Below, in pieces: positions 1 through 64,000 of a stretch of DNA of 64,000 nt. The stretch's first letter is position 1, and the number at the start of each line of letters is the position of its first letter. A model generated the notes under the pieces. It did not search any database, was not told where the DNA came from, and was given only the letters and a program-made list of their open reading frames with translations. Made by a program: the position numbers and the translations under genes. The DNA is from Actinobacteria bacterium IMCC26103 (GTDB taxonomy: Bacteria; Actinomycetota; Actinomycetes; Nanopelagicales; Nanopelagicaceae), in assembly GCA_002284875.1 (NCBI GenBank), contig CP015604.1, positions 496,001 to 560,000 on the forward strand, in the 5' to 3' direction.

Positions 1-1
1 A

Positions 2-280
2 GCGGCTCCAGTCGCAGCTGCAGCAGCAGGTGGCGCAGCAGCAGGTGGCGCAGCAGATGCTGGACAAGATGAATTCACAGTTATCCTCGAAGATGCAGGC
101 TCACAGAAGATTGCAGTGATCAAGGAAGTTCGTAACCTCAATTCAAGCCTTGGCTTGAAGGAGGCAAAGGACCTAGTTGATGCAACTCCAGCAACACTTC
201 TTGAGAAGGCAAACAAGGAGACAGCAGAGAAGGCAAAGGCAGCTCTAGAAGCAGCTGGCGCAAAGGTCACACTTAAGTAA
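2..280 (+). CDS. rplL: 50S ribosomal protein L7/L12, C-terminal part (partial)
   Basis: This is the 3' end of the gene for the ribosomal stalk protein L7/L12, which recruits GTPase factors such as EF-Tu and EF-G. The frame that ends in TAA at 278-280 reads an Ala/Gly-rich flexible hinge followed by the compact C-terminal domain, with the typical series [26 protein letters not shown] and a final helix ending KVTLK. The N-terminal dimerisation domain lies before the window. The hinge contains a duplicated 15-base unit coding AAGGA (about 23-58). rplL just upstream of rpoB is the usual bacterial order, although here another gene lies between them. Identification is secure; only the start is missing. 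Confidence 0.95.
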
Positions 281-294
281 GTTCCACAAAAAAA

Positions 295-322
295 GGCCCC
301 GACTTCGGTCGGGGCCTTTTTT
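295..322 (+). terminator. Intrinsic terminator after rplL
   Basis: A perfect 9-bp GC-rich stem (295-303 with 308-316) closed by a TTCG tetraloop is followed directly by six T residues and preceded by an A run. It lies 14 bases after the rplL stop. It should end the rplJL transcript and so separate it from rpoBC. Confidence 0.93.
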
Positions 323-341
323 ATTTTAAGTGCCTGCCCCA

Positions 342-369
342 TTGACTCTTTTCAATGTGCTGTTACTTT
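342..369 (+). promoter_or_regulatory. Promoter of the 376-1383 gene, probably leaderless
   Basis: TTGACT at 342-347, a 16-base spacer and TACTTT (TAnnnT class) at 364-369. Only six bases separate the -10 box from the ATG at 376, so transcription would start at or next to the start codon. No Shine-Dalgarno sequence fits in that space. The arrangement matches leaderless genes known from actinobacteria. Confidence 0.6.
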
Positions 370-375
370 CGATAA

Positions 376-1383
376 ATGAACCAAGGTAGACATTTACAAT
401 TCTTTGTAGCCACCTTGGTTATGGTGATTGGTTCTTCACTCTCTTTTTCTCCGCAAGCACTTGCCGCACCAAAACTAGGAAGTGCATGTACACAGGCCGG
501 AGCAACAACAAAAGTCTCTGGTAAAACACTAAAGTGCGATAAGAAAAACAAGAAATTGGTCTGGGTAGCTACAACAAGTTCTGTAACCGAGAGCAGTAAA
601 CCTGTCAGCAAAGTAGATCCCAATAAAGTAGATCCCAATAAAGTAGATCCCAATAAAGTAGATCCCAATAAACAAAGTGCCGGCGGTACTTTGGCTTCAG
701 GAAACTTTATTCTTGCCAATCCAGTTGATCTCGAACATGTTGTGCGCCTAAGCAAGTTTCGCAGTTGTGTCGGTCATGATTATTCTCCAGGTGTATTGGC
801 TAAAACAGGTGCCGGTGATACTACTGTCGAGAGTAAGCGATCAATGAAGCATTATGTAATTATTGATATACCTGCATCGCCATCAAGAGTTGTAAAAGGA
901 TATGCACCATTTGATGGAAAAGTTTCATACAACACTAGTGACTCATCGATGGGAATTGGCGTCCTAATTACATCTCCTAATGGATGGATATTTGAGTTCA
1001 TGCATGTTCAAGCTCTCGTTGCAGAAGGAACAAATGTAAGAGCAGGGGATGCAGTTGTTGCTGCTCCCGCAGATAATGCGGCGGCGGCTGCTGCAGCAAA
1101 GAATTCAGGAAACACGCCATCTGGTGGAAACACAACCAATGTTTTCGATATTGCTCTTTACAGTGCATTTACAAAACCATCAATATTTGAATCTCCATTC
1201 GGACATATGGCAACAAATATTGCTGCATTGTGGAGTGCGAAAGGTTTCACCTTTGAAACAACTGTGATTACCAAAGGGGCCAGAGATGCGGCACCTTGCG
1301 TAACCGATGGATCCTGGAATGGAAACTTTGTCGGTACCGCCCCAGAAAGTGACTACGTAAATGCGATTGGCTATAAGCCTTAA
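376..1383 (+). CDS. Secreted protein with degenerate M23/LytM-like domain
   Basis: Predicted exported protein of 335 residues. Residues 1-30 form a signal peptide (short basic start, hydrophobic core VATLVMVIGSSLSF, cleavage near ALAA-P). Next comes a Cys-pair module (C38 and C54, 15 residues between them), then a Ser/Lys linker with four KVDPN repeats. The rest (about 115-335) contains a beta-rich part, VKGYAPFDGKV ... GVLITSPNGWIFEFMHVQ ... EGTNVRAGDAV, which resembles the M23 peptidase / lipoyl-like fold. The M23 metal motifs HxxxD and HxH are not intact (FMHVQ replaces HxH), so it may bind peptidoglycan or be inactive rather than cut it. It sits alone between rplL and rpoB with its own promoter. 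The function is not established; the fold assignment is inference. Confidence 0.7.
   Translation: MNQGRHLQFFVATLVMVIGSSLSFSPQALAAPKLGSACTQAGATTKVSGKTLKCDKKNKKLVWVATTSSVTESSKPVSKVDPNKVDPNKVDPNKVDPNKQSAGGTLASGNFILANPVDLEHVVRLSKFRSCVGHDYSPGVLAKTGAGDTTVESKRSMKHYVIIDIPASPSRVVKGYAPFDGKVSYNTSDSSMGIGVLITSPNGWIFEFMHVQALVAEGTNVRAGDAVVAAPADNAAAAAAAKNSGNTPSGGNTTNVFDIALYSAFTKPSIFESPFGHMATNIAALWSAKGFTFETTVITKGARDAAPCVTDGSWNGNFVGTAPESDYVNAIGYKP
610..669 (+). repeat. Four tandem 15-bp units coding KVDPN
   Basis: Four exact head-to-tail copies of AAAGTAGATCCCAAT, in frame, encode a Lys-Val-Asp-Pro-Asn linker in the secreted protein at 376-1383. Exact identity at DNA level implies recent slippage expansion and likely length variation between strains. 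Confidence 0.95.
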
Positions 1384-1422
1384 AAGGGTCGATTTTTTAC
1401 GCCTTGGGTAAGGCTGACCCTT
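1384..1422 (+). other. Nested hairpin after the 376-1383 gene
   Basis: Directly after the stop codon, a 7-bp outer stem (AAGGGTC 1384-1390 with GACCCTT 1416-1422) encloses a 5-bp inner stem (GCCTT 1401-1405, loop GGGT, AAGGC 1410-1414). No T run follows, so it is not a classical intrinsic terminator. It may mark the 3' end of the upstream mRNA or slow read-through into rpoB. Confidence 0.5.
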
Positions 1423-1455
1423 GGCTCAGGCAGGGGATTTTCTTTGCACAAGTGG

Positions 1456-1485
1456 CTGACAAAGTGGCCAAGTTGGGGGTATAAG
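1456..1485 (+). promoter_or_regulatory. Candidate rpoBC promoter
   Basis: CTGACA at 1456-1461, an 18-base spacer and TATAAG at 1480-1485 give a good sigma-70-type promoter about 160 bases before rpoB. Transcription would start near 1492 and leave a leader of about 150 nt. A weaker alternative is TTGGAC at 1494-1499 followed by TTACTC at 1518-1523. Confidence 0.5.
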
Positions 1486-1503
1486 CGCACCGGTTGGACA
1501 GGC

Positions 1504-1533
1504 CGAGGGGGTGAGCGTTACTCTTTCCCCTCG
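1504..1533 (+). promoter_or_regulatory. rpoBC leader hairpin
   Basis: CGAGGGG (1504-1510) pairs exactly with CCCCTCG (1527-1533). Inside it, GAG (1513-1515) can pair with CTC (1521-1523). It lies at the start of the predicted rpoB leader. Its role is unknown; candidates are mRNA stability or autoregulation of rpoBC. Confidence 0.45.
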
Positions 1534-1643
1534 CATAAATTTTCTATGGTCAGGGCATATAGCGGCTGAGACCTAATAGTTGTGCGTTCTCGCATTTTGT
1601 TAATGAACATTATGTAAGTGAACATTGTCTGGAAGGACATCTC

Positions 1644-4600
1644 TTGGCCGCGAAAAAGAATTCTGTAGCTCCGCACCGTGTCTCATTCGCCAAGATCCGC
1701 GAACCTCTCGAAGTTCCTAACCTACTCGCGCTGCAAGTTGAAAGCGTTGACTGGTTGTTGGGTAACGACTTGTGGCGCGCGCGTCTGGCTCAATCAACAA
1801 ATACAAATCGTGGAGAACTTCCATCAAAATCAGGTTTGGAAGAAATCTTCGAAGAGATTTCACCAATTGAAGATTTCCAAGGAACGATGTCGCTTTCATT
1901 CCGCGATCACCGTTTCGAGCCACCTAAGTATTCAATTGAAGATTGCAAAGAGCGCGATATGACTTATTCGCAGCCACTCTTTGTGACTGCAGAATTTACA
2001 AATAACGAAACCGGTGAAATCAAGTCTCAGACTGTTTTCATGGGCGATTTCCCTGTAATGACAACTCGCGGAACATTTGTCATTAACGGAACCGAGCGCG
2101 TTGTTGTTTCACAGCTCGTGCGTTCACCTGGTGTTTATTTCGAACGCACAATCGAAAAGACTTCAGATAAAGATGTTTTCTCTTCAAAGATCATCCCAAG
2201 CCGCGGCGCTTGGTTGGAATTTGAAGTTGATAAGAAAGACCTCGTTGGTGTTCGCATCGACCGCAAGCGCAAGCAATCAGTAACAGTTTTCTTGAAGGCA
2301 CTTGGTTGGACTGAAGAACAAATTCTTGAAGAGTTTGGTGACTTCGAATCAATGCGTGCAACTCTTGAAAAAGATACTGTTAAAACACAGGATGAAGCTT
2401 TGCTCGATATTTATCGCAAGCTACGTCCAGGTGAGCCTCCAACTAAGGAAGCTGCACAGAACTTGCTCGAGAACCTTTACTTCAACGTTAAGCGCTATGA
2501 CTTGGCCAAGGTCGGTCGCTTCAAGGTTAATAAGAAGCTAGGTCTTGATCTAGAACTTTCACAGAGCATTCTTACAATCTCTGACATCGTTGCAACATTG
2601 CGCTATTTAGTAGCGCTACACCGCGGCGATCTCACCATGGAATACGGCCGTGAAGTCCGTGTTGAAAAGGACGATATCGATCACTTCGGTAACCGTCGCC
2701 TTCGCACAGTTGGTGAGCTAATCCAGAACCAAGTTCGCATCGGTCTATCTCGTATGGAACGTGTAGTTCGCGAACGTATGACAACTCAAGATGTAGAAGC
2801 GATTACTCCACAGACATTGATCAACATCCGTCCGGTTGTTGCATCAATCAAGGAGTTCTTCGGAACATCTCAGTTGTCACAGTTTATGGATCAGACAAAC
2901 CCTCTTTCAGGTCTTACACATAAGCGTCGTCTTTCAGCGCTTGGACCTGGTGGTTTATCACGTGATCGTGCGGGCTTCGAAGTTCGTGACGTTCACCCAT
3001 CTCACTACGGACGTATGTGTCCAATCGAAACCCCTGAAGGTCCAAACATTGGACTTATCGGTTCGCTTGCAACATATGGTCGCGTAACAGCATTTGGTTT
3101 TATCGAGACTCCATACCGCAAGGTTGTAAAGGGTCGCGTTACAGATCAGGTTGATTACCTAACTGCAGATGAAGAAGATGAACACATCATCGCGCAGGCA
3201 AATGCACCATTGACCGAAGATAGCCACTTTGCTGAAGCGCGCGTACTCGTACGTCGTCGCGGTGGCGAAGTTGAATATATCCACGGTGATGAAGTTGATT
3301 ACATGGATGTATCTCCACGTCAGATGGTTTCTGTTGCAACAGCGATGATTCCATTCCTCGAGCACGACGATGCTAACCGCGCGTTGATGGGCTCAAACAT
3401 GATGCGTCAGTCAGTGCCATTGATGCGCGCAGAAGCGCCACTAATTGGTACTGGTATGGAATTCCGTGCAGCTGTCGATGCTGGTGACGTTGTCACAGCA
3501 ACTAAGTCCGGTGTAGTAACTGAAGTATCTGCCGATGAAGTAAAGGTCATGGGCGATGACGGTACTTACCAGACATACTCACTATCTAAGTTCTCACGCT
3601 CTAACCAAGGAACTTCATATAACCAGAAGGTTGTTGTCTCTGAAGGTCAGAAGCTAGAAGTTGGCTCAGTAATTGCAGATGGTCCATGTACCGAAAACGG
3701 TGAAATGGCTCTCGGTAAGAACTTGCTCGTGGCATTTATGTCATGGGAAGGCCACAACTACGAAGATGCGATCATTCTTTCGCAGCGCCTCGTACAAGAT
3801 GATGTTCTTACATCAATCCACATTGAGGAATACGAAGTCGATGCTCGCGACACCAAGCTAGGTGCCGAAGAGATCACTCGCGATATCCCTAACGTTTCTG
3901 AAGAAGTACTTGCAGACCTCGACGAGCGCGGCATCATTCGCGTCGGCGCAGATGTCGTCCCTGGCGATATCTTGGTTGGAAAAGTAACTCCTAAGGGCGA
4001 AACTGAACTAACACCTGAAGAACGATTGCTGCGCGCTATCTTCGGAGAAAAAGCTCGCGAAGTTCGTGATACATCTCTTAAGGTTCCACACGGTGAATCA
4101 GGAAAAGTTATCGGCGTAAAGATCTTCGAATCAGAAGAAGGCTTCGAGCTTGCAGCTGGCGTTAACCAATTGGTTCGCGTTTACGTTGCACAGAAGCGCA
4201 AGATTCAAGATGGTGACAAGCTCGCTGGTCGCCACGGCAATAAGGGTGTTATCTCCAAGATTCTTCCAGTTGAAGATATGCCATTCCTTGAAGATGGAAC
4301 TCCAGTAGATGTAGTTCTTAACCCGCTCGGTGTTCCAGGTCGTATGAACGTCGGTCAGGTTTTGGAAATGCACCTCGGTTGGGTTGCAAAGACTGGTTGG
4401 GATCTCTCCGGCGTTGATGAGGCATGGCAGAAGCACATGCGCGCAATCGGTGCCGAAAAGGGAACACCTGGAACTCGTTTTGCTACACCTGTATTCGACG
4501 GTGCACTTGAAGATGAAATTTCTGGTCTTCTATCTAGCACTCTTCCAAACCGCGATGGTCTGCAGTTAATTGGTCGCAGCGGTAAGGCGAAGTTATTTGA

Positions 4601-5096
4601 TGGTCGCTCCGGTGAGCCATACCCAACTCCAATTTCAGTTGGATACATGTACATCTTGAAACTCCACCACTTGGTTGATGACAAGATTCACGCACGTTCA
4701 ACTGGTCCATACTCAATGATCACTCAGCAACCACTCGGTGGTAAGGCGCAATTCGGTGGTCAGCGCTTTGGTGAAATGGAAGTTTGGGCACTTGAAGCCT
4801 ACGGAGCCGCTTACACACTCCAAGAACTCCTCACCATTAAATCCGATGACGTGCTCGGTCGCGTAAAGGTTTACGAAGCGATCGTTAAGGGCGAGAACAT
4901 CCCTGAACCAGGTATCCCTGAATCATTCAAGGTGCTTATCAAGGAAATGCAATCACTCTGCTTGAACGTTGAAGTTCTCTCTTCTGAAGGTGTCGCAATT
5001 GAAATGCGCGATAACGATGAAGAAATTTTCCGTGCCGCCGAAGAGTTAGGTATCAACTTGTCACGAGTTGAACCAAGCTCTGTAGAAGAAGTTTGA
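1644..5096 (+). CDS. rpoB: RNA polymerase beta subunit
   Basis: Beta subunit of RNA polymerase, 1150 residues, close to actinobacterial RpoB length. The TTG start at 1644 is fixed by GGAAGGA (1631-1637) at 6-nt spacing; the protein begins [21 protein letters not shown]. The rifampicin region near residues 400-450 reads [26 protein letters not shown]; the residues usually changed in resistant mutants (Asp, His, Arg, Ser) look wild type. It is followed by [24 protein letters not shown], and further on by the C-terminal [12 protein letters not shown] and [21 protein letters not shown] segments. rpoC follows after 17 bases in the same operon. Confidence 0.99.
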
Positions 5097-5113
5097 GAGA
5101 GGGATAAATAACT

Positions 5114-8100
5114 ATGTTAGATGTCAACTTCTTTGATGAATTAAGAATCGGTCTCGCATCGGCTCAAAATATTCGTGATTGGTCATTTGGTGAAGTAAAG
5201 AAGCCAGAGACAATCAACTACCGCACACTCAAGCCAGAGAAGGACGGACTCTTCGACGAGAAGATCTTCGGACCGACTCGTGACTGGGAATGTTATTGCG
5301 GTAAGTACAAGCGCGTTCGATTCAAGGGAATCATCTGCGAGCGTTGCGGTGTTGAAGTAACACGCGCCAAGGTTCGTCGCGAACGCATGGGTCACATTGA
5401 GCTTGCTGCTCCTGTAACCCACATCTGGTACTTCAAGGGCGTGCCTTCACGTCTTGGTTACCTACTTGATCTTGCTCCAAAGGATCTTGAAAAGGTTATT
5501 TACTTTGCTGCTTACATGATCACAGAAGTTGATGCTGAAGGCCGCGAAGAAGATATGCCACAGCTCGAGAAGAAGCTGGCTAACGATCGCAAGAAGATTG
5601 AAGTCCGTCGCGACAACGATCTCGATACTCGTCAGAAGAAGCTCGAATCAGATCTTGCAGAACTCGAAGCCGAAGATGCAAAGTCTGATGTAAAGCGCAA
5701 GGTTCGTGAATCTGCAGAGCGTGAGCTCAAGACAATTCGCGATCGCTCTGAGCGCGAGCTAACTCGTTTGGAAGATGTTTGGACTCGCTTTAAGAACCTC
5801 AAGGTTCAAGATCTAGAAGGCGATGAGAACCTCTACCGCGAAATGCGCGATCGTTACGGAATGTATTTCAAGGGAGATATGGGCGCTGCTGCAATCAAGC
5901 GTCGCCTAGAAACTTTTGATCTCGAAGCCGAATATGCGATCTTGACCGATCTTTCTGAAAATGGCAAAGGTGCAAAGAAGACTCGTGCTATCAAGCGCCT
6001 AAAAGTCGTAAACGCATTTATGACAACCAGCAACCATCCAGCATCTATGGTGCTTGATTGCGTTCCGGTTATCCCTCCTGATCTACGCCCAATGGTTCAA
6101 CTCGATGGTGGACGCTTTGCGACTTCAGATCTAAACGATCTATATCGCCGCGTTATCAACCGTAATAACCGTTTGAAGCGCCTTGCAGATCTTGGTGCTC
6201 CAGAAATTATCGTTAATAACGAAAAGCGTATGTTGCAAGAAGCAGTTGATGCTTTGTTCGACAACGGTCGTCGTGGTCGTCCAGTAACTGGTCCCGGCAA
6301 TCGTGCGCTTAAATCACTTTCAGACATGCTTAAGGGTAAGCAAGGACGTTTCCGTCAAAACTTGCTCGGAAAGCGCGTTGATTACTCAGGTCGTTCTGTA
6401 ATCGTTGTTGGTCCGCAACTTAAGTTGCACCAGTGCGGTCTTCCAAAGCAGATGGCACTTGAACTCTTCAAGCCATTCGTAATGAAGCGTCTTGTAGATC
6501 TCAACCACGCACAGAACATTAAATCTGCAAAGCGTATGGTCGAGCGCGCTCGTCCAGTGGTTTGGGATGTTCTTGAAGAAGTAATTGCAGAACACCCAGT
6601 GCTGCTTAACCGCGCACCTACCCTGCACCGTTTGGGTATCCAAGCTTTCGAACCACAACTGGTTGAAGGTAAAGCAATTCAGATCCACCCACTCGTATGT
6701 ACAGCATTTAACGCTGACTTCGACGGTGACCAGATGGCAGTTCACTTGCCGCTATCTGCTGAAGCGCAAGCTGAAGCACGTATCTTGATGTTATCTTCAA
6801 ATAACATCTTGTCTCCTGCTAACGGTCGACCAATTACATCTCCTACACAGGACATGGTTCTTGGTTTGTACTACCTCACCATGGAACGCGAAGGCGAACT
6901 CGGTGAAGGCCGTGCATTCGGTTCTATCCCTGAAGCGATCATGGCTCATGATCAGCACTCAGTTTCATTGCAGGCAAAGATCAAGATTCGTTTAACACCA
7001 AATGGCGAAACAATTGAAACAACAATTGGTCGCGCCCTATTTAACGACGCTCTTCCTGCAGACTTCCCATACGTTGATCTCGATGTAACCAAGAAGCAAC
7101 TTGGTTCAATCGTCGATAAGTTGGCTGAGTTCTATCCAAAGGTCACAGTTGCTCAAACTCTTGATGCGCTGAAATCACTTGGATTCCACTGGGCAACTCG
7201 CGCCGGCGCAACAATCGGTATCGAAGATGTTGTTACACCTCCTCGTAAGAAAGAGATCCTCGAAAGCTACGAAACACAGGCTGACAAGGTTCAATCTCAA
7301 TACGAAAAGGGACTAATCACAGATGACGAGCGTCGCCAAGAACTCATCGAAATTTGGACCAAGGCAACTGCTGAAGTTGGTAAAGAGATGGAAGAAAACT
7401 TCCCTCGCGTCAACCCAGTTTGGATGATGGTTTACTCAGGTGCACGCGGAAATATGATGCAGATCCGTCAGATCGCAGGTATGCGTGGACTTGTAGCTAA
7501 CCCAAAGGGTGAAATTATTCCTCGCCCGATTAAGTCAAACTTCCGTGAAGGCCTTTCAGTACTCGAGTACTTCATCTCTACACACGGTGCACGTAAGGGT
7601 CTTGCAGATACAGCGCTTCGTACCGCTGACTCTGGTTACCTAACACGTCGTCTCTGCGACGTTGCACAGGATGTAATCATTCGCGAAGAAGATTGCGGAA
7701 CCGATCGTGGTCTCGTACTTCCAATCGCGCTACGTCAACAAGCCGGAAACCTTGTAAAGCATGATCACGTCGAAACTTCTGTTTACGGCCGCACCTTGGC
7801 TGATGACATTGAAGTCAACGGCAGCGTTCTTGCTAAGGCAGGTTCTGATCTTGGTGACCGCGTCATCGATGAACTCGTTGCAGCAGGTGTAGACGAAGTA
7901 AAGATCCGCTCAGTTCTAACTTGCGATAGCAAGGTCGGACAGTGCGCAGCTTGCTACGGCCGCTCACTTGCAGCAGGTCAACTAGTTGCAGTCGGTGAAG
8001 CAGTCGGAATTATCGCAGCACAGTCAATCGGTGAACCAGGTACACAGCTAACAATGCGTACCTTCCACACTGGTGGCGTTGCAGGTGATGACATCACTCA

Positions 8101-8926
8101 TGGTCTGCCACGTATCGTCGAGCTCTTCGAAGCACGCACACCTAAGGGTGTTGCGCCAATCGCAGAGACTGCAGGCGTTGTCTCATTCCGCGAAGATGCA
8201 AAAGGTAAGAAGATCGTCGTTACACCAGATGATGGTGGCGAAGAAGTTGCTTATCCAATCACTCGTCGTCAGAAGCTACTTGTAGAAGAAGGTTCACGCG
8301 TTGAAGTTGGCCAGAAGATGGTCGTCGGCGCAATTGATCCAAAGCAGGTACTTCGTATCCTCGGACCACGTGCAACTCAAGTTCACTTGGTAAACGAGAT
8401 CCAATCTGTTTATCGCTCACAGGGCGTAGGCATTCACGATAAGCACATCGAAGTAATCGTTCGTCAAATGTTAAAGCGCATCACAGTGCTTGAAGCAGGA
8501 GATGCAGATCTACTTCCAGGTGAACTCGTAGAACGCGGTCGCTTTGAGACAGAGAACCGTCGCGTAGTCACAACTGGTGGCAAAGCTGCTTCAGGTCGCC
8601 CAGAACTTATGGGTATCACTAAGGCATCACTTGCAACTGAGTCATGGTTATCTGCGGCTTCATTCCAGGAAACAACTCGCGTACTAACTGATGCAGCGTT
8701 GTCAGAGAAGAGCGATCCATTGCTCGGCCTGAAGGAGAACGTAATCATCGGTAAGTTGATTCCTGCTGGTACCGGCCTTGCTCGTTACCGCAATATCCGA
8801 GTTGAGCCAACAGAAGCTGCAAAGGCTGCTGTTTACGCTGCTTACGATGAGTATGACTTCACACCATTTGATCAAGGTGGCTCAGGCGAAGCAGTTCGCT
8901 TGGATGAAGTCGAGATTCCTCGCTAG
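5114..8926 (+). CDS. rpoC: RNA polymerase beta-prime subunit
   Basis: Beta-prime subunit of RNA polymerase, 1270 residues. The N-terminal zinc finger uses C60, C62, C75 and C78. The catalytic NADFDGD loop lies at residues 533-539, with D535, D537 and D539 holding the active-site magnesium. A second zinc site is visible in the C-terminal half (CDVAQ ... [11 protein letters not shown]). A charged, helical actinobacterial-type insertion (about 150-235, rich in Glu, Lys and Arg) follows the N-terminal domain. The ATG at 5114 lies 17 bases after rpoB behind a purine-rich ribosome site (GAGAGAGGGA). The two genes form one operon that ends at the terminator at 8938-8967. Confidence 0.99.
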
Positions 8927-8937
8927 ATTAATTAATT

Positions 8938-8967
8938 AAAAAGCCCCTGAGCAATCAGGGGCTTTTT
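8938..8967. terminator. Bidirectional terminator between rpoC and deoD
   Basis: A symmetrical hairpin: AAAAAGCCCCTGA (8938-8950), loop GCAA, TCAGGGGCTTTTT (8955-8967). It has an A run on one side and a T run on the other, so it can stop rpoC from the left and deoD from the right. The genes converge with only 53 bases between them. Confidence 0.93.
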
Positions 8968-8979
8968 AATTTCTAAAAT

Positions 8980-9681
8980 TTATTCTTTAGTTAAAGCGCT
9001 TAGCGCAACTTCGACCATATCGTTAAGGGTACGCTCTCTGGCATCTGCATCCATCGCTTCATGTGTGATGACATGATCAGAAACAGTTAGCACAGCAAGT
9101 GCTTTCTTTCCTTTACGTGCCGCAATTGAATACAACTGACTTGCTTCCATCTCAAGTGCCAATACACCATGCTTAATTAACTTTTCATTAGCGTCGGTTT
9201 CATCATAGAAATAATCCATTGATGAAACACCGCCTACATGTACACGTTCAAATTTCTTTGATGCTTCATATGCGGCAAGCAGTAACCCAAAATCTGCGTG
9301 CGGTGCAAAATCTAAACCGTTAGTAAAACGGCGATTAATATTGGAATCAGTTGACGCAGTCATCGCTAAAATTAAATCTCCAACTTTTGTCTTCTCTTGA
9401 ATCGCACCGCATGTGCCGATACGAATAGCTGCTTCAACGCCATGTTCGTTAAAGAGTTCAGTGACATATATAGATAGTGAAGGCAGTCCCATGCCGGTGC
9501 CTTGGACCGAAATCCGCTCACCGCGGTAAGTGCCGGTGTAGCCGAACATGTTGCGGATCGAGTTGTACTGCTTGGCCCCATCGAGGTAGTTCTCGGCCAC
9601 CCATTTCGCCCGTAAAGGATCGCCGGGAAGGAGGATTTTCTCCGAAATTTCGCCCTTTTGGGCTCCAATATGAAGGCTCAT
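8980..9681 (-). CDS. deoD: Purine-nucleoside phosphorylase, DeoD type
   Basis: Phosphorolysis of purine (deoxy)nucleosides to base plus (deoxy)ribose-1-phosphate, a purine salvage step in the cytoplasm. With the start at 9681 the product has 233 residues, near the usual length of hexameric DeoD. Family motifs are LLPGDPLRAKW, GYTGTYRGERISV, GMGLPS, RIGTCGAI, LEMEASQLY and TVSDHVITHE; the last holds the catalytic Asp. A longer frame to 9744 adds a poorly conserved 21-residue start. I prefer 9681 because it begins MSLHIGAQKGEISEKILLPGD like family members and has a -10 box six bases upstream. It is the only minus-strand gene in the window. The 5' third uses more GC-rich codons than the rest. 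Confidence 0.93.
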   Translation of the reverse strand: MSLHIGAQKGEISEKILLPGDPLRAKWVAENYLDGAKQYNSIRNMFGYTGTYRGERISVQGTGMGLPSLSIYVTELFNEHGVEAAIRIGTCGAIQEKTKVGDLILAMTASTDSNINRRFTNGLDFAPHADFGLLLAAYEASKKFERVHVGGVSSMDYFYDETDANEKLIKHGVLALEMEASQLYSIAARKGKKALAVLTVSDHVITHEAMDADARERTLNDMVEVALSALTKE

Positions 9682-9687
9682 GGGTTG

Positions 9688-9693
9688 ATTATG
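9688..9693 (-). promoter_or_regulatory. -10 box of deoD (leaderless start)
   Basis: Read on the minus strand, CATAAT lies six bases before the ATG at 9681 and no ribosome site is present. This is the spacing expected when the transcript starts at the start codon. Confidence 0.45.
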
Positions 9694-9784
9694 GCCTGAA
9701 TCGCGGCCCAAAAAGAGACACGCCGAAGAGGCAAAAAAGGCCATTTTTAGAGGTAGGGCGGCCCCGAGGAGTAAAAGGGCCGTT

Positions 9785-9814
9785 TTGACCTTTACGCCTG
9801 AACCCCGATACCCT
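9785..9814 (+). promoter_or_regulatory. Candidate str operon promoter
   Basis: TTGACC at 9785-9790, an 18-base spacer and TACCCT at 9809-9814 (TAnnnT). The -35 hexamer is the same as the one upstream of rplM. Transcription would start near 9821 and give a leader of about 130 nt before rpsL. Confidence 0.6.
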
Positions 9815-9881
9815 TCGCGTCTGCTCTTTTAAGAGCTCTTTGCCTTGCCCCTGTTAAGAAATTATCAGTTGCAACTGCGCA

Positions 9882-9913
9882 TCGGGTGCAACACACCCGA
9901 CCGCGTGGGTCGG
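9882..9913 (+). promoter_or_regulatory. str leader with two mutually exclusive hairpins
   Basis: TCGGGTG (9882-9888) pairs perfectly with CACCCGA (9894-9900). The right arm overlaps CCGACC (9897-9902), which can pair instead with GGTCGG (9908-9913). Only one of the two stems can form at a time, 41 bases before the rpsL start. This looks like a switchable leader, but no ligand or protein partner can be named from sequence. Confidence 0.45.
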
Positions 9914-9953
9914 ACAACGAGCGTAAAAAAGCAGTAACTGAAATGGAGACGAA

Positions 9954-10334
9954 GTGCCAACGATTCAACAACTAGTTCGTCGTGGTCGTGCAGAAAAGAC
10001 TACGAAGACAAATACACCTGCGCTAAAGGGTTCACCTCAGCGTCGCGGTGTATGTACACGTGTTTACACAACAACACCTAAGAAGCCTAACTCTGCGCTT
10101 CGTAAAGTTGCACGTGTTCGTCTAACAAGTGGCATGGAAGTTACTGCGTACATTCCAGGCGAAGGTCACAACCTACAAGAGCACTCCATTGTTCTTGTTC
10201 GCGGTGGTCGCGTAAAAGATCTTCCTGGTGTTCGTTACAAAATTATTCGCGGTTCCCTTGATACACAAGGCGTAAAAAACCGTAAGCAATCACGTTCACG
10301 TTACGGTGCTAAGAGAGAGAAGAAGGCTAGCTAA
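9954..10334 (+). CDS. rpsL: 30S ribosomal protein S12
   Basis: Decoding-centre protein of the small subunit, 126 residues. GTG start at 9954 behind GGAGACG. The decoding loops are intact: [12 protein letters not shown] with K43 and [14 protein letters not shown] with K88, the positions whose change gives streptomycin resistance, so the allele looks sensitive. D89 is the residue methylthiolated in many bacteria. First gene of the str operon; its TAA overlaps the rpsG ATG by one base. Confidence 0.98.
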
Positions 10335-10804
10335 TGCCACGTAAAGGTCCTGTAGTAAAGAGCCCTGTTGTTGCTGATCCGGTTTACAACTCACCAGTTG
10401 TAACTGCGCTTATCAACCGCGTACTTCTTCATGGCAAGCGTTCAACCGCTGAAAGCATTGTTTACCATGCACTTGAAGGCACTCGCACAAAGACACAGGT
10501 TGATCCACTAATCACTTTGAAGCGCGCACTCGACAACATCAAGCCTGCTGTTGAAGTACGTTCACGTCGCGTTGGTGGAGCTACATACCAAGTACCAGTT
10601 GAAGTAAAAGCTGGTCGTTCAACAACTTTGGCACTTCGCTGGTTAATTGATTACTCACGTTCACGTCGTGAAAAGTCAATGGCAGAGCGTCTAATGAACG
10701 AGCTAATTGATGCATCAAATGGTCTTGGAGCAGCTGTAAAGCGCCGCGAAGATACCCACAAAATGGCAGAAGCAAACAAGGCGTTTGCTCACTACCGCTG
10801 GTAA
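10334..10804 (+). CDS. rpsG: 30S ribosomal protein S7
   Basis: Primary 16S rRNA-binding protein that starts assembly of the 30S head; 156 residues, full length. It begins [20 protein letters not shown] and has the conserved [19 protein letters not shown] and [10 protein letters not shown] segments and the end [15 protein letters not shown]. The one-base overlap with rpsL implies coupled translation. In E. coli, S7 represses its own operon at the S12-S7 junction; here there is no intergenic space for such a site. Confidence 0.98.
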
Positions 10805-10847
10805 TTAAGAAACTAAAGAATTCAAAAGTCGAGAAGAGGATAATTAA

Positions 10848-12959
10848 TTGGCAACGTCAACAGTAGAGAAGATCGATCTAGCTACGGTTCGCAACATCGG
10901 AATCATGGCTCACATCGACGCGGGCAAAACCACTACTACTGAACGCATCCTTTTCTACACAGGTATTTCATACAAGATTGGTGAAGTGCACGAAGGTGCC
11001 GCAACCATGGACTGGATGGAACAAGAGCAAGAGCGCGGAATCACAATTACATCTGCAGCAACCACATGTATGTGGAAAGACCATCTCATTAACATTATCG
11101 ATACACCAGGCCACGTTGACTTCACAGTTGAGGTCGAGCGTTCACTTCGTGTTCTCGATGGCGCAGTCGCAGTATTCGATGGCGTAGCCGGTGTTGAACC
11201 ACAATCTGAAACAGTATGGCGCCAAGCAGATCGTTACTCAGTTCCACGTATTTGTTTTATTAACAAGTTAGACCGCACAGGTGCATCATTCGACAAGTGC
11301 GTAGGCATGATCAAGGATCGCCTAAATGCAGTAGCTCTCGTTCTACAACTTCCAATCGGTAACGAATCTGATTTCATCGGTGTTGTCGACCTAATCGCAA
11401 TGAACGCTCTTGTATGGCGTGGCGAAACTAAAAAGGGTGAAGATTACACAATCGAAGCAATTCCAGCAGATATGGCAGATAAGGCTAAGCAAGCTCGCCA
11501 CGAGATGATCGAAACTCTCGCTGAAAATGATGACACCATCATGGAGAAGTACCTTGCAGGAGAAGAACTTTCAGAAGAGGAGATCATCGCCGGTATCCGC
11601 CGCGCAACAATCTCAGCCAAGCTTTCACCAGTTCTAACTGGTTCTGCATTTAAGAACAAGGGCGTACAGCCAATGCTCGATGCAGTAAATCGCTACCTTC
11701 CTTCACCTCTTGATATCGATGCCATCGTCGGTATGGATATGAACGATAAAGAGAAAGAGATGAAGCGTTACCCAAAGAATGAAGAGCCTTTCTCAGCTCT
11801 TGCATTCAAGATCATGACCGATCCACACCTTGGAAAGCTGACATTTATCCGCGTTTACTCAGGTGTACTTGAGACCGGTTCAACAATTCTTAACTCAACT
11901 AAAGATCGCAAAGAGCGCATCGGCAAGATCTACCAGATGCACGCAAACAAGCGCGAAGAACGCGACAATGTTGGCGCCGGAATGATCGTTGCGGTTATGG
12001 GTCTTAAGGACACCACAACAGGTGAGACTCTCTGTGATCCAGCAAAGCCAGTAATCCTGGAATCAATGGATTTCCCAGCGCCAGTTATCTCTGTTGCTAT
12101 TGAGCCAAAGACCAAGGGCGATCAAGAAAAACTCGGCGTTGCAATTCAGCGACTATCTGAAGAAGATCCAACTTTCCACGTAAATACTGATGAAGAAACT
12201 GGCCAGACCATCATCGCTGGTATGGGCGAGCTCCACCTTGAAATCCTCGTAGACCGTATGCGTCGCGAATTTAAGGTTGAAGCAAACGTTGGTAAGCCAC
12301 AAGTTGCTTACCGCGAAACACTTCGCAAAGCAGTTGCTCGTCACGATTACACACACAAGAAGCAGACCGGTGGTTCAGGTCAGTTCGCAAAGATTCAGAT
12401 CGCAATCGAGCCACTTCCAACCGGTCAGGTTGAAGGCGGTTACGAGTTCGTAAACAAGATCACTGGTGGTCGCGTTCCACGCGAGTACATCCCTTCAGTT
12501 GATGCCGGTTGCCGTGAAGCAATGACCGCAGGTCCGCTTGCTGGCTACCCACTTACAGATGTACGAGTAACTCTTCTTGACGGCGCGTATCACGATGTTG
12601 ACTCATCGGAGCTCGCTTTCAAGGTGGCTGGTATCGCAGCATTTAAGGAAGCAGCAAAACTTGCTGATCCTGCAATTCTCGAACCAGTGATGCGCGTCGA
12701 AGTTGTTACCCCTGAAGACTTCATGGGTGATGTCATCGGCGACATCAACAGTCGTCGTGGCCAAATTCAGGCCATGGATGAGCGGTCAGGTGCCCGCGTT
12801 GTTAGGGCGCTAGTTCCGTTGTCAGAGATGTTCGGCTATGTCGGAGATCTCCGCTCCAGAACACAAGGTCGCGCGAGCTACAGCATGGAATTCGATTCTT
12901 ATGCCGAAGTTCCAGGCAATGTGATGAAAGAAATCATCGCAAAAGTTCGTGGCGAATAA
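10848..12959 (+). CDS. fusA: Elongation factor G
   Basis: Ribosomal translocase GTPase, 703 residues. TTG start at 10848 with GAGAAGAGGA (10831-10840) upstream. GTPase motifs are visible: G1 AHIDAGKTT (21-29), G3 DTPGH and G4 NKLD. Domains II-V follow, with [18 protein letters not shown] in domain III and the C-terminal [13 protein letters not shown] in domain V. Third gene of the str operon, 43 bases after rpsG. Confidence 0.98.
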
Positions 12960-13023
12960 CCCTAAACAAATCAAAAAGCACAACCCCTAATAACTAGCAC
13001 TAGGAAACGAAAGAGGAAACAAA

Positions 13024-14217
13024 ATGGCAAAAGCCAAGTTCGAGCGCACTAAGCCGCACGTAAACATCGGCACCATTGGCCACATCGATCACGGTAAGAC
13101 AACTCTTACTGCTGCGATCTCCAAGGTGTTGCATGACAAGTACCCAACCCTTAACGCAGCAACAGCATTCTCTGATATCGATAAGGCGCCAGAAGAGCGT
13201 CAACGCGGTATCACGATTTCTATTGCTCACATCGAATACCAAACTGAAAAGCGTCACTACGCACACGTTGACTGCCCAGGCCACGCTGACTACATCAAGA
13301 ACATGATCACTGGTGCTGCACAGATGGACGGCGCAATTCTCGTAGTAGCTGCAACAGATGGTCCAATGCCACAGACAAAGGAGCACGTACTTCTTGCTCG
13401 TCAAGTTGGCGTTCCATCAATCGTTGTTGCTCTTAACAAGTCAGATATGGTCGATGACGAAGAAATTCTTGAACTCGTTGAAATGGAAGTTCGCGAACTT
13501 CTATCTAAGTACGAGTTCCCAGGCGATGACACTCCAATCGTTCGCATCTCAGCACTTAAGGCTCTCGAAGGAGACGCTGCATGGGCAGAGAAGATCGTGG
13601 AGCTCATGGATGCAGTAGATGCATTCATCCCACAGCCAGCACGCGAAATCGACAAGCCATTCCTTATGCCAGTTGAAGACGTTTTCACAATCACAGGTCG
13701 TGGAACTGTTATCACCGGTCGTATCGAGCGCGGTGTCGTAAAGGTCAACGAAGAAGTTGAAATCGTTGGTATCCGCACTGAAGCTCAGAAGACAACTGTT
13801 ACAGGCGTTGAAATGTTCCGTAAGTTGCTCGATGAAGGTCAGGCTGGCGAGAACGTCGGTCTTCTTCTTCGTGGACTAAAGCGTGAAGATGTAGAGCGTG
13901 GTCAGGTTGTTTGCAAGCCTGGCTCAATCACACCTCACACAGAGTTCGATGCATCTGCATACATCCTTTCAAAGGATGAAGGCGGTCGTCACACTCCATT
14001 CTTTAACAACTACCGTCCACAGTTCTACTTCCGTACAACTGACGTGACTGGCGTAGTAACTCTTCCAGAAGGCACCGAAATGGTTATGCCTGGCGATAAC
14101 ACTGAAATGGCTGTACAGCTAATTCAACCAATCGCTATGGAAGAAGGACTTCGCTTTGCGATCCGCGAAGGTGGCCGCACAGTAGGTGCAGGTCGCGTTA
14201 CAAAGATCAAGAAGTAA
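13024..14217 (+). CDS. tuf: Elongation factor Tu
   Basis: GTPase that delivers aminoacyl-tRNA to the ribosome, 397 residues. Motifs: GHIDHGKTT (G1), DCPGHADY (G3) and NKSD (G4); domain II starts near [22 protein letters not shown]; the C-terminus is [22 protein letters not shown] lies before the ATG. It ends the str operon, 64 bases after fusA, and is followed by a strong hairpin. Confidence 0.99.
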
Positions 14218-14231
14218 CTAGTACTTGTGGG

Positions 14232-14265
14232 ATCTGGCGGACGACAACTGCGTTGTCCGCCAGAT
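14232..14265 (+). terminator. Terminator-like hairpin after tuf, without T run
   Basis: A perfect 11-bp stem: ATCTGGCGGAC (14232-14242) with GTCCGCCAGAT (14255-14265), loop of 12 bases that can fold further. It is followed by AGCACAAATATAAAG rather than a T tract. It may be a U-poor terminator or an mRNA 3'-end stabiliser between the str and S10 operons. Confidence 0.6.
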
Positions 14266-14351
14266 AGCACAAATATAAAGAGTTAAAAGAAGTTGTAAAA
14301 GCTTGAAAATTAAAAATTAACGAAGCACTAAAAACGAAAGAGGAGAACGAC

Positions 14352-14660
14352 ATGGCGGGACAAAAGATCCGCATTCGACTCAAGGCCTATGACCATGAGG
14401 TGATTGACTCATCAGCGAAGAAAATCGTTGAGACAGTCGAGCGCACAGGTGCAACGGTCGCGGGTCCAGTGCCGCTACCAACAGAGAAGAACACGTATTG
14501 CGTGATTCGCTCTCCTCACAAATATAAGGACAGCCGCGAGCACTTCGAGATGCGCACACATAAGCGCCTAATCGACATCATCGATCCAACACCTAAAACT
14601 GTTGATTCATTGATGCGTCTTGACTTGCCAGCTGGCGTCGACATCGAGATAAAGCTCTAA
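14352..14660 (+). CDS. rpsJ: 30S ribosomal protein S10
   Basis: Small-subunit head protein (NusE), which also takes part in transcription antitermination; 102 residues, full length. It begins [19 protein letters not shown] and has the conserved [34 protein letters not shown] block. AGAGGAGA precedes the ATG. First gene of the S10 operon; the AT-rich 86 bases between the tuf hairpin and this gene probably hold the promoter, but I see no convincing -35/-10 pair. Confidence 0.98.
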
Positions 14661-14676
14661 GGAAAGGACGAGAAAC

Positions 14677-15375
14677 ATGACATATACAACTCAATCTGCC
14701 GGCTCGTCCATTAAGGGCGTACTCGGTAAGAAGCTCGGAATGACACAAGTTTTCGATGCCAACAACAAGATGATTCCTGTGACTGTAGTTTCAGTTGAAT
14801 CATGTGTTGTTACGCAAATTCGCACACCTGAAAAGGATGGCTACTCAGCCGTGCAACTTGCCTACGGTGCAATCGATCCAAAGAAAATTTCAAAGCCGCT
14901 AACTGGCCACTATGCAAAGGCAGGCGTCACTCCTCGTCGCTCCGTTGCAGAACTGCGCACACTTTCAGCAGCTGAATACACAGTTGGCCAAGAAATCGGC
15001 GCAACAACATTTTCTGCCGGAGACATCGTTGATGCAACTGGCACAAGCACAGGTAAAGGAACTGCTGGTGTTATGAAGCGCCACGGTTTCGGTGGTCTTG
15101 GTTCATCTCACGGTGTTGATCGTAAGCACCGTATGCCAGGTTCAATCGGTGCTTGCTCAACACCAGGTCGCGTATTCAAGGGAATGCGCATGATGGGCCG
15201 CATGGGTGCTGAGAAAGTCACAACACAGAATCTTCTCGTGCAATCTGTTGATGCAGAGAACAACTTGCTACTAATCAAGGGTTCAGTTCCTGGTCCTGAC
15301 GGTGCATTGGTGTTCATCCGCTCAGCTGCCAAGAAGGCAATCTTCGAGACAGCATCAGGAAAGGTTGGTGCATAA
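14677..15375 (+). CDS. rplC: 50S ribosomal protein L3
   Basis: Early-assembly 23S-binding protein near the peptidyl transferase centre, 232 residues. GGAAAGGA precedes the ATG. It shows the start [14 protein letters not shown] and the conserved central loop [20 protein letters not shown] ... [14 protein letters not shown] that reaches the catalytic core. It has a short N-terminal extension (about ten residues) compared with E. coli. Gap to rpsJ is 16 bases. Confidence 0.98.
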
Positions 15376-15377
15376 CC

Positions 15378-16049
15378 ATGGCGCTTACCGTTGAAGTTAA
15401 GAACGCATCGGGGCAGAAAGTTGGAAGCGTTGATCTTCCATCTGAAATCTTTGATGCACAGACAAATATTCCTTTGATCCACCAAGTCGTAACAGCGCAA
15501 CTTGCCGCTGCACGTCAAGGAACTCAAAAGGCTAAGAACCGTGGTGAAACTTCTGGTTCAGGTAAGAAACCGTTTAAGCAGAAAGGAACCGGCCGCGCCC
15601 GTCAGGGTTCGATACGCGCTCCATTGCAACGCGGTGGCGGTGCAGCTCACGCTGTTCGTCCACGTTCTTACTTCCAGCGCACCCCAAAGAAGATGATCGC
15701 ACAAGCACTTCGCGGCGTCCTCTCTGATCGTCAACGTAACGAACGCATTCACGTGATTGATTCTGTTACAGCAGCTCCTTCAACAAAGGCAGCGCTAGCC
15801 GCAGTTCGTCAATTCTCAACACGTAAAAATCTCTTAGTTGTTGTCTCACGTAAGGAAGACGCTGCATGGCGTTCACTTCGTAACGCTGATGATCTTCACC
15901 TATTAGTTCCAGATCAGCTAAATGCATACGACATCCTCAAGAGCGATGACGTGGTCTTCTCAGAAGCTGCGATCAACGATTTCCTTGCGGCAAAGGCAGC
16001 CGGTAAGTCTGTTAAGTCTGTTGCACGCGAGAGTGAGGTAACAGCATGA
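15378..16049 (+). CDS. rplD: 50S ribosomal protein L4
   Basis: Lines the exit tunnel of the large subunit; 223 residues. The tunnel loop shows [23 protein letters not shown]. The E. coli homologue also represses the S10 operon; no matching leader can be recognised here. It starts two bases after rplC and overlaps rplW by four bases. Confidence 0.98.
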
Positions 16050-16339
16050 AAGACCACCGCGACGTCTTGGTAGCGCCAGTTGTTTCTGAAAAGAGCTACG
16101 GGTTGCTAGACGAGAACAAGTACACATTCATTGTTGCTCCAGATGCCAACAAGACTGAGATCAAGATCGCAGTCGAGAAAGTTTTCGGAGTTAAGGTCAT
16201 CAGTGTTAACACTATGAACCGAGTTGGAAAGAATAAGCGCACACGATTTGGTGATGGAAAGCGCAAAGACACAAAGCGAGCAATCGTTCATGTGGCCGCT
16301 GGCGACCGTATCGACATCTTCGGAGGTCCCGTTTCGTAA
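16046..16339 (+). CDS. rplW: 50S ribosomal protein L23
   Basis: Tunnel-exit protein that docks trigger factor and SRP, 97 residues. It begins [28 protein letters not shown] and contains [21 protein letters not shown]. The ATGA overlap with rplD indicates translational coupling. Confidence 0.97.
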
Positions 16340-16379
16340 GGGCAACCTGACGAATAGGGATTTCTAGAAAAGGATCATC

Positions 16380-17213
16380 ATGGCACTTCGTAAACTCAAG
16401 CCAACGACCCCTGGTCAACGCGGCGCAAGCGTTCCTGATTTCGCTGAAATCACACGCACAACTCCTGAAAAGTCATTGGTTCGTCCAATTCACTCAAAGG
16501 GTGGACGTAACAACCAAGGTCGCATCACTGTTCGTCACCAAGGTGGCGGTCACAAGCGTGCTTACCGTCTAATCGATTTCGTTCGTAACGATAAAGATGG
16601 CGTTCCAGCAAAGGTCGCTCATATCGAATACGACCCAAACCGCACAGCGCGTATCGCACTTCTTCACTATGCAGATGGAGAAAAGCGTTACATCATCGCT
16701 CCAAATAAACTTGAGCAAGGTGCAACAGTTGAGAACGGTCCAAAGGCCGATATCAAACCTGGAAACAACTTGCCTCTTCGCAACATCCCAGTTGGTACAA
16801 CCATCCACGCAATTGAACTTCGCCCAGGCGGAGGAGCAAAGATTGGTCGCTCTGCAGGAGCATCAGTTCAGCTAGTTGCTAAAGAAGGTGCGTATGCACA
16901 ACTTCGTATGCCTTCCGGTGAAATCCGTAACGTAGACGTTCGTTGCCGCGCAACTGTTGGTGAAGTTGGAAACGCAGAACAATCAAATATCAACTACGGA
17001 AAAGCAGGCCGCAAGCGTTGGTTGGGTATTCGCCCATCTGTTCGTGGTGTTGTTATGAACCCAGTAGATCACCCACACGGTGGTGGTGAAGGTAAGACCT
17101 CTGGTGGACGTCACCCAGTGACTCCATGGGGTAAGCCTGAAGCACGTACCCGTAAGAAGAAAGCATCTGATTCCATGATCGTCCGTCGTCGCAAGTCGAA
17201 CAAGAAGCGGTAG
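16380..17213 (+). CDS. rplB: 50S ribosomal protein L2
   Basis: Large-subunit protein needed for subunit joining and peptidyl transfer, 277 residues. The conserved [14 protein letters not shown] loop with the essential His is intact, as are [15 protein letters not shown] and [24 protein letters not shown] precedes the ATG at 16380. Member of the S10 operon. Confidence 0.99.
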
Positions 17214-17225
17214 GAGAGAACCCTT

Positions 17226-17507
17226 ATGCCAAGAAGTCTCAAGAAGGGTCCATTCGTTGATGGACATCTCACCAAGAAGGTGGATGCACAGAACGAAGCC
17301 AACACTAAGAACGTGATCAAGACCTGGTCACGCCGCTCAATGATCATTCCTTCAATGATCGGACACACAATTGCAGTACACGATGGCCGCAAGCACGTTC
17401 CGGTTTTCGTTACTGACGCAATGATCGGACACAAGCTTGGTGAGTTCTCACCAACTCGTACATTCCGCGGACACGTTAAAGATGATCGGAGAGCAACTCG
17501 TGCCTAA
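17226..17507 (+). CDS. rpsS: 30S ribosomal protein S19
   Basis: Head protein of the small subunit at the intersubunit bridge, 93 residues. It shows [41 protein letters not shown] and the C-terminal [20 protein letters not shown] precedes it. Its last eight bases overlap the rplV start. Confidence 0.98.
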
Positions 17508-17952
17508 TACAGAAGATGCACTGATCGCTCGCGCAATCTTGCGCGACATCCGCCACACTCCACAGAAGGCTCGTCGTATCGTCGACTTGGTTCGTGGAAT
17601 GCGCGCTGATGAAGCACTTAACGTTCTCAAGTTTGCACCACAGGCTGCAGGCTCTGATGTTTACACACTCCTTAATTCTGCAATCGCAAATGCCAAGGCT
17701 AAGAACCCAGCAATTCGCGATGCGTCTGAGCTCTGGGTTGTTGAAGCTCTCGTTGACGAGGGTCGCACAATGAAGCGTTTTCGCCCACGTGCTCAAGGTC
17801 GCGGTTTCCGTATCTTGAAGCGCTCCAGCCACATCTCAGTTGCAGTAAGTGATGTAAAGGCGACAAGCAAAGACATTTCACGTACATCAACCAAGGTTCA
17901 AACACGTAATCCAAAGCGTGCTGAAGTTTCAGCGAAGGGAGCGACCAAGTAA
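17500..17952 (+). CDS. rplV: 50S ribosomal protein L22
   Basis: Tunnel-lining protein, 150 residues from the GTG start at 17500. I chose this start because GGAGAG (17488-17493) sits six bases upstream and the protein then begins [17 protein letters not shown]. Upstream in-frame starts at 17437 and 17482 would lie inside rpsS. Conserved features are [14 protein letters not shown], the L22 beta-hairpin region [15 protein letters not shown] and [11 protein letters not shown]. The Lys/Arg-rich C-terminal tail is longer than in E. coli. It overlaps rpsS by 8 nt and rpsC by 1 nt. Confidence 0.96.
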
Positions 17953-18740
17953 TGGGTCAAAAAGTTAACCCACACGGGTTCCGCCTCGGCATCACAACTG
18001 AATTCAAATCACGTTGGTATGCAGACAAGCTTTACAAGGATTACGTCAAGGAAGATGTCGAAATCCGTCGCATGATGCAGAAAGGTATGGAGCGCGCAGG
18101 CGTATCTCGTATTGAGATCGAACGTACTCGCGATCGCGTCCGTATCGATCTACACACTGCACGTCCTGGCATCGTTATCGGTCGCCGCGGACAAGAAGCT
18201 GACGTTCTGCGTCAGAAGCTTGAGAAGCTAACTGGCAAGCAAGTACAGCTCAACATTCTCGAAGTTAAGAACCCAGAGATTGATGCGCAACTTGTTGCAC
18301 AAGGAATTGCAGAACAACTCGCTGCGCGTGTTTCATTCCGTCGCGCAATGAAGAAGTCAATGCAGTCAGCAATGAAGGCTGGCGCACAGGGCATTCGTGT
18401 TCAGTGCGGTGGTCGTCTAGGTGGCGCAGAAATGTCACGTTCTGAGTTCTACCGTGAAGGTCGCGTACCTCTACACACACTTCGCGCTGATATTGATTAC
18501 GGTTTCTACGAAGCCGCAACCACATTCGGTCGCTTGGGTGTAAAGGTTTGGATCTACAAGGGCGAAGTTATCGGTTCACGTGCAGAGCGCGCAGAAAAGG
18601 CACTTGCTGAAGCGCGCGCACCAAAGCCAGAACGTCGCGGACCTCGTTCACCTCGCGCACCACGCGGTGAAGTCACAACGACTCAGGCACCAGTAGCAGT
18701 AGCCGCAACACCAGTAGCAACTGAAGGAGGCGAGGCGTAA
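17952..18740 (+). CDS. rpsC: 30S ribosomal protein S3
   Basis: Small-subunit protein at the mRNA entry channel, 262 residues. The type-II KH domain carries the GRRG loop in [10 protein letters not shown] (about residues 76-85). The C-terminal domain includes [33 protein letters not shown]. After about residue 220 there is an Ala/Pro/Arg-rich tail typical of actinobacterial S3. It overlaps rplV by one base. Confidence 0.98.
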
Positions 18741-19154
18741 ATGTTAATTCCTCGTAAGGTCAAGCACCGTAAGCAGCACCACCCATCGCGTTCAGGCGCA
18801 TCAAAAGGTGGAACAGCTGTTGCATTCGGTGACTTTGGTATCCAAGCTCTCGAGCCTGCATACGTAACCAACCGTCAGATTGAAGCCGCTCGTATTGCGA
18901 TGACTCGTTATATCAAGCGTGGTGGAAAGGTTTGGATCAATATTTATCCAGATCGTCCAATCACCAAGAAGCCTGCTGAAACTCGTATGGGTTCTGGTAA
19001 GGGTTCTCCAGAATGGTGGATTGCAAACGTGAAGCCAGGTCGCATCATGTTTGAAATCTCAGGAGTAACAGAAGCGATTGCAAATGAAGCTATGCGTCTT
19101 GCAATTCATAAGCTTCCAATGAAATGTCGTGTTGTAAAGCGTGAGGAGGCATAA
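18741..19154 (+). CDS. rplP: 50S ribosomal protein L16
   Basis: Large-subunit protein at the A-site tRNA elbow, 137 residues. Motifs: [48 protein letters not shown] and [13 protein letters not shown]. It starts directly after the rpsC stop, with GAAGGAGG inside the rpsC end as ribosome site. Confidence 0.98.
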
Positions 19155-19155
19155 A

Positions 19156-19368
19156 GTGGCAAACATCAATGAAGAGCTACGCCAGTTATCAGATGACGAA
19201 CTAGCATCAAAGTTGCGTGAAGGTAAAGAAGAACTCTTTAACTTGCGCTTCCAAGCAGCTACAGGTCAACTCGAATCACACGGTCGCCTCGGAGCAGTCC
19301 GCAAGGAGATCGCACGTCTTTACACAATTATCCGCGAACGCGAACTAGGAATCGGAGGCGCTGCCTAA
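19156..19368 (+). CDS. rpmC: 50S ribosomal protein L29
   Basis: Tunnel-exit protein next to L23, 70 residues from the GTG at 19156. GAGGAGG (19143-19149) lies six bases upstream, which favours this start over the GTG at 19141 inside rplP. The sequence [36 protein letters not shown] is typical. One-base overlap with rpsQ. Confidence 0.95.
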
Positions 19369-19631
19369 TGACTACCGTAGATCGCGCAGATCGCAAGACA
19401 CGTGAAGGCATTGTCATTTCCGACAAGATGGATAAGACGATCACCGTTGAAGTTTCAAACCGCGTAAAGCACGGTATGTACTCAAAGGTGCTCTCTCGTT
19501 CAACAAAGCTAAAGGCTCACGACGAGACCAATAGCGCCGGTACTGGAGATCGCGTCCTCATCATGGAGACCCGACCAATTTCAGCATCAAAGCGCTGGCG
19601 TCTAGTTTCAATTATCGAGAAAGCTAAGTAA
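19368..19631 (+). CDS. rpsQ: 30S ribosomal protein S17
   Basis: Early-assembly 16S rRNA-binding protein, 87 residues. It shows the OB-fold core [16 protein letters not shown], the loop [19 protein letters not shown] and [21 protein letters not shown]. It overlaps rpmC by one base and is followed 15 bases later by rplN. Confidence 0.98.
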
Positions 19632-19646
19632 GGGGCAGGATAAAAA

Positions 19647-20015
19647 ATGATTCAACAAGAATCGCGCCTACGCGTCGCGGATAACACAGGAGCTAAAGAG
19701 CTTCTCTGTATTCGTGTTCTCGGTGGCTCCTCCCGTCGCTACGCCGGTATCGGAGACATCATCGTCTGTTCAGTCAAGGATGCAATCCCTGGTGGACAAG
19801 TTAAGAAGGGTGAAGTCGTTAAGGCTGTCATCGTTCGTACAGTTAAGGAACGTCGTCGTCCAGATGGTTCTTACATTAAATTTGATGAGAACGCAGCAGT
19901 CATCCTTAAAGCAGATGGCGAACCTCGCGGAACTCGTATCTTCGGACCGGTTGCTCGCGAACTCCGCGACAAGAAGTTTATGAAGATAATTTCACTCGCT
20001 CCGGAGGTGCTATAA
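19647..20015 (+). CDS. rplN: 50S ribosomal protein L14
   Basis: Large-subunit protein at intersubunit bridge B8, 122 residues. It begins [33 protein letters not shown] and has the conserved DENAAVIL and [13 protein letters not shown] segments. AGGGGCAGGA precedes the ATG. First gene of the classical spc block, in the same transcript as the S10 genes. Confidence 0.99.
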
Positions 20016-20017
20016 CC

Positions 20018-20329
20018 ATGGCGAAGATTAAGAAAGATGACACTGTGCTCGTAATCGCTGGCAAGAACAAGGGCGTTACAGGCAAGGTCCTCGATGTTGA
20101 TAAGAACCGCATCCTTGTTGAAGGTGTTAACCGCGTACAGCGCCACACCAAAGAGTCAACAACCGAACGCGGCGTCAAGGTTGGCGGAATCGTTACTGCA
20201 GAAGCATCGATCCACATCTCAAATGTCATGATCGTTGATGCCGATGGCAAGGGAACTCGCCTTGGTGTTCGCAAAGATGACGAAGGCAAGAACGTTCGCA
20301 TCTCTCGTCGCACCGGAAAGGACATCTAA
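20018..20329 (+). CDS. rplX: 50S ribosomal protein L24
   Basis: Assembly-initiator protein of the large subunit, 103 residues. It contains the KOW motif near [19 protein letters not shown], then [16 protein letters not shown]-like sequence and the end [10 protein letters not shown] strong GGAGGTG ribosome site lies inside the end of rplN. One-base overlap with rplE. Confidence 0.98.
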
Positions 20330-20886
20330 TGTCAACAACAACTGATGTTCGCTTAAAGGCCCGCTACCGCAGCGAAATCGCTGGCGCGCTAAAGACCCAA
20401 TTTGGATATAAGAATCCAATGCAGATTCCAACGCTCGTAAAGATCGTTGTAAATATGGGTGTTGGCGAAGCAGCTCGTGATTCAAAGTTGATCGAAGGCG
20501 CAGTCCGCGATCTAGCAATCATCACAGGCCAGAAGCCACAAGTAACCAAGTCTCGTAAATCAATTGCGCAATTTAAGCTCCGCGAAAATATGCCAATTGG
20601 TGCACACGTCACAATGCGTGGAGATCGTATGTGGGAGTTCGCAGATCGCCTACTTTCAATCTCTCTTCCACGTATCCGCGACTTCCGTGGACTCTCACCT
20701 AAGCAATTCGACGGAAACGGAAACTACACATTCGGTCTAACCGAACAAGTTGTATTCCCAGAAATCGAACAAGATAAGGTCGATCGCCCACGCGGTATGG
20801 ATATCACTGTTGTAACCACAGCAAAGAACGATGAAGAAGGTCGCGCACTCTTGAAGATGCTCGGTTTTCCTTTCAAGGAGGCATAA
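20329..20886 (+). CDS. rplE: 50S ribosomal protein L5
   Basis: 5S rRNA-binding protein of the central protuberance, 185 residues. It shows [43 protein letters not shown] and [21 protein letters not shown]. It overlaps rplX by one base; rpsN begins two bases after its stop. Confidence 0.99.
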
Positions 20887-20888
20887 GA

Positions 20889-21074
20889 ATGGCTAAAACA
20901 TCACTCAAGGTTAAAGCTGCTCGCAAGCCAAAGTTCAAAGTCCGTGGCTATACACGTTGTCAGCGTTGCGGCCGTCCGCACTCTGTCTATCAAAAGTTTG
21001 GAATTTGCCGCGTCTGTTTCCGTGAAATGGCGCACCGTGGTGAACTCCCAGGCATAACAAAAGCAAGCTGGTAA
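20889..21074 (+). CDS. rpsN: 30S ribosomal protein S14, zinc-binding type Z
   Basis: Small-subunit head protein, 61 residues, the short zinc-binding form. C24, C27, C40 and C43 form the CxxC...CxxC zinc site. It ends with the conserved [13 protein letters not shown] near-perfect AAGGAGG ribosome site lies in the end of rplE. The zinc form agrees with the zinc forms of S4 and L36 in this window. Confidence 0.98.
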
Positions 21075-21092
21075 TTACTACAACGAAGAAAG

Positions 21093-21137
21093 TCCAAGCA
21101 GATCGCTTGGATACTATTTCGAGAAAGGCCATAGGCC
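21093..21137 (+). promoter_or_regulatory. Two hairpins before rpsH
   Basis: TCCAAGC (21093-21099) pairs with GCTTGGA (21105-21111) around a 5-base loop. Then GGCC (21127-21130), ATA, GGCC (21134-21137) forms a small stem that covers the end of the likely ribosome site GAGAAAGG, five bases before the rpsH ATG. This is the longest gap in the otherwise fused spc block, so local control of rpsH translation is plausible. Confidence 0.4.
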
Positions 21138-21141
21138 ACGT

Positions 21142-21546
21142 ATGACAATGACAGATCCGATCGCAGACATGTTGACACGTCTGCGCAACGCGAACTCTGC
21201 CTACCATGAATCGGTTTCAATGCCATCATCGTCGGTAAAGACTCGTATTGCAGAAATCCTCCAAAAAGAGGGTTTCATTGCAGGCTTCCGCGTTGAAGCA
21301 TCAACAAATGGCGTTGGAAAAGACTTAGTTCTTGACCTTAAATTCGGCACAAACCGTGAGCGTTCAATCGCCGGTCTACGTCGCGTTAGCAAGCCAGGAC
21401 TTCGCGTTTACGCAAAGTCAACTGCGCTTCCTAAAGTTCTTGGAGGTCTTGGCGTTGCCATTATCTCAACTTCATCTGGATTGCTTACTGATAAGCAAGC
21501 CAACAAACAGGGTGTAGGCGGAGAAGTTCTCGCCTACGTATGGTGA
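21142..21546 (+). CDS. rpsH: 30S ribosomal protein S8
   Basis: Central-domain assembly protein, 134 residues. It begins [18 protein letters not shown]; an ATG at 21148 would remove two residues, but the longer form is usual in actinobacteria. Conserved parts are [11 protein letters not shown] and the C-terminal [31 protein letters not shown]. In E. coli, S8 represses the spc operon. Confidence 0.98.
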
Positions 21547-21552
21547 TCGAAT

Positions 21553-22092
21553 ATGTCACGTATCGGTCGTATGCCAATTACGCTTCCTGCTGGTGTTGAA
21601 GTAACTATCGCAGGTCAGAACGTTGCAGTTAAGGGACCAAAGGGTTCACTAACTCTTAACGTTGCTGAGCCAATCCAAGTTTCACAAGCAGCAGGTGTTA
21701 TCACCGTTGCTCGTCCAAATGAAGAGCGCGTAACTCGCTCACTTCATGGCCTATCTCGCACACTTGTTGCCAACATGGTTACAGGTGTAACAACTGGTTA
21801 CACACTAACTATCGACATCGTCGGTGTTGGTTACCGTGTTGCAGAAAAGGGTAAGGATCTTGAATTCTTGCTCGGATATAGCCACCCAGTTCCATTCCCA
21901 GCACCCGAAGGAATCTCTTTCAAGGTTGAATCACCAACCAAGTTGCACATCACAGGTATTGATAAGCAACTAGTTGGCGAAGTAGCAGCCAAGATTAAGA
22001 AGCTCCGTAAGGCAGATCCTTATAAGGGCAAGGGCCTACGTTTGGCAGGCGAAGTTGTTCGCCGTAAGCAAGGAAAGACAGGTAAGAAGTAA
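21553..22092 (+). CDS. rplF: 50S ribosomal protein L6
   Basis: Large-subunit protein near the sarcin-ricin loop, 179 residues, with two repeated alpha/beta domains. It begins [17 protein letters not shown] and contains KGPKGSLTL, the central [14 protein letters not shown] and the C-terminal [25 protein letters not shown]. Six bases separate it from rpsH; the ribosome site is weak, so coupling is likely. Confidence 0.98.
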
Positions 22093-22469
22093 TGGCAATC
22101 GGTGTAAAAGTCCGCAAGGGGTCAGCAACTAATGCTCGCGCCCGTCGTCACTTCCGCGTACGCAAGAAGGTCTCCGGAACTCCTGAGCGTCCACGTCTAG
22201 TCGTTTCTCGCTCTGCCCGTCATCTCTTCGTTCAACTAATTGATGACACACAAGGTAAGACACTGGCTTATGCATCAACAATGGAGGAAGGCCTCCGTAA
22301 GGCAACTGGCGATAAGACTGCAAAGTCTCGCGAAGTTGGTGCGTTGATCGCAAAGCGTGGCAAAGAAGCTGGTGTTTCACTAGTTGTATTTGACCGCGCA
22401 GGAAATAAGTACACAGGTCGTATTGCAGCACTTGCAGACAGTGCACGAGAGAACGGATTGGAGTTCTAA
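22092..22469 (+). CDS. rplR: 50S ribosomal protein L18
   Basis: 5S rRNA-binding protein, 125 residues. Motifs: [34 protein letters not shown] and [21 protein letters not shown]. One-base overlaps with rplF and rpsE on either side. Confidence 0.98.
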
Positions 22470-23098
22470 TGGCTGAAAATCCAACAACCGCAACTGCACC
22501 AGGTAGCGCACCAGACAATAAAGGCCGTGGCCGCGGAAACGGCGAACGCCGTGAACGTCGCGACGATCGTGAAAAAGATAAGTCTCCATACATGGAGCGC
22601 GTTGTCTTTATCAACCGTGTTTCTAAAGTTGTAAAGGGTGGACGTCGTTTCTCATTCACCGCACTAGTAGTTGTCGGCGACGGCAATGGCACAGTCGGTA
22701 TTGGTTACGGAAAGTCCAAGGAAGTTCCACAAGCGATCGCTAAAGCTGTCGAAGAAGCAAAAAAGTCATTCTTCGTAGTTCCACGCGTTCAAGGAACAGT
22801 TCCTCACCCAGTACAAGGTGAGACAGCAGCCGGCGTAGTTCTACTTCGTCCAGCTAGCCCAGGTACCGGAGTAATCGCCGGTGGTCCTGTCCGTGCAGTA
22901 CTTGAATGTGCTGGCATCTCAGATGTATTGACCAAGTCACTCGGATCTAACAATGCAATCAACATGGTTCATGCAACTGTTGCTGCACTGAAGATGCTCG
23001 AGTCGCCAGCAGCAATCGCTGCTCGACGTGGACTTGCACTTGAAGATGTTGCACCTGCAGCAATTATCCGCGCTTCACAGATGACAGTTGGTGCCTAA
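22469..23098 (+). CDS. rpsE: 30S ribosomal protein S5
   Basis: Small-subunit fidelity protein, 209 residues. The first 40 residues are a charged Arg/Asp/Gly-rich extension found in actinobacterial S5. The core shows the spectinomycin loop [21 protein letters not shown] and [26 protein letters not shown]. One-base overlaps with rplR and rpmD. Confidence 0.98.
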
Positions 23099-23280
23099 TG
23101 CCACGTTTAAAAGTAACTCAAATTAAATCTAAGGTCGGTAACAAACCTGAGATTCGCGAGACCTTGCGTTCACTTGGTCTAAAGCGCATCAACGATGTTG
23201 TCGTCAAAGAAGATCGTCCAGAAATTCGTGGCATGGTGTACGCAGCACGCCACTTGATCAAGGTTGAGGAGGTCGAATAA
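23098..23280 (+). CDS. rpmD: 50S ribosomal protein L30
   Basis: Small large-subunit protein, 60 residues. It shows [28 protein letters not shown] and ends [15 protein letters not shown]. It is joined to rpsE by a one-base overlap, and rplO starts two bases after its stop. Confidence 0.97.
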
Positions 23281-23282
23281 AG

Positions 23283-23723
23283 ATGACGCTAAAACTTCAT
23301 CACCTTCGTCCAGCACCCGGTGCTAAGAAAGCTAAGACTCGTAAGGGTCGCGGTGAAGCATCAAAGGGTAAGACCGCCGGTCGCGGAGGCAAGGGAACTC
23401 ATGCACGTAACACTGTTCGCCCAGGTTTTGAGGGTGGCCAGCTTCCGTTGGTTATGCGTTTGCCTAAGCTTCGCGGCTTTAAGAACCCAGCACGTATTGA
23501 GTACCAAGCAGTTAACGTTGCAACAATTAATGATCTCTTCCCTAAGGGTGGAGAAGTTACAGTTGCAGATTTAATCGCAAAGGGCGCAGTACGCGATAGC
23601 TTGCCGGTAAAGGTCCTTGGCAATGGCGATATCGCCGTCAAGGTTTCAATTACAGCGCACGCTTTCTCAGCATCAGCAGTTGAAAAAATTGCTGCCGCTG
23701 GTGGTTCCACAAAAGTTCTATAA
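23283..23723 (+). CDS. rplO: 50S ribosomal protein L15
   Basis: Late-assembly 23S-binding protein, 146 residues. The basic Gly-rich N-terminus ([35 protein letters not shown]) and the fold core [21 protein letters not shown] are clear. GAGGAGG in the end of rpmD serves as ribosome site. Confidence 0.98.
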
Positions 23724-23761
23724 GACTTCACATACGTTGATTTGATAGAGGGAGAAGATTG

Positions 23762-25057
23762 ATGCTTTCAGCATTTGGAATGGCTTTTAAGACACCAGAT
23801 CTGCGCAAAAAGATCTTCTTCACTCTCTCAATCATGGCCTTGTTCCGTTTTGGTTCTGTTGTTCCAACACCAGGTGTTTCATACGGCGCAGTTCAGAGCT
23901 GTTTAAAGCAAGTACAAAGCGGCGGATTATTTGGTTTGATCAACCTCTTCTCAGGTGGAGCGTTGATTCAGCTCTCTGTTTTTGCACTTGGAATCATGCC
24001 TTACATCACCAGCTCAATTATTATTCAACTTCTTACTGTAGTTATCCCGCGCTTTGAAACTCTAAAGGCTGAAGGACAGTCAGGTACTGCCAAGTTAACT
24101 CAGTACACCCGTTACCTAACTATTGGTCTTGCAATCTTGCAGTCAACTGGTTTGGTTGCCGTCGCTCGCACACCTGGTCGTTTGATCTCAGGCTGTAACG
24201 AAGCGATCATTCCTGATACCTCATGGCAACGTATCGTCACCATGATCGTGATCATGACCGCTGGTACTTCTGTCATCATGTGGCTCGGTGAATTGATTAC
24301 AGATCGCGGTATCGGTAACGGTATGTCGATCCTTATCTTCACATCTATTGCAGCCGGTTTCCCAAGCCAGCTCTGGAGCATCAAAGTTCAAAAGGGCCTC
24401 TTTGCATTCCTAGTTGTTATGGCAGTTGGTATCGCAGTTGTTGCAGCCGTTGTATTCGTTGAGCAAGCCCAGCGCCGTATTCCAGTCCAATACGCAAAGC
24501 GCATGGTTGGACGTCAGGCATACGGCGGAACCAGTACCTATATACCAATTAAGGTAAACCAAGCTGGCGTTATCCCAGTTATCTTCGCATCCTCACTTCT
24601 ATATATTCCATCTTTGATCGTTAACTTCACCAATAGCCAAGCCGCTTGGGCAGTTTGGATCTCACGTAACTTAGTAAAGGGTGATCACCCAATTTATATC
24701 TTCGCTTACTCAGCGTTAATTATCTTCTTCACCTACTTCTATGTAGCAATTACCTTTAACCCAGATGAAGTCGCAGATAATATGAAGAAGTACGGTGGAT
24801 TTATTCCAGGTATACGTGCCGGTCGTCCGACATCTGAATATCTACAATATGTTCTATCGCGCATCACAGCCCCTGGTGCTCTATATCTTGCACTAGTTGC
24901 GATTATTCCAATTGGAGCTTTGATCATCTTCGGTGCAACTCAAAACTTCCCATTCGGCGGAACTGCGATCTTGATCGTGGTTGGCGTTGGTTTAGATACT
25001 GCAAAGCAGATCGAAAGCCAGTTGCAACAGCGTTCATATGAGGGGTTCTTGCGCTAA
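23762..25057 (+). CDS. secY: Protein translocase subunit SecY
   Basis: Channel subunit of the Sec translocon in the cytoplasmic membrane, 431 residues with ten hydrophobic segments. It starts LSAFGMAFKTPDLRKKIFFTL and has SGGALIQLSVFALGIMPYITSSIIIQLL in TM2 and GNGMSILIFTSIAAGFP later. I chose ATG 23762 over TTG 23759 because GGGAG (23750-23754) then lies seven bases away. It overlaps adk by one base, in the conserved secY-adk-map order. Confidence 0.98.
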   Translation: MLSAFGMAFKTPDLRKKIFFTLSIMALFRFGSVVPTPGVSYGAVQSCLKQVQSGGLFGLINLFSGGALIQLSVFALGIMPYITSSIIIQLLTVVIPRFETLKAEGQSGTAKLTQYTRYLTIGLAILQSTGLVAVARTPGRLISGCNEAIIPDTSWQRIVTMIVIMTAGTSVIMWLGELITDRGIGNGMSILIFTSIAAGFPSQLWSIKVQKGLFAFLVVMAVGIAVVAAVVFVEQAQRRIPVQYAKRMVGRQAYGGTSTYIPIKVNQAGVIPVIFASSLLYIPSLIVNFTNSQAAWAVWISRNLVKGDHPIYIFAYSALIIFFTYFYVAITFNPDEVADNMKKYGGFIPGIRAGRPTSEYLQYVLSRITAPGALYLALVAIIPIGALIIFGATQNFPFGGTAILIVVGVGLDTAKQIESQLQQRSYEGFLR

Positions 25058-25692
25058 TGCGTTTACTCCTGGTTGGACCACCAGGTGCCGGTAAGGGAAC
25101 ACAAGCGCAATTCCTAGCTGCACATTATTCGATTCCGCATATTTCAACTGGCGATATCTTTCGCGCCAATTTAAAAGCGGGAACTGATTTAGGAAATCAA
25201 GCGAAAGCATTTATGGATCGTGGCGAACTTGTTCCTGATTCAGTTACAAACGACATGGTCAAAGATCGCTTGACCCATGACGATGTTGCAAATGGATTCT
25301 TACTTGATGGTTATCCCCGTAACGTGGCACAGGCTGATGTCTTGCGCGCATTTCTGGCAGAGAATAAAACTCCGCTACAGGCAGCGCTAGAACTTTCTAT
25401 CGCACCCGAAGAAATCATCAAGCGCCTATCTTCTCGTCGTACCTGTCGTGCCTGCGGTGCTTCATCAGCGGCTGGCGCTACAAACTGTTCTTCTTGCAAC
25501 GGAGCCGATCTTTACCAACGTGAAGACGATAAAGAAGAAGTTATCGCTCGCCGGCTAGAAGTGTATAAAGAACAGACTTCGCCAATTATTGCCTTCTATC
25601 AAAACGAAGGCATTTTGCTAACGATCCCGGCGCTCGGAACAGTTGCGCAAATTACCGATCAGGCAATTACCGCACTTAGCAAACTTGCTTAA
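25057..25692 (+). CDS. adk: Adenylate kinase with zinc-type lid
   Basis: Interconverts ATP, AMP and ADP; 211 residues. P-loop GPPGAGKGTQ at 7-16, AMP-binding STGDIFRA, and LDGYPRN. The LID carries C130-x-x-C133 ... C144-x-x-C147, the four-cysteine zinc arrangement known from many Gram-positive adenylate kinases. The first base overlaps the secY stop; map follows after 13 bases. Confidence 0.97.
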   Translation: MRLLLVGPPGAGKGTQAQFLAAHYSIPHISTGDIFRANLKAGTDLGNQAKAFMDRGELVPDSVTNDMVKDRLTHDDVANGFLLDGYPRNVAQADVLRAFLAENKTPLQAALELSIAPEEIIKRLSSRRTCRACGASSAAGATNCSSCNGADLYQREDDKEEVIARRLEVYKEQTSPIIAFYQNEGILLTIPALGTVAQITDQAITALSKLA

Positions 25693-25705
25693 TTAAGGTA
25701 ATCAC

Positions 25706-26518
25706 ATGGCGATTCAGATAAAAACCCTTGATCAACTCAAGGTTATGCGCCGTGCTGGATTAGTTGTCGCCGATATTCATCAACAGATTCGCAACGCCAT
25801 CAAACCCGGAATGACCACCAGCGCACTCGACACAATTGCGGCCGCCTGCATTAAGCGCAATGGAGCCACTCCAAACTTTTTAAATTATCACGGCTTTCCA
25901 GCCAGCATCTGCGTGTCGATCAATGATGAGATTGTTCACGGAATTCCTGGAGATCGCATAATCAACGATGGTGATCTAGTTTCAATTGATTGCGGTGCAA
26001 TTATCGATGGCTGGCATGGCGATGCCGCATTTTCAATTGGCGTCGGCACAGTTGATCCACAAGATCAGAAGATGATGGATGTCTGCGAAGAATCTATGTG
26101 GCGCGGGATTGCTGCTGGCCACGTTGGTGCACGTTTAACAGATATAAGTCACGCCATTGAAAGTTATATCGATTCGCAAGGTAAGTACGGAATCTTGCAA
26201 GAATACGGTGGCCATGGCATCGGTACCGAGATGCATCAAGAGCCACATGTGCTTAACTTTGGAAAACGCGGCAATGGCCCAGAACTCATTGTGGGTATGG
26301 CACTTGCGATCGAACCGATGATTACTCGTGGCACCCATAAGACAAAAGTTCTAAGTGATGACTGGACAGTTGTATCGCAAGATAAATCACGCGGTGCGCA
26401 CTTTGAGCATTCCTTTGCCTTATTGCCTGATGGAAAGCCATTTGTATTGACCGCACCAGATGGTGGGCGCGAGAAATTGGGCAACCTAGGTGTATTGGTA
26501 TCAAATCAACTTGATTAA
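25706..26518 (+). CDS. map: Methionine aminopeptidase, type I
   Basis: Removes the initiator methionine from new proteins; 270 residues. The five metal ligands are visible: D95, D106, H170, E203 and E234, with substrate-side H78. Conserved runs are CVSINDEIVHGIP, SIDCGAI-DGWHGD and GGHGIGTEMHQEP. It is the last gene of the spc block before the inserted segment. Normally infA would come next. Confidence 0.97.
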   Translation: MAIQIKTLDQLKVMRRAGLVVADIHQQIRNAIKPGMTTSALDTIAAACIKRNGATPNFLNYHGFPASICVSINDEIVHGIPGDRIINDGDLVSIDCGAIIDGWHGDAAFSIGVGTVDPQDQKMMDVCEESMWRGIAAGHVGARLTDISHAIESYIDSQGKYGILQEYGGHGIGTEMHQEPHVLNFGKRGNGPELIVGMALAIEPMITRGTHKTKVLSDDWTVVSQDKSRGAHFEHSFALLPDGKPFVLTAPDGGREKLGNLGVLVSNQLD

Positions 26519-26648
26519 GCCTGACAGGGTGCCCTACCTCACAAAAAAAAGCCGAAACGTTATATAAAACCCTTACCCAAACGCTCAGCAATCTCTAATC
26601 TAACGTTTACCCCATCCCTCGTGGGCCAAACTTTAAAGGAGAGTCTCA

Positions 26649-27773
26649 ATGTTGAGAAAGAAAATTGCTGGTGCGGTAATCGCATCTGTTGCAATTGCTA
26701 TGGTGGTTACAGTTTCACCACAGGCAAACGCAGCGCTTAAGGCACCAACTGCGGCTAACGTTGGTGATGATTGCGTAACCGCAGGTCGCGTTGCCAAAGG
26801 TCGCGGAGTAAATGGTTCAGATTTAACTTGTACAAATGTAACTACCGGTACTGCAGCTGGCACCCGTCGCTGGTGGTATGCCGACATGAAGCCGTTTGGT
26901 TCAGTTGAATGGGTATCTTCATCTGCAATCGGTGGTGGCTACGGAACTACAGCTATCGCAATTGGCGACGCTATGAAAAAAGAAGGTCTGCTCAAGGATT
27001 ACACAGTTACCTATAAGACTAATGCTCCGCTAGGTCTTGGTTACTTCTATGATCAAAAGGGCCGTAATGATATTTTTGCGATCACTGGTTTTGCTATGCC
27101 AGGTGGTCTTGCCACTAACGGTTCAAAGCTCACAATTACAACTGCGAATGCAGTTGCCGGAATCATGCGCGAAGCAGAAGCTTTCGCAGTTCCTACAGGC
27201 TCTAAGTACCGCACCATCAATGACTTGCTCGATGACATCAAGGCCAACCCAAAGACTGTTGCCATCGGTGGCGGTAACTACGGCGGCGTTGACCACGTAA
27301 CTGTGGCAACGCTTGCTGCAACAGTTGGCGTTAAGGCCACAGACCTTAACTACATTCCTTACTCAGGTGGCGGAACACTTACACCAGATGTAATCGGTGG
27401 ACGCGTAGCAGTTGGTATTTCTGGAACTTCAGAATTCTCTTCCTACGTAGCGGCCGGCAAGATGCGTATTTTGGCTGTCACATCACCTAAGCCACTTAAG
27501 GTAATCAAGGGTAAGACTTTGGTTCAACAAGGGGTAGATCTTACTTTCGGTAACTGGCGCGGAATTCTTGCTCCAGCAGATCTATCACCAGCTGATCTTC
27601 TAAATACTTTGAAGGTTATCGACACACTTCATGCCAGCGATTCCTGGAAAGATACCCTGGTTGCAAAATCATGGATCGATGAATATCGCGTAGGAAATGC
27701 GTTCTCATCTTGGATTAAGACAGAGAACACAGCGATTATCAAAGTATTAACTGATTTCAAGTTGGTTAAGTAA
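26649..27773 (+). CDS. tctC: Tripartite tricarboxylate transporter, binding protein TctC
   Basis: Extracytoplasmic solute receptor of the Bug/TctC family, 374 residues. AAGGAGAG precedes the ATG. Residues 1-32 form a signal peptide (IAGAVIASVAIAMVVTV, cut after NAA). Residues 35-62 form a Cys-pair module (CVTAGRV...GSDLTC) not usual in Bug proteins. The receptor fold follows, with SSAIGGGYGTTA, NLYIPYSGGGT-like sequence (LNYIPYSGGGTLTPDVIGG) and GNWRGILAPADL. Typical ligands of the family are citrate, other carboxylates or aromatic acids; the ligand here cannot be read. A small CGTC-A6-GACG stem follows the stop. Confidence 0.88.
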   Translation: MLRKKIAGAVIASVAIAMVVTVSPQANAALKAPTAANVGDDCVTAGRVAKGRGVNGSDLTCTNVTTGTAAGTRRWWYADMKPFGSVEWVSSSAIGGGYGTTAIAIGDAMKKEGLLKDYTVTYKTNAPLGLGYFYDQKGRNDIFAITGFAMPGGLATNGSKLTITTANAVAGIMREAEAFAVPTGSKYRTINDLLDDIKANPKTVAIGGGNYGGVDHVTVATLAATVGVKATDLNYIPYSGGGTLTPDVIGGRVAVGISGTSEFSSYVAAGKMRILAVTSPKPLKVIKGKTLVQQGVDLTFGNWRGILAPADLSPADLLNTLKVIDTLHASDSWKDTLVAKSWIDEYRVGNAFSSWIKTENTAIIKVLTDFKLVK

Positions 27774-27804
27774 CCGTCAAAAAAGACGAGTTATTATTAA
27801 TCGC

Positions 27805-28296
27805 ATGAAATTGCCTCAAGGCGCAAAGAGTGAGCTCACATTTGTGGGCTCACTCTTTGCTCTTGGCTTCTTAGTTTTCTGGGACACCGCCCGCAGTGAA
27901 ATACCGGCCTTTAACTTAACCGTTAGCCCAAAAGTCTTTCCCTTTGCTATTGCGCTAATTCTTATGGGTTTATGCGCAATCCTATTTATCAGGATCCTGC
28001 GCGGAGATGTCGCTACCCCTGAAGGGCTAGAGCCAGGCGATCCAATTGAAAAATCTGACTATAAAACTTTCGCAATAGTTCTGGCATCGCTATTTGCGTA
28101 CTTACTTTTGATCGAGCGAGCTGGATTTGTTATCGCAGCCTTGGTCACCTTCTTTGGAATCACAGTTGCCTTTGGAAATAAGCGCCATGTTCGGTCGATT
28201 TTATTTGGCACAATATTTATTGTCATTATTTACATTTCATTTACTAAATTTCTACATGTGCAGCTACCAGCTGGAATTTTAGAAGGCATCTTGTGA
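27805..28296 (+). CDS. tctB: Tripartite tricarboxylate transporter, small subunit TctB
   Basis: Small membrane component of the TTT system, 163 residues with four hydrophobic segments (about 12-30, 44-66, 88-105, 112-155). Similarity to TctB is mostly in this architecture and in the motif GLEPGDPIEKSDYKT between TM2 and TM3, so the call rests partly on position between tctC and tctA. It overlaps tctA by four bases. Confidence 0.85.
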   Translation: MKLPQGAKSELTFVGSLFALGFLVFWDTARSEIPAFNLTVSPKVFPFAIALILMGLCAILFIRILRGDVATPEGLEPGDPIEKSDYKTFAIVLASLFAYLLLIERAGFVIAALVTFFGITVAFGNKRHVRSILFGTIFIVIIYISFTKFLHVQLPAGILEGIL

Positions 28297-29804
28297 GTAG
28301 TTTTAATTCGCTGCTCGATGGCTTTGCTAGCGCGCTGACCCTTAGCAATCTCGGCTTTGGCCTGCTTGGAACATTTCTTGGCACGCTAGTCGGTGTATTG
28401 CCGGGCATTGGACCAGCTCTAGCTATTGCTCTGCTCTTACCAATTACTTACACCGTAAGCCCTGCATCAGCGCTAATTATGTTTGCCGCAATTTATTACG
28501 GTGCCATGTATGGCGGATCAACAACATCAATCTTGCTCAATACACCTGGCGAATCAGGTTCGGTAATGACGGCCCTTGAGGGTAACAAGATGGCGCGCAA
28601 CGGAAGAGCAGGCGCGGCTCTGGCAACTGCAGCTATCGGTTCATTTATCGCAGGAACAATTGCAACTGCGATCTTGGCTTTTACTGCGCCATCAATTGCC
28701 GACCTTGCAATCAAAGTTGGTGCGGCAGATTATGTCGCGCTAATGCTTGTGGCATTTACAACTGTTTCTTCACTACTTGGTAGCTCGCAAATACGAGGCT
28801 TTATCTCATTGGCCGTCGGCTTAGTTCTCGGATTAGTTGGCGCTGATCTTCAATCTGGACTTGCCCGTTTAACCTTTGGAAATCAATCTGCGGTGGAAGG
28901 AATCGAAACTGTTCCAGTTATTGTTGCGATCTTCGCGCTGGGTGAGGCGCTTTATATAGCAAGTAGATTTAAAGAAGTCGGCTGGAAAATCTTGCCAATG
29001 AAGGGCAAGGCGCTAATGACGCGTGAGGATTGGAAACGTTCTTGGATGCCATGGCTCCGTGGAACAGCAATTGGCTTTCCACTTGGAGTGATTCCTGCTG
29101 GTGGCTCAGAAGTGCCGACATTTTTAAGTTATGCAGTTGAGAAGAATTTAACAAAACACCCTGAAGAATTTGGCCATGGCGCTATTGAAGGTGTTGCAGG
29201 TCCTGAGGCAGCTAATAATGCAAATGCTGCAGGTGCTTTAGTTCCTCTCTTGGCACTTGGCCTTCCAACTTCGGCCACAGCTGCAGTAATTCTTGTGGCA
29301 TTTCAGACTTATCAAATTCAACCTGGGCCAACGCTCTTTCTTACCAATGGCGCTTTGATTTGGACGCTTATTGCATCGTTATTTATCGGCAACACACTTC
29401 TGTTGGTTTTAAACCTTCCTTTGGTACGCGTTTGGGTACAACTACTTAAAGTTCCGCGCCCGTATCTCTTTGCCGGGATCACAATCTTTGCACTATTGGG
29501 CTCTTACGCTTTAAATACTTCAACCTTTGATGTGCAGGTGGCAATCGCCATTGGCATAGTTGGATTCTTATTCCGTAGATATGGAATGCCGATTACGCCT
29601 TTGATTTTAGGTTTAATTCTGGGGCCTAATCTGGAGCTGCAATTTAGACGCGCGCTTCAAATTAGCGCCGGAGATTACGGAACTCTCTATGCAACCCCAC
29701 TTTCTAAAGTCCTTTATCTAGTTCTGATTGTGGTTATTTTGGGGCCATCTTTGTGGAGTTTGCGCAAGAAGATTGCTAATCGCAAAGGCCATGTCGCGAA
29801 ATAA
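28293..29804 (+). CDS. tctA: Tripartite tricarboxylate transporter, large subunit TctA
   Basis: Large permease of the TTT system, 503 residues with about 11-12 membrane segments. GTG start within a four-base overlap with tctB. Family motifs include [40 protein letters not shown] and [20 protein letters not shown]. It uses the ion gradient to import the TctC-bound carboxylate. The last 14 bases overlap the following MFS gene. Confidence 0.93.
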
Positions 29805-30957
29805 ACTAGCGCCCTGGGCTAGACCGTTACTGATTAGCTCGACGCTTACTCAAGCCAGCATCTATGTGCTTCGTCCGATGATTACCTATCGAGCTATTGA
29901 GCTACATGCCAGCACGATACAAATTGGAATTGTTGCAGCGCTCTATGCGCTCTTTCCAGTCTTGTTGGCTCTGCAATTTGGATCTTGGGTTGGTAAATTT
30001 GGAGAAGGCAAATTTATTATCGCAGGCACTTTTACGATGGTCCTCACCTCTTTTGCGCTGATCTTCTCAAACTCAATTCTTACTCTGGCGATCGCAACGG
30101 CCTTTGCCGGAGTCGCACATCTGGCATGTATGGTCGGAGGTCAATCCATGGTTGCCTTACGCGCACCACGTGAGAATTATGATCGTTACTTTGGTTATTA
30201 CACCTTTAGCGCAGCCCTCGGTCACTTAGTTGGACCGTTGATTGCGGCAGCAGTAGCTGGTTCAAATGGAACATTGCCCAAATCAACATCAAATGCATTT
30301 CTATTAGGTGGCCTGCTTTGTATCGTGGCGCTGGCGCCAGTAATTGCTTGGCGTAAAGAGAAACCTTCAGTTGTTGCCAAAGTTACAAATGACGGAACTT
30401 ATTCAGCAGCATTAGGGCTTATTAAAAATCCCGGCATATTCGCGGCGATTTATGTCTCGCTCGCAATATCTTCGGTTGCCGATGTATTGGTGGTATTCCT
30501 TCCGCTATTTGGCAGTGAAAATAACTTTTCACCTTATGCGATCGGCATCATCTTGGCCACTAGAGCTGGCACCACGATGATCTCGCGGTTATTTTTAGGA
30601 AGACTTAGTGACAGGTTTTCAACTTATCAATTGTTGATGGTTAGCACTTCCGTCTCAGTCATTGCATGTGCGGCAATGGCATTTGCAAAGACGCCACTTT
30701 CTTTAGGTGTGATTGTATTTATTGCAGGATTTTCACTTGGAGTTGGCCAGCCGTTAACAATGTCTTTGGTTTCGCAGAAAACAGTTGCAAATGAACGAGC
30801 ACTTGCCGTTTCTGCAAGGCTATTGGGAAATAGATTTGGGCAATTCGTTGTCCCAGCAGCAGCTGGTGCGATTGCCGCATCGGCTGGTGCGGGGGGAGTG
30901 TTCATCGGACTGGCCGTACTTTTGGCGACCTCGCTCTTTGGAGCATCTAGCAGGTAA
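29791..30957 (+). CDS. MFS-type transporter
   Basis: Membrane carrier of the major facilitator superfamily, 388 residues, about 12 hydrophobic segments. ATG 29791 gives [18 protein letters not shown]; an in-frame start at 29728 would read deep into tctA and is unlikely. The loop motif LFLGRLSDRFSTYQLL between TM8 and TM9 fits motif A of the family. Overlap with tctA implies coupled expression with the carboxylate importer. Substrate unknown; it could export or import a related compound. Confidence 0.82.
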   Translation: MSRNKLAPWARPLLISSTLTQASIYVLRPMITYRAIELHASTIQIGIVAALYALFPVLLALQFGSWVGKFGEGKFIIAGTFTMVLTSFALIFSNSILTLAIATAFAGVAHLACMVGGQSMVALRAPRENYDRYFGYYTFSAALGHLVGPLIAAAVAGSNGTLPKSTSNAFLLGGLLCIVALAPVIAWRKEKPSVVAKVTNDGTYSAALGLIKNPGIFAAIYVSLAISSVADVLVVFLPLFGSENNFSPYAIGIILATRAGTTMISRLFLGRLSDRFSTYQLLMVSTSVSVIACAAMAFAKTPLSLGVIVFIAGFSLGVGQPLTMSLVSQKTVANERALAVSARLLGNRFGQFVVPAAAGAIAASAGAGGVFIGLAVLLATSLFGASSR

Positions 30958-30978
30958 CCTTCGCTATATGGAGTGCGC

Positions 30979-31581
30979 ATGAGCCAACAAGATCAAGTTG
31001 AGTTCACCCTCTGGTTGCGTGAGAACCAGAAGGCTTTTCTGCGTGCGGCCAAAGTTATTTGCTTTGATACACAAAATGCTGAAGATGTACTACAGGAAGC
31101 CCTAGCCGACGTCTATAAACGTTGGAGCAAGATACGAGTACATGAAAACCCGGAAGCTTACTTAATGCGCGTGATGGTCAGTAAGCATGCCGATATGCGC
31201 CGTAAATGGTTACGTCGCCAGCAAGAGAAGGAAACTTCCTGGGACTTGGCTGAAAATATTCGCGACCTAGTCGATCAGACTGATGATGTAACGCAGCGCC
31301 TATTAGTTCAGGCTGCTCTTAAATCTTTGAGTGCCGCACAGCGTGCAGTGTTAGTTCTAATCTACGAACACGGAATGGTTCTGCGCGAGGTAGCCGATGT
31401 TTTGCAGATTCCAATGGGTACTGCAGCATCACATTTAGCGCGCGGTAAAGCGGCAGTTGCGGCATATGTTGAGTTAGTTCCAGAACTTGAAAAGTCGGCA
31501 AATAAAGAACTAACTGGTTCAAATAACGTAAAGATCGAAATCGAAACGGTGATCGCGGAAGTGGTGGATAACAATGAGTGA
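30979..31581 (+). CDS. ECF-type RNA polymerase sigma factor (SigE family-like)
   Basis: Small alternative sigma factor, 200 residues. Region 2 contains DTQNAEDVLQEALADVYKRWSKI and PEAYLMRVMVSKHADMRRK; region 4 has LKSLSAAQRAVLVLIYEHGMVLREVADVL with the helix-turn-helix PMGTAASHLARGKAA. GGAG (30970-30973) precedes ATG 30979; a GTG at 30973 overlaps that site and is less likely. A 40-residue C-terminal tail follows region 4. It lies 21 bases after the MFS gene and overlaps the next gene by eight bases, so the TTT transporter, MFS carrier, sigma factor and membrane protein may share one mRNA. Targets cannot be deduced. Confidence 0.9.
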   Translation: MSQQDQVEFTLWLRENQKAFLRAAKVICFDTQNAEDVLQEALADVYKRWSKIRVHENPEAYLMRVMVSKHADMRRKWLRRQQEKETSWDLAENIRDLVDQTDDVTQRLLVQAALKSLSAAQRAVLVLIYEHGMVLREVADVLQIPMGTAASHLARGKAAVAAYVELVPELEKSANKELTGSNNVKIEIETVIAEVVDNNE

Positions 31582-32221
31582 TGTAGATCCGCTTATTAAA
31601 CGCGAGATGCAATGGATGGCCCTCGGCGTCCTAGAAAATCGTGATTTGGCACCAATCATTATTGCTAAGGTGCGACGCCGGAAAATACGTCGCGCATTTT
31701 TCTCAGTCGTCGCTGTCTTAGCAATCAGTGGACTAAGTATCGGGATATTTGAATTCTTTAATAAGCCTGCGACAGTTGTCGTTAATCCAGATTCTGGCGT
31801 AACTGGCAATAACACAGGATCACAACCAGAAATAATCGGCCTGCAATCTGATTACCCAGTTACCTGGGAACAGAGCGTTGGTGATCTTGGTGCAATTAGC
31901 GGTGCTGGAGGAATTGGTGACACTCTTGGTGGCTTAACTGCAGTCGGCTTGAAGATTTCTTGGGAACGTTGCGGCCAAGGACAATGTCCAATTACTTGGG
32001 TATTGAGTTTGGAAAATAAGACTCAGGATTTGATTTCGACTGCGCCATCGCTTGGGATATTTACCGGCCACACACCGATCGTCAGTGATTCAAGGCCAAC
32101 AACAGTCTTGCCAGGCGGCACAGCGCTCTTGGTCTATAGCTTCCCGGAGTTCAAGGATTCCCTGAACACATCGCCGCGCGAAACTTGGCAGTGGAACTGG
32201 TATCTGGCTCAACTCCGTTAG
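31574..32221 (+). CDS. Single-pass membrane protein, candidate anti-sigma factor
   Basis: Unrecognised 215-residue protein. Residues 1-38 are cytoplasmic and charged (DPLIKREMQWMALGVLENRDLAPIIIAKVRRRK), one hydrophobic segment spans about 40-62, and the rest is external with a Ser/Thr/Gly linker and a beta-rich domain holding one Cys pair (ERCGQGQCPITW). The gene overlaps the sigma factor gene by eight bases, the arrangement normal for sigma/anti-sigma pairs. No zinc-binding HxxxCxxC motif is present, so an anti-sigma role is inference from position and topology only. Confidence 0.65.
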   Translation: MSDVDPLIKREMQWMALGVLENRDLAPIIIAKVRRRKIRRAFFSVVAVLAISGLSIGIFEFFNKPATVVVNPDSGVTGNNTGSQPEIIGLQSDYPVTWEQSVGDLGAISGAGGIGDTLGGLTAVGLKISWERCGQGQCPITWVLSLENKTQDLISTAPSLGIFTGHTPIVSDSRPTTVLPGGTALLVYSFPEFKDSLNTSPRETWQWNWYLAQLR

Positions 32222-32255
32222 GAGTCTGAGCGGTACAAATGGCTCAACTCCGTTA
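32205..32255 (+). repeat. 16-bp direct repeat spanning the stop of the membrane protein gene
   Basis: TGGCTCAACTCCGTTA occurs at 32205-32220 and again, exact, at 32240-32255. The first copy covers the last codons and the first bases of the TAG stop at 32219-32221; the second lies in the untranslated region 35 bases downstream. Confidence 0.95.
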
Positions 32256-32297
32256 AAAAACCTCCAGTTTCCCTAGTCTCGAGGTACCCCTAGCGCA

Positions 32298-32349
32298 TAA
32301 ATTAGCCCCTGTAGCGCGGTAACCAAGAAGAAGCCATACCTGTGGCTTC
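32298..32349 (+). promoter_or_regulatory. Promoter region and leader hairpin of the 32371 gene
   Basis: TAAATT at 32298-32303 fits the TAnnnT -10 class, but I see no good -35. Downstream, GAAGCCA (32330-32336) pairs with TGGCTTC (32343-32349) around a six-base loop, ending 12 bases before GGGGGA of the ribosome site. The promoter call is weak; the hairpin is clear. Confidence 0.35.
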
Positions 32350-32370
32350 GCCTATCTCTACGGGGGAAAT

Positions 32371-34260
32371 GTGAAAAAGAAACTAATCGCCGGGGCTTCG
32401 TCCCTAGCTCTTTTAGCGGGGCTGATCACAGTTGCTAATCCAGCAAGTGCAGCAACCATCCGCTTGCCTAAATCTGCAATGAACGCCTGCGTTGTTCAAA
32501 ATGGCATTTATTGCATTGAATCAGTAACACTTACAACAGGCTCAGGACAGAAAATTCCTTTGACCTACGTACCTAGCGGAACTGAAGTTCCAGCTAAGAA
32601 GACACCTTCAGATTTCTTTGCGCCAGTTGCGCAGATCAAGGGTGGCAAAGTCGTAGATAACAACTGGTGGATATCGCAGTACCAGCGTGATGTTCTTACA
32701 TCCGGCAAGTTTGTTATGCAAGATCTATCTTCACTTCTCGGGACAGCTAATCACCCAGAACAGGGTGCGAAGTACGATGCAGCGAAGAAGGTTTACGACA
32801 TCAACAAGCCACTTGATTCATACAGCTACCCAATGGATTGCTGGAACCCAACTACAAAGGCAACAACCAAGACTACTTTTAGTGAATGCTTTAAGGGCTC
32901 TGTAGCTTTCTTGCAGGATAACGAAGTCAAGTTCTTCTTCTTCTATCCAACAGCTGCAGAAGCAGCTAAGCAGATCGCTAACTTTACCGGCGTAACATTT
33001 ATTGACCTTGCTGAACTTTCAGCGACTCAACAGCGCCCAGTATCGGGAACAACTTATGATGCTGCTACAAAGACCTTTAAGGCAACCGAAGGAATCATCA
33101 TTCCTATCTGGGTTACCCAAAATGCTTTGGTTAATGGTTGGGCGGTAGCGGGTACACCTGCTGCAGTTCCAGCAGATCCAGCAGCGGCGGCAACAACAGT
33201 TGCACCAACTACTGAGAGCGCAACAGCAGAAGCAACAGAACTTGCTGCAACCGCACCACTTGCACCAGCTCCCGGCGTTGCAGTCGGAACACCAGCAGAA
33301 GCTGGCCGCGCTCTCGTTGGTCGTTGGACACACCCTGATTGGCAAGGACTAAATCTTGGTTCACTTGGTTATGACGGACTTTATGTTGAAGCAAAGACTC
33401 CTAACGAGTTCGTTTCCAGCATGCTCTTCGTTGATGTTCTTCCAACACTTACAGGTGCTGATAAGAAGACAAATCTCGCAGGTCAGGTCGGTAACAAGGC
33501 ATATGCAGTAAGCCTTGATTCAGATATCGTCATTACAGTCAAGGTTCGCGTAGGCGAAATGCAGACTGGTGTGACCGTTGCTGTAGGTACCGACATAGTC
33601 GTAACACCACAACCTGGTGGCGAGTACAACGCAATTTCAATCACTGGAACACCAGTAACAGTTCCATTAGCTAAATCAGTTAAGGATTGCGAGGGCGAAG
33701 CCGGCATTTCTAAGGCTAATGTTCGTCAATTCCAGATGATCGCAATGGCATCTAACGATGACACTTCAGGATTCGGTGTCGACGGTACTTCTGGTGGAAT
33801 GTATGTGGGCTCCAACGGTGTCTGCGGACTTTCAACTCCAGTATGGAGTGAAACCGACAAGGCATTCACATGGCGTGCTGCCGCTCCTCACTTTGCACCA
33901 GATGGTGTAACAGTGAACAAGGGCTTCTACAAAGCGGTAATTCCAGTAGCAGATGCTGCACTTCTTTGGGGTATGACTAATCCAAATGATGCTGCTTCAG
34001 CTCTTGAAATTTCGCTTACAACTGAAGCAGGCGGAACCGCAGCCTTCCTCAAGAACATCAGCGTGAAGAACGGCAAGATCATCATCGATGTATCTGGCTT
34101 TGAATACTCACGTCCAAAGCTCAAGATTGGTATTAAGAAGGGCTACAAGCCTGCTGCCAAGATCTTGAACAAGACAACAATCACATGCGTTAAGGGTAAG
34201 ACTGTAAAGAAGATCACTGCAGTTCAGCCAGCATGTCCAGCAGGTTATACAAAGAAGTAG
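32371..34260 (+). CDS. Secreted protein, paralogue 1 of 3, with Cys/Lys C-terminal tail
   Basis: Unrecognised exported protein of 629 residues. GTG start with GGGGGA upstream. Signal peptide 1-28 (LIAGASSLALLAGLITV, cut near ASA-A). An N-terminal domain has the paired cysteines ACVVQNGIYCIE. An Ala/Pro/Thr-rich linker (about 268-312) leads to a second beta-rich domain with AAPHFAPDG, and the last 26 residues form the tail TCVKGKTVKKI ... CPAGYTKK. Domains and tail are shared with the next two genes. It may be a surface or released protein; function is unknown. No membrane anchor or sorting LPxTG motif is present. Confidence 0.85.
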   Translation: MKKKLIAGASSLALLAGLITVANPASAATIRLPKSAMNACVVQNGIYCIESVTLTTGSGQKIPLTYVPSGTEVPAKKTPSDFFAPVAQIKGGKVVDNNWWISQYQRDVLTSGKFVMQDLSSLLGTANHPEQGAKYDAAKKVYDINKPLDSYSYPMDCWNPTTKATTKTTFSECFKGSVAFLQDNEVKFFFFYPTAAEAAKQIANFTGVTFIDLAELSATQQRPVSGTTYDAATKTFKATEGIIIPIWVTQNALVNGWAVAGTPAAVPADPAAAATTVAPTTESATAEATELAATAPLAPAPGVAVGTPAEAGRALVGRWTHPDWQGLNLGSLGYDGLYVEAKTPNEFVSSMLFVDVLPTLTGADKKTNLAGQVGNKAYAVSLDSDIVITVKVRVGEMQTGVTVAVGTDIVVTPQPGGEYNAISITGTPVTVPLAKSVKDCEGEAGISKANVRQFQMIAMASNDDTSGFGVDGTSGGMYVGSNGVCGLSTPVWSETDKAFTWRAAAPHFAPDGVTVNKGFYKAVIPVADAALLWGMTNPNDAASALEISLTTEAGGTAAFLKNISVKNGKIIIDVSGFEYSRPKLKIGIKKGYKPAAKILNKTTITCVKGKTVKKITAVQPACPAGYTKK

Positions 34261-34303
34261 TTTCTTAACTGCTTCCTTATAGACGATAGAGGGCAAAGCC
34301 GTT

Positions 34304-34335
34304 CCTCGGCTCGCTAAGAAATTAGTGAGCCGGGG
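34304..34335 (+). other. Hairpin between paralogues 1 and 2
   Basis: A 13-bp stem with two G-T pairs (34304-34316 with 34323-34335) and a six-base loop, 43 bases after the paralogue 1 stop. No T run follows. It may reduce read-through, so that paralogues 2 and 3 are made at a different level. Confidence 0.5.
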
Positions 34336-34384
34336 GCGGTCTCCTCAATTCATCAGGACTAAATATTTTAAGACTGGGGATACC

Positions 34385-36097
34385 TTGAAGCACATAAGCA
34401 AGTTTTCAATACTTCTAATTGCAGTGGCTCTTGTATCTCCATCACTTGCGCATAGTGCCGATTCGTTCGATGAACAACATTTAGCTTCCCCAGCTCCTGC
34501 GAAGAATTATCAGGGCTATTTACTTCAGGACTCTGCAGAAATCACCCGTTTCAACTCTGGACTGATTAGTTTTAAATTAAATGCAGCGCAAAGTATTGAA
34601 TCAATTACAGCATGCTCATCGCTCTCTCAAATCGGTTGCGAATTTACGGCCAAGCAGTTTTATAGAGCAATACTTCAAAAATGTGACTCAGTAAATACAG
34701 TTGATTGCATAACAAATGTCTCTGCAAAGACCGATGATGGAAAAGAACTCGATGTTCAACCCGCGGGAATTTTCGCCGATAAAGGAAAGTTCGACTTCCA
34801 GGGCGATCCATCACAAAATTTACCTGCTGGTGGGGGAGCAATTCTTGTAAAGATTCCCGGTGCACCTCACGCTGGCGGAGATCTATATTTAATTAAATCC
34901 GAGATGGTCGGTGTTCGTGAGACTAGAAATTCACCAACTGCCAAATTCTTAATGCAGCGTATGCAAACCGGAATATTTGCAGTAGCCATTGAAAAAGGCA
35001 GCTTCGGATATATGGGAATGTCTACCGATCCAAAGCAATACCCATCTTTGGATTGGCTTATTGGAACAATGTTCGGCCAAGCTCCCGCTACGGGCACATG
35101 CATCATGTCTACCGAGACAGAGTGCGCTAAAGGTTACCCACTTCCACAGAACATAGCATTTGGCTTGCAATTTAGAATGAACAACCAACTCAATGGTTGG
35201 CTGCACGGGCGCATGAAAGCACCAGCCATTACTTTAGTAAAAGAATCTGCCGGTACACAGTTACTTACCGTTCAGGCAAATGCCATTAAGGTCCCACTTA
35301 TTGATGTTTGGGTAAATAACGATGCAATGCCAGCAGGGCTAAAGAATTATTATGCAAATGTTCCTAATTATGGAAGCACAGCAATTGGCACCAAAGACCA
35401 ACCACTTTCAGAGATTGCTCTTCGACGTGACGGAAATGGATCTAACGATGCCAACACGATGAAAGAATTTGTTAATTGGCTTCCTGTAATTGGCGATAAA
35501 GCTCAGGGAATGCCTACTGCTTGGATGCTAAAGACCATGATCTCTTTTGGAGATACCAGTTCTGAGAATCCTTGTTTTGCGAAGAGCAATGGATTTGCCG
35601 GTGTTGTATCAACGAATGCCGCCCAGTACATAGATGGGCCGCCTACTTTTAATAAATCTGAGGGGCTGCTTGATTACAAGGTTGCCGCTCCTCACTTAAC
35701 TTCAACTGGCGAAGTATTTAAAGGAACGTATGACCTCGTTATGAGTTCAGTTGTAGCACGTTGCTTGTACGGATTCTCGAAAGCTCCAATAGGAGCAACA
35801 ATCTCGATCGTTTCCGAATCTGGAGAGCCTAATGTGGCAACAACTTTGGTCCGTGAAAAAGATGGCTTCTTAAACTTAGCGGCTTATAACTTCACTTTCT
35901 CTTCACCAACCGTCCGAGTGAAGCTGACTCAAGAAGCCCCAGCCCCCGCACCTTCTGCATCAGCCACACCAACTTCTTCACCTTCGATGGCACCAGTCTC
36001 CGTAAAGAAGAGCTCGATTACTTGCGTTAAAGGCAAGACTTCAAAGAAGGTTACAGCTGTAAACCCTAAGTGCCCAACCGGATATAAGAAGAAGTAG
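34385..36097 (+). CDS. Secreted protein, paralogue 2 of 3, with Cys/Lys C-terminal tail
   Basis: Unrecognised exported protein, 570 residues from TTG 34385, chosen because GGGGA lies just upstream and the product then starts with a clean signal peptide (KHISKFSILLIAVALVSPSLAHSA). A longer frame begins at 34325. Visible features: APHAGGDLYLIKSE, NGWLHGRMKAPAI, the block VSTNAAQYIDGPPTFNK, then DYKVAAPHLTSTGE and KGTYDLVMSSVVARCLYGFS, a Pro/Ala/Ser linker, and the tail ITCVKGKTSKKV ... CPTGYKKK. Matching blocks in paralogue 3 appear in the same order. Function unknown. Confidence 0.83.
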   Translation: MKHISKFSILLIAVALVSPSLAHSADSFDEQHLASPAPAKNYQGYLLQDSAEITRFNSGLISFKLNAAQSIESITACSSLSQIGCEFTAKQFYRAILQKCDSVNTVDCITNVSAKTDDGKELDVQPAGIFADKGKFDFQGDPSQNLPAGGGAILVKIPGAPHAGGDLYLIKSEMVGVRETRNSPTAKFLMQRMQTGIFAVAIEKGSFGYMGMSTDPKQYPSLDWLIGTMFGQAPATGTCIMSTETECAKGYPLPQNIAFGLQFRMNNQLNGWLHGRMKAPAITLVKESAGTQLLTVQANAIKVPLIDVWVNNDAMPAGLKNYYANVPNYGSTAIGTKDQPLSEIALRRDGNGSNDANTMKEFVNWLPVIGDKAQGMPTAWMLKTMISFGDTSSENPCFAKSNGFAGVVSTNAAQYIDGPPTFNKSEGLLDYKVAAPHLTSTGEVFKGTYDLVMSSVVARCLYGFSKAPIGATISIVSESGEPNVATTLVREKDGFLNLAAYNFTFSSPTVRVKLTQEAPAPAPSASATPTSSPSMAPVSVKKSSITCVKGKTSKKVTAVNPKCPTGYKKK

Positions 36098-36101
36098 GAA
36101 T

Positions 36102-37856
36102 GTGAAAAAGATACTTGCAGGGTTAATCGCATTTGCCTTTATTTTTGGAAGCTCTTCTTCCGTTTTGGCTGCCAGTGAAACTGTAGGTGACTCGGGGCGC
36201 ATTTGGGCCGTTCCTGATGATGCGGATCGTGGAATGCATGTTCAGCGATTTTTAGATGCATCTCCAGACATACCTAGTTCTTATTTGATTGATTACAACG
36301 CTTGGCAAAGTGACGCATATAAAGATCCAACATGCCAAAGTGCCACTGATTCAAACTGTAAATCAGAGTCACTTGGTTACAACGCGTTGCTACCTGTTTG
36401 CGGAGCTCTAAGCACGGTTTATTGCATTGAAGATTTTGGGGTTATTAACTCTGCGGGCGAATCTACAAAAGCGTCATTTTCTCGATATTTTCCTACTGAG
36501 GCGTTAAACAAATTCACCTCGGCCGAAAATCTAAAATTACCTTTCGGCGCTACGGGTAGCATTTTTGATCTACCAAGCGCACCACATGAAGGTGGCACTT
36601 TGTATTACGTATCGGCGCTTACCAAAGGTGAATTGCGAAAGAGCTCAGGCGCAGATCTTCAGTCACTCAATATCGATATTTATCCCGTAAAACTAGAATC
36701 AGGTGATAACGCAATTCAAGATGTTGATCCTGGTATGTCGAAGGAGACTAATGGCGGTTCAGGACACCCCGTTGGTCAATGGCGCTTTGCAAGTTTCGGA
36801 TTTTCGGGAAAGAGTTTCTGCGTGGCTGGAAGTGTGAAAGAAAAACTTTGTGCGCAGCGTTATGCATTTCCGGCTGATAAGAAGTTCTATATAAAGCTAA
36901 AACTTCAGAATAAGCCAAAGGGATGGTTGCACGGCAGAATTTACAAGCCAGACGTTTCCTTTACTGAAATTACTGGTGGATATTCCTTCTATATTGCAGC
37001 CAATCCGGTTGCTGTTCCTGTTGTATACAAAATGTACCGATACCCAGAAATGCCTCAGGCGCTTAAGGACCAATACGATGTTAAAACCGGAGGATATAAA
37101 CCCGAAGTTGCCCTTCGAACACCTAATCCAAATGGGGCGCCCGAAGGTTGTGGTCGATCTGTGTGTACAGAAGATCCAATGACACGAAATGTGATCATCG
37201 CGCCAAGTGCTTCAAGCAAGTTTGGTATGGATCAGTTGAAGTTTTGGCTGCCATTTGTCGAAGATAAAGCAACAACTCTTTTGGGAACTTGGTCTCTTCG
37301 CACATTGGAAGAGAATGAAACCCAAAATGCATCTGAGTGCTTCAAGAATGGTGATAAAGGTGTGACTGGCATTGTTACTACAAATGCAACCCAATATTCT
37401 GCCGGTCCTCCAACGCTTAATAAAGGTGAGGGAACACTTGAGTATCAAGTAGCAGCACCTCACTTCACCACAAAAGGTGATGAGTTCTTAGGAACATATG
37501 ACCTGATTATGCGATCCGATGTTGCTCGATGCGTGTATGGGTTCTCAGCTGCACCAGTAAGAGCATCGCTTTCTGTAGTAAGTGACAAGGGTGATCAGAA
37601 AGTTGCCACTGAAATTCTTGGCGAAAAGAATGGGTGGCTTTACCTTTCAGCTGGTGGATTTACTTATTCATCTCCAACTATCAAGGTAAAACTTGAGCAG
37701 GATGCTCCAGCTCCAGTTGCAACTCCAACACCTACCCCGAGCGCCTCTTCTAAACCAGTAGTAAAGACTGCCACAATTACGTGCGTCAAAGGCAAGGTAA
37801 TCAAAAAGGTAACTGCGGTAAATCCAAAGTGCCCAACTGGCTATAAGAAGAAGTAG
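36102..37856 (+). CDS. Secreted protein, paralogue 3 of 3, with Cys/Lys C-terminal tail
   Basis: Unrecognised exported protein, 584 residues. GTG start only four bases after the paralogue 2 stop, with AGGA inside the stop region. Signal peptide 1-24 (ILAGLIAFAFIFGSSSSVLA). Shared blocks with paralogue 2: CGALSTVYCIEDFG, APHEGGTLYYVSA, KGWLHGRIYKPDV, VTTNATQYSAGPPTLNK, YQVAAPHFTTKGDEF, GTYDLIMRSDVARCVYGFS, a Pro/Thr/Ser linker and the tail ITCVKGKVIKKV ... CPTGYKKK. It has extra cysteines in the middle (GCGRSVC). Co-transcribed with paralogue 2 and the DUF4436-like gene. Confidence 0.85.
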   Translation: MKKILAGLIAFAFIFGSSSSVLAASETVGDSGRIWAVPDDADRGMHVQRFLDASPDIPSSYLIDYNAWQSDAYKDPTCQSATDSNCKSESLGYNALLPVCGALSTVYCIEDFGVINSAGESTKASFSRYFPTEALNKFTSAENLKLPFGATGSIFDLPSAPHEGGTLYYVSALTKGELRKSSGADLQSLNIDIYPVKLESGDNAIQDVDPGMSKETNGGSGHPVGQWRFASFGFSGKSFCVAGSVKEKLCAQRYAFPADKKFYIKLKLQNKPKGWLHGRIYKPDVSFTEITGGYSFYIAANPVAVPVVYKMYRYPEMPQALKDQYDVKTGGYKPEVALRTPNPNGAPEGCGRSVCTEDPMTRNVIIAPSASSKFGMDQLKFWLPFVEDKATTLLGTWSLRTLEENETQNASECFKNGDKGVTGIVTTNATQYSAGPPTLNKGEGTLEYQVAAPHFTTKGDEFLGTYDLIMRSDVARCVYGFSAAPVRASLSVVSDKGDQKVATEILGEKNGWLYLSAGGFTYSSPTIKVKLEQDAPAPVATPTPTPSASSKPVVKTATITCVKGKVIKKVTAVNPKCPTGYKKK

Positions 37857-37863
37857 AGGAATT

Positions 37864-38835
37864 GTGAAAGTTTTACGCACTAGGTTCTTTCAAACCTTCA
37901 TGGTGATCGCCGTTGCATATCTGGGCATAGTTGTGATGATCTCTCAAGACCCTGCCGATGATGCGACAGCAATTGATGACAAGTTGATTTCGATGAGTTC
38001 TGATAACCGCCTTGAGTTATTGGTGCAGATTACTGGCGTGAATCCACTTGAGGGAACTGCAAATGCGCGAGTCTTGCCTTGGCCAAATAGCGATGACGTT
38101 GGTTTCCGCTTGAAGAGTGGTTGGGTTCCAGGCCAAGATGTTGACTTAATCGTTGACTCTGTAATTGGTGCAAGTAACGGCGGAAGCAATACCTACAGCT
38201 TTAAAAGGGATATTCCGACTGGTGGCTTTGATGTTCAGATCGATGAGCAACCAGGTGCAGGTCCGCGTTCTGATGTCGGTTGGTATCCGATGGATAAGTA
38301 TTCATTTGAGATCCCAATTAGTGCGATCGGAACTTTGGAAAATGGTGATCAAGCAACGCTAAATATCTTGCCTTTGGATTACACAAAGAAGATCGATACC
38401 TTTGATATTCATATGATCCACGGCCTCTGGAACGATGCCTTCACAACGGTAACAATGGATGATCCAAAGTCCTTCGATGCAGCAGTCGATGAATTCAATA
38501 ATGGCCAGTCATCCTCAGTGTTTGAAGCAGTTCGTTCCAATTCAACGAAGTTACTTGTAACAATTATTTTGTTGTTGATGATCACTGCAATGGTTTCAGT
38601 GACGATCATGACTTACATGGTGGTAACCGGAAGTCGCCCACCAACTCTGTCATCACTTACATGGGCTGCAGCGCTGACTTATTCATTGATCTCACTCCGT
38701 GGCCTAATGCCTGGTGGTCCACCGATCGGCATCTTCGTCGACAAGATCTTCTACTTCCCGGCTCTGATCGTGACCCTGGTCTGTTCTCTCTGGGTCTTGG
38801 TTACTTGGGTTCGCCGCGAGGATTTCCAGAGCTAA
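37864..38835 (+). CDS. DUF4436-like membrane protein
   Basis: Integral membrane protein of 323 residues. GTG start with AGAGGA seven bases after the paralogue 3 stop. One N-terminal hydrophobic segment (about 9-27), a large external beta-rich domain (30-215, with YPMDKYSFEIPI), then three membrane segments (about 230-255, 265-280, 295-315) with the connecting LRGLMPGGPPIGIFVDK. This topology and the PGxPPIG motif fit actinobacterial DUF4436 proteins as I remember them; no biochemical role is known. Position suggests it works with the secreted paralogues, perhaps as partner or anchor. Confidence 0.75.
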   Translation: MKVLRTRFFQTFMVIAVAYLGIVVMISQDPADDATAIDDKLISMSSDNRLELLVQITGVNPLEGTANARVLPWPNSDDVGFRLKSGWVPGQDVDLIVDSVIGASNGGSNTYSFKRDIPTGGFDVQIDEQPGAGPRSDVGWYPMDKYSFEIPISAIGTLENGDQATLNILPLDYTKKIDTFDIHMIHGLWNDAFTTVTMDDPKSFDAAVDEFNNGQSSSVFEAVRSNSTKLLVTIILLLMITAMVSVTIMTYMVVTGSRPPTLSSLTWAAALTYSLISLRGLMPGGPPIGIFVDKIFYFPALIVTLVCSLWVLVTWVRREDFQS

Positions 38836-39026
38836 AAGGGGCTTTTCACCCGAAATACTGGGCGTGTCTAGGGGGTCCAATAGGGCCAAATTAGCCAATT
38901 TCCCTTTATAAGGGGGGTGGCTTTAGACTGCACCTTCGCGCCTAGCGGAAATCCTGAGGGTTTTTGGTGGGTGCAACCGCGCTCGCAAACGGGTGTGGGT
39001 TCAATTTGAAACAGAAGTGGGTATTA

Positions 39027-39248
39027 GTGGCTAGCAAAGATGGCGCCATCGAGATCGAAGGTTCCGTTGCTGAAGCTTTACCTAACGCAATGTTTCGCGT
39101 TGAACTAACTAATGGACACAAGATTCTTGCGCACATCAGCGGCAAGATGCGAAAGAACTACATTCGCATCCTTCCTGGTGATCGTGTGATCGTAGAACTA
39201 AGTCCATATGACCTCACCCGAGGTCGAATTATTTACCGTTACAAGTAA
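39027..39248 (+). CDS. infA: Translation initiation factor IF-1
   Basis: OB-fold initiation factor that binds the ribosomal A site, 73 residues. GTG start at 39027 gives [26 protein letters not shown], the family N-terminus; an in-frame GTG at 38964 would add 21 residues and is unlikely. It ends [13 protein letters not shown]. The 190-base gap before it holds TAGACT (38924-38929), a possible -10 box without a clear -35, and the short palindrome CCCTT-TAT-AAGGG. infA is separated from map by the 12-kb inserted block. Confidence 0.96.
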
Positions 39249-39267
39249 CGAAAGACTGGAGCAAGAC

Positions 39268-39381
39268 ATGAAGGTTAATCCAAGCGTTAAGAAGATTTGC
39301 GATAAGTGCAAAGTCATTCGCCGCAAGGGTCGCGTCATGGTCATTTGCGAGAACCTTCGTCACAAGCAACGTCAAGGTTAA
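39268..39381 (+). CDS. rpmJ: 50S ribosomal protein L36, zinc-binding form
   Basis: Smallest large-subunit protein, 37 residues. It begins [21 protein letters not shown] and ends [11 protein letters not shown]. The zinc ligands C11, C14, C27 and H32 are all present. It lies 19 bases after infA, as in most bacteria. A TTAAAACC/GGTTTTAA stem (39378-39385 with 39390-39397) overlaps its stop codon. Confidence 0.97.
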
Positions 39382-39407
39382 AACCTTTAGGTTTTAACAA
39401 GAAGGCA

Positions 39408-39492
39408 TTGCTAAGTAATAAATAACTTAATAAATACGCGTGGTGCAACTAAGTAAGTAATTACTTAGGACTCTCGGACCGGTAGGCCGAGA
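39408..39492 (+). promoter_or_regulatory. Promoter and structured leader upstream of rpsM
   Basis: The 169-base gap between rpmJ and rpsM holds a possible promoter (TTGCTA 39408-39413, 17-base spacer, TAAATA 39431-39436). Two perfect hairpins follow: CTAAGTAA-GTAA-TTACTTAG (39449-39468) and TCTCGG ... CCGAGA (39472-39492). The rpsM ATG at 39551 has no clear ribosome site. In E. coli the alpha operon leader at the same place folds into a pseudoknot bound by S4; sequence similarity to it is not visible, so a regulatory role is inference from position. Confidence 0.45.
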
Positions 39493-39550
39493 CTTGATAC
39501 AAATCAGGAAGCACTGCGAAGGACCTTCCGGATACAGATCGGTTGATTAA

Positions 39551-39928
39551 ATGGCACGTCTTGTTGGTGTCGATCTACCGCGCGAAAAGCGTGTGGAAGT
39601 CGCACTCACCTATATCTTCGGAATGGGTCTAACTCGTTCTCATGCAACTCTCGCGGCAACTGGGATTTCTCCAGATACACGCGTTAAAGATTTGCAAGAA
39701 TCAGAACTCGCACAGCTTCGTGAATACATCGAAGCTAACTACAAGATTGAGGGCGATCTTCGCCGCGAAATCGCTGGCGACATTCGTCGTAAAGTTGAAA
39801 TTCAGAGCTACCAAGGTATTCGTCACCGTAAGGGACTTCCTGTACGTGGTCAGCGCACACATACAAACGCTCGTACTCGTAAGGGTCCACGTAAAGCAAT
39901 TGCAGGTAAGAAGAAGGTGACTAAGTAA
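39551..39928 (+). CDS. rpsM: 30S ribosomal protein S13
   Basis: Small-subunit head protein that contacts P-site tRNA, 125 residues. It begins [26 protein letters not shown] and ends with the basic tail [21 protein letters not shown] and KKVTK. First gene of the alpha operon; one-base overlap with rpsK. Confidence 0.98.
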
Positions 39929-40347
39929 TGGCCGCTCCTAAGACTAAGACTGCAGCTCCTGCAAAGGGCAAAGTCAAGACTCGTAAAAAAGAGAAGAAGA
40001 ACATTGCTGTTGGTAAGGCGTTCATTAAGAGCACTTTTAACAACACCATCATCTCTATTACCGACCCAACCGGCGCTGTAATTTCTTGGGCTTCATCTGG
40101 CCAAGTTGGTTACAAGGGCTCACGTAAGTCGACTCCATTCGCAGCACAGCTTGCAGCAGAAGCCGCAGCTCGTCGCGCACAGGAGCACGGCCTAAAGAAA
40201 GTAGATGTTTTCGTAAAGGGACCAGGTTCCGGACGCGAAACTGCAATCCGTTCATTGCAAGCAGCAGGCCTAGAAGTTGGAGCCATCTCTGATGTAACTC
40301 CAGCTCCACATAATGGCTGCCGCCCACCGAAACCACGTCGAGTTTAA
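39928..40347 (+). CDS. rpsK: 30S ribosomal protein S11
   Basis: Platform protein of the small subunit, 139 residues. A Lys-rich start precedes the core [20 protein letters not shown] and [15 protein letters not shown]; the end [18 protein letters not shown] is nearly invariant in bacteria. It follows rpsM with a one-base overlap. Confidence 0.98.
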
Positions 40348-40363
40348 GGAAGGAAGAGAATAA

Positions 40364-40990
40364 ATGGCTCGTTATACCGGAGCAGACTGCAAGCGTTGCC
40401 GTCGCGAAAAAGTAAAGCTCTTCCTTAAGGGCGCAAAGTGCGATGGACCAAAGTGTCCGATCGAATCACGTCCATATCCACCAGGCCAACACGGTCGTGG
40501 ACGTTCCAAGGAATCTGAATATCTATTGCAGATGCGTGAAAAGCAGAAATGCGCACGTATCTACGGTGTTCTCGAAAAGCAGTTCCGTGGTTACTACGAA
40601 GAGGCAAACCGTAAGCAGGGCAAGACTGGTGAAAACCTTCTCGTTCTTCTTGAGACACGTCTCGATAACGTTGTATTCCGTGCAGGCTTTGCAAAGAGTC
40701 GTGACATGGCGCGCCAGTTGGTTCGTCACAATCACTTCCTTGTAAATGGCAAGAAGGTAAACATTCCTTCATATCGCGTCTCTCCAATGGACATCATTGA
40801 TGTTCTTCCAAAGTCACTCGATCTCACACCATTTATCGTTGCAAGCGCAGAACTTGGTGAAAAAGCTGTACCAGCTTGGATGGAGGTTGTTGGTTCGCAA
40901 ATGCGCATCATCATCCACGGCGTCCCAGCTCGTTCAGTAATCGATACCCAAGTTCAAGAACAGCTCATCGTCGAGCTCTATAGCAAGTAA
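40364..40990 (+). CDS. rpsD: 30S ribosomal protein S4, zinc-binding form
   Basis: Primary 16S rRNA-binding protein, 208 residues. The N-terminal zinc site uses C9, C12, C26 and C31. The S4 RNA-binding domain shows LETRLDNVVFRAGFAKSRDMARQLVRHNHFLVNGK. In E. coli, S4 represses the alpha operon. AAGGAAGGAAG precedes the ATG. Confidence 0.98.
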   Translation: MARYTGADCKRCRREKVKLFLKGAKCDGPKCPIESRPYPPGQHGRGRSKESEYLLQMREKQKCARIYGVLEKQFRGYYEEANRKQGKTGENLLVLLETRLDNVVFRAGFAKSRDMARQLVRHNHFLVNGKKVNIPSYRVSPMDIIDVLPKSLDLTPFIVASAELGEKAVPAWMEVVGSQMRIIIHGVPARSVIDTQVQEQLIVELYSK

Positions 40991-41052
40991 TTTTTTAATC
41001 CCCAAAGAGGAAATCAAATAGTGGATTTCCGCGAAAAGAAAGAGGTTCAGCA

Positions 41053-42063
41053 GTGCTAATTGCACAACGTCCAACCCTCAGTGAAGAAGTAATCTCCGAA
41101 AACCGTTCTCGGTTCATCATTGAACCTTTGGAACCAGGTTTCGGTTACACACTAGGCAACTCAATGCGCCGTACTCTGCTTTCATCTATTCCAGGTGCAG
41201 CAGTTACCAGCATTCGCGTTGCAGGTGCGCTCCACGAGTTCACTACTCTTGAAGGCGTAAAGGAAGATCTCACCGATATCGTTTTGAACATCAAGAATTT
41301 GGTGCTCTCATCAGATAACGACGAGCCAAGCGTCATCTACATCCGCAAGTCAGGTGCCGGTGCTGTAACAGGCGCAGACATCGCTGTTCCAAGTGGCGTT
41401 GAAGTTCACAACCCTGAACTCCACATCGCAACACTTAATGGCAAGGCAAACCTCGAAATCGAACTCACAGTAGAGCGCGGTCGTGGTTATGTAACTGCTG
41501 TACAGAACAAGCAAGCGGGAGCAGAAATTGGTCGCATTCCTGTTGACTCAATCTATTCACCAGTTTTGAAGGTTACATACAAGGTAGAAGCAACTCGCGT
41601 TGAACAGCGCACAGACTTCGATCGTCTTGTTGTTGATGTTGAAACAAAGCCATCAATGAAGCCACGCGATGCAGTTGCATCAGCTGGTAAGACACTTGTT
41701 GAACTCTTCGGTCTTGCACGCGAACTCAATGTCGATGCAGAAGGTATCGAGATGGGGCCATCTGTTATGGATGCTGCTCTTGCTGCAGATCTAGCTCTTC
41801 CAATCGAAGACTTGGATCTCACAGTTCGTTCATACAACTGCTTGAAGCGCGAAGGCATTCACACAGTTGGCGAGCTAGTTAACCGCTCAGAGGCTGACTT
41901 GCTTGATATCCGTAACTTTGGTTCAAAATCAATCGATGAGATCAAGGCAAAGCTTGTCTCAATGGGAATGTCTCTCAAGGACAGCCCAGCTGGATTTGAT
42001 CCAACCAAGCACCAGAACTTCAATGCATCAGATGATGATTTCGCTGAAGCAGATCAGGCCTAG
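41053..42063 (+). CDS. rpoA: RNA polymerase alpha subunit
   Basis: Alpha subunit that seeds polymerase assembly and contacts UP elements and activators; 336 residues. GTG start at 41053 behind GAGG. The N-terminal assembly domain has [32 protein letters not shown]. The C-terminal domain (about 250-320) carries [30 protein letters not shown]. An acidic tail follows. Alpha operon order is rpsM-rpsK-rpsD-rpoA-rplQ. Confidence 0.99.
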
Positions 42064-42074
42064 GAGATACGACA

Positions 42075-42440
42075 ATGCCAAAACCAACTAAAGGTCCTCG
42101 CTTGGGCTCAGGCCCATCACACGAGCGTCTAATCCTTCGCACACTTGCTGAGCAATTGTTCGAACACGGCAAGATCACAACAACCGAGGCAAAGGCTAAG
42201 CGCCTGCGTCCATTGGCTGAAAAGTTAATCACCTTCGCAAAGAAGGGCGATCTTCCAGCCCGTCGTGAAGTAATGGCACGTATTGCAAATAAGAGCGTGG
42301 TTCACACACTCTTTACTGAAATCGGTCCACGCTTTGCAACTCGCGAAGGCGGATACACACGTATCACCAAGATCGGTCCTCGCAAGGGCGATAACGCTCC
42401 AATGGCGGTAATCGAAGTTCTAACTGAGAAAGATAACTAA
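42075..42440 (+). CDS. rplQ: 50S ribosomal protein L17
   Basis: Tunnel-exit protein, 121 residues. It shows [53 protein letters not shown] and ends MAVIEVL-like. TAGGAGA precedes it. Last ribosomal gene of the alpha operon; truA follows after 26 bases. Confidence 0.98.
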
Positions 42441-42466
42441 TTCAGTTATTTAGCAACCGAAATTAA

Positions 42467-43303
42467 ATGACCGAGCCCACTCTCTATCCCGAGAGTGGGT
42501 TTCGTCGTTTACGCCTTGATCTTTCCTACGACGGCACCAACTTTTCAGGCTGGGGAAGACAACCAGATCGCCGCACCGTGCAACAAACAGTTGAAGATGC
42601 GATCGCAACTGTGGCGCAATCAAAGGCAGAAACAATTGTCGCCGGGCGTACCGATGCCGGAGTTCATGCAACTGGGCAAGTAATCCACGTTGATCTGCCT
42701 GAATCCCTGGAGTTAACTGATCTGTCCTATAAATTAAATCGAATTCTCGATGAAGATATCCGCATCAATAATATTGAGATCGCACCAACGGCATTCCATG
42801 CCCGCTTTTCAGCGCTACGTCGTTACTACGAATACCGAATCCTGGATGAGAATAAAGCAGTACCACCGCTAGCCCGCTTTAATACCGAAAGCTGGTATCG
42901 CCCGCTAGATGTTGATGTCATGAATAACGCCAGCGCTTTACTTCTTGGCACCCATAATTTCGCTGCTTTCTGTAAATTCCGCGAAGGTGCAACCACTATT
43001 CGTACGTTGGAAACATTTCAATGGCACCGCGATCGCGAAGGCTACCTAATCGGAGATGTTGTTGCCGATGCCTTCTGTTACTCAATGGTGCGCAATCTGG
43101 TTGGCGCAATAGTCTGTGTTGCAGATGGCCGTAAAGACGCCAGCTGGATTACAACTTTGCTGGAAGATAAAGAACGAGTCAGTGATTCACTGGTCTTTCC
43201 AGGAAGAGGCTTAACCCTTTATAAAGTCGATTATCCAGATGCGGCAGAGTTGCTCGAGCGCGCTAAGAAGACAGTTGCTCGTCGCATTGATGAGTCCAAC
43301 TAA
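42467..43303 (+). CDS. truA: tRNA pseudouridine(38-40) synthase
   Basis: Converts uridines 38-40 of the tRNA anticodon arm to pseudouridine; 278 residues. The catalytic Asp is D63 in AGRTDAGVHATGQV. Other family blocks are LDLSYDGTNFSGWGRQ, RFSALRRYYEYRI, HNFAAFCKF and FCYSMVRNLVGAIV. No good ribosome site precedes the ATG, and codons 4-11 form a strong hairpin. The stop overlaps the next ATG by one base. The rplQ-truA pairing is common in bacteria. Confidence 0.95.
   Translation: MTEPTLYPESGFRRLRLDLSYDGTNFSGWGRQPDRRTVQQTVEDAIATVAQSKAETIVAGRTDAGVHATGQVIHVDLPESLELTDLSYKLNRILDEDIRINNIEIAPTAFHARFSALRRYYEYRILDENKAVPPLARFNTESWYRPLDVDVMNNASALLLGTHNFAAFCKFREGATTIRTLETFQWHRDREGYLIGDVVADAFCYSMVRNLVGAIVCVADGRKDASWITTLLEDKERVSDSLVFPGRGLTLYKVDYPDAAELLERAKKTVARRIDESN
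42476..42499 (+). promoter_or_regulatory. Hairpin in the first codons of truA
   Basis: CCCACTCTC (42476-42484) pairs perfectly with GAGAGTGGG (42491-42499), loop TATCCC, followed by TTTCG. It starts nine bases into the truA coding region. It could act as a partial terminator for the alpha operon or restrain truA initiation. Confidence 0.6.
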
Positions 43304-44904
43304 TGGGACATATCGACGTTAGCGCTGTTGAGTATTCGTTATCAGACGGTCGCGTTTTACTAAATGATGTCTCTTTCCGCGTCGGCGATGGTGCCAAGGT
43401 CGCGCTAATTGGCCCAAATGGATCTGGCAAGACAACTTTAATTCGCATGATCTGTGGTGATTTAAAACCCGATGAAGGCGCCGTGGCGGTTACTGGCGGT
43501 CTTGGCGTGATGCGCCAGTTCATTGGTTCGGTCCGAGATGAATCCAATGTGCGAGAACTCTTGATTTCAGTTGCCCCTAAACGAATTCGTGATGCTGCGG
43601 CAAAGTTAATTGAAACTGAAAATTTAATAAACACCACAAATACTGAGAAAGATCAGATGGCCTATGCCCAAGCGATTATCGACTGGGGCGATGCTGGGGG
43701 ATATGACTTCGAACTTATATGGGATGTCTGCTGCACCGAGATGTTAAATAAGACTTTTGAAGAAGTAGCAGCACGAAAGGTAAATACATTATCTGGGGGA
43801 GAACAGAAGAAGCTGGTTCTTCGCGCGTTATTGGAAGGTCCGGAAGAAGTCTTATTGCTGGATGAACCAGATAACTATTTAGATGTGCCATCTAAGCGCT
43901 GGTTGGAAGAGGTAATTCGCTCGACCAAAAAGACAGTGCTCTTTGTTAGCCACGATCGCGAACTTTTGGAAAATACCGCAAACCGAATCGTGACTCTGGA
44001 ACAAGGTGTTAATGGAAATACAACATGGGTCCACGGTGGAAAGTTCTCGACTTGGCATGATGCTCGCAAGGCCCGCAACGAGCGATTTGCTGAAATGTTG
44101 CTGCGCTGGGAACAAGAATTGCAGCGCTTAAAAGACTTGGTTCGTACCTTGCAAGCACAAGCCGCAATCTCACCTGATATGGCTAATAAATATCATGCGA
44201 TGCAGACGCGCCTGCGTAAATTTGAAGAAGCCGGCGCACCTGAAGCGCCACCTATTGAGCAAGATGTAAAAGTTGGCTTACGTGGTGGCCGCACGGGATT
44301 ACGCGCACTTACCTTTGAAAATTTAGCACTTGCTAACTTAACTGAACCCTTTAACTTCGAAGTCTTCTTCGGCGATCGCATTGCGGTCTTAGGTAAGAAC
44401 GGCACTGGTAAATCTCACTTCTTGCGCATGATTGCAGGAGATGAAAACGTTAAATATTCGGGCACCTTTAAAGTCGGTGCCCGTGTTGAAATCGGTTACT
44501 TCGCACAAACTCATGCCCACCCCGAATTTGAAGCCAAGACTTTGCTTGAAATTTTGTGGGAGACATATTCTTTGCAGCTAGGTCCGGCCAAGAGCGTTCT
44601 GCGTAAATATGAAATAGATCAACAAGCAGAACAGAAATTCTCTTCCCTTTCTGGCGGACAACAAGCCCGCTTTCAAGTCTTATTACTTGAACTCTCTGGA
44701 TCAACGCTGCTATTACTGGATGAACCAACCGATAACTTAGATTTAGCGAGCGCTGAAAGTTTGGAACATGCGTTAGATCGCTACGAAGGAACTGTTTTAT
44801 CTGTGACCCACGATCGCTGGTTTACTCGTGGATTTACCCGGTTCTTGGTTTTCGGGGCAAACGGCCAGGTATATGAAAGCCCAGAGGCGATATTCGACCA
44901 TTGA
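43303..44904 (+). CDS. ABC-F family ATPase
   Basis: Soluble twin-ABC protein of 533 residues without membrane segments, so a ribosome-acting ABC-F protein rather than a transporter. Domain 1: Walker A GPNGSGKTT (about 36-44), signature LSGGEQKKL, Walker B LLLDEPDNYLD. Domain 2: Walker A GKNGTGKSH, signature LSGGQQARF, Walker B LLLDEPTDNLD. The linker (about 245-300) is a charged helical pair, the place of the P-site tRNA interaction motif. DEPDNYLD differs from the usual DEPTNHLD. The subgroup (translation factor or antibiotic protection) cannot be settled. One-base overlap with truA. Confidence 0.9.
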   Translation: MGHIDVSAVEYSLSDGRVLLNDVSFRVGDGAKVALIGPNGSGKTTLIRMICGDLKPDEGAVAVTGGLGVMRQFIGSVRDESNVRELLISVAPKRIRDAAAKLIETENLINTTNTEKDQMAYAQAIIDWGDAGGYDFELIWDVCCTEMLNKTFEEVAARKVNTLSGGEQKKLVLRALLEGPEEVLLLDEPDNYLDVPSKRWLEEVIRSTKKTVLFVSHDRELLENTANRIVTLEQGVNGNTTWVHGGKFSTWHDARKARNERFAEMLLRWEQELQRLKDLVRTLQAQAAISPDMANKYHAMQTRLRKFEEAGAPEAPPIEQDVKVGLRGGRTGLRALTFENLALANLTEPFNFEVFFGDRIAVLGKNGTGKSHFLRMIAGDENVKYSGTFKVGARVEIGYFAQTHAHPEFEAKTLLEILWETYSLQLGPAKSVLRKYEIDQQAEQKFSSLSGGQQARFQVLLLELSGSTLLLLDEPTDNLDLASAESLEHALDRYEGTVLSVTHDRWFTRGFTRFLVFGANGQVYESPEAIFDH

Positions 44905-44937
44905 TCGCATTGGTTCATGCGTGGATTTAGGCCATTT

Positions 44938-44966
44938 TGACCGGCTCCCGCATGAAAGGTAAAGTT
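44938..44966 (+). promoter_or_regulatory. Promoter of rplM-rpsI
   Basis: TTGACC (44938-44943), a 17-base spacer and TAAAGT (44961-44966) make a strong sigma-70-type promoter. Transcription should start near 44973, giving a leader of about 73 nt before rplM. Confidence 0.8.
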
Positions 44967-45045
44967 CATCCCCTGCGCCGCTATTGGTGCCGAAGGCAAT
45001 CCAGAGTAACCAAAGCTCAAACTATGAAGAAGAAGGTAATAAAGC

Positions 45046-45498
45046 ATGCGTACATATAGTCCTAAGGCCGGAGATGTCGTCCGTAAATGGCACGTCATCG
45101 ATGCACAAGATGTAGTTCTTGGCCGCCTTGCAACACATGCTGCTGTTCTTCTTCGCGGTAAGCACAAAGCAACATTTGCACCACACATGGATATGGGCGA
45201 CTTCGTCGTAATCATCAACGCTGAAAAGATTGCACTCTCTGGCAACAAGGCGCTTTCAAAGTTTGAACACCGCCACTCAGGTTTCCCTGGTGGTCTTCGC
45301 TCAACCGTTTACGGTGAGTTAATCGAGAAGCACCCAACCCGCGCTGTTGAAAAGGCGATCAAGGGAATGCTTCCTAAGAACCGTCTTGGTCAGCAAGTTG
45401 CATCAAAGCTAAAAGTTTATGCAGGCCCTGAGCATCCTCACGGCGCGCAAGCACCAACACCATATGTATTCACCCAAGTTTCACAGATCGCAAAGTAA
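45046..45498 (+). CDS. rplM: 50S ribosomal protein L13
   Basis: Early-assembly large-subunit protein, 150 residues. It begins [30 protein letters not shown] and has the core [33 protein letters not shown] and KGMLPKN-LG. GAAGAAGAAGG lies upstream. Operon with rpsI, 14 bases downstream. Confidence 0.98.
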
Positions 45499-45512
45499 GG
45501 GACCCATAACAA

Positions 45513-46007
45513 ATGTCAGATACAACTTACAACGAAGTTACAGAATTGGACGAGAACGAAGTTCCTACTTCTTACTCTTCATCATCACCAGCACCTGCAA
45601 CCAATCGCCCAGCAATCAAGGCACCTGGCGCAGGCACCGGTCGACGTAAAGAAGCAGTTGCTCGCGTTCGCCTAGTACCTGGTACAGGTCGTTGGGTTGT
45701 TAACGGCAAGACACTTGAGGCTTACTTCCCAAATAAAGTTCACCAACAATCAGTTTCTGAGCCATTCCGCACCGTCGGTGCTGAAAACCAATACGATGTT
45801 TTCGCACGTATCAACGGTGGCGGAGTATCTGGTCAAGCTGGCGCACTTCGCTTAGGCGTTGCTCGCTCACTTAACGAAATCGATGTTGAAGCACACCGTC
45901 CAGCGCTTAAGAAGGCTGGATTCCTCTCACGTGATGCACGTGTTATCGAGCGCAAGAAGTACGGTCTCAAAAAAGCCCGTAAGCGTTCGCAATACAGCAA
46001 GCGTTAA
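45513..46007 (+). CDS. rpsI: 30S ribosomal protein S9
   Basis: Small-subunit protein whose C-terminal tail reaches the P-site tRNA; 164 residues. Residues 1-35 are a Ser/Thr/Pro-rich extension usual in actinobacteria. The core starts [17 protein letters not shown] and ends [19 protein letters not shown] with the conserved final Lys-Arg. Confidence 0.98.
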
Positions 46008-46030
46008 TTCTCAAGGGCCGCAGAAAAGAA

Positions 46031-47371
46031 GTGGCACTCTTTGGAACCGATGGAATACGTGGCTTAGCCAATCGTGATCTCACCGCTGAATTAGCACTCG
46101 ACGTTGCCGTTGCTGCTGCACATATTCTCGTTGAAAGCTCATCCAATAAGGACCACCAACCAATTGCAATCGTGGGCCAAGACTCTCGTGCCTCTGGTGA
46201 ATTTCTAGAAGCGGCAGTTGTTGCAGGTTTAACAAGTGCCGGCGTGAATGTTTATCGCGTAGGAGTTCTTCCAACTCCGGCGATTGCACATTTAGTTGCT
46301 GAATCTGGTGCTGACTTAGGTGTAATGATTTCGGCATCTCACAACCCCGCACCTGACAACGGCATCAAGCTATTTTCTCGCGGTGGCGGAAAGTTAGATG
46401 ATTCGATTGAAGCAGCCATTGAAGCTCGCATCGGTGAACCATGGGAGCGCCCAACCGGTCGCGGCGTAGGACGAGCAATCGTTGACGATAGCGCTCGCGA
46501 GAGATATTTAAAGCATTTACTTTCATCGGTTTCAACACCACTTAAAGGTTTAAAGATTGTCGTTGACTGCGCAAACGGTGCGGCATCAACGGTTTCACCT
46601 GAGGCATACCGTCGTGCTGGCGCTGAAGTAATTTCCATATTTGATACACCAGATGGTTGGAATATCAACGATGGTTGTGGTTCAACTCATTTAGAACAAT
46701 TACGCGCTGCGGTATTGCGCGAAGGCGCTGACTTTGGTCTGGCCCATGATGGCGATGCCGATCGTGTTTTAGCAATCGATGCCCAAGGCAATGATGTCGA
46801 TGGCGATGTCATCATGACCATTCTGGCCACTGGCTTTAAAGCATCAGGATCTTTAAAAGCCAACACAATTGTTGCAACTGTAATGAGCAATTTAGGTTTC
46901 TTCCATGCGATGAAAGGCGCCGGTATCACCGTTGAAACCACAGCAGTTGGCGATCGTTACGTATTAGAGAAGATGATTGAAAAAGACTTTTCGCTAGGTG
47001 GAGAACAATCTGGCCATTTAATCATGCGCGAATTTGCGACTACCGGTGATGGCACCTTAACTGCGCTAGCTCTGGCACAAGAAGTTGTTAAATCTGGAAA
47101 GACTTTGCAAGAGTTAGCCGCTGCAATGGTGCGCTTTCCACAAGTACTTGTAAATGTTAAGAACGTGGCAAAAGAGAAGCTAGATGGATCTGCACCAATT
47201 AAGGCTGCAGTTCTAGCGGCTGAAGCAAAACTTGGTGAACATGGTCGCGTATTACTTCGAGCATCTGGCACCGAACCGCTTGTCCGCGTGATGGTTGAGG
47301 CGCAGAGTGATAACCTAGCGATCGAAATCGCAAATGACCTGGCAAAGGTCGTTCAAGCAGAGCTGGGGTAA
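46031..47371 (+). CDS. glmM: Phosphoglucosamine mutase
   Basis: Turns glucosamine-6-phosphate into glucosamine-1-phosphate for UDP-GlcNAc and peptidoglycan; 446 residues. GTG start at 46031. It begins ALFGTDGIRGLAN; the phosphoserine is S103 in MISASHNPAPDNG; the metal loop is DGDADR; the substrate loop is GEQSGH; the phosphate site is RASGTEPLVRV. It lies 23 bases after rpsI and directly before glmS, the preceding enzyme of the same pathway. Confidence 0.97.
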   Translation: MALFGTDGIRGLANRDLTAELALDVAVAAAHILVESSSNKDHQPIAIVGQDSRASGEFLEAAVVAGLTSAGVNVYRVGVLPTPAIAHLVAESGADLGVMISASHNPAPDNGIKLFSRGGGKLDDSIEAAIEARIGEPWERPTGRGVGRAIVDDSARERYLKHLLSSVSTPLKGLKIVVDCANGAASTVSPEAYRRAGAEVISIFDTPDGWNINDGCGSTHLEQLRAAVLREGADFGLAHDGDADRVLAIDAQGNDVDGDVIMTILATGFKASGSLKANTIVATVMSNLGFFHAMKGAGITVETTAVGDRYVLEKMIEKDFSLGGEQSGHLIMREFATTGDGTLTALALAQEVVKSGKTLQELAAAMVRFPQVLVNVKNVAKEKLDGSAPIKAAVLAAEAKLGEHGRVLLRASGTEPLVRVMVEAQSDNLAIEIANDLAKVVQAELG

Positions 47372-47377
47372 ATAAAA

Positions 47378-49222
47378 GTGTGCGGAATTGTGGGTTACAC
47401 CGGGCCACAGTCTGCAATCACTCCGCTCGTTGAAGGTCTACGACGCCTGGAATATCGCGGGTATGACTCAGCAGGTATTGCACTCGGTACACCAGGTCAA
47501 CTCTTCATTGAAAAACGGGCTGGCAAGTTAACAAATCTAGAAGGTGCACTTCCTGCAAATATGCCAGTAGTTCATTCTGGAATTGGCCATACTCGCTGGG
47601 CCACGCATGGCGGACCAACTGATCGTAATGCGCATCCTCATACAGATAACGAAGGAAAGCTCGCCGTTATCCATAATGGAATTATTGAAAATTACTCCGA
47701 ACTAAAAGCTGAACTACAAGCGCGGGGCCACTCTTTCTCATCTGACACAGATACTGAATCTGTGGCTCACTTACTCTCGGATCTTCGTAAAGCAAATGGT
47801 GGAGATTTAACGCAGGCGATGCGCGAAGCGGTATCTCGTTTGCGCGGTTCATTTACCTTGGTTGCTGTTCATGCCGATGCGCCAGAAGTAATTGTCGGCG
47901 TGCGCCGTAATTCACCTCTTGTTGTTGGCTTAGGCGATGGCGAAAACTTTATGGCATCTGATGTCGCAGCCTTTATCGATTACACCAAGCGCGCAGTTGA
48001 ACTTGGGCAAGATGAAATAGTCACCATGACGCCCGCTGGCATAAATATCATTGATTTAGATGGAAAGGTAGTTGCACCTCATGAGTACACAATTACTTGG
48101 GATTCCGCATCTGCGCAAAAGGGCGGCTACTCGCACTTCATGCTCAAAGAGATCTTCGAACAACCTAAGGCAGTAGCCGATACTTTGATCGGTCGCTTAA
48201 CCGATAACGGCAAGATCGAACTCGATGAACTGCACATGTCAGATGCCGAAATTAAAGCACTTAAGAAGATAGTCGTTATCGCCTGCGGAACCGCTTATCA
48301 CGCAGGGATGATTGCAAAGTATGTAATTGAAAAGTGGGCAAAGATTTCTGTTGAGGTAGAAATTGCCAGCGAATATCGCTACCGCGATCCAATTATTGAT
48401 TCAAATACTTTGGTAATTGCTATCTCGCAATCTGGCGAAACTATGGATACTTTGATGGCGATTCGCCATGCCAAAGCCGCTGGTGCGCGGGTGTTAGCAA
48501 TCTGCAATACCAATAGCTCAACTATTCCGCGCGAATCAGATGCGGTGCTTTATACCCATGCTGGCCCTGAAATTGCAGTTGCTTCCACTAAAGCACTTCT
48601 TACTCAGATCGTTGCAGTTGATCTAATTGGTCTGCACTTAGCCCAGGTACGTGGCGAACTAAATGATTCCCAGGTACACGAGCTCTATAACGAGATGCTT
48701 GAGCTACCGGGTAAGATCGAACAAATTCTTGAAACTGTTGAGCCGCTTCGTGCGCTTACTCGCAGCTTTGCCAAGGCAGAGACAGTTCTCTTTATCGGTC
48801 GCAATATCGGCTACCCCGTTGTATTAGAAGGCGCACTTAAGCTAAAAGAGCTGGCATATATTCACGCTGAAGGTTTTGCTGGGGGAGAGCTCAAGCATGG
48901 TTCAATCGCACTAATTGATGAAGCAAAAGCAACCCCGGTGATTGCGATCCTGCCATCCGGAAGTGATCACAGCCTTGATGAGAAGATGCTTAGCAATATC
49001 CAAGAAGTTAAAGCGCGCGGTGCCCGTGTAATTGTTATCGCTCACGAAGGCGCCGAAGTCGTTGGAGCAGATCACATCATTCGTATTCCAGCATGTTCTC
49101 CTTTATTTCAACCAATCTTGGCAACTGTTCCACTACAAGTATTTGCATACGAAATGGCTATCGCGCGCGGCAACGATGTTGATCAGCCACGCAACTTGGC
49201 CAAATCAGTTACGGTCGAATAA
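47378..49222 (+). CDS. glmS: Glutamine-fructose-6-phosphate aminotransferase (isomerizing)
   Basis: Makes glucosamine-6-phosphate from fructose-6-phosphate and glutamine; 614 residues. GTG start leaves the nucleophile C2 at the mature N-terminus (CGIVGYTG). The glutaminase domain shows LRRLEYRGYDSAGI and GHTRWATHG; two SIS sugar-isomerase domains follow (ISQSGETMDTL; the second near LFIGRN-GYPVVLEGALKLKE). The end DQPRNLAKSVTVE is typical. Six bases after glmM. Confidence 0.98.
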   Translation: MCGIVGYTGPQSAITPLVEGLRRLEYRGYDSAGIALGTPGQLFIEKRAGKLTNLEGALPANMPVVHSGIGHTRWATHGGPTDRNAHPHTDNEGKLAVIHNGIIENYSELKAELQARGHSFSSDTDTESVAHLLSDLRKANGGDLTQAMREAVSRLRGSFTLVAVHADAPEVIVGVRRNSPLVVGLGDGENFMASDVAAFIDYTKRAVELGQDEIVTMTPAGINIIDLDGKVVAPHEYTITWDSASAQKGGYSHFMLKEIFEQPKAVADTLIGRLTDNGKIELDELHMSDAEIKALKKIVVIACGTAYHAGMIAKYVIEKWAKISVEVEIASEYRYRDPIIDSNTLVIAISQSGETMDTLMAIRHAKAAGARVLAICNTNSSTIPRESDAVLYTHAGPEIAVASTKALLTQIVAVDLIGLHLAQVRGELNDSQVHELYNEMLELPGKIEQILETVEPLRALTRSFAKAETVLFIGRNIGYPVVLEGALKLKELAYIHAEGFAGGELKHGSIALIDEAKATPVIAILPSGSDHSLDEKMLSNIQEVKARGARVIVIAHEGAEVVGADHIIRIPACSPLFQPILATVPLQVFAYEMAIARGNDVDQPRNLAKSVTVE

Positions 49223-49224
49223 CT

Positions 49225-49893
49225 ATGTCGGTTGTCCTTGATATGCGACGTTCCCAAATGGTGCGGGCCTTTCGCTGGTCAGCGATACTTTTTGCTGGCT
49301 TTCTTTTAATTACTCAACAAGTTCTAACCAATGGCCCGCTCATCGAAATTGATAAGTGGATACATGATTTAGATCGCCCAAAGTTTCGGGGGATGAGCGG
49401 ATTTGTTATTCGTCGCCTAGATGATCTGGGACTGCGTGGAGTTACTGCAGCCGCACTCTTGCTGGCAGCATTTTATATTGCCCGCCGTTTTAAAACTTGG
49501 CGTCCACTTAACTTGGCGGTGCTTTCGCTAGTTGCTTTGAATTTAGTTGTAGGTATCTTTAAATTCTGGTTAGGCCGGACTAAACCAAAAGTTGGAATTG
49601 ATTTATTGCACTTTGGAGGAATGTCTTATCCAAGTGGCCATGCCTCAAATGCCTTACTTACTTGGGGTGTACTTGCGTATTTGATCTATCGCTACGCACA
49701 TGTTGATCGTTATCGCGGCCGGCTAGCTAGCGCCGGCGTAGCCACAATTAGTTTGACGGTATGCACTGTCTCGTTAATTCGCGATACTCATTGGTTCTCA
49801 GATTTACTTGGTGGGCTCTTTATTGGTGGCTCCTTATTGGTTTTGATCATTGCAATTGATCGCTATTGGCCATCTAATAGCCAACTCTCTTAA
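49225..49893 (+). CDS. PAP2-family membrane phosphatase
   Basis: Membrane phosphatase of the PAP2 superfamily, 222 residues with about five to six hydrophobic segments. Catalytic motifs: [10 protein letters not shown] (motif 1), YPSGHASNA (motif 2) and [12 protein letters not shown] (motif 3) with the conserved Arg, His and Asp. Such proteins hydrolyse lipid phosphates, for example undecaprenyl diphosphate or phosphatidic acid; the location among wall-precursor genes makes undecaprenyl diphosphate recycling attractive, but this is inference. It starts two bases after glmS. Confidence 0.85.
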
Positions 49894-49900
49894 CCCCAAT

Positions 49901-49906
49901 TACACT
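49901..49906 (+). promoter_or_regulatory. -10 box of acpS (leaderless start)
   Basis: TACACT (TAnnnT) ends seven bases before the acpS ATG at 49914 and no ribosome site is present. The transcript would start on the start codon, and this promoter would serve acpS, alr and possibly the liv cassette. Confidence 0.5.
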
Positions 49907-49913
49907 AAAGCCC

Positions 49914-50255
49914 ATGATTGATGGGATCGGCATCGATGTCGTAGATATCGCGCGCTTTGCCGAATCACTCGAGCGCACCCCATCACTGCGCGAAAAACTC
50001 TTTACACCAGCTGAAGCAACCAAACCCATTGCATCCCTTGCTGCGCGTTTTGCCGCAAAGGAAGCTTTGGCTAAAGCGCTAAATGCTGGACACGGCCTGC
50101 CTTGGCATGATGCTGAAGTTATAAACCACGAAAGCGGTAAACCTGATTTTCTATTCCGTGGCGAGATTGCAGAGCTAATCGATGGGGCAAAGGTTCACTT
50201 ATCTCTCTCCCATGATGCCGGAATCGCATCTGCCATGGTTGTGGTTGAGCGATGA
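49914..50255 (+). CDS. acpS: Holo-[acyl-carrier-protein] synthase
   Basis: Transfers 4'-phosphopantetheine from CoA to acyl carrier protein; 113 residues. The magnesium ligands are D8 in GIGIDVVDI and E50 in [30 protein letters not shown] is the typical C-terminal part. Four-base overlap with alr. Confidence 0.95.
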
Positions 50256-51352
50256 CAAATAGAGCAGAAGCAGTTGTTGATTTATCTGCCATAAAGGCAA
50301 ATGTGGCATTACTTAAAGCCAAAGCCGGAGTTGATTTATTAGCAGTTGTTAAAGCAGATGCTTATGGCCATGGACTTGTTCCAGTTGCAAAGGCGGCCCT
50401 GGATGGCGGTGCAAGTTGGTTAGGCGTTGCTTTGCTTGAAGAAGCGATTGCGTTGCGTAAGGCCGGAATTACTGCACCGATCTTGGCCTGGCTTGTGCCA
50501 CCAGGGTCAGATTTTCAAAGCGCAACAGATCACGAAATTGATATCGCAATTGCATCCCTTAAGACTTTAAATGAAGTTGCAACAGTCAAAGGCGCTAAAC
50601 GACCCCGCGTTCATTTAGAAGTAGATACCGGAATGTCGCGCGGCGGATTCTTGGGTGAATGGGATCAGATTGATCTGCAACATATCCAAGGCGTTGAAAT
50701 TGTGGGAATCTTCTCGCACTTTGCTCGCGCCGATGAACCAGGGCAACCACAAAATTTGGCACAGCTAAATCGCTTTAAAAAAATGGTAGCTAATCTTGAA
50801 TCCGCCGGTTACAACAATTTAATTCGCCACATATCAAATTCAGCTGCCACATTAGTTGACCACCCGGCCGCCTTTGATATGGTGCGTACTGGAATTGCGT
50901 TGTATGGGCTAACTCCTGATTTGAAATCAATGGGTACTTCTAAATCACTTGGGTTAAAGCCTGTGATGACGTTACGCGCCAAGCTTCATTTAGTTAAAGA
51001 TGTTCCAACTGGTTCACCAGTTGGTTATGGCGCAACTGATGTAACAAAATCAGATACTAGACTCGGGTTAGTTGCGATGGGTTATGCCGATGGCATACCG
51101 CGTATTGCAAAGAACGCTGGGGTATTTGTCGATGGAAAGCGCGCACCGATTATTGGGCGCGTATCTATGGATCAATTTGTAGTCGATCTTGGTGCTGCAT
51201 CTGCTGCACAATCGGGTGATTGGGTAACCGTATTTGGACCCGGTGATAGCGGTGAATACACGGCAGATGAATGGGGCAGCGCATCTGGCTCGATTAATTA
51301 CGAGATAGTTACCCGAATCGGCCCACGTGTGCCTAGAATCTACGAACTATGA
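50252..51352 (+). CDS. alr: Alanine racemase
   Basis: PLP enzyme that makes D-alanine for peptidoglycan; 366 residues. PLP lysine K34 in [11 protein letters not shown]; catalytic tyrosine Y278 in MGYADGIPR. Other blocks: [31 protein letters not shown] and [13 protein letters not shown]. It overlaps acpS and livG by four bases each. In related genomes tsaE usually follows alr closely; here a transporter cassette comes between. Confidence 0.96.
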
Positions 51353-52110
51353 GCGACGCACTTTTGCATGCCAAGGGCGTCAGCATTTCTTTCGGCGGTC
51401 TTAAAGCGCTAAGCGATGTTCATCTAGAGCTTCGCCCGAATGAAGTAGTTGGCGTAATTGGTCCAAATGGTGCCGGCAAGACAACTTTATTTAATGCGAT
51501 CTGCGGTTTAGTTAAACCAGATTCTGGCTCATTTGAATTTGAAGGAAAAGTTCGTGATTGGCCGCGGACAGATGAACTAGTAGATCTGCGAATTTCGCGC
51601 ACCTTGCAAGGAGTTGGCTTATTTCCGGAGTTAACTGTTTTAGAAAATGTCATGGTTGGCGCACAGAAGCTAGCCAAGACTGGGTTGATCTCTGCCGCAC
51701 TTGGAACAAATAAGCACGATGAGGAAATCTTGCGTGATAAAGCGATGCGCGCGCTAGATCGCGTCTATGCCGGAACTCTGGCTAATCGTCGCGCAGATAC
51801 CTTGGCCTATCCCGATACCAAACGCGTTGCAATCGCTCGAGCTCTTGTTTCAGAACCAAAGATTCTGATGCTCGATGAACCAGCTGGTGGTCTTGGTCCA
51901 CAAGATATTGAATGGATGAATAATTTAATCCGTAATTTAACCGCCACCATGTCGGTATTAATTGTGGAACACCATATGGATGTTGTTATGAGCGTCTGCG
52001 ATCGCCTTTATGTGCTGAACTTTGGTGAAGTAATTTCTAGCGGCGCTGCCGAAAAAGTGCGCCGTGATCCAGCAGTTATCGCCGCCTACCTCGGGACTGG
52101 GGTGGCCTAA
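51349..52110 (+). CDS. livG: Branched-chain amino acid-type ABC transporter ATPase LivG
   Basis: Cytoplasmic ATPase of a LIV-type importer, 253 residues. Walker A GPNGAGKTT (about 37-45), Walker B ILMLDEPAGGL, H-loop IVEHHMDVVM. The signature reads LAYPDTKRVAIARAL where LivG proteins normally have LAYG-Q or similar, so the ABC signature glycine is missing. The ligand of the system cannot be read; amides or urea are alternatives to branched-chain amino acids. Confidence 0.9.
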   Translation: MSDALLHAKGVSISFGGLKALSDVHLELRPNEVVGVIGPNGAGKTTLFNAICGLVKPDSGSFEFEGKVRDWPRTDELVDLRISRTLQGVGLFPELTVLENVMVGAQKLAKTGLISAALGTNKHDEEILRDKAMRALDRVYAGTLANRRADTLAYPDTKRVAIARALVSEPKILMLDEPAGGLGPQDIEWMNNLIRNLTATMSVLIVEHHMDVVMSVCDRLYVLNFGEVISSGAAEKVRRDPAVIAAYLGTGVA

Positions 52111-52817
52111 TGTTAAAGATCGAAAATTTAAGCGTTTCGCATGGCGCTATTCGGGCGCTGCACGAGATCTCCTTCAACGTTGAAAAGGGCCAGCTAGCTG
52201 CAGTAATCGGTGCAAATGGCGCCGGAAAGACAACGCTGCTTCGTACGCTTTCTGGTTTAAATAAAGCCAGCCATGGTTTAGCGCAATGGAATGACCACAA
52301 TATTTTGCATGCCAAACCTGAAGCACTTGTTCGCCACGGAATTTCACATGTCTCTGAAGGCAAGTCGGTAATCCCTGAACTTACCGTCTCTGAAAATCTC
52401 GAACTAGGTGCGCTCTGGCGACGCAATAAGAAAGAGGCAGCCAAATCTAAGCAAGAAGTTGTTGAACTCTTTCCGCGTTTAGGCGAACGTCTTTCGCAAC
52501 GTGCCGATTCACTTTCGGGCGGCGAGCGTCAGATGTTAGCTATTGGTCGCTCAATTATGTCTAAGCCCGAGTTACTTCTGCTCGATGAACCATCACTTGG
52601 ACTGGCCCCACTTGTGATCGAACAAATCTTTCAAGCCATCCGTGATCTAACTACTGCAATGGGGCTAACTGTTTTATTGGTAGAACAAAATGCCATGGGC
52701 GCACTGAAGATCGCGGATATCGGCATCGTTTTAAATCTTGGTTCTATCGCAGCGACTGGTAGCGCAACTGCGCTCAGAGATGACCCGGCAGTTCGCGCTG
52801 CATATTTGGGGTTCTGA
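52110..52817 (+). CDS. livF: Branched-chain amino acid-type ABC transporter ATPase LivF
   Basis: Second ATPase of the LIV-type importer, 235 residues. Walker A GANGAGKTT, signature LSGGERQML, Walker B LLLLDEPSLGL, H-loop LVEQNA. All motifs are canonical. It overlaps livG by one base and precedes livH by two bases. Confidence 0.94.
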   Translation: MLKIENLSVSHGAIRALHEISFNVEKGQLAAVIGANGAGKTTLLRTLSGLNKASHGLAQWNDHNILHAKPEALVRHGISHVSEGKSVIPELTVSENLELGALWRRNKKEAAKSKQEVVELFPRLGERLSQRADSLSGGERQMLAIGRSIMSKPELLLLDEPSLGLAPLVIEQIFQAIRDLTTAMGLTVLLVEQNAMGALKIADIGIVLNLGSIAATGSATALRDDPAVRAAYLGF

Positions 52818-52819
52818 TT

Positions 52820-53728
52820 ATGTTTAATTTTATAAATACTTTGCTTATCGGCATTACTGCCGGATCCATTTATTCGCTTATGGCAATCGCCATCGTTTTA
52901 GTTTGGCGTAGCACTCGCGTAGTTAACTTTGCTGCAGGTGGATTAGCGCTGGCTTCCTCTTTTGTCGGGGCAGCTGTATTAGAGACGACTGGATCGTTTT
53001 GGGTCGCACTTCCTCTGGCGATGATCGCTGGTGCACTTTTTTCTGCCTTCATCGAATACTTCTTCTTACGTCCACTTCTGAAACGCTCTGGCGGTAAAGG
53101 TGAAGAAATATTCTTGCCGATCATCGCAACGTTAGGTCTGCTGGGAATCATCAAAGCGATCCTTAATTACATTTACGGCGATCGCGTCGGTTCACTGCCG
53201 CCACCGTTATCCGATAAAGGTTTTATCGTCTCCGGCCAAAGCATCGCCTTATCGCCAATGCGCATACTTATTCTCGGAACAGTGCTGGTTCTGATGGCCT
53301 TCTTAACTCTAATTTTCCAACGCACCAACTTGGGCCTATCACTGCGGGCTTCATCATTTGCACCTGAAATCTCACGCCTTGCTGGTATTCGCGTTGATCT
53401 AATTCGCACCGTTGGTTGGGCTATTTCAGGTGCAGCAGGTGCAACTGCCGGAATCTTGCAGACTACAAATGGCTCGGGATCTATCGCCCCTGAATCTTTT
53501 GAATTTAGCCTGCTCTTAGTATTTGGTTTCGTAGCAGCCGTTATTGGCGGAATTGAAAGTTTGATTGGGGCAGTCGTAGGTGGTTTAACCCTTGGCATCG
53601 TATTGGCAATTATCTTGATGTATGTCGGTGGATCTCTAGTCTTCTTCGCTGCGTTCTTGATTTTAATTTTAGTTCTATTACTGCGCCCACATGGAATTAT
53701 CGGAGTCAAGGGCGGTCGCCGTGCATAA
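52820..53728 (+). CDS. livH: Branched-chain amino acid-type ABC transporter permease LivH
   Basis: Membrane permease, 302 residues with about eight hydrophobic segments. It starts NFINTLLIGITAGSIYSLMAIAIVLVWRSTRVVNFAAGGLA, typical of LivH. The cytoplasmic coupling region is LRASSFAPEISRLAGIRVDLIR. It ends LLRPHGIIGVKGGRRA. Confidence 0.94.
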   Translation: MFNFINTLLIGITAGSIYSLMAIAIVLVWRSTRVVNFAAGGLALASSFVGAAVLETTGSFWVALPLAMIAGALFSAFIEYFFLRPLLKRSGGKGEEIFLPIIATLGLLGIIKAILNYIYGDRVGSLPPPLSDKGFIVSGQSIALSPMRILILGTVLVLMAFLTLIFQRTNLGLSLRASSFAPEISRLAGIRVDLIRTVGWAISGAAGATAGILQTTNGSGSIAPESFEFSLLLVFGFVAAVIGGIESLIGAVVGGLTLGIVLAIILMYVGGSLVFFAAFLILILVLLLRPHGIIGVKGGRRA

Positions 53729-54701
53729 ACTTCAGATCACCAATAAACATCGCTTCATTGGCTTTGCGCTAATTGGCTTGGTTGTTTACATCTTGAGCGA
53801 TGTCGTCGATGAATGGCGCTCCTTCCAAGGTGCAACTATCGCCGTTTACATAGTTGCGATTGCCTCAGTAATTTTATTAACTGGTTACTCAGGACAAATT
53901 TCTTTAGGACATGGCGCACTGCTTGCAGTTGGCGCATATTCTGCGGCGCTTACGCAAATTTATTTCCATGTTCCAATCTGGGTTTGCTTTGCAGCAGCAG
54001 TGTTGGTAACTGCGCTCTTCGGTGCAATTCTTGGCGCAGCAGCAGCTCGCTTATCTGGACCATATTTAGCTGGAACAACTCTGGCACTTGCCGTTGGTCT
54101 GCCATCGATTGCCAATCAATTTTCGATATTAGGCGGCGAACAAGGAATTTCATTCGATGCTGGTTGGCCACCACTATCTTTCGGGGACAGCTTCACGCAA
54201 TACAAATGGTTCTTCTGGATCGCATCATTGGCTGCGTTAATTGCGATGTGGTGGGTACAAAATATTCTGCGCTCTCGTTACGGGCGCACCTGGCGGGCAG
54301 TTAAGACCAACGAAGTCGCCGCCGAGATCGCGGGCATCAACATTGGCCGCTCAAAAGTCCTGGCCTTCACCGTAAGCGCTGGCCTGGCTGGCCTGGCTGG
54401 CGCCCTGTTGGCGATGACCATGAATAACGTCTCCCCAAGCGCATTTCCGCTCGCGCTGTCATTTTCTATCGCAACTGGGGCCGTTCTCTCTGGCGTAAAT
54501 ACCCTCGGAGGCGTCATGATTGGCTCAGTAGCACTGGTAGCGATCCCCGAAATCGCCTCATTGATCTCAGATCGATGGAGCAGTTCGGAGAATCTAGCCA
54601 CGATTTTGCCTGAATTTATTGTGAACGCGCTTCTGATCTTGACGGTCTTCTTAGCCCCGAAAGGTCCGATCGAGAAGCTTCGGTCGCGTCACAGTAAGTA
54701 A
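53721..54701 (+). CDS. livM: Branched-chain amino acid-type ABC transporter permease LivM
   Basis: Second permease, 326 residues, about nine hydrophobic segments. GTG 53721 overlaps livH by eight bases and is preferred to ATG 53691, which reads further into livH. The family motif LTGYSGQISLGHGALLAVGAYSAA is intact, and the coupling region is WRAVKTNEVAAEIAGINIGRSK. From about 54270 on, the codons become clearly more GC-rich, including a tandem GGCCTGGCT repeat near 54380. Confidence 0.92.
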   Translation: MHKLQITNKHRFIGFALIGLVVYILSDVVDEWRSFQGATIAVYIVAIASVILLTGYSGQISLGHGALLAVGAYSAALTQIYFHVPIWVCFAAAVLVTALFGAILGAAAARLSGPYLAGTTLALAVGLPSIANQFSILGGEQGISFDAGWPPLSFGDSFTQYKWFFWIASLAALIAMWWVQNILRSRYGRTWRAVKTNEVAAEIAGINIGRSKVLAFTVSAGLAGLAGALLAMTMNNVSPSAFPLALSFSIATGAVLSGVNTLGGVMIGSVALVAIPEIASLISDRWSSSENLATILPEFIVNALLILTVFLAPKGPIEKLRSRHSK

Positions 54702-54778
54702 AGGCAACACCCTCGTAAGATAACCCGTACTAAGCAGTACCGAACTACCCCGCTCTACCCCTCGATGGAAGGAAAAAT

Positions 54779-56086
54779 ATGATCAGAACGACTCGTCGGA
54801 AGTTTCTCGTAGCTTCCGCGGTGATGGCTGCAACTGCGCTCTCACTCTCTGTGATGCCGGCACAAGCTTTGTCGCCGCGCTCAGAAGTAGGTGTGACTTC
54901 AACCGCAATCAAACTCGGCATTACTTTGCCAATGGGAGGTTCAGCCAGATACGGCTACAACCAACTACCAGGTGCGATGAAGGCATATTTTGATTATGTC
55001 AACGCAAACGGTGGCGTAAATGGCCGCAAGATCAGCCTCGTTGTAAAAGATGATGGCTATCTTCCAAAGCAGGCTATTCAGAATACCCAAGATTTAATTG
55101 CAAAGGATAAAGTCCTTGCAGTAATCGGAGCGCTTGGAACAGCAAATAATAAGGCTGTTGCATCTGCAGTAAACCTTGGCCGTCGCGGAATCCCAAGCCT
55201 CTTTATCAACACCGGCTTTAGCGGATTTAATGATCGCAAGGCATACCCAACTTCATCAACCATCTTGCCTTCATACATCATGGAAGCGAAGTTAATGAGT
55301 AAGTTCCTTAAGGAAACTTACCCAGGCAAGAAAGTTTGTATGTTGTATCAGGATGATGACTTCGGTGATGATGCACTAGTCGGCTTCGACAAGTCACATG
55401 GCAACATGGACTTCGCAGTCAAGGTTGCCTACCCATCACTTTCTCAAGGTGTAGCTGGCGTTCCAGATTCATGGATCACCAAGTTCAAGGCCGGCGGATG
55501 TGAAGTTCAAGTTGTCTTCGGTGTTGCAAGTGCAACCTTGTATACAGTATTAGCAGCAGCAAAGGCTCAGTACGCACCTAAGTGGGTACTTGGTTCAGTC
55601 GGCGCAGATATTGGATCAATTAACCCAGCAACAGTTCCATACATCATTGGTGCAACTTCGATGTCATTTATGCCATCAGTTGTTGATCCAAAGGATGAGT
55701 ATGTTGCCAAGTTTAAAGAGATCAACACAACTTATAACGCAGGAGCTAAGTTCAATAGCTGGGCGCTTATTGGTATGAACACAGCGTTCGTTGCGGTTCA
55801 AGCTCTTAAGGCAGCCGGTAAAGACTTAACTCGCGCTTCGCTACTTGCCGCAATTGATAACAACGGTTCAAAGTTTGCTAACGCAGGCTTGGTTCCACTG
55901 AACTACTCAAAGACAAGCAACGTCGGCTTCAATGGTTACTGGTTCGGTACTTTCAACAAGACCGGTGACCTTGTCCCTAATGACACATTCACATACACCC
56001 CTTACACCACAGATTCAGGTACAGGTGATGTTGTGAAATCAACCTATGTTCGTCCAGCAATGCCAGCGAAGGGATTGCCAAACTAA
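54779..56086 (+). CDS. livK: Branched-chain amino acid-type ABC transporter binding protein
   Basis: Extracytoplasmic solute-binding protein of the type-1 periplasmic fold, 435 residues. GGAAGGA precedes the ATG. The signal sequence has TTRRKFLVASAVMAATALSLSV, an RR-x-F-L pattern that suggests export by the Tat pathway, with cleavage near AQA. The mature part shows IKLGITLPMGG, the central VVKDDGYLPKQAIQ and VIGALGTANNKAV. It has no lipobox Cys, so anchoring is unclear. TAAGAT (54716-54721) may be a -10 box of its own promoter. The stop overlaps the hydrolase start by one base. Confidence 0.88.
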   Translation: MIRTTRRKFLVASAVMAATALSLSVMPAQALSPRSEVGVTSTAIKLGITLPMGGSARYGYNQLPGAMKAYFDYVNANGGVNGRKISLVVKDDGYLPKQAIQNTQDLIAKDKVLAVIGALGTANNKAVASAVNLGRRGIPSLFINTGFSGFNDRKAYPTSSTILPSYIMEAKLMSKFLKETYPGKKVCMLYQDDDFGDDALVGFDKSHGNMDFAVKVAYPSLSQGVAGVPDSWITKFKAGGCEVQVVFGVASATLYTVLAAAKAQYAPKWVLGSVGADIGSINPATVPYIIGATSMSFMPSVVDPKDEYVAKFKEINTTYNAGAKFNSWALIGMNTAFVAVQALKAAGKDLTRASLLAAIDNNGSKFANAGLVPLNYSKTSNVGFNGYWFGTFNKTGDLVPNDTFTYTPYTTDSGTGDVVKSTYVRPAMPAKGLPN

Positions 56087-57732
56087 TGAGAATCACATCG
56101 TTTAAATCACGCGCATTTGCGCTAGTTTCAACAACTGCGTTGCTTGCAACGCTCGTAGTTGCAGCACCAGCTCACGCTGCAGCAACTGGTCCAACTTGTG
56201 ATGGCGCAACGCCAGTACAGACATGTACAGGAACAACATCTGACGGCGCCGCCTACAAGATGATGGTTCCTGCCACATTCGCAGGCGTTGTGACAATCTG
56301 GTCACACGGTTTCGGTGGAAACACAACGATCCCTGGCGTCTTTGCCGTTGATTCTTCTGCACAGCTTGCACCAAATGGCCCTGGCCAAAACGGTGGAAGC
56401 CCAGATCTGATTAAGTACTTAACCGATAAAGGCGTTGCCGTTATGGGTTCAGGATTTAGCACTCAGGGTTGGAACCTCGACGAAGCGGTAAAGACCAATG
56501 CAGAACTAATTGGAATCTTTAAGGCTAAGTTCACAACAACAACCAAGGTTGTTGCTTGGGGTTACTCAATGGGCGGCGGAATTACTCAGGCATTTGCTGA
56601 GCAGCACCCAGAGCTAATTTCATCAGCTGCGGTTATGAACCCAGTTGATGCTTGGGGCTCACAGAGCAAGTACTTCATCGACCTACTCTGGTTAATGAAG
56701 ACTTGGTTTGATCCATCAATTAAATTAACTGGCTACGCTGCAGGCGCTGCCGGAGATATGCAGATGTTGGGAGATCTCCAGAAATACACCGCAATTTTGA
56801 CAGCGCTAAAAGCTGGAGTTGCATCAGGTGCTTGGCCAACAACTTCAAGTGCATCAGGAAAAACGCTACAAGCTGGTGGAATCCCATCACGCAGTGCGCT
56901 CTTGATGATCGGTCGCTTGGCCGGTATCAGTGCACAGAGCTCATCATTTGATGGCATTGTTGGTCCTCCTGGAGCTGCTGCTACTGCTTGGCCACTGGCT
57001 TATGCACCAGCACTTGCTACTTTAGAAAATATCGCAGGAGTACTTGGGTATTCATTACTCGGTGCCCGCGATATGCAGAACAAGATGGGTGGAACTAGCT
57101 TCGATAATCAGAAGACCGATTATTCAAAGCAGCTAAGCGATGAAGATCGCACTGTTTACAACGCTGCCTTTAGTGGTAACACCGCAATTGCTGGAATGTT
57201 GCAAACACTTAGCCCACTAAATCCAGATGCACCACGTATCAAGGGGGATGCTGCAGCACTCGCAAAGTCTGCCTCAACTATGTACGAGAGCACTGGCAAG
57301 ATCAAAGTCCCAACAGTGATGATGATCGGTCAACACGATCCAGTAGAACCTGCCGGAATCGTTCAGCGTATTTCTGATCTCTATGAAGAAGATTTCGCTG
57401 CTGCAAAAGCTGCTGCAAAGAAAGCTGCACAGAAGAGCGGTGCATATTCAGCACCTGCTCGTAAGTTGCAGGTTTTGTGGAGCGTAACTCCTAAGTCATG
57501 GTCGAAGTTTGATGCAGATGGAGCCCCAATTTCAATCGTGGGAACTCCAGGTACTGGTCACACTAACTTCACAATGGCTCAATACAAGGTAGTTATTGAT
57601 ACAGCAATTGAAGCTGCGATCACTGGCAACCTACCTTGGACAGGTGCACAGTTAAGTAAGGTCACAAAGGCGAAAGGCCTAAAGATTGACCGTGACACTC
57701 TCTACCCATGGATGAAGTACTACAACAAGTAA
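56086..57732 (+). CDS. Secreted alpha/beta hydrolase
   Basis: Exported hydrolase of 548 residues. Signal peptide 1-32 (AFALVSTTALLATLVVA, cut near AHA-A). The oxyanion region is VTIWSHGFGGN; the nucleophile elbow is GYSMGG with S161. D418 (GQHDPVEPAG) and H492 (GTGHTNF) complete a credible catalytic triad. A large insertion lies between residues 190 and 400. It could release an ester, amide or peptide product that the adjacent transporter takes up; the one-base overlap with livK supports a linked role, but the substrate is unknown. Confidence 0.82.
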   Translation: MRITSFKSRAFALVSTTALLATLVVAAPAHAAATGPTCDGATPVQTCTGTTSDGAAYKMMVPATFAGVVTIWSHGFGGNTTIPGVFAVDSSAQLAPNGPGQNGGSPDLIKYLTDKGVAVMGSGFSTQGWNLDEAVKTNAELIGIFKAKFTTTTKVVAWGYSMGGGITQAFAEQHPELISSAAVMNPVDAWGSQSKYFIDLLWLMKTWFDPSIKLTGYAAGAAGDMQMLGDLQKYTAILTALKAGVASGAWPTTSSASGKTLQAGGIPSRSALLMIGRLAGISAQSSSFDGIVGPPGAAATAWPLAYAPALATLENIAGVLGYSLLGARDMQNKMGGTSFDNQKTDYSKQLSDEDRTVYNAAFSGNTAIAGMLQTLSPLNPDAPRIKGDAAALAKSASTMYESTGKIKVPTVMMIGQHDPVEPAGIVQRISDLYEEDFAAAKAAAKKAAQKSGAYSAPARKLQVLWSVTPKSWSKFDADGAPISIVGTPGTGHTNFTMAQYKVVIDTAIEAAITGNLPWTGAQLSKVTKAKGLKIDRDTLYPWMKYYNK

Positions 57733-57758
57733 AGTTTAAGTTGTAGAAAAGATCCTAC

Positions 57759-57799
57759 GAGATAGGGGTCGCGCGAGAGCGCGGCCCCTATCTCTTTTT
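57759..57799 (+). terminator. Strong intrinsic terminator after the liv-hydrolase cassette
   Basis: A 16-bp stem (57759-57774 with 57779-57794, one G-T pair) with a GAGA loop is followed by TTTTTC. Just before it, CTACAAC (57720-57726) and GTTGTAG (57740-57746) form a dyad around the hydrolase stop codon. This closes the inserted cassette and isolates tsaE. Confidence 0.95.
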
Positions 57800-57819
57800 C
57801 ACGAGTACCCTTAACCCTT

Positions 57820-58257
57820 ATGAAGATCGCAACGGCGCAAGAGATGTTTGGCCTTGGCGAAAAAATCGGCGCCCAACTTCGCGCCGGCGATCTCATCCTT
57901 CTAAATGGCCCACTTGGCGCTGGTAAGACAGTCTTGGTGCAAGGAATCGGCGCGGCCCTGGGATTTACTGAAGTTACTTCTCCAACTTTTGTAATCTCAC
58001 GTATTCATAAAGGTGCGCTGCCTTTGATCCATGTTGATACTTACCGTTTACTGGAAAGTGGTAAAGCTGCGCTGTACTTAGATGATTTGGATCTAGATAC
58101 CGCACGTGAAAACGCGGTGACAGTTATCGAATGGGGCGGGGCAGAATCTGCGCGGTTATCTGATGAGCGCTTGGAAATAGATATTGATCGCACAGATGAT
58201 GAGCGAGTTGTAACTTGGCGCGCGATCGGACCACGTTGGGCGCAGTTAAAGCTATGA
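57820..58257 (+). CDS. tsaE: tRNA threonylcarbamoyladenosine biosynthesis ATPase TsaE
   Basis: ATPase needed for t6A formation at tRNA position 37, partner of TsaB and TsaD; 145 residues. Walker A is GPLGAGKT (30-37); VTSPTFVI and HVDTYRL are conserved. ATG 57820 is needed to include the family start QEMFGLGEKIG. There is no ribosome site; TACCCT (57806-57811) lies eight bases upstream, so the mRNA may be nearly leaderless. It overlaps tsaB by four bases. Confidence 0.93.
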   Translation: MKIATAQEMFGLGEKIGAQLRAGDLILLNGPLGAGKTVLVQGIGAALGFTEVTSPTFVISRIHKGALPLIHVDTYRLLESGKAALYLDDLDLDTARENAVTVIEWGGAESARLSDERLEIDIDRTDDERVVTWRAIGPRWAQLKL

Positions 58258-58787
58258 CGATTTCACTTGCTATAGATACGGCAACAAACCGCACAATCGT
58301 TGCGATCATCGAAGACGGCAAAGTCCTTTTTGAAAGCTTTCACGAAGGTGCAACCGAACATGGCTTTGCAATTACTGAGTTAGTTGTTAAAGCGCTAGCA
58401 GTTTGCCCAAAGCCAGATCAAGTAGTTGTTGGTATGGGTCCTGGACCATTTACGGGATTACGCGTTGGAATTACCTTTGCGCATACCTTCGCGTTAGCGC
58501 GCGAGATTCTAGTAATCGGCGTTTGTTCGTTAGATGCAATCATGGTTGATAAAGATGAATACACCGTGGCAATTGATGCCCGCCGGAAAGAGATTTATTG
58601 GGCAAGTTATAAAGACGGTATGCGCGTAGCAGGTCCAGCCGTTGATAAACCTGCTGATGTCGCTGACTATATTCTTGATCTTTATCCAGATATGCAAAAG
58701 TTAGTGACGCTAAGCAACGCTGGAAATATTACTGAGCCTATGTATCTGCGCCGCCCTGATGCAGTACCGACAGCGGAGCGATCATGA
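58254..58787 (+). CDS. tsaB: tRNA threonylcarbamoyladenosine biosynthesis protein TsaB
   Basis: Scaffold partner of TsaD in t6A synthesis, 177 residues. ATG 58254 in an ATGA overlap with tsaE gives TISLAIDTATNRTIVAI, the family start; a longer frame from 58215 is rejected. GMGPGPFTGLRVGI is the signature block. It overlaps rimI by four bases. Confidence 0.93.
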   Translation: MTISLAIDTATNRTIVAIIEDGKVLFESFHEGATEHGFAITELVVKALAVCPKPDQVVVGMGPGPFTGLRVGITFAHTFALAREILVIGVCSLDAIMVDKDEYTVAIDARRKEIYWASYKDGMRVAGPAVDKPADVADYILDLYPDMQKLVTLSNAGNITEPMYLRRPDAVPTAERS

Positions 58788-59242
58788 TCAGCTACCGCAC
58801 AGCGATGCAACTGGACCTTCCTGTTTTAGTTTCTATGGAACGAGTTCTCTTTGCTGATTCGCCGTGGTCGATGGGGCAATTTAAAGAAGAATTTAAAGGC
58901 GTTCCTAATTCACGATATTTCTTAGTCGCCACAAACGATGAGGATCAGATCGTTGGCTATGCCGCAGTATTGGTCGTGGCACCAGGGGTTGAAGCAGATG
59001 TCTTAACAGTTGCGGTACTGCCTGATTACACGCGTCAAGGCATCGCTACCCACTTTATGGCCGAGCTTGAAAAGTGGTCTATCTCCAAAGGTGCGCCAGC
59101 GATGATGCTGGAAGTTGGCACTGAAAATGCAAGTGCGATCGCGCTATATGAAAAGTTGGGATATGAAAATATCTCAACGAGACGAGGCTATTACGGCCCA
59201 GGTTTAGATGCCTTTGTAATGCGTAAGGAGCTCAACGCATGA
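58784..59242 (+). CDS. rimI: Ribosomal protein S18 alanine N-acetyltransferase-like GNAT
   Basis: GNAT-fold acetyltransferase, 152 residues. Motif A is [15 protein letters not shown] (acetyl-CoA site), followed by [20 protein letters not shown]. Placement between tsaB and tsaD is the standard actinobacterial position of rimI, whose product acetylates the N-terminus of S18. Four-base overlaps on both sides. Confidence 0.92.
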
Positions 59243-60270
59243 GCGAGCCAATAGTTTTAGGAATTGAAACTTCATGCGATGAGACCGCTATCGGCATTGT
59301 CCGAGGGCGAAAGTTATTGGCCAATGTAATCGCATCAAGCGTGGAAGAACATGCGCGTTTCGGGGGAGTCGTCCCAGAAATCGCCAGCCGCGCACATCTG
59401 GAAGCGATGTTGCCAAGTATTGAAAAAGCAGTACGCGATGCCGGCATTTCACTAAAAGATATTGATGCGGTTGCAGTTACTGCCGGTCCTGGTTTAGTCG
59501 GCGCGTTATTGGTTGGAGTTGCATCTGCCAGTGGTTTAGCAATTGGTTTAGGTAAGCCGTTATATGGCGTTAATCATTTAGCTGCCCATATCAGCGTTGA
59601 TTATTTAACTCATGATCTGCCAACTGATCCGACGATCGCGCTATTGGTAAGCGGAGGTCACTCATCGCTTTTGCAAGTAGATGACATCACTTCATCAATA
59701 ACCAAGCTTGGTGCAACTATGGATGATGCCGCAGGTGAGGCATTCGATAAAATTGCCCGTGTTATGGGACTTGGTTTTCCGGGTGGCCCAGCAATTGATA
59801 AGACAGCCCTTTCGGGATCATCAACGGCAATTGATTTTCCACGTGGCTTAACAACTAGCAATGATTGGGCAACTCGTCCTTATGATTTTTCATTCTCTGG
59901 CTTAAAGACTGCTGTGGCTAGATATTTAGAAAGTACTCCGGATTATAAAAAGGCAGATGTGGCAGCTTCTTTCCAAGAATCAATCGTTGATGTCTTGCTT
60001 TTAAAATCATTGGCGGCATGTAAGGCAACGGGGATTGATTCATTGGTGATTGCCGGGGGTGTGGCCGCTAATTCACGGCTTCGCCATTTGGCCGAAGTCC
60101 GCTGTGAAAGAGCGGGCGTGCGCCTGCGGATCCCAAGCCCGGCCCTTTGTACCGATAACGGCGCGATGGTGGCGGCCCTGGGCTCACTGATGGTGGCGGC
60201 CGGCCGCAAACCTGGCCCACAGGCCTTCGATGCCGATTCGTCGCTGCCGGTTGAGCGCGTAGCCCTTTGA
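59239..60270 (+). CDS. tsaD: tRNA N6-adenosine threonylcarbamoyltransferase TsaD
   Basis: Transfers the threonylcarbamoyl group to A37 of tRNA; 343 residues, ASKHA fold. Metal ligands H113 and H117 in GVNHLAAHI and the Asp of [11 protein letters not shown] are present. It begins [25 protein letters not shown] is conserved. The last 150 bases are GC-rich compared with the rest. Its stop lies inside a short direct repeat. Confidence 0.96.
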
Positions 60271-60307
60271 TTTGCTAGCCCCATTGCAAATCAAGGCTTT
60301 GATTTGC
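60265..60307 (+). repeat. Direct repeat and dyad upstream of groES
   Basis: CTTTGATTTGC is present at 60265-60275 (including the tsaD TGA) and at 60297-60307. Between them lies the inverted copy GCAAATCAA (60286-60294), so 60286-60307 is a 9-bp hairpin with loop GGCT. The second copy reaches into the groES -35 box. Confidence 0.9.
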
Positions 60308-60332
60308 CGTTGGGAATAGCCTCGCCTAGAGT
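60304..60332 (+). promoter_or_regulatory. groESL promoter
   Basis: TTGCCG (60304-60309), a 17-base spacer and TAGAGT (60327-60332). The CIRCE operator begins five bases after the -10 box, so repressor binding would cover the transcription start. Confidence 0.75.
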
Positions 60333-60336
60333 TGCG

Positions 60337-60363
60337 TTAGCACTCAAGGGTCGAGTCTGCTAA
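60337..60363 (+). promoter_or_regulatory. CIRCE operator (HrcA site)
   Basis: TTAGCACTC (60337-60345), nine bases, GTCTGCTAA (60355-60363). The left arm is a perfect match to the CIRCE consensus and the right arm matches 7 of 9 positions of GAGTGCTAA. It implies heat-shock control of groES-groEL by HrcA, whose gene is not in the window. Confidence 0.88.
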
Positions 60364-60425
60364 TTCGCGCAGGCTTCCCAAAGAGGAAGTTTTATCCGTA
60401 ACAACTAGATAAAAGGAGCACCACC

Positions 60426-60719
60426 ATGGCAGTAGCCATTAAGCCACTCGAAGATCGCATCGTTGTAAAGGCCTCAGAAGCCGAGACCACCACAGCATCA
60501 GGACTCGTTATTCCTGACACTGCAAAAGAGAAGCCACAGGAAGGCACAGTTGTAGCCGTAGGTCCTGGTCGTTTCGATGACGGCGTTCGCGTTCCTATGG
60601 ATGTCAAGGTCGGCGACGTTGTTCTCTACAGCAAGTACGGCGGAACTGAAGTTAAGTACAACAATGAGGAGTACCTCGTACTTTCAGCCCGTGACATTCT
60701 CGCTGTAATCGAGAAGTAA
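60426..60719 (+). CDS. groES: Co-chaperonin GroES
   Basis: Heptameric lid of the GroEL chamber, 97 residues. It begins [40 protein letters not shown] with the mobile loop at about 17-35; then [30 protein letters not shown] precedes the ATG. groEL starts three bases after its stop. Confidence 0.98.
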
Positions 60720-62398
<1,679 letters not shown>

Positions 62399-62408
62399 AA
62401 ATCTCTAA

Positions 62409-62447
62409 GAAAACCCCGCACCAAAACTGGTGCGAGGTTTTCCTTTT
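62409..62447 (+). terminator. Intrinsic terminator after groEL
   Basis: A 15-position stem with one mismatch (62409-62423 with 62428-62442), loop AAAC, followed by CTTTT. It ends the groESL transcript. Confidence 0.9.
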
Positions 62448-62469
62448 ACCCAAATTCTCACCCCAGTGC

Positions 62470-62499
62470 GTGACCCATTCAGTGGAACTAACGTATAAT
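62470..62499 (+). promoter_or_regulatory. Promoter of the terminal secreted-protein gene
   Basis: GTGACC (62470-62475), an 18-base spacer and a perfect TATAAT (62494-62499). This is the best -10 box in the window. Transcription should start near 62502-62506. Confidence 0.75.
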
Positions 62500-62501
62500 T
62501 A

Positions 62502-62593
62502 GCGCCTGAGGGGATAACCCCTCACGAAATAAGGAATCCCTTGATCAGGGACGGCTCGACCACCGGAAGATGGCTAATGAAAACTTATAAGAA
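62502..62593 (+). promoter_or_regulatory. Structured 5' leader, unassigned RNA element
   Basis: The leader of about 90 nt starts with a perfect hairpin TGAGGGG-ATAA-CCCCTCA (62507-62524), then TCCCT-TGATC-AGGGA (62537-62551), then the run ACGGCTCGACCACCGG and ATGGCTAATG. The second hairpin is flanked by AA on the left and CG on the right, vaguely like helix P2 of c-di-GMP-I riboswitches, but helix P3 and most conserved bases of that class are missing. I cannot assign a family. Confidence 0.4.
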
Positions 62594-64000
62594 TTGAACG
62601 GGCGCTTCTCAAAGCGCATTGCTCGCTTAAACTTACTAACTCTTGTTTTTGCTTCGCTAATATTAATTTCTCCTGGTACAAATAATTTAAAAGCTCAGGC
62701 GGCAGTTTCATCGCTCGCGACTTGTCAGAACGGTTCGGCAGCGCAGAATAATATTCAAGTCGAACCATCACATCCAACGGTTATGTATATAGATTCTGGA
62801 TTGAACCCACGTATTGACGCTGGATACGTAGGTTATCGAATTGCAAACAGAACGGGTTCGACTTTAAAGGGATATTGGGCATCGATAGATAACTTCGCAG
62901 GTGGTGTAGTTTCTTTAGCAAATCCGCTGGATAAATTCCTTGCGATTCCAGAGATACCCGCAAATGAAACCAGAACCGTTTATTTTTTACTAAAAGCGAG
63001 CACTTCTACCAAGACTGCACAAGCACACGATTTTCGTATTTGGGATGAATACCCTTCCGCGAGTTCAGCTGTAAATAAATATTCTTGTAACTTTGCTTTT
63101 GCCAAAGTAGCCGAAACAATCAAGGCATCAGCCAATAAACCAACCAGTACAACTGTTAGCACTCTTGGCAATATTGGAGAAACTTTTACAGTCACAGCGG
63201 TAGGTGAGACGGGTCAAATTGGTCAAGGCAATCCAGACGTGGGCAGAATTTTGTGGTTTACCCCGAGTGCTTATTCAAACTTTCCTACTAGAGCTTTCCG
63301 ACTTGAATCTGTTGTTCTAAAAGTCAGCGATAAGAATAATCCCAATATAGATGCTGGAAATGTCAGATTTTATAATGAGCGAACTTTCATTAAAACGGAT
63401 ACTGCTCCAAATTCAAACCCCAGTTACACGGGGGAATTAACCACTTTAGATAATTTAGTTGGTAAACGATTCTATTCAAATACTTACACATTTAGAATTA
63501 TTGATGCTGCCTCAGCTTCGATTGTTCCAGTGGCTCAGATTTCAAGTGGTACCCAGATTAAACATACGGCAATTGGCGCACTTGGAACAGCCCTCATTGA
63601 TGCTTCCACAAAAACTATTCCTGCAAACATCACAAAAGAATTGAGTTCTACTAGCTACGCTTCATTCGAGACTGTAACTATTTCTGGAACCAAATACACG
63701 GCAGTTCCATATAAAATAACACTAAAGGGAACAACGTCGGCTGTAATTACTGCGGATCAAGTTGTAGACGTCCCCGCTCCTGGTGCTATTTACAAAACAG
63801 GATCAACCCAATTAAAAATTGGAGGCGCATCTGCGTCCAATTATTCTGATCCAGAGACTTTAACTTCAGAAGCAGATTTATCTCCGCGACCGCTGCATTT
63901 TATTGGGCCATTTTCTTTTAGTTCTTCATCTTTCGTGGTTTTGACGTACACAATGTATATACCGGGAGTAGCTGGTACATATTCAAATAGCGCGACTGCA
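62594..64000 (+). CDS. Large secreted protein, N-terminal part (runs off the window)
   Basis: One open frame of 469 codons without stop to the window end. An in-frame TAA at 62588 sets the limit, so the TTG at 62594 is the first possible start; it has no ribosome site. The product begins NGRFSKRIARLNLLTLVFASLILISP, a signal peptide with cleavage near AQA-A (about residue 36). The mature part is Ser/Thr/Asn-rich and beta-strand-like, with an early Cys pair (TCQNG ... YSCNFAF), and looks like a cell-surface protein of repeated Ig-like domains. Family and C-terminus cannot be seen. Codon use is more AT-rich than in the neighbours. Confidence 0.8.
   Translation, partial: MNGRFSKRIARLNLLTLVFASLILISPGTNNLKAQAAVSSLATCQNGSAAQNNIQVEPSHPTVMYIDSGLNPRIDAGYVGYRIANRTGSTLKGYWASIDNFAGGVVSLANPLDKFLAIPEIPANETRTVYFLLKASTSTKTAQAHDFRIWDEYPSASSAVNKYSCNFAFAKVAETIKASANKPTSTTVSTLGNIGETFTVTAVGETGQIGQGNPDVGRILWFTPSAYSNFPTRAFRLESVVLKVSDKNNPNIDAGNVRFYNERTFIKTDTAPNSNPSYTGELTTLDNLVGKRFYSNTYTFRIIDAASASIVPVAQISSGTQIKHTAIGALGTALIDASTKTIPANITKELSSTSYASFETVTISGTKYTAVPYKITLKGTTSAVITADQVVDVPAPGAIYKTGSTQLKIGGASASNYSDPETLTSEADLSPRPLHFIGPFSFSSSSFVVLTYTMYIPGVAGTYSNSATA

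Follow-up and report, generated by a model that had tools for sequence, protein, structure and literature searches.

An uncatalogued secreted-protein family of acI Actinobacteria and its candidate sigma-factor-controlled core locus

Within the window examined here, a 64,000-nt stretch of the 1.46 Mb, single-contig genome of a "Ca. Planktophila" relative, six forward-strand genes lie in the order ECF sigma factor (30973–31581), anti-sigma-like membrane protein (31574–32221), three secreted proteins termed P1 (32371–34260), P2 (34385–36097), and P3 (36102–37856), and a DUF4436 membrane protein (37864–38835). The functional unit thus starts 5′ of the span singled out by a sequence-only reading of this DNA, which began at P1, and is taken from the ECF sigma gene at 30973. 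P1 is well conserved in relatives, with identities of 91, 81, and 73% to three orthologues. The start of P2 is very likely the TTG at 34385 rather than the GTG at 34325, since the latter falls within a strong hairpin and the orthologues begin at the equivalent of 34385.

Signal peptides, called by inspection, come with neither a lipobox nor an LPXTG motif, and every motif quoted in the sequence-only reading is present in the translations. These comprise a Cys pair (ACVVQNGIYCIESV in P1, KCDSVNTVDCITNV in P2, and VCGALSTVYCIEDF in P3) with C-x7-C spacing in all three proteins, AAPHF in P1 and P3 and AAPHL in P2, the sequences GWLHGR, TNAxQYxxGPPTxNK, and GTYDLxM common to P2 and P3, and a tail common to the three, ITCVKGKxxKKxTAVxPxCPxGYxKK. 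P2 and P3 share one architecture, a two-part beta-rich body followed by a linker and the tail; P1 consists of the N-terminal Cys motif, an insertion of ~200 residues, an Ala/Pro/Thr linker placed mid-protein, a C-terminal core domain, and the tail. By phmmer, P2 matches P3 at E ~1e-91 and P1 matches P3 at E ~1e-14, a resemblance that, judged from sequence, exceeds chance. When the tails were removed, hhalign still matched the P1-type and P2/P3-type profiles at 98.2% probability (E 5e-14), the alignment covering ~200 columns at the C-terminal end. This profile comparison stood in for a structural comparison of P1 with P3 because structure prediction for P1 was poor (pLDDT 44.9), and the likeness of the P1 core to those of P2 and P3 is supported by profile homology in the C-terminal domain only.

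The earlier statement that these proteins belong to no recognized family held up: none of the cores matched a known family by profile, and the P3 core had no confident match by structure. No Pfam match exceeded its cut-off, P3 approaching PP2 at 15.1 bits (cut-off 25) and Salyut at 11.7 bits (cut-off 27), and searches of P1–P3 against NCBIfam and PHROGs gave no match; sequence and profile searches of the PDB gave no usable match. Fold searches covered the PDB and BFVD with the P3 AlphaFold model, the only confident one (pLDDT 79.5, pTM 0.79), and Foldseek returned no fold match in the PDB (best E 2e-4, TM 0.13) and no viral fold match in BFVD (best E 1.2e-3, TM 0.15). The top-ranking structures (Ams1/Nbr1, GH98, coronavirus spikes, Vip3A, and phage tail proteins), at TM ~0.05–0.15, were set aside as noise typical of long beta proteins. 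Nor did SLH, CWB2, or any other known wall-binding domain match P1–P3 in Pfam. A search of open-license literature, which is weak evidence, found no paper on the family, the tail, or the function of DUF4436 in these bacteria. The secreted family appears to be uncatalogued in Pfam, NCBIfam, and PHROGs.

The tail is a basic module of 28 residues with two Cys (one pair), located by sequence comparison at 34174–34257 in P1, 36011–36094 in P2, and 37770–37853 in P3, where it is modelled as a two-stranded hairpin (block pLDDT ~85). It is not a mark of the family, since it also occurs on unrelated exported proteins: in relatives it is carried by proteases, substrate-binding proteins, and glycosidase-like proteins. 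Its position is free, C-terminal on many such proteins, N-terminal on some, and present in four copies in one; the fourfold repeat and the N-terminal placements argue against a cleaved sorting signal. Inspection of the C-termini of all 13 family members encoded in the genome revealed no sortase-substrate arrangement of LPXTG, hydrophobic segment, and basic tail. Like the anchor of LPXTG/sortase proteins, the module sits at the C-terminus of many exported proteins that are otherwise unrelated, but it lacks both LPXTG and a C-terminal hydrophobic segment and is repeated or N-terminal in some carriers.

The first gene of the unit encodes an ECF sigma factor, with PF04542, PF08281, and PF04545 (sigma70 regions 2 and 4) above their cut-offs; it is of SigE type, the best NCBIfam match being TIGR02983 (SigE-fam_strep) at 103.7 bits, under the curated cut-off of 141.6. 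Orthologues 67–97% identical to it head the same cluster in other genera. The overlapping second gene encodes a protein with an N-terminus of ~40 residues, one hydrophobic segment, and a conserved extracytoplasmic domain (SDYPVTWEQSVGDLGAIS..., two Cys, TWQWNW), and it was found in 16 of 31 family-positive genomes versus none of 25 family-negative ones. By inspection, the arrangement resembles that of a membrane anti-sigma factor: the gene lies next to an ECF gene, and its product has a short cytoplasmic portion, a single membrane segment, and an outer domain that is conserved. Ten members gave no Pfam match, the anti-sigma domains RskA and zf-HC2 included, and an anti-sigma role is suggested by position and topology.

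Seventy-six bp upstream of P1, at 32295–32320, lies a conserved ECF-type promoter-like element, GCATAAATTAGCCCCTGTAGCGCGGT (GCATAA-N16-CGGT), in which the -35-like GCATAA and the -10-like CGGT are unlike the usual ECF promoter pair GGAAC/CGT. It is conserved before P1-type genes in several genera and also before dispersed family genes. The general form, GCATAA-N15..17-CGG[TC], precedes 18 of 92 family genes and none of 328 neighbor genes, although the p-value of 3e-13 is optimistic because the counts include orthologues. In this genome, only four of the ~6 family genes that come first in their transcripts have the element. Exact matches genome-wide number seven, against eight for a reversed control pattern, and four of the seven (226416, 358287, 641219, and 1175166) were checked and appeared background-like; one of these sits ~80 bp before a lipoprotein-hydrolase gene, yet within another gene. 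The motif was absent from ten sampled family genes of two genomes (G005 and G009) that both lack the anti-sigma-like gene. The family occurs without that gene in three genera (g6, g10, and g13), so sigma control is not universal. Control of P1 and of some scattered family genes by the sigma factor is supported by these patterns, not proven.

Two stem-loops punctuate the unit. One, at 32200–32236 (MFE −21.1 kcal/mol over 32200–32262, z −4.5), ends the anti-sigma-like gene and parts the sigma/anti-sigma transcript from P1. The other, at 34289–34346 in the gap between P1 and P2, has no U-run and lies in a region of −44 kcal/mol (z −3.4). Equivalent hairpins occur at seven other loci (z −2.9 to −7.3), and 8 of 19 pairs are changed on both sides among five sequences; a conserved hairpin with compensatory base changes thus follows P1 at eight loci, and it is a putative attenuator or stabilizer of the mRNA 3′ end.

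The last gene scores 68.9 bits against PF14494 (cut-off 23.2; E 5.6e-19) and is thereby like other DUF4436 proteins, but it differs from them in being tied to one specific secreted-protein cluster. It was found in only 12 of the 31 family-positive genomes, compared with 1 of the 90 that lack the family (p = 1e-7 by Fisher's test), and is physically linked to the cluster in several genera, which bears out the earlier suggestion that it is part of the system. The novelty and lineage restriction proposed at the same time also stood, while the sigma/anti-sigma pair, the promoter-like motif, the hairpin, and the empty sites described below had been missed.

What had been taken for a tandem family of three is represented in this genome by 13 members spread over eight loci, ~1.5% of the genome. 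Full-length members occur in 31 of 121 Nanopelagicaceae genomes and in none of 395 other genomes of the phylum, in agreement with the proposed lineage specificity. The distribution is bimodal: the 31 positives have a best E <1e-100, none of the 121 falls between 1e-100 and 1e-18, and the remainder have tail-level matches at most. Near-complete positive genomes hold at least eight full-length copies. The earlier suggestion of expansion by duplication is not supported if it means a recent local event: in the family tree, P1, P2, P3, and other paralogues each cluster with members from other genera; the paralogue set therefore predates the genera and has since been lost or transferred. Presence and absence change at least seven times on an RpoB tree of 29 genomes, and sister genomes can differ (13 matches in G097, none in G067). 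The site is clean and empty in family-lacking relatives, an MFS gene being followed directly by rpsM in five negatives (G061, G040, G051, G067, and G103), with the core block missing as a unit. The sigma gene accompanies the cluster to other sites and other genera: the sigma/anti-sigma/P1 linkage recurs in genera g1, g4, g8, and g9, and G097 carries it at a different site. The P1 of G097 is 72% identical to that of a g8 genome versus 55% to its own genus. Loss or transfer as a unit is shown for the core cluster and may extend to the whole set.

Since the core genes sit with a dedicated sigma switch, the set looks like an uncatalogued inducible surface system, and we give about even odds to this locus being its control center and core operon. 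All 13 products are predicted to have a Sec-type signal peptide (in one, encoded by way of an unusual start), an N-terminal motif of disulfide type, a beta-rich body without a matched fold, usually a Pro/Ala/Thr linker, and the basic two-Cys module at the end. The neighboring anti-sigma-like protein would hold the ECF sigma factor, which would drive P1 through GCATAA-N16-CGGT together with some scattered genes, a step supported but not proven; the hairpin after P1 may raise P1 mRNA above that of P2 and P3, making P1 the major subunit. The tail would hold the products on the envelope, where they may jointly build a surface coat or fiber layer with DUF4436 as accessory membrane partner. Gram-positive S-layer and S-layer-associated proteins (SLH, CWB2, WxL) are similar in having many secreted paralogues, a small common wall-binding-type module, and one probably major product, but the present family has no SLH, CWB2, or WxL match, its module is of 28 residues with one Cys pair, its body fold is unmatched, and it forms an all-or-none set of 13 divergent proteins. 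S-layers usually consist of one or two proteins, and a coat of 13 divergent ones would be unusual. Surface regulons under ECF sigma and membrane anti-sigma factors likewise share the overlapping genes, the single membrane segment, and a bipartite promoter-like element before adjacent and distant envelope genes; here, however, the anti-sigma-like protein has no Pfam match, the target family is new, and some genera have no regulator.

The products could instead scavenge nutrients: their beta-rich bodies would be binding modules or uncharacterized hydrolases acting on dissolved polymers, the tail would keep them close to the cell, and an ECF sigma factor would induce them once substrate is sensed. 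The tail's presence on substrate-binding, protease, and glycosidase-like proteins indicates that it serves feeding proteins, and many divergent paralogues could correspond to many substrates; we nevertheless consider this somewhat unlikely, as no enzyme or carbohydrate-binding family or fold was matched, no transporter gene follows the cluster conservedly, and the residues that do not vary are chiefly Cys, Gly, Pro, and aromatics rather than an evident catalytic set. A role in defense against phages or grazers, with surface proteins masking or varying receptors under alternating selection for having and lacking them, would fit the repeated switches between close relatives and the cross-genus transfer of the core cluster as products of frequency-dependent predation, and variation in lake bacterioplankton has been reported to concentrate in surface genes (PMC9426551). 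The orthologues are well conserved rather than hypervariable (identity to P. lacus is 91% for P1 and 82% for P3), and such a role may be a consequence of a coat and not a separate explanation; we regard it as unlikely.

Released proteins (toxins, bacteriocin-like proteins, or matrix) that attach to other cells or particles through the basic tail would account for signal peptides devoid of lipobox and LPXTG, and the tail could bind any anionic surface. The neighborhood, however, contains neither an immunity gene nor a toxin-like domain, and the same tail occurs on substrate-binding proteins that must remain at the cell; this reading appears very improbable. Already disfavored, and the least credible to us, is a set of unlinked paralogues without common function, its all-or-none pattern produced by the level of genome reduction or by sampling. 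Many of the surveyed genomes are incomplete metagenome-assembled genomes and a streamlined clade loses dispensable genes, yet each class includes complete, single-contig genomes comparable in size, the promoter element is common to scattered loci, and the core block is absent as a unit.

The acI Actinobacteria are a dominant freshwater group and among the most abundant lake bacteria, yet little is known of their cell surface. Their streamlined genomes contain small numbers of paralogues and sigma factors (60 and 3, respectively, in IMCC25003; PMC7771536). Here, ~1.5% of such a genome is spent on one uncatalogued secreted family, and its promoter element suggests that a dedicated sigma factor serves it and offers a testable regulon. 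The tail would serve as a sequence tag for picking probable surface proteins across the Nanopelagicaceae (acI), and, because close relatives lack the family, sister genomes with and without it form a natural comparison pair for the role of the acI surface towards phages, grazers, and substrate capture. Returning to the inducible surface system, we tentatively raise the possibility that acI strains exist in two envelope states, one with an ECF-switched, multi-protein coat of this uncatalogued family, held by a new portable 28-residue module in place of lipid or sortase anchoring, and one with none. If true, the acI envelope would switch repeatedly between coat and no coat as the entire set is lost or transferred.

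The three forward-strand open reading frames that the sequence-only reading had described as secreted paralogues, P1 (32371..34260), P2 (34385..36097) and P3 (36102..37856), were confirmed in the window translations along with the motifs quoted for them; overall, its observation stood and its interpretation was supported in part. P2 and P3 are plainly homologous (phmmer E about 1e-91), and P1 is a more distant homologue (E about 1e-14, tail included); once the shared C-terminal tail was removed, P1-type and P2/P3-type profiles still aligned over about 200 C-terminal columns (probability 98.2%, E 5e-14). Signal peptides of family members were assigned by eye. P2 most likely begins at TTG 34385 rather than at the listed GTG, because a strong hairpin encloses the latter and the TTG equivalent is the start in orthologues. 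The predicted structure of P3 is beta-rich and confident (pLDDT 79.5, pTM 0.79) and found no meaningful structural match in PDB or BFVD; P1 yielded a poor model.

The family goes beyond the tandem three: querying the single 1.456 Mb contig of this "Ca. Planktophila" relative with P3 and the tail turns up 13 members, spread over eight loci and taking up about 1.5% of the genome. In P. lacus, a named relative, P3 is 82% identical to that of the window. One member (locus L054, 10998-13298) carries four tail copies, and another (L054, 9238-10944) has no ATG, GTG or TTG ahead of its signal peptide, a non-standard start at which a rarer codon seems to be used or the start to have been lost. In the family tree P1, P2, P3 and other paralogues each cluster with counterparts in other genera, which dates the duplications to before the genera.

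Full-length members occurred in 31 of 121 Nanopelagicaceae genomes (best E below 1e-100), usually eight or more per genome, and in none of 395 other genomes of the phylum. No best match in the 121 Nanopelagicaceae genomes fell within the range 1e-100 to 1e-18, and the weaker matches were the tail alone in 19 of 22 such genomes, those 19 having been re-searched with a tail profile. In a rescan of 13 genomes, five positive genomes of the same genus showed 13-23 matches with E of 1e-10 or below, some of them split genes. These presence and absence counts come from phylogenetically non-independent genomes, many of them incomplete MAGs. The distribution requires at least seven changes when placed on a 29-genome RpoB tree, and the sisters G097 and G067 have 13 matches and none, respectively. 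The negative genome G007 retains a 138-residue remnant, probably a decayed copy, in which the family N-terminal motif is joined to the tail (L117; L153 422-838), which suggests loss.

Gene order in the window and its relatives runs from an ECF sigma factor (30973..31581) and an anti-sigma-like membrane protein (31574..32221) through P1 and the P2/P3-type genes to DUF4436 (37864..38835). In five negative relatives (G061, G040, G051, G067, G103) rpsM comes immediately after the upstream MFS gene, the block being missing as one unit. The same site is empty in G097, where sigma, anti-sigma and P1-type genes lie together elsewhere; two other genera (g8, g9) keep the unit order at other sites with DUF4436 ahead of the sigma gene, and in g4 (G054) the unit is close to rpsM. 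At P1, G097 shares 72% identity with a g8 genome and 55% with its own genus, whereas RpoB gives 87% and 95%, respectively, showing that the core cluster was passed from one genus to another. The suspected link with DUF4436 was borne out by co-occurrence (12/31 positive versus 1/90 negative genomes, p = 1e-7), and the anti-sigma-like protein was found in 16/31 positive versus 0/25 negative genomes, being absent from the positive genomes of genera g6, g10 and g13. Some relatives have an extra family member after DUF4436 (L042 8599-10335; L043 10869-12389) with the variant tail WCAKGxxKRKVTAxKPVCPKGFKK, absent at that position in the window.

The end of the sigma/anti-sigma transcript is marked by a stem-loop. 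Eight loci from several genera have a very stable hairpin between P1 and the gene after it, in most cases lacking a U-run; among five close sequences, 8 of its 19 pairs show changes on both sides. This suggests overproduction of P1. A hairpin-bearing unit at the anti-sigma gene end is repeated between that gene and P1, partially in the window (32200-32262) and more extensively in L043 (4055-4160).

Alignment of P1 upstream regions revealed GCATAA-N16-CGGT. Relaxed to GCATAA-N15..17-CGG[TC], it occurs 25 times in 764 kb of extracted loci, 19 of these 8-111 bp before a family gene, and falls within 150 bp upstream of 18/92 family genes versus 0/328 other genes (p = 3e-13, optimistic since orthologues are counted). 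Exact GCATAA-N16..17-CGGT matched the window's own genome seven times, three before family genes (59807, 528295, 673491), versus eight for a reversed control. In G005 and G009, which have the family without the anti-sigma gene, the motif was absent from all ten family genes sampled. We infer that the adjacent ECF sigma factor reads this element. It also lies antisense inside the anti-sigma gene of three g8 genomes at a similar position (L140 9483, L142 6574, L150 8571), possibly as an antisense promoter or through coding constraint.

The tail, 28 lysine-rich residues with two Cys, also terminates proteases, substrate-binding proteins, glycosidase-like and other exported proteins in family-lacking genomes. 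Its range is wider than Nanopelagicaceae, since it also ends a pair of small exported proteins (L088, L089) encoded by genomes of a different family in the phylum (G486, G510). In three small, beta-rich-looking proteins of relatives (L103, L105, L119) it comes at the N-terminus, immediately after the signal peptide; with its placement at either end and its four tandem copies it resembles a binding domain more closely than a sorting signal, and envelope retention would be the simplest reading of its role. A sugar-type ABC substrate-binding protein of the same genome (L056 5445-6875, contig position about 1243447) lacks a lipobox and bears a divergent copy, which might stand in for a lipid anchor.

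Among the new points the strongest are that genomes carry many copies or none, that a linked ECF pair comes with a promoter-like element shared among family genes, that sites stand empty in relatives, and that the tail is portable. Our best guess, judged from sequence, is that the P1-P3 family would form a surface coat.
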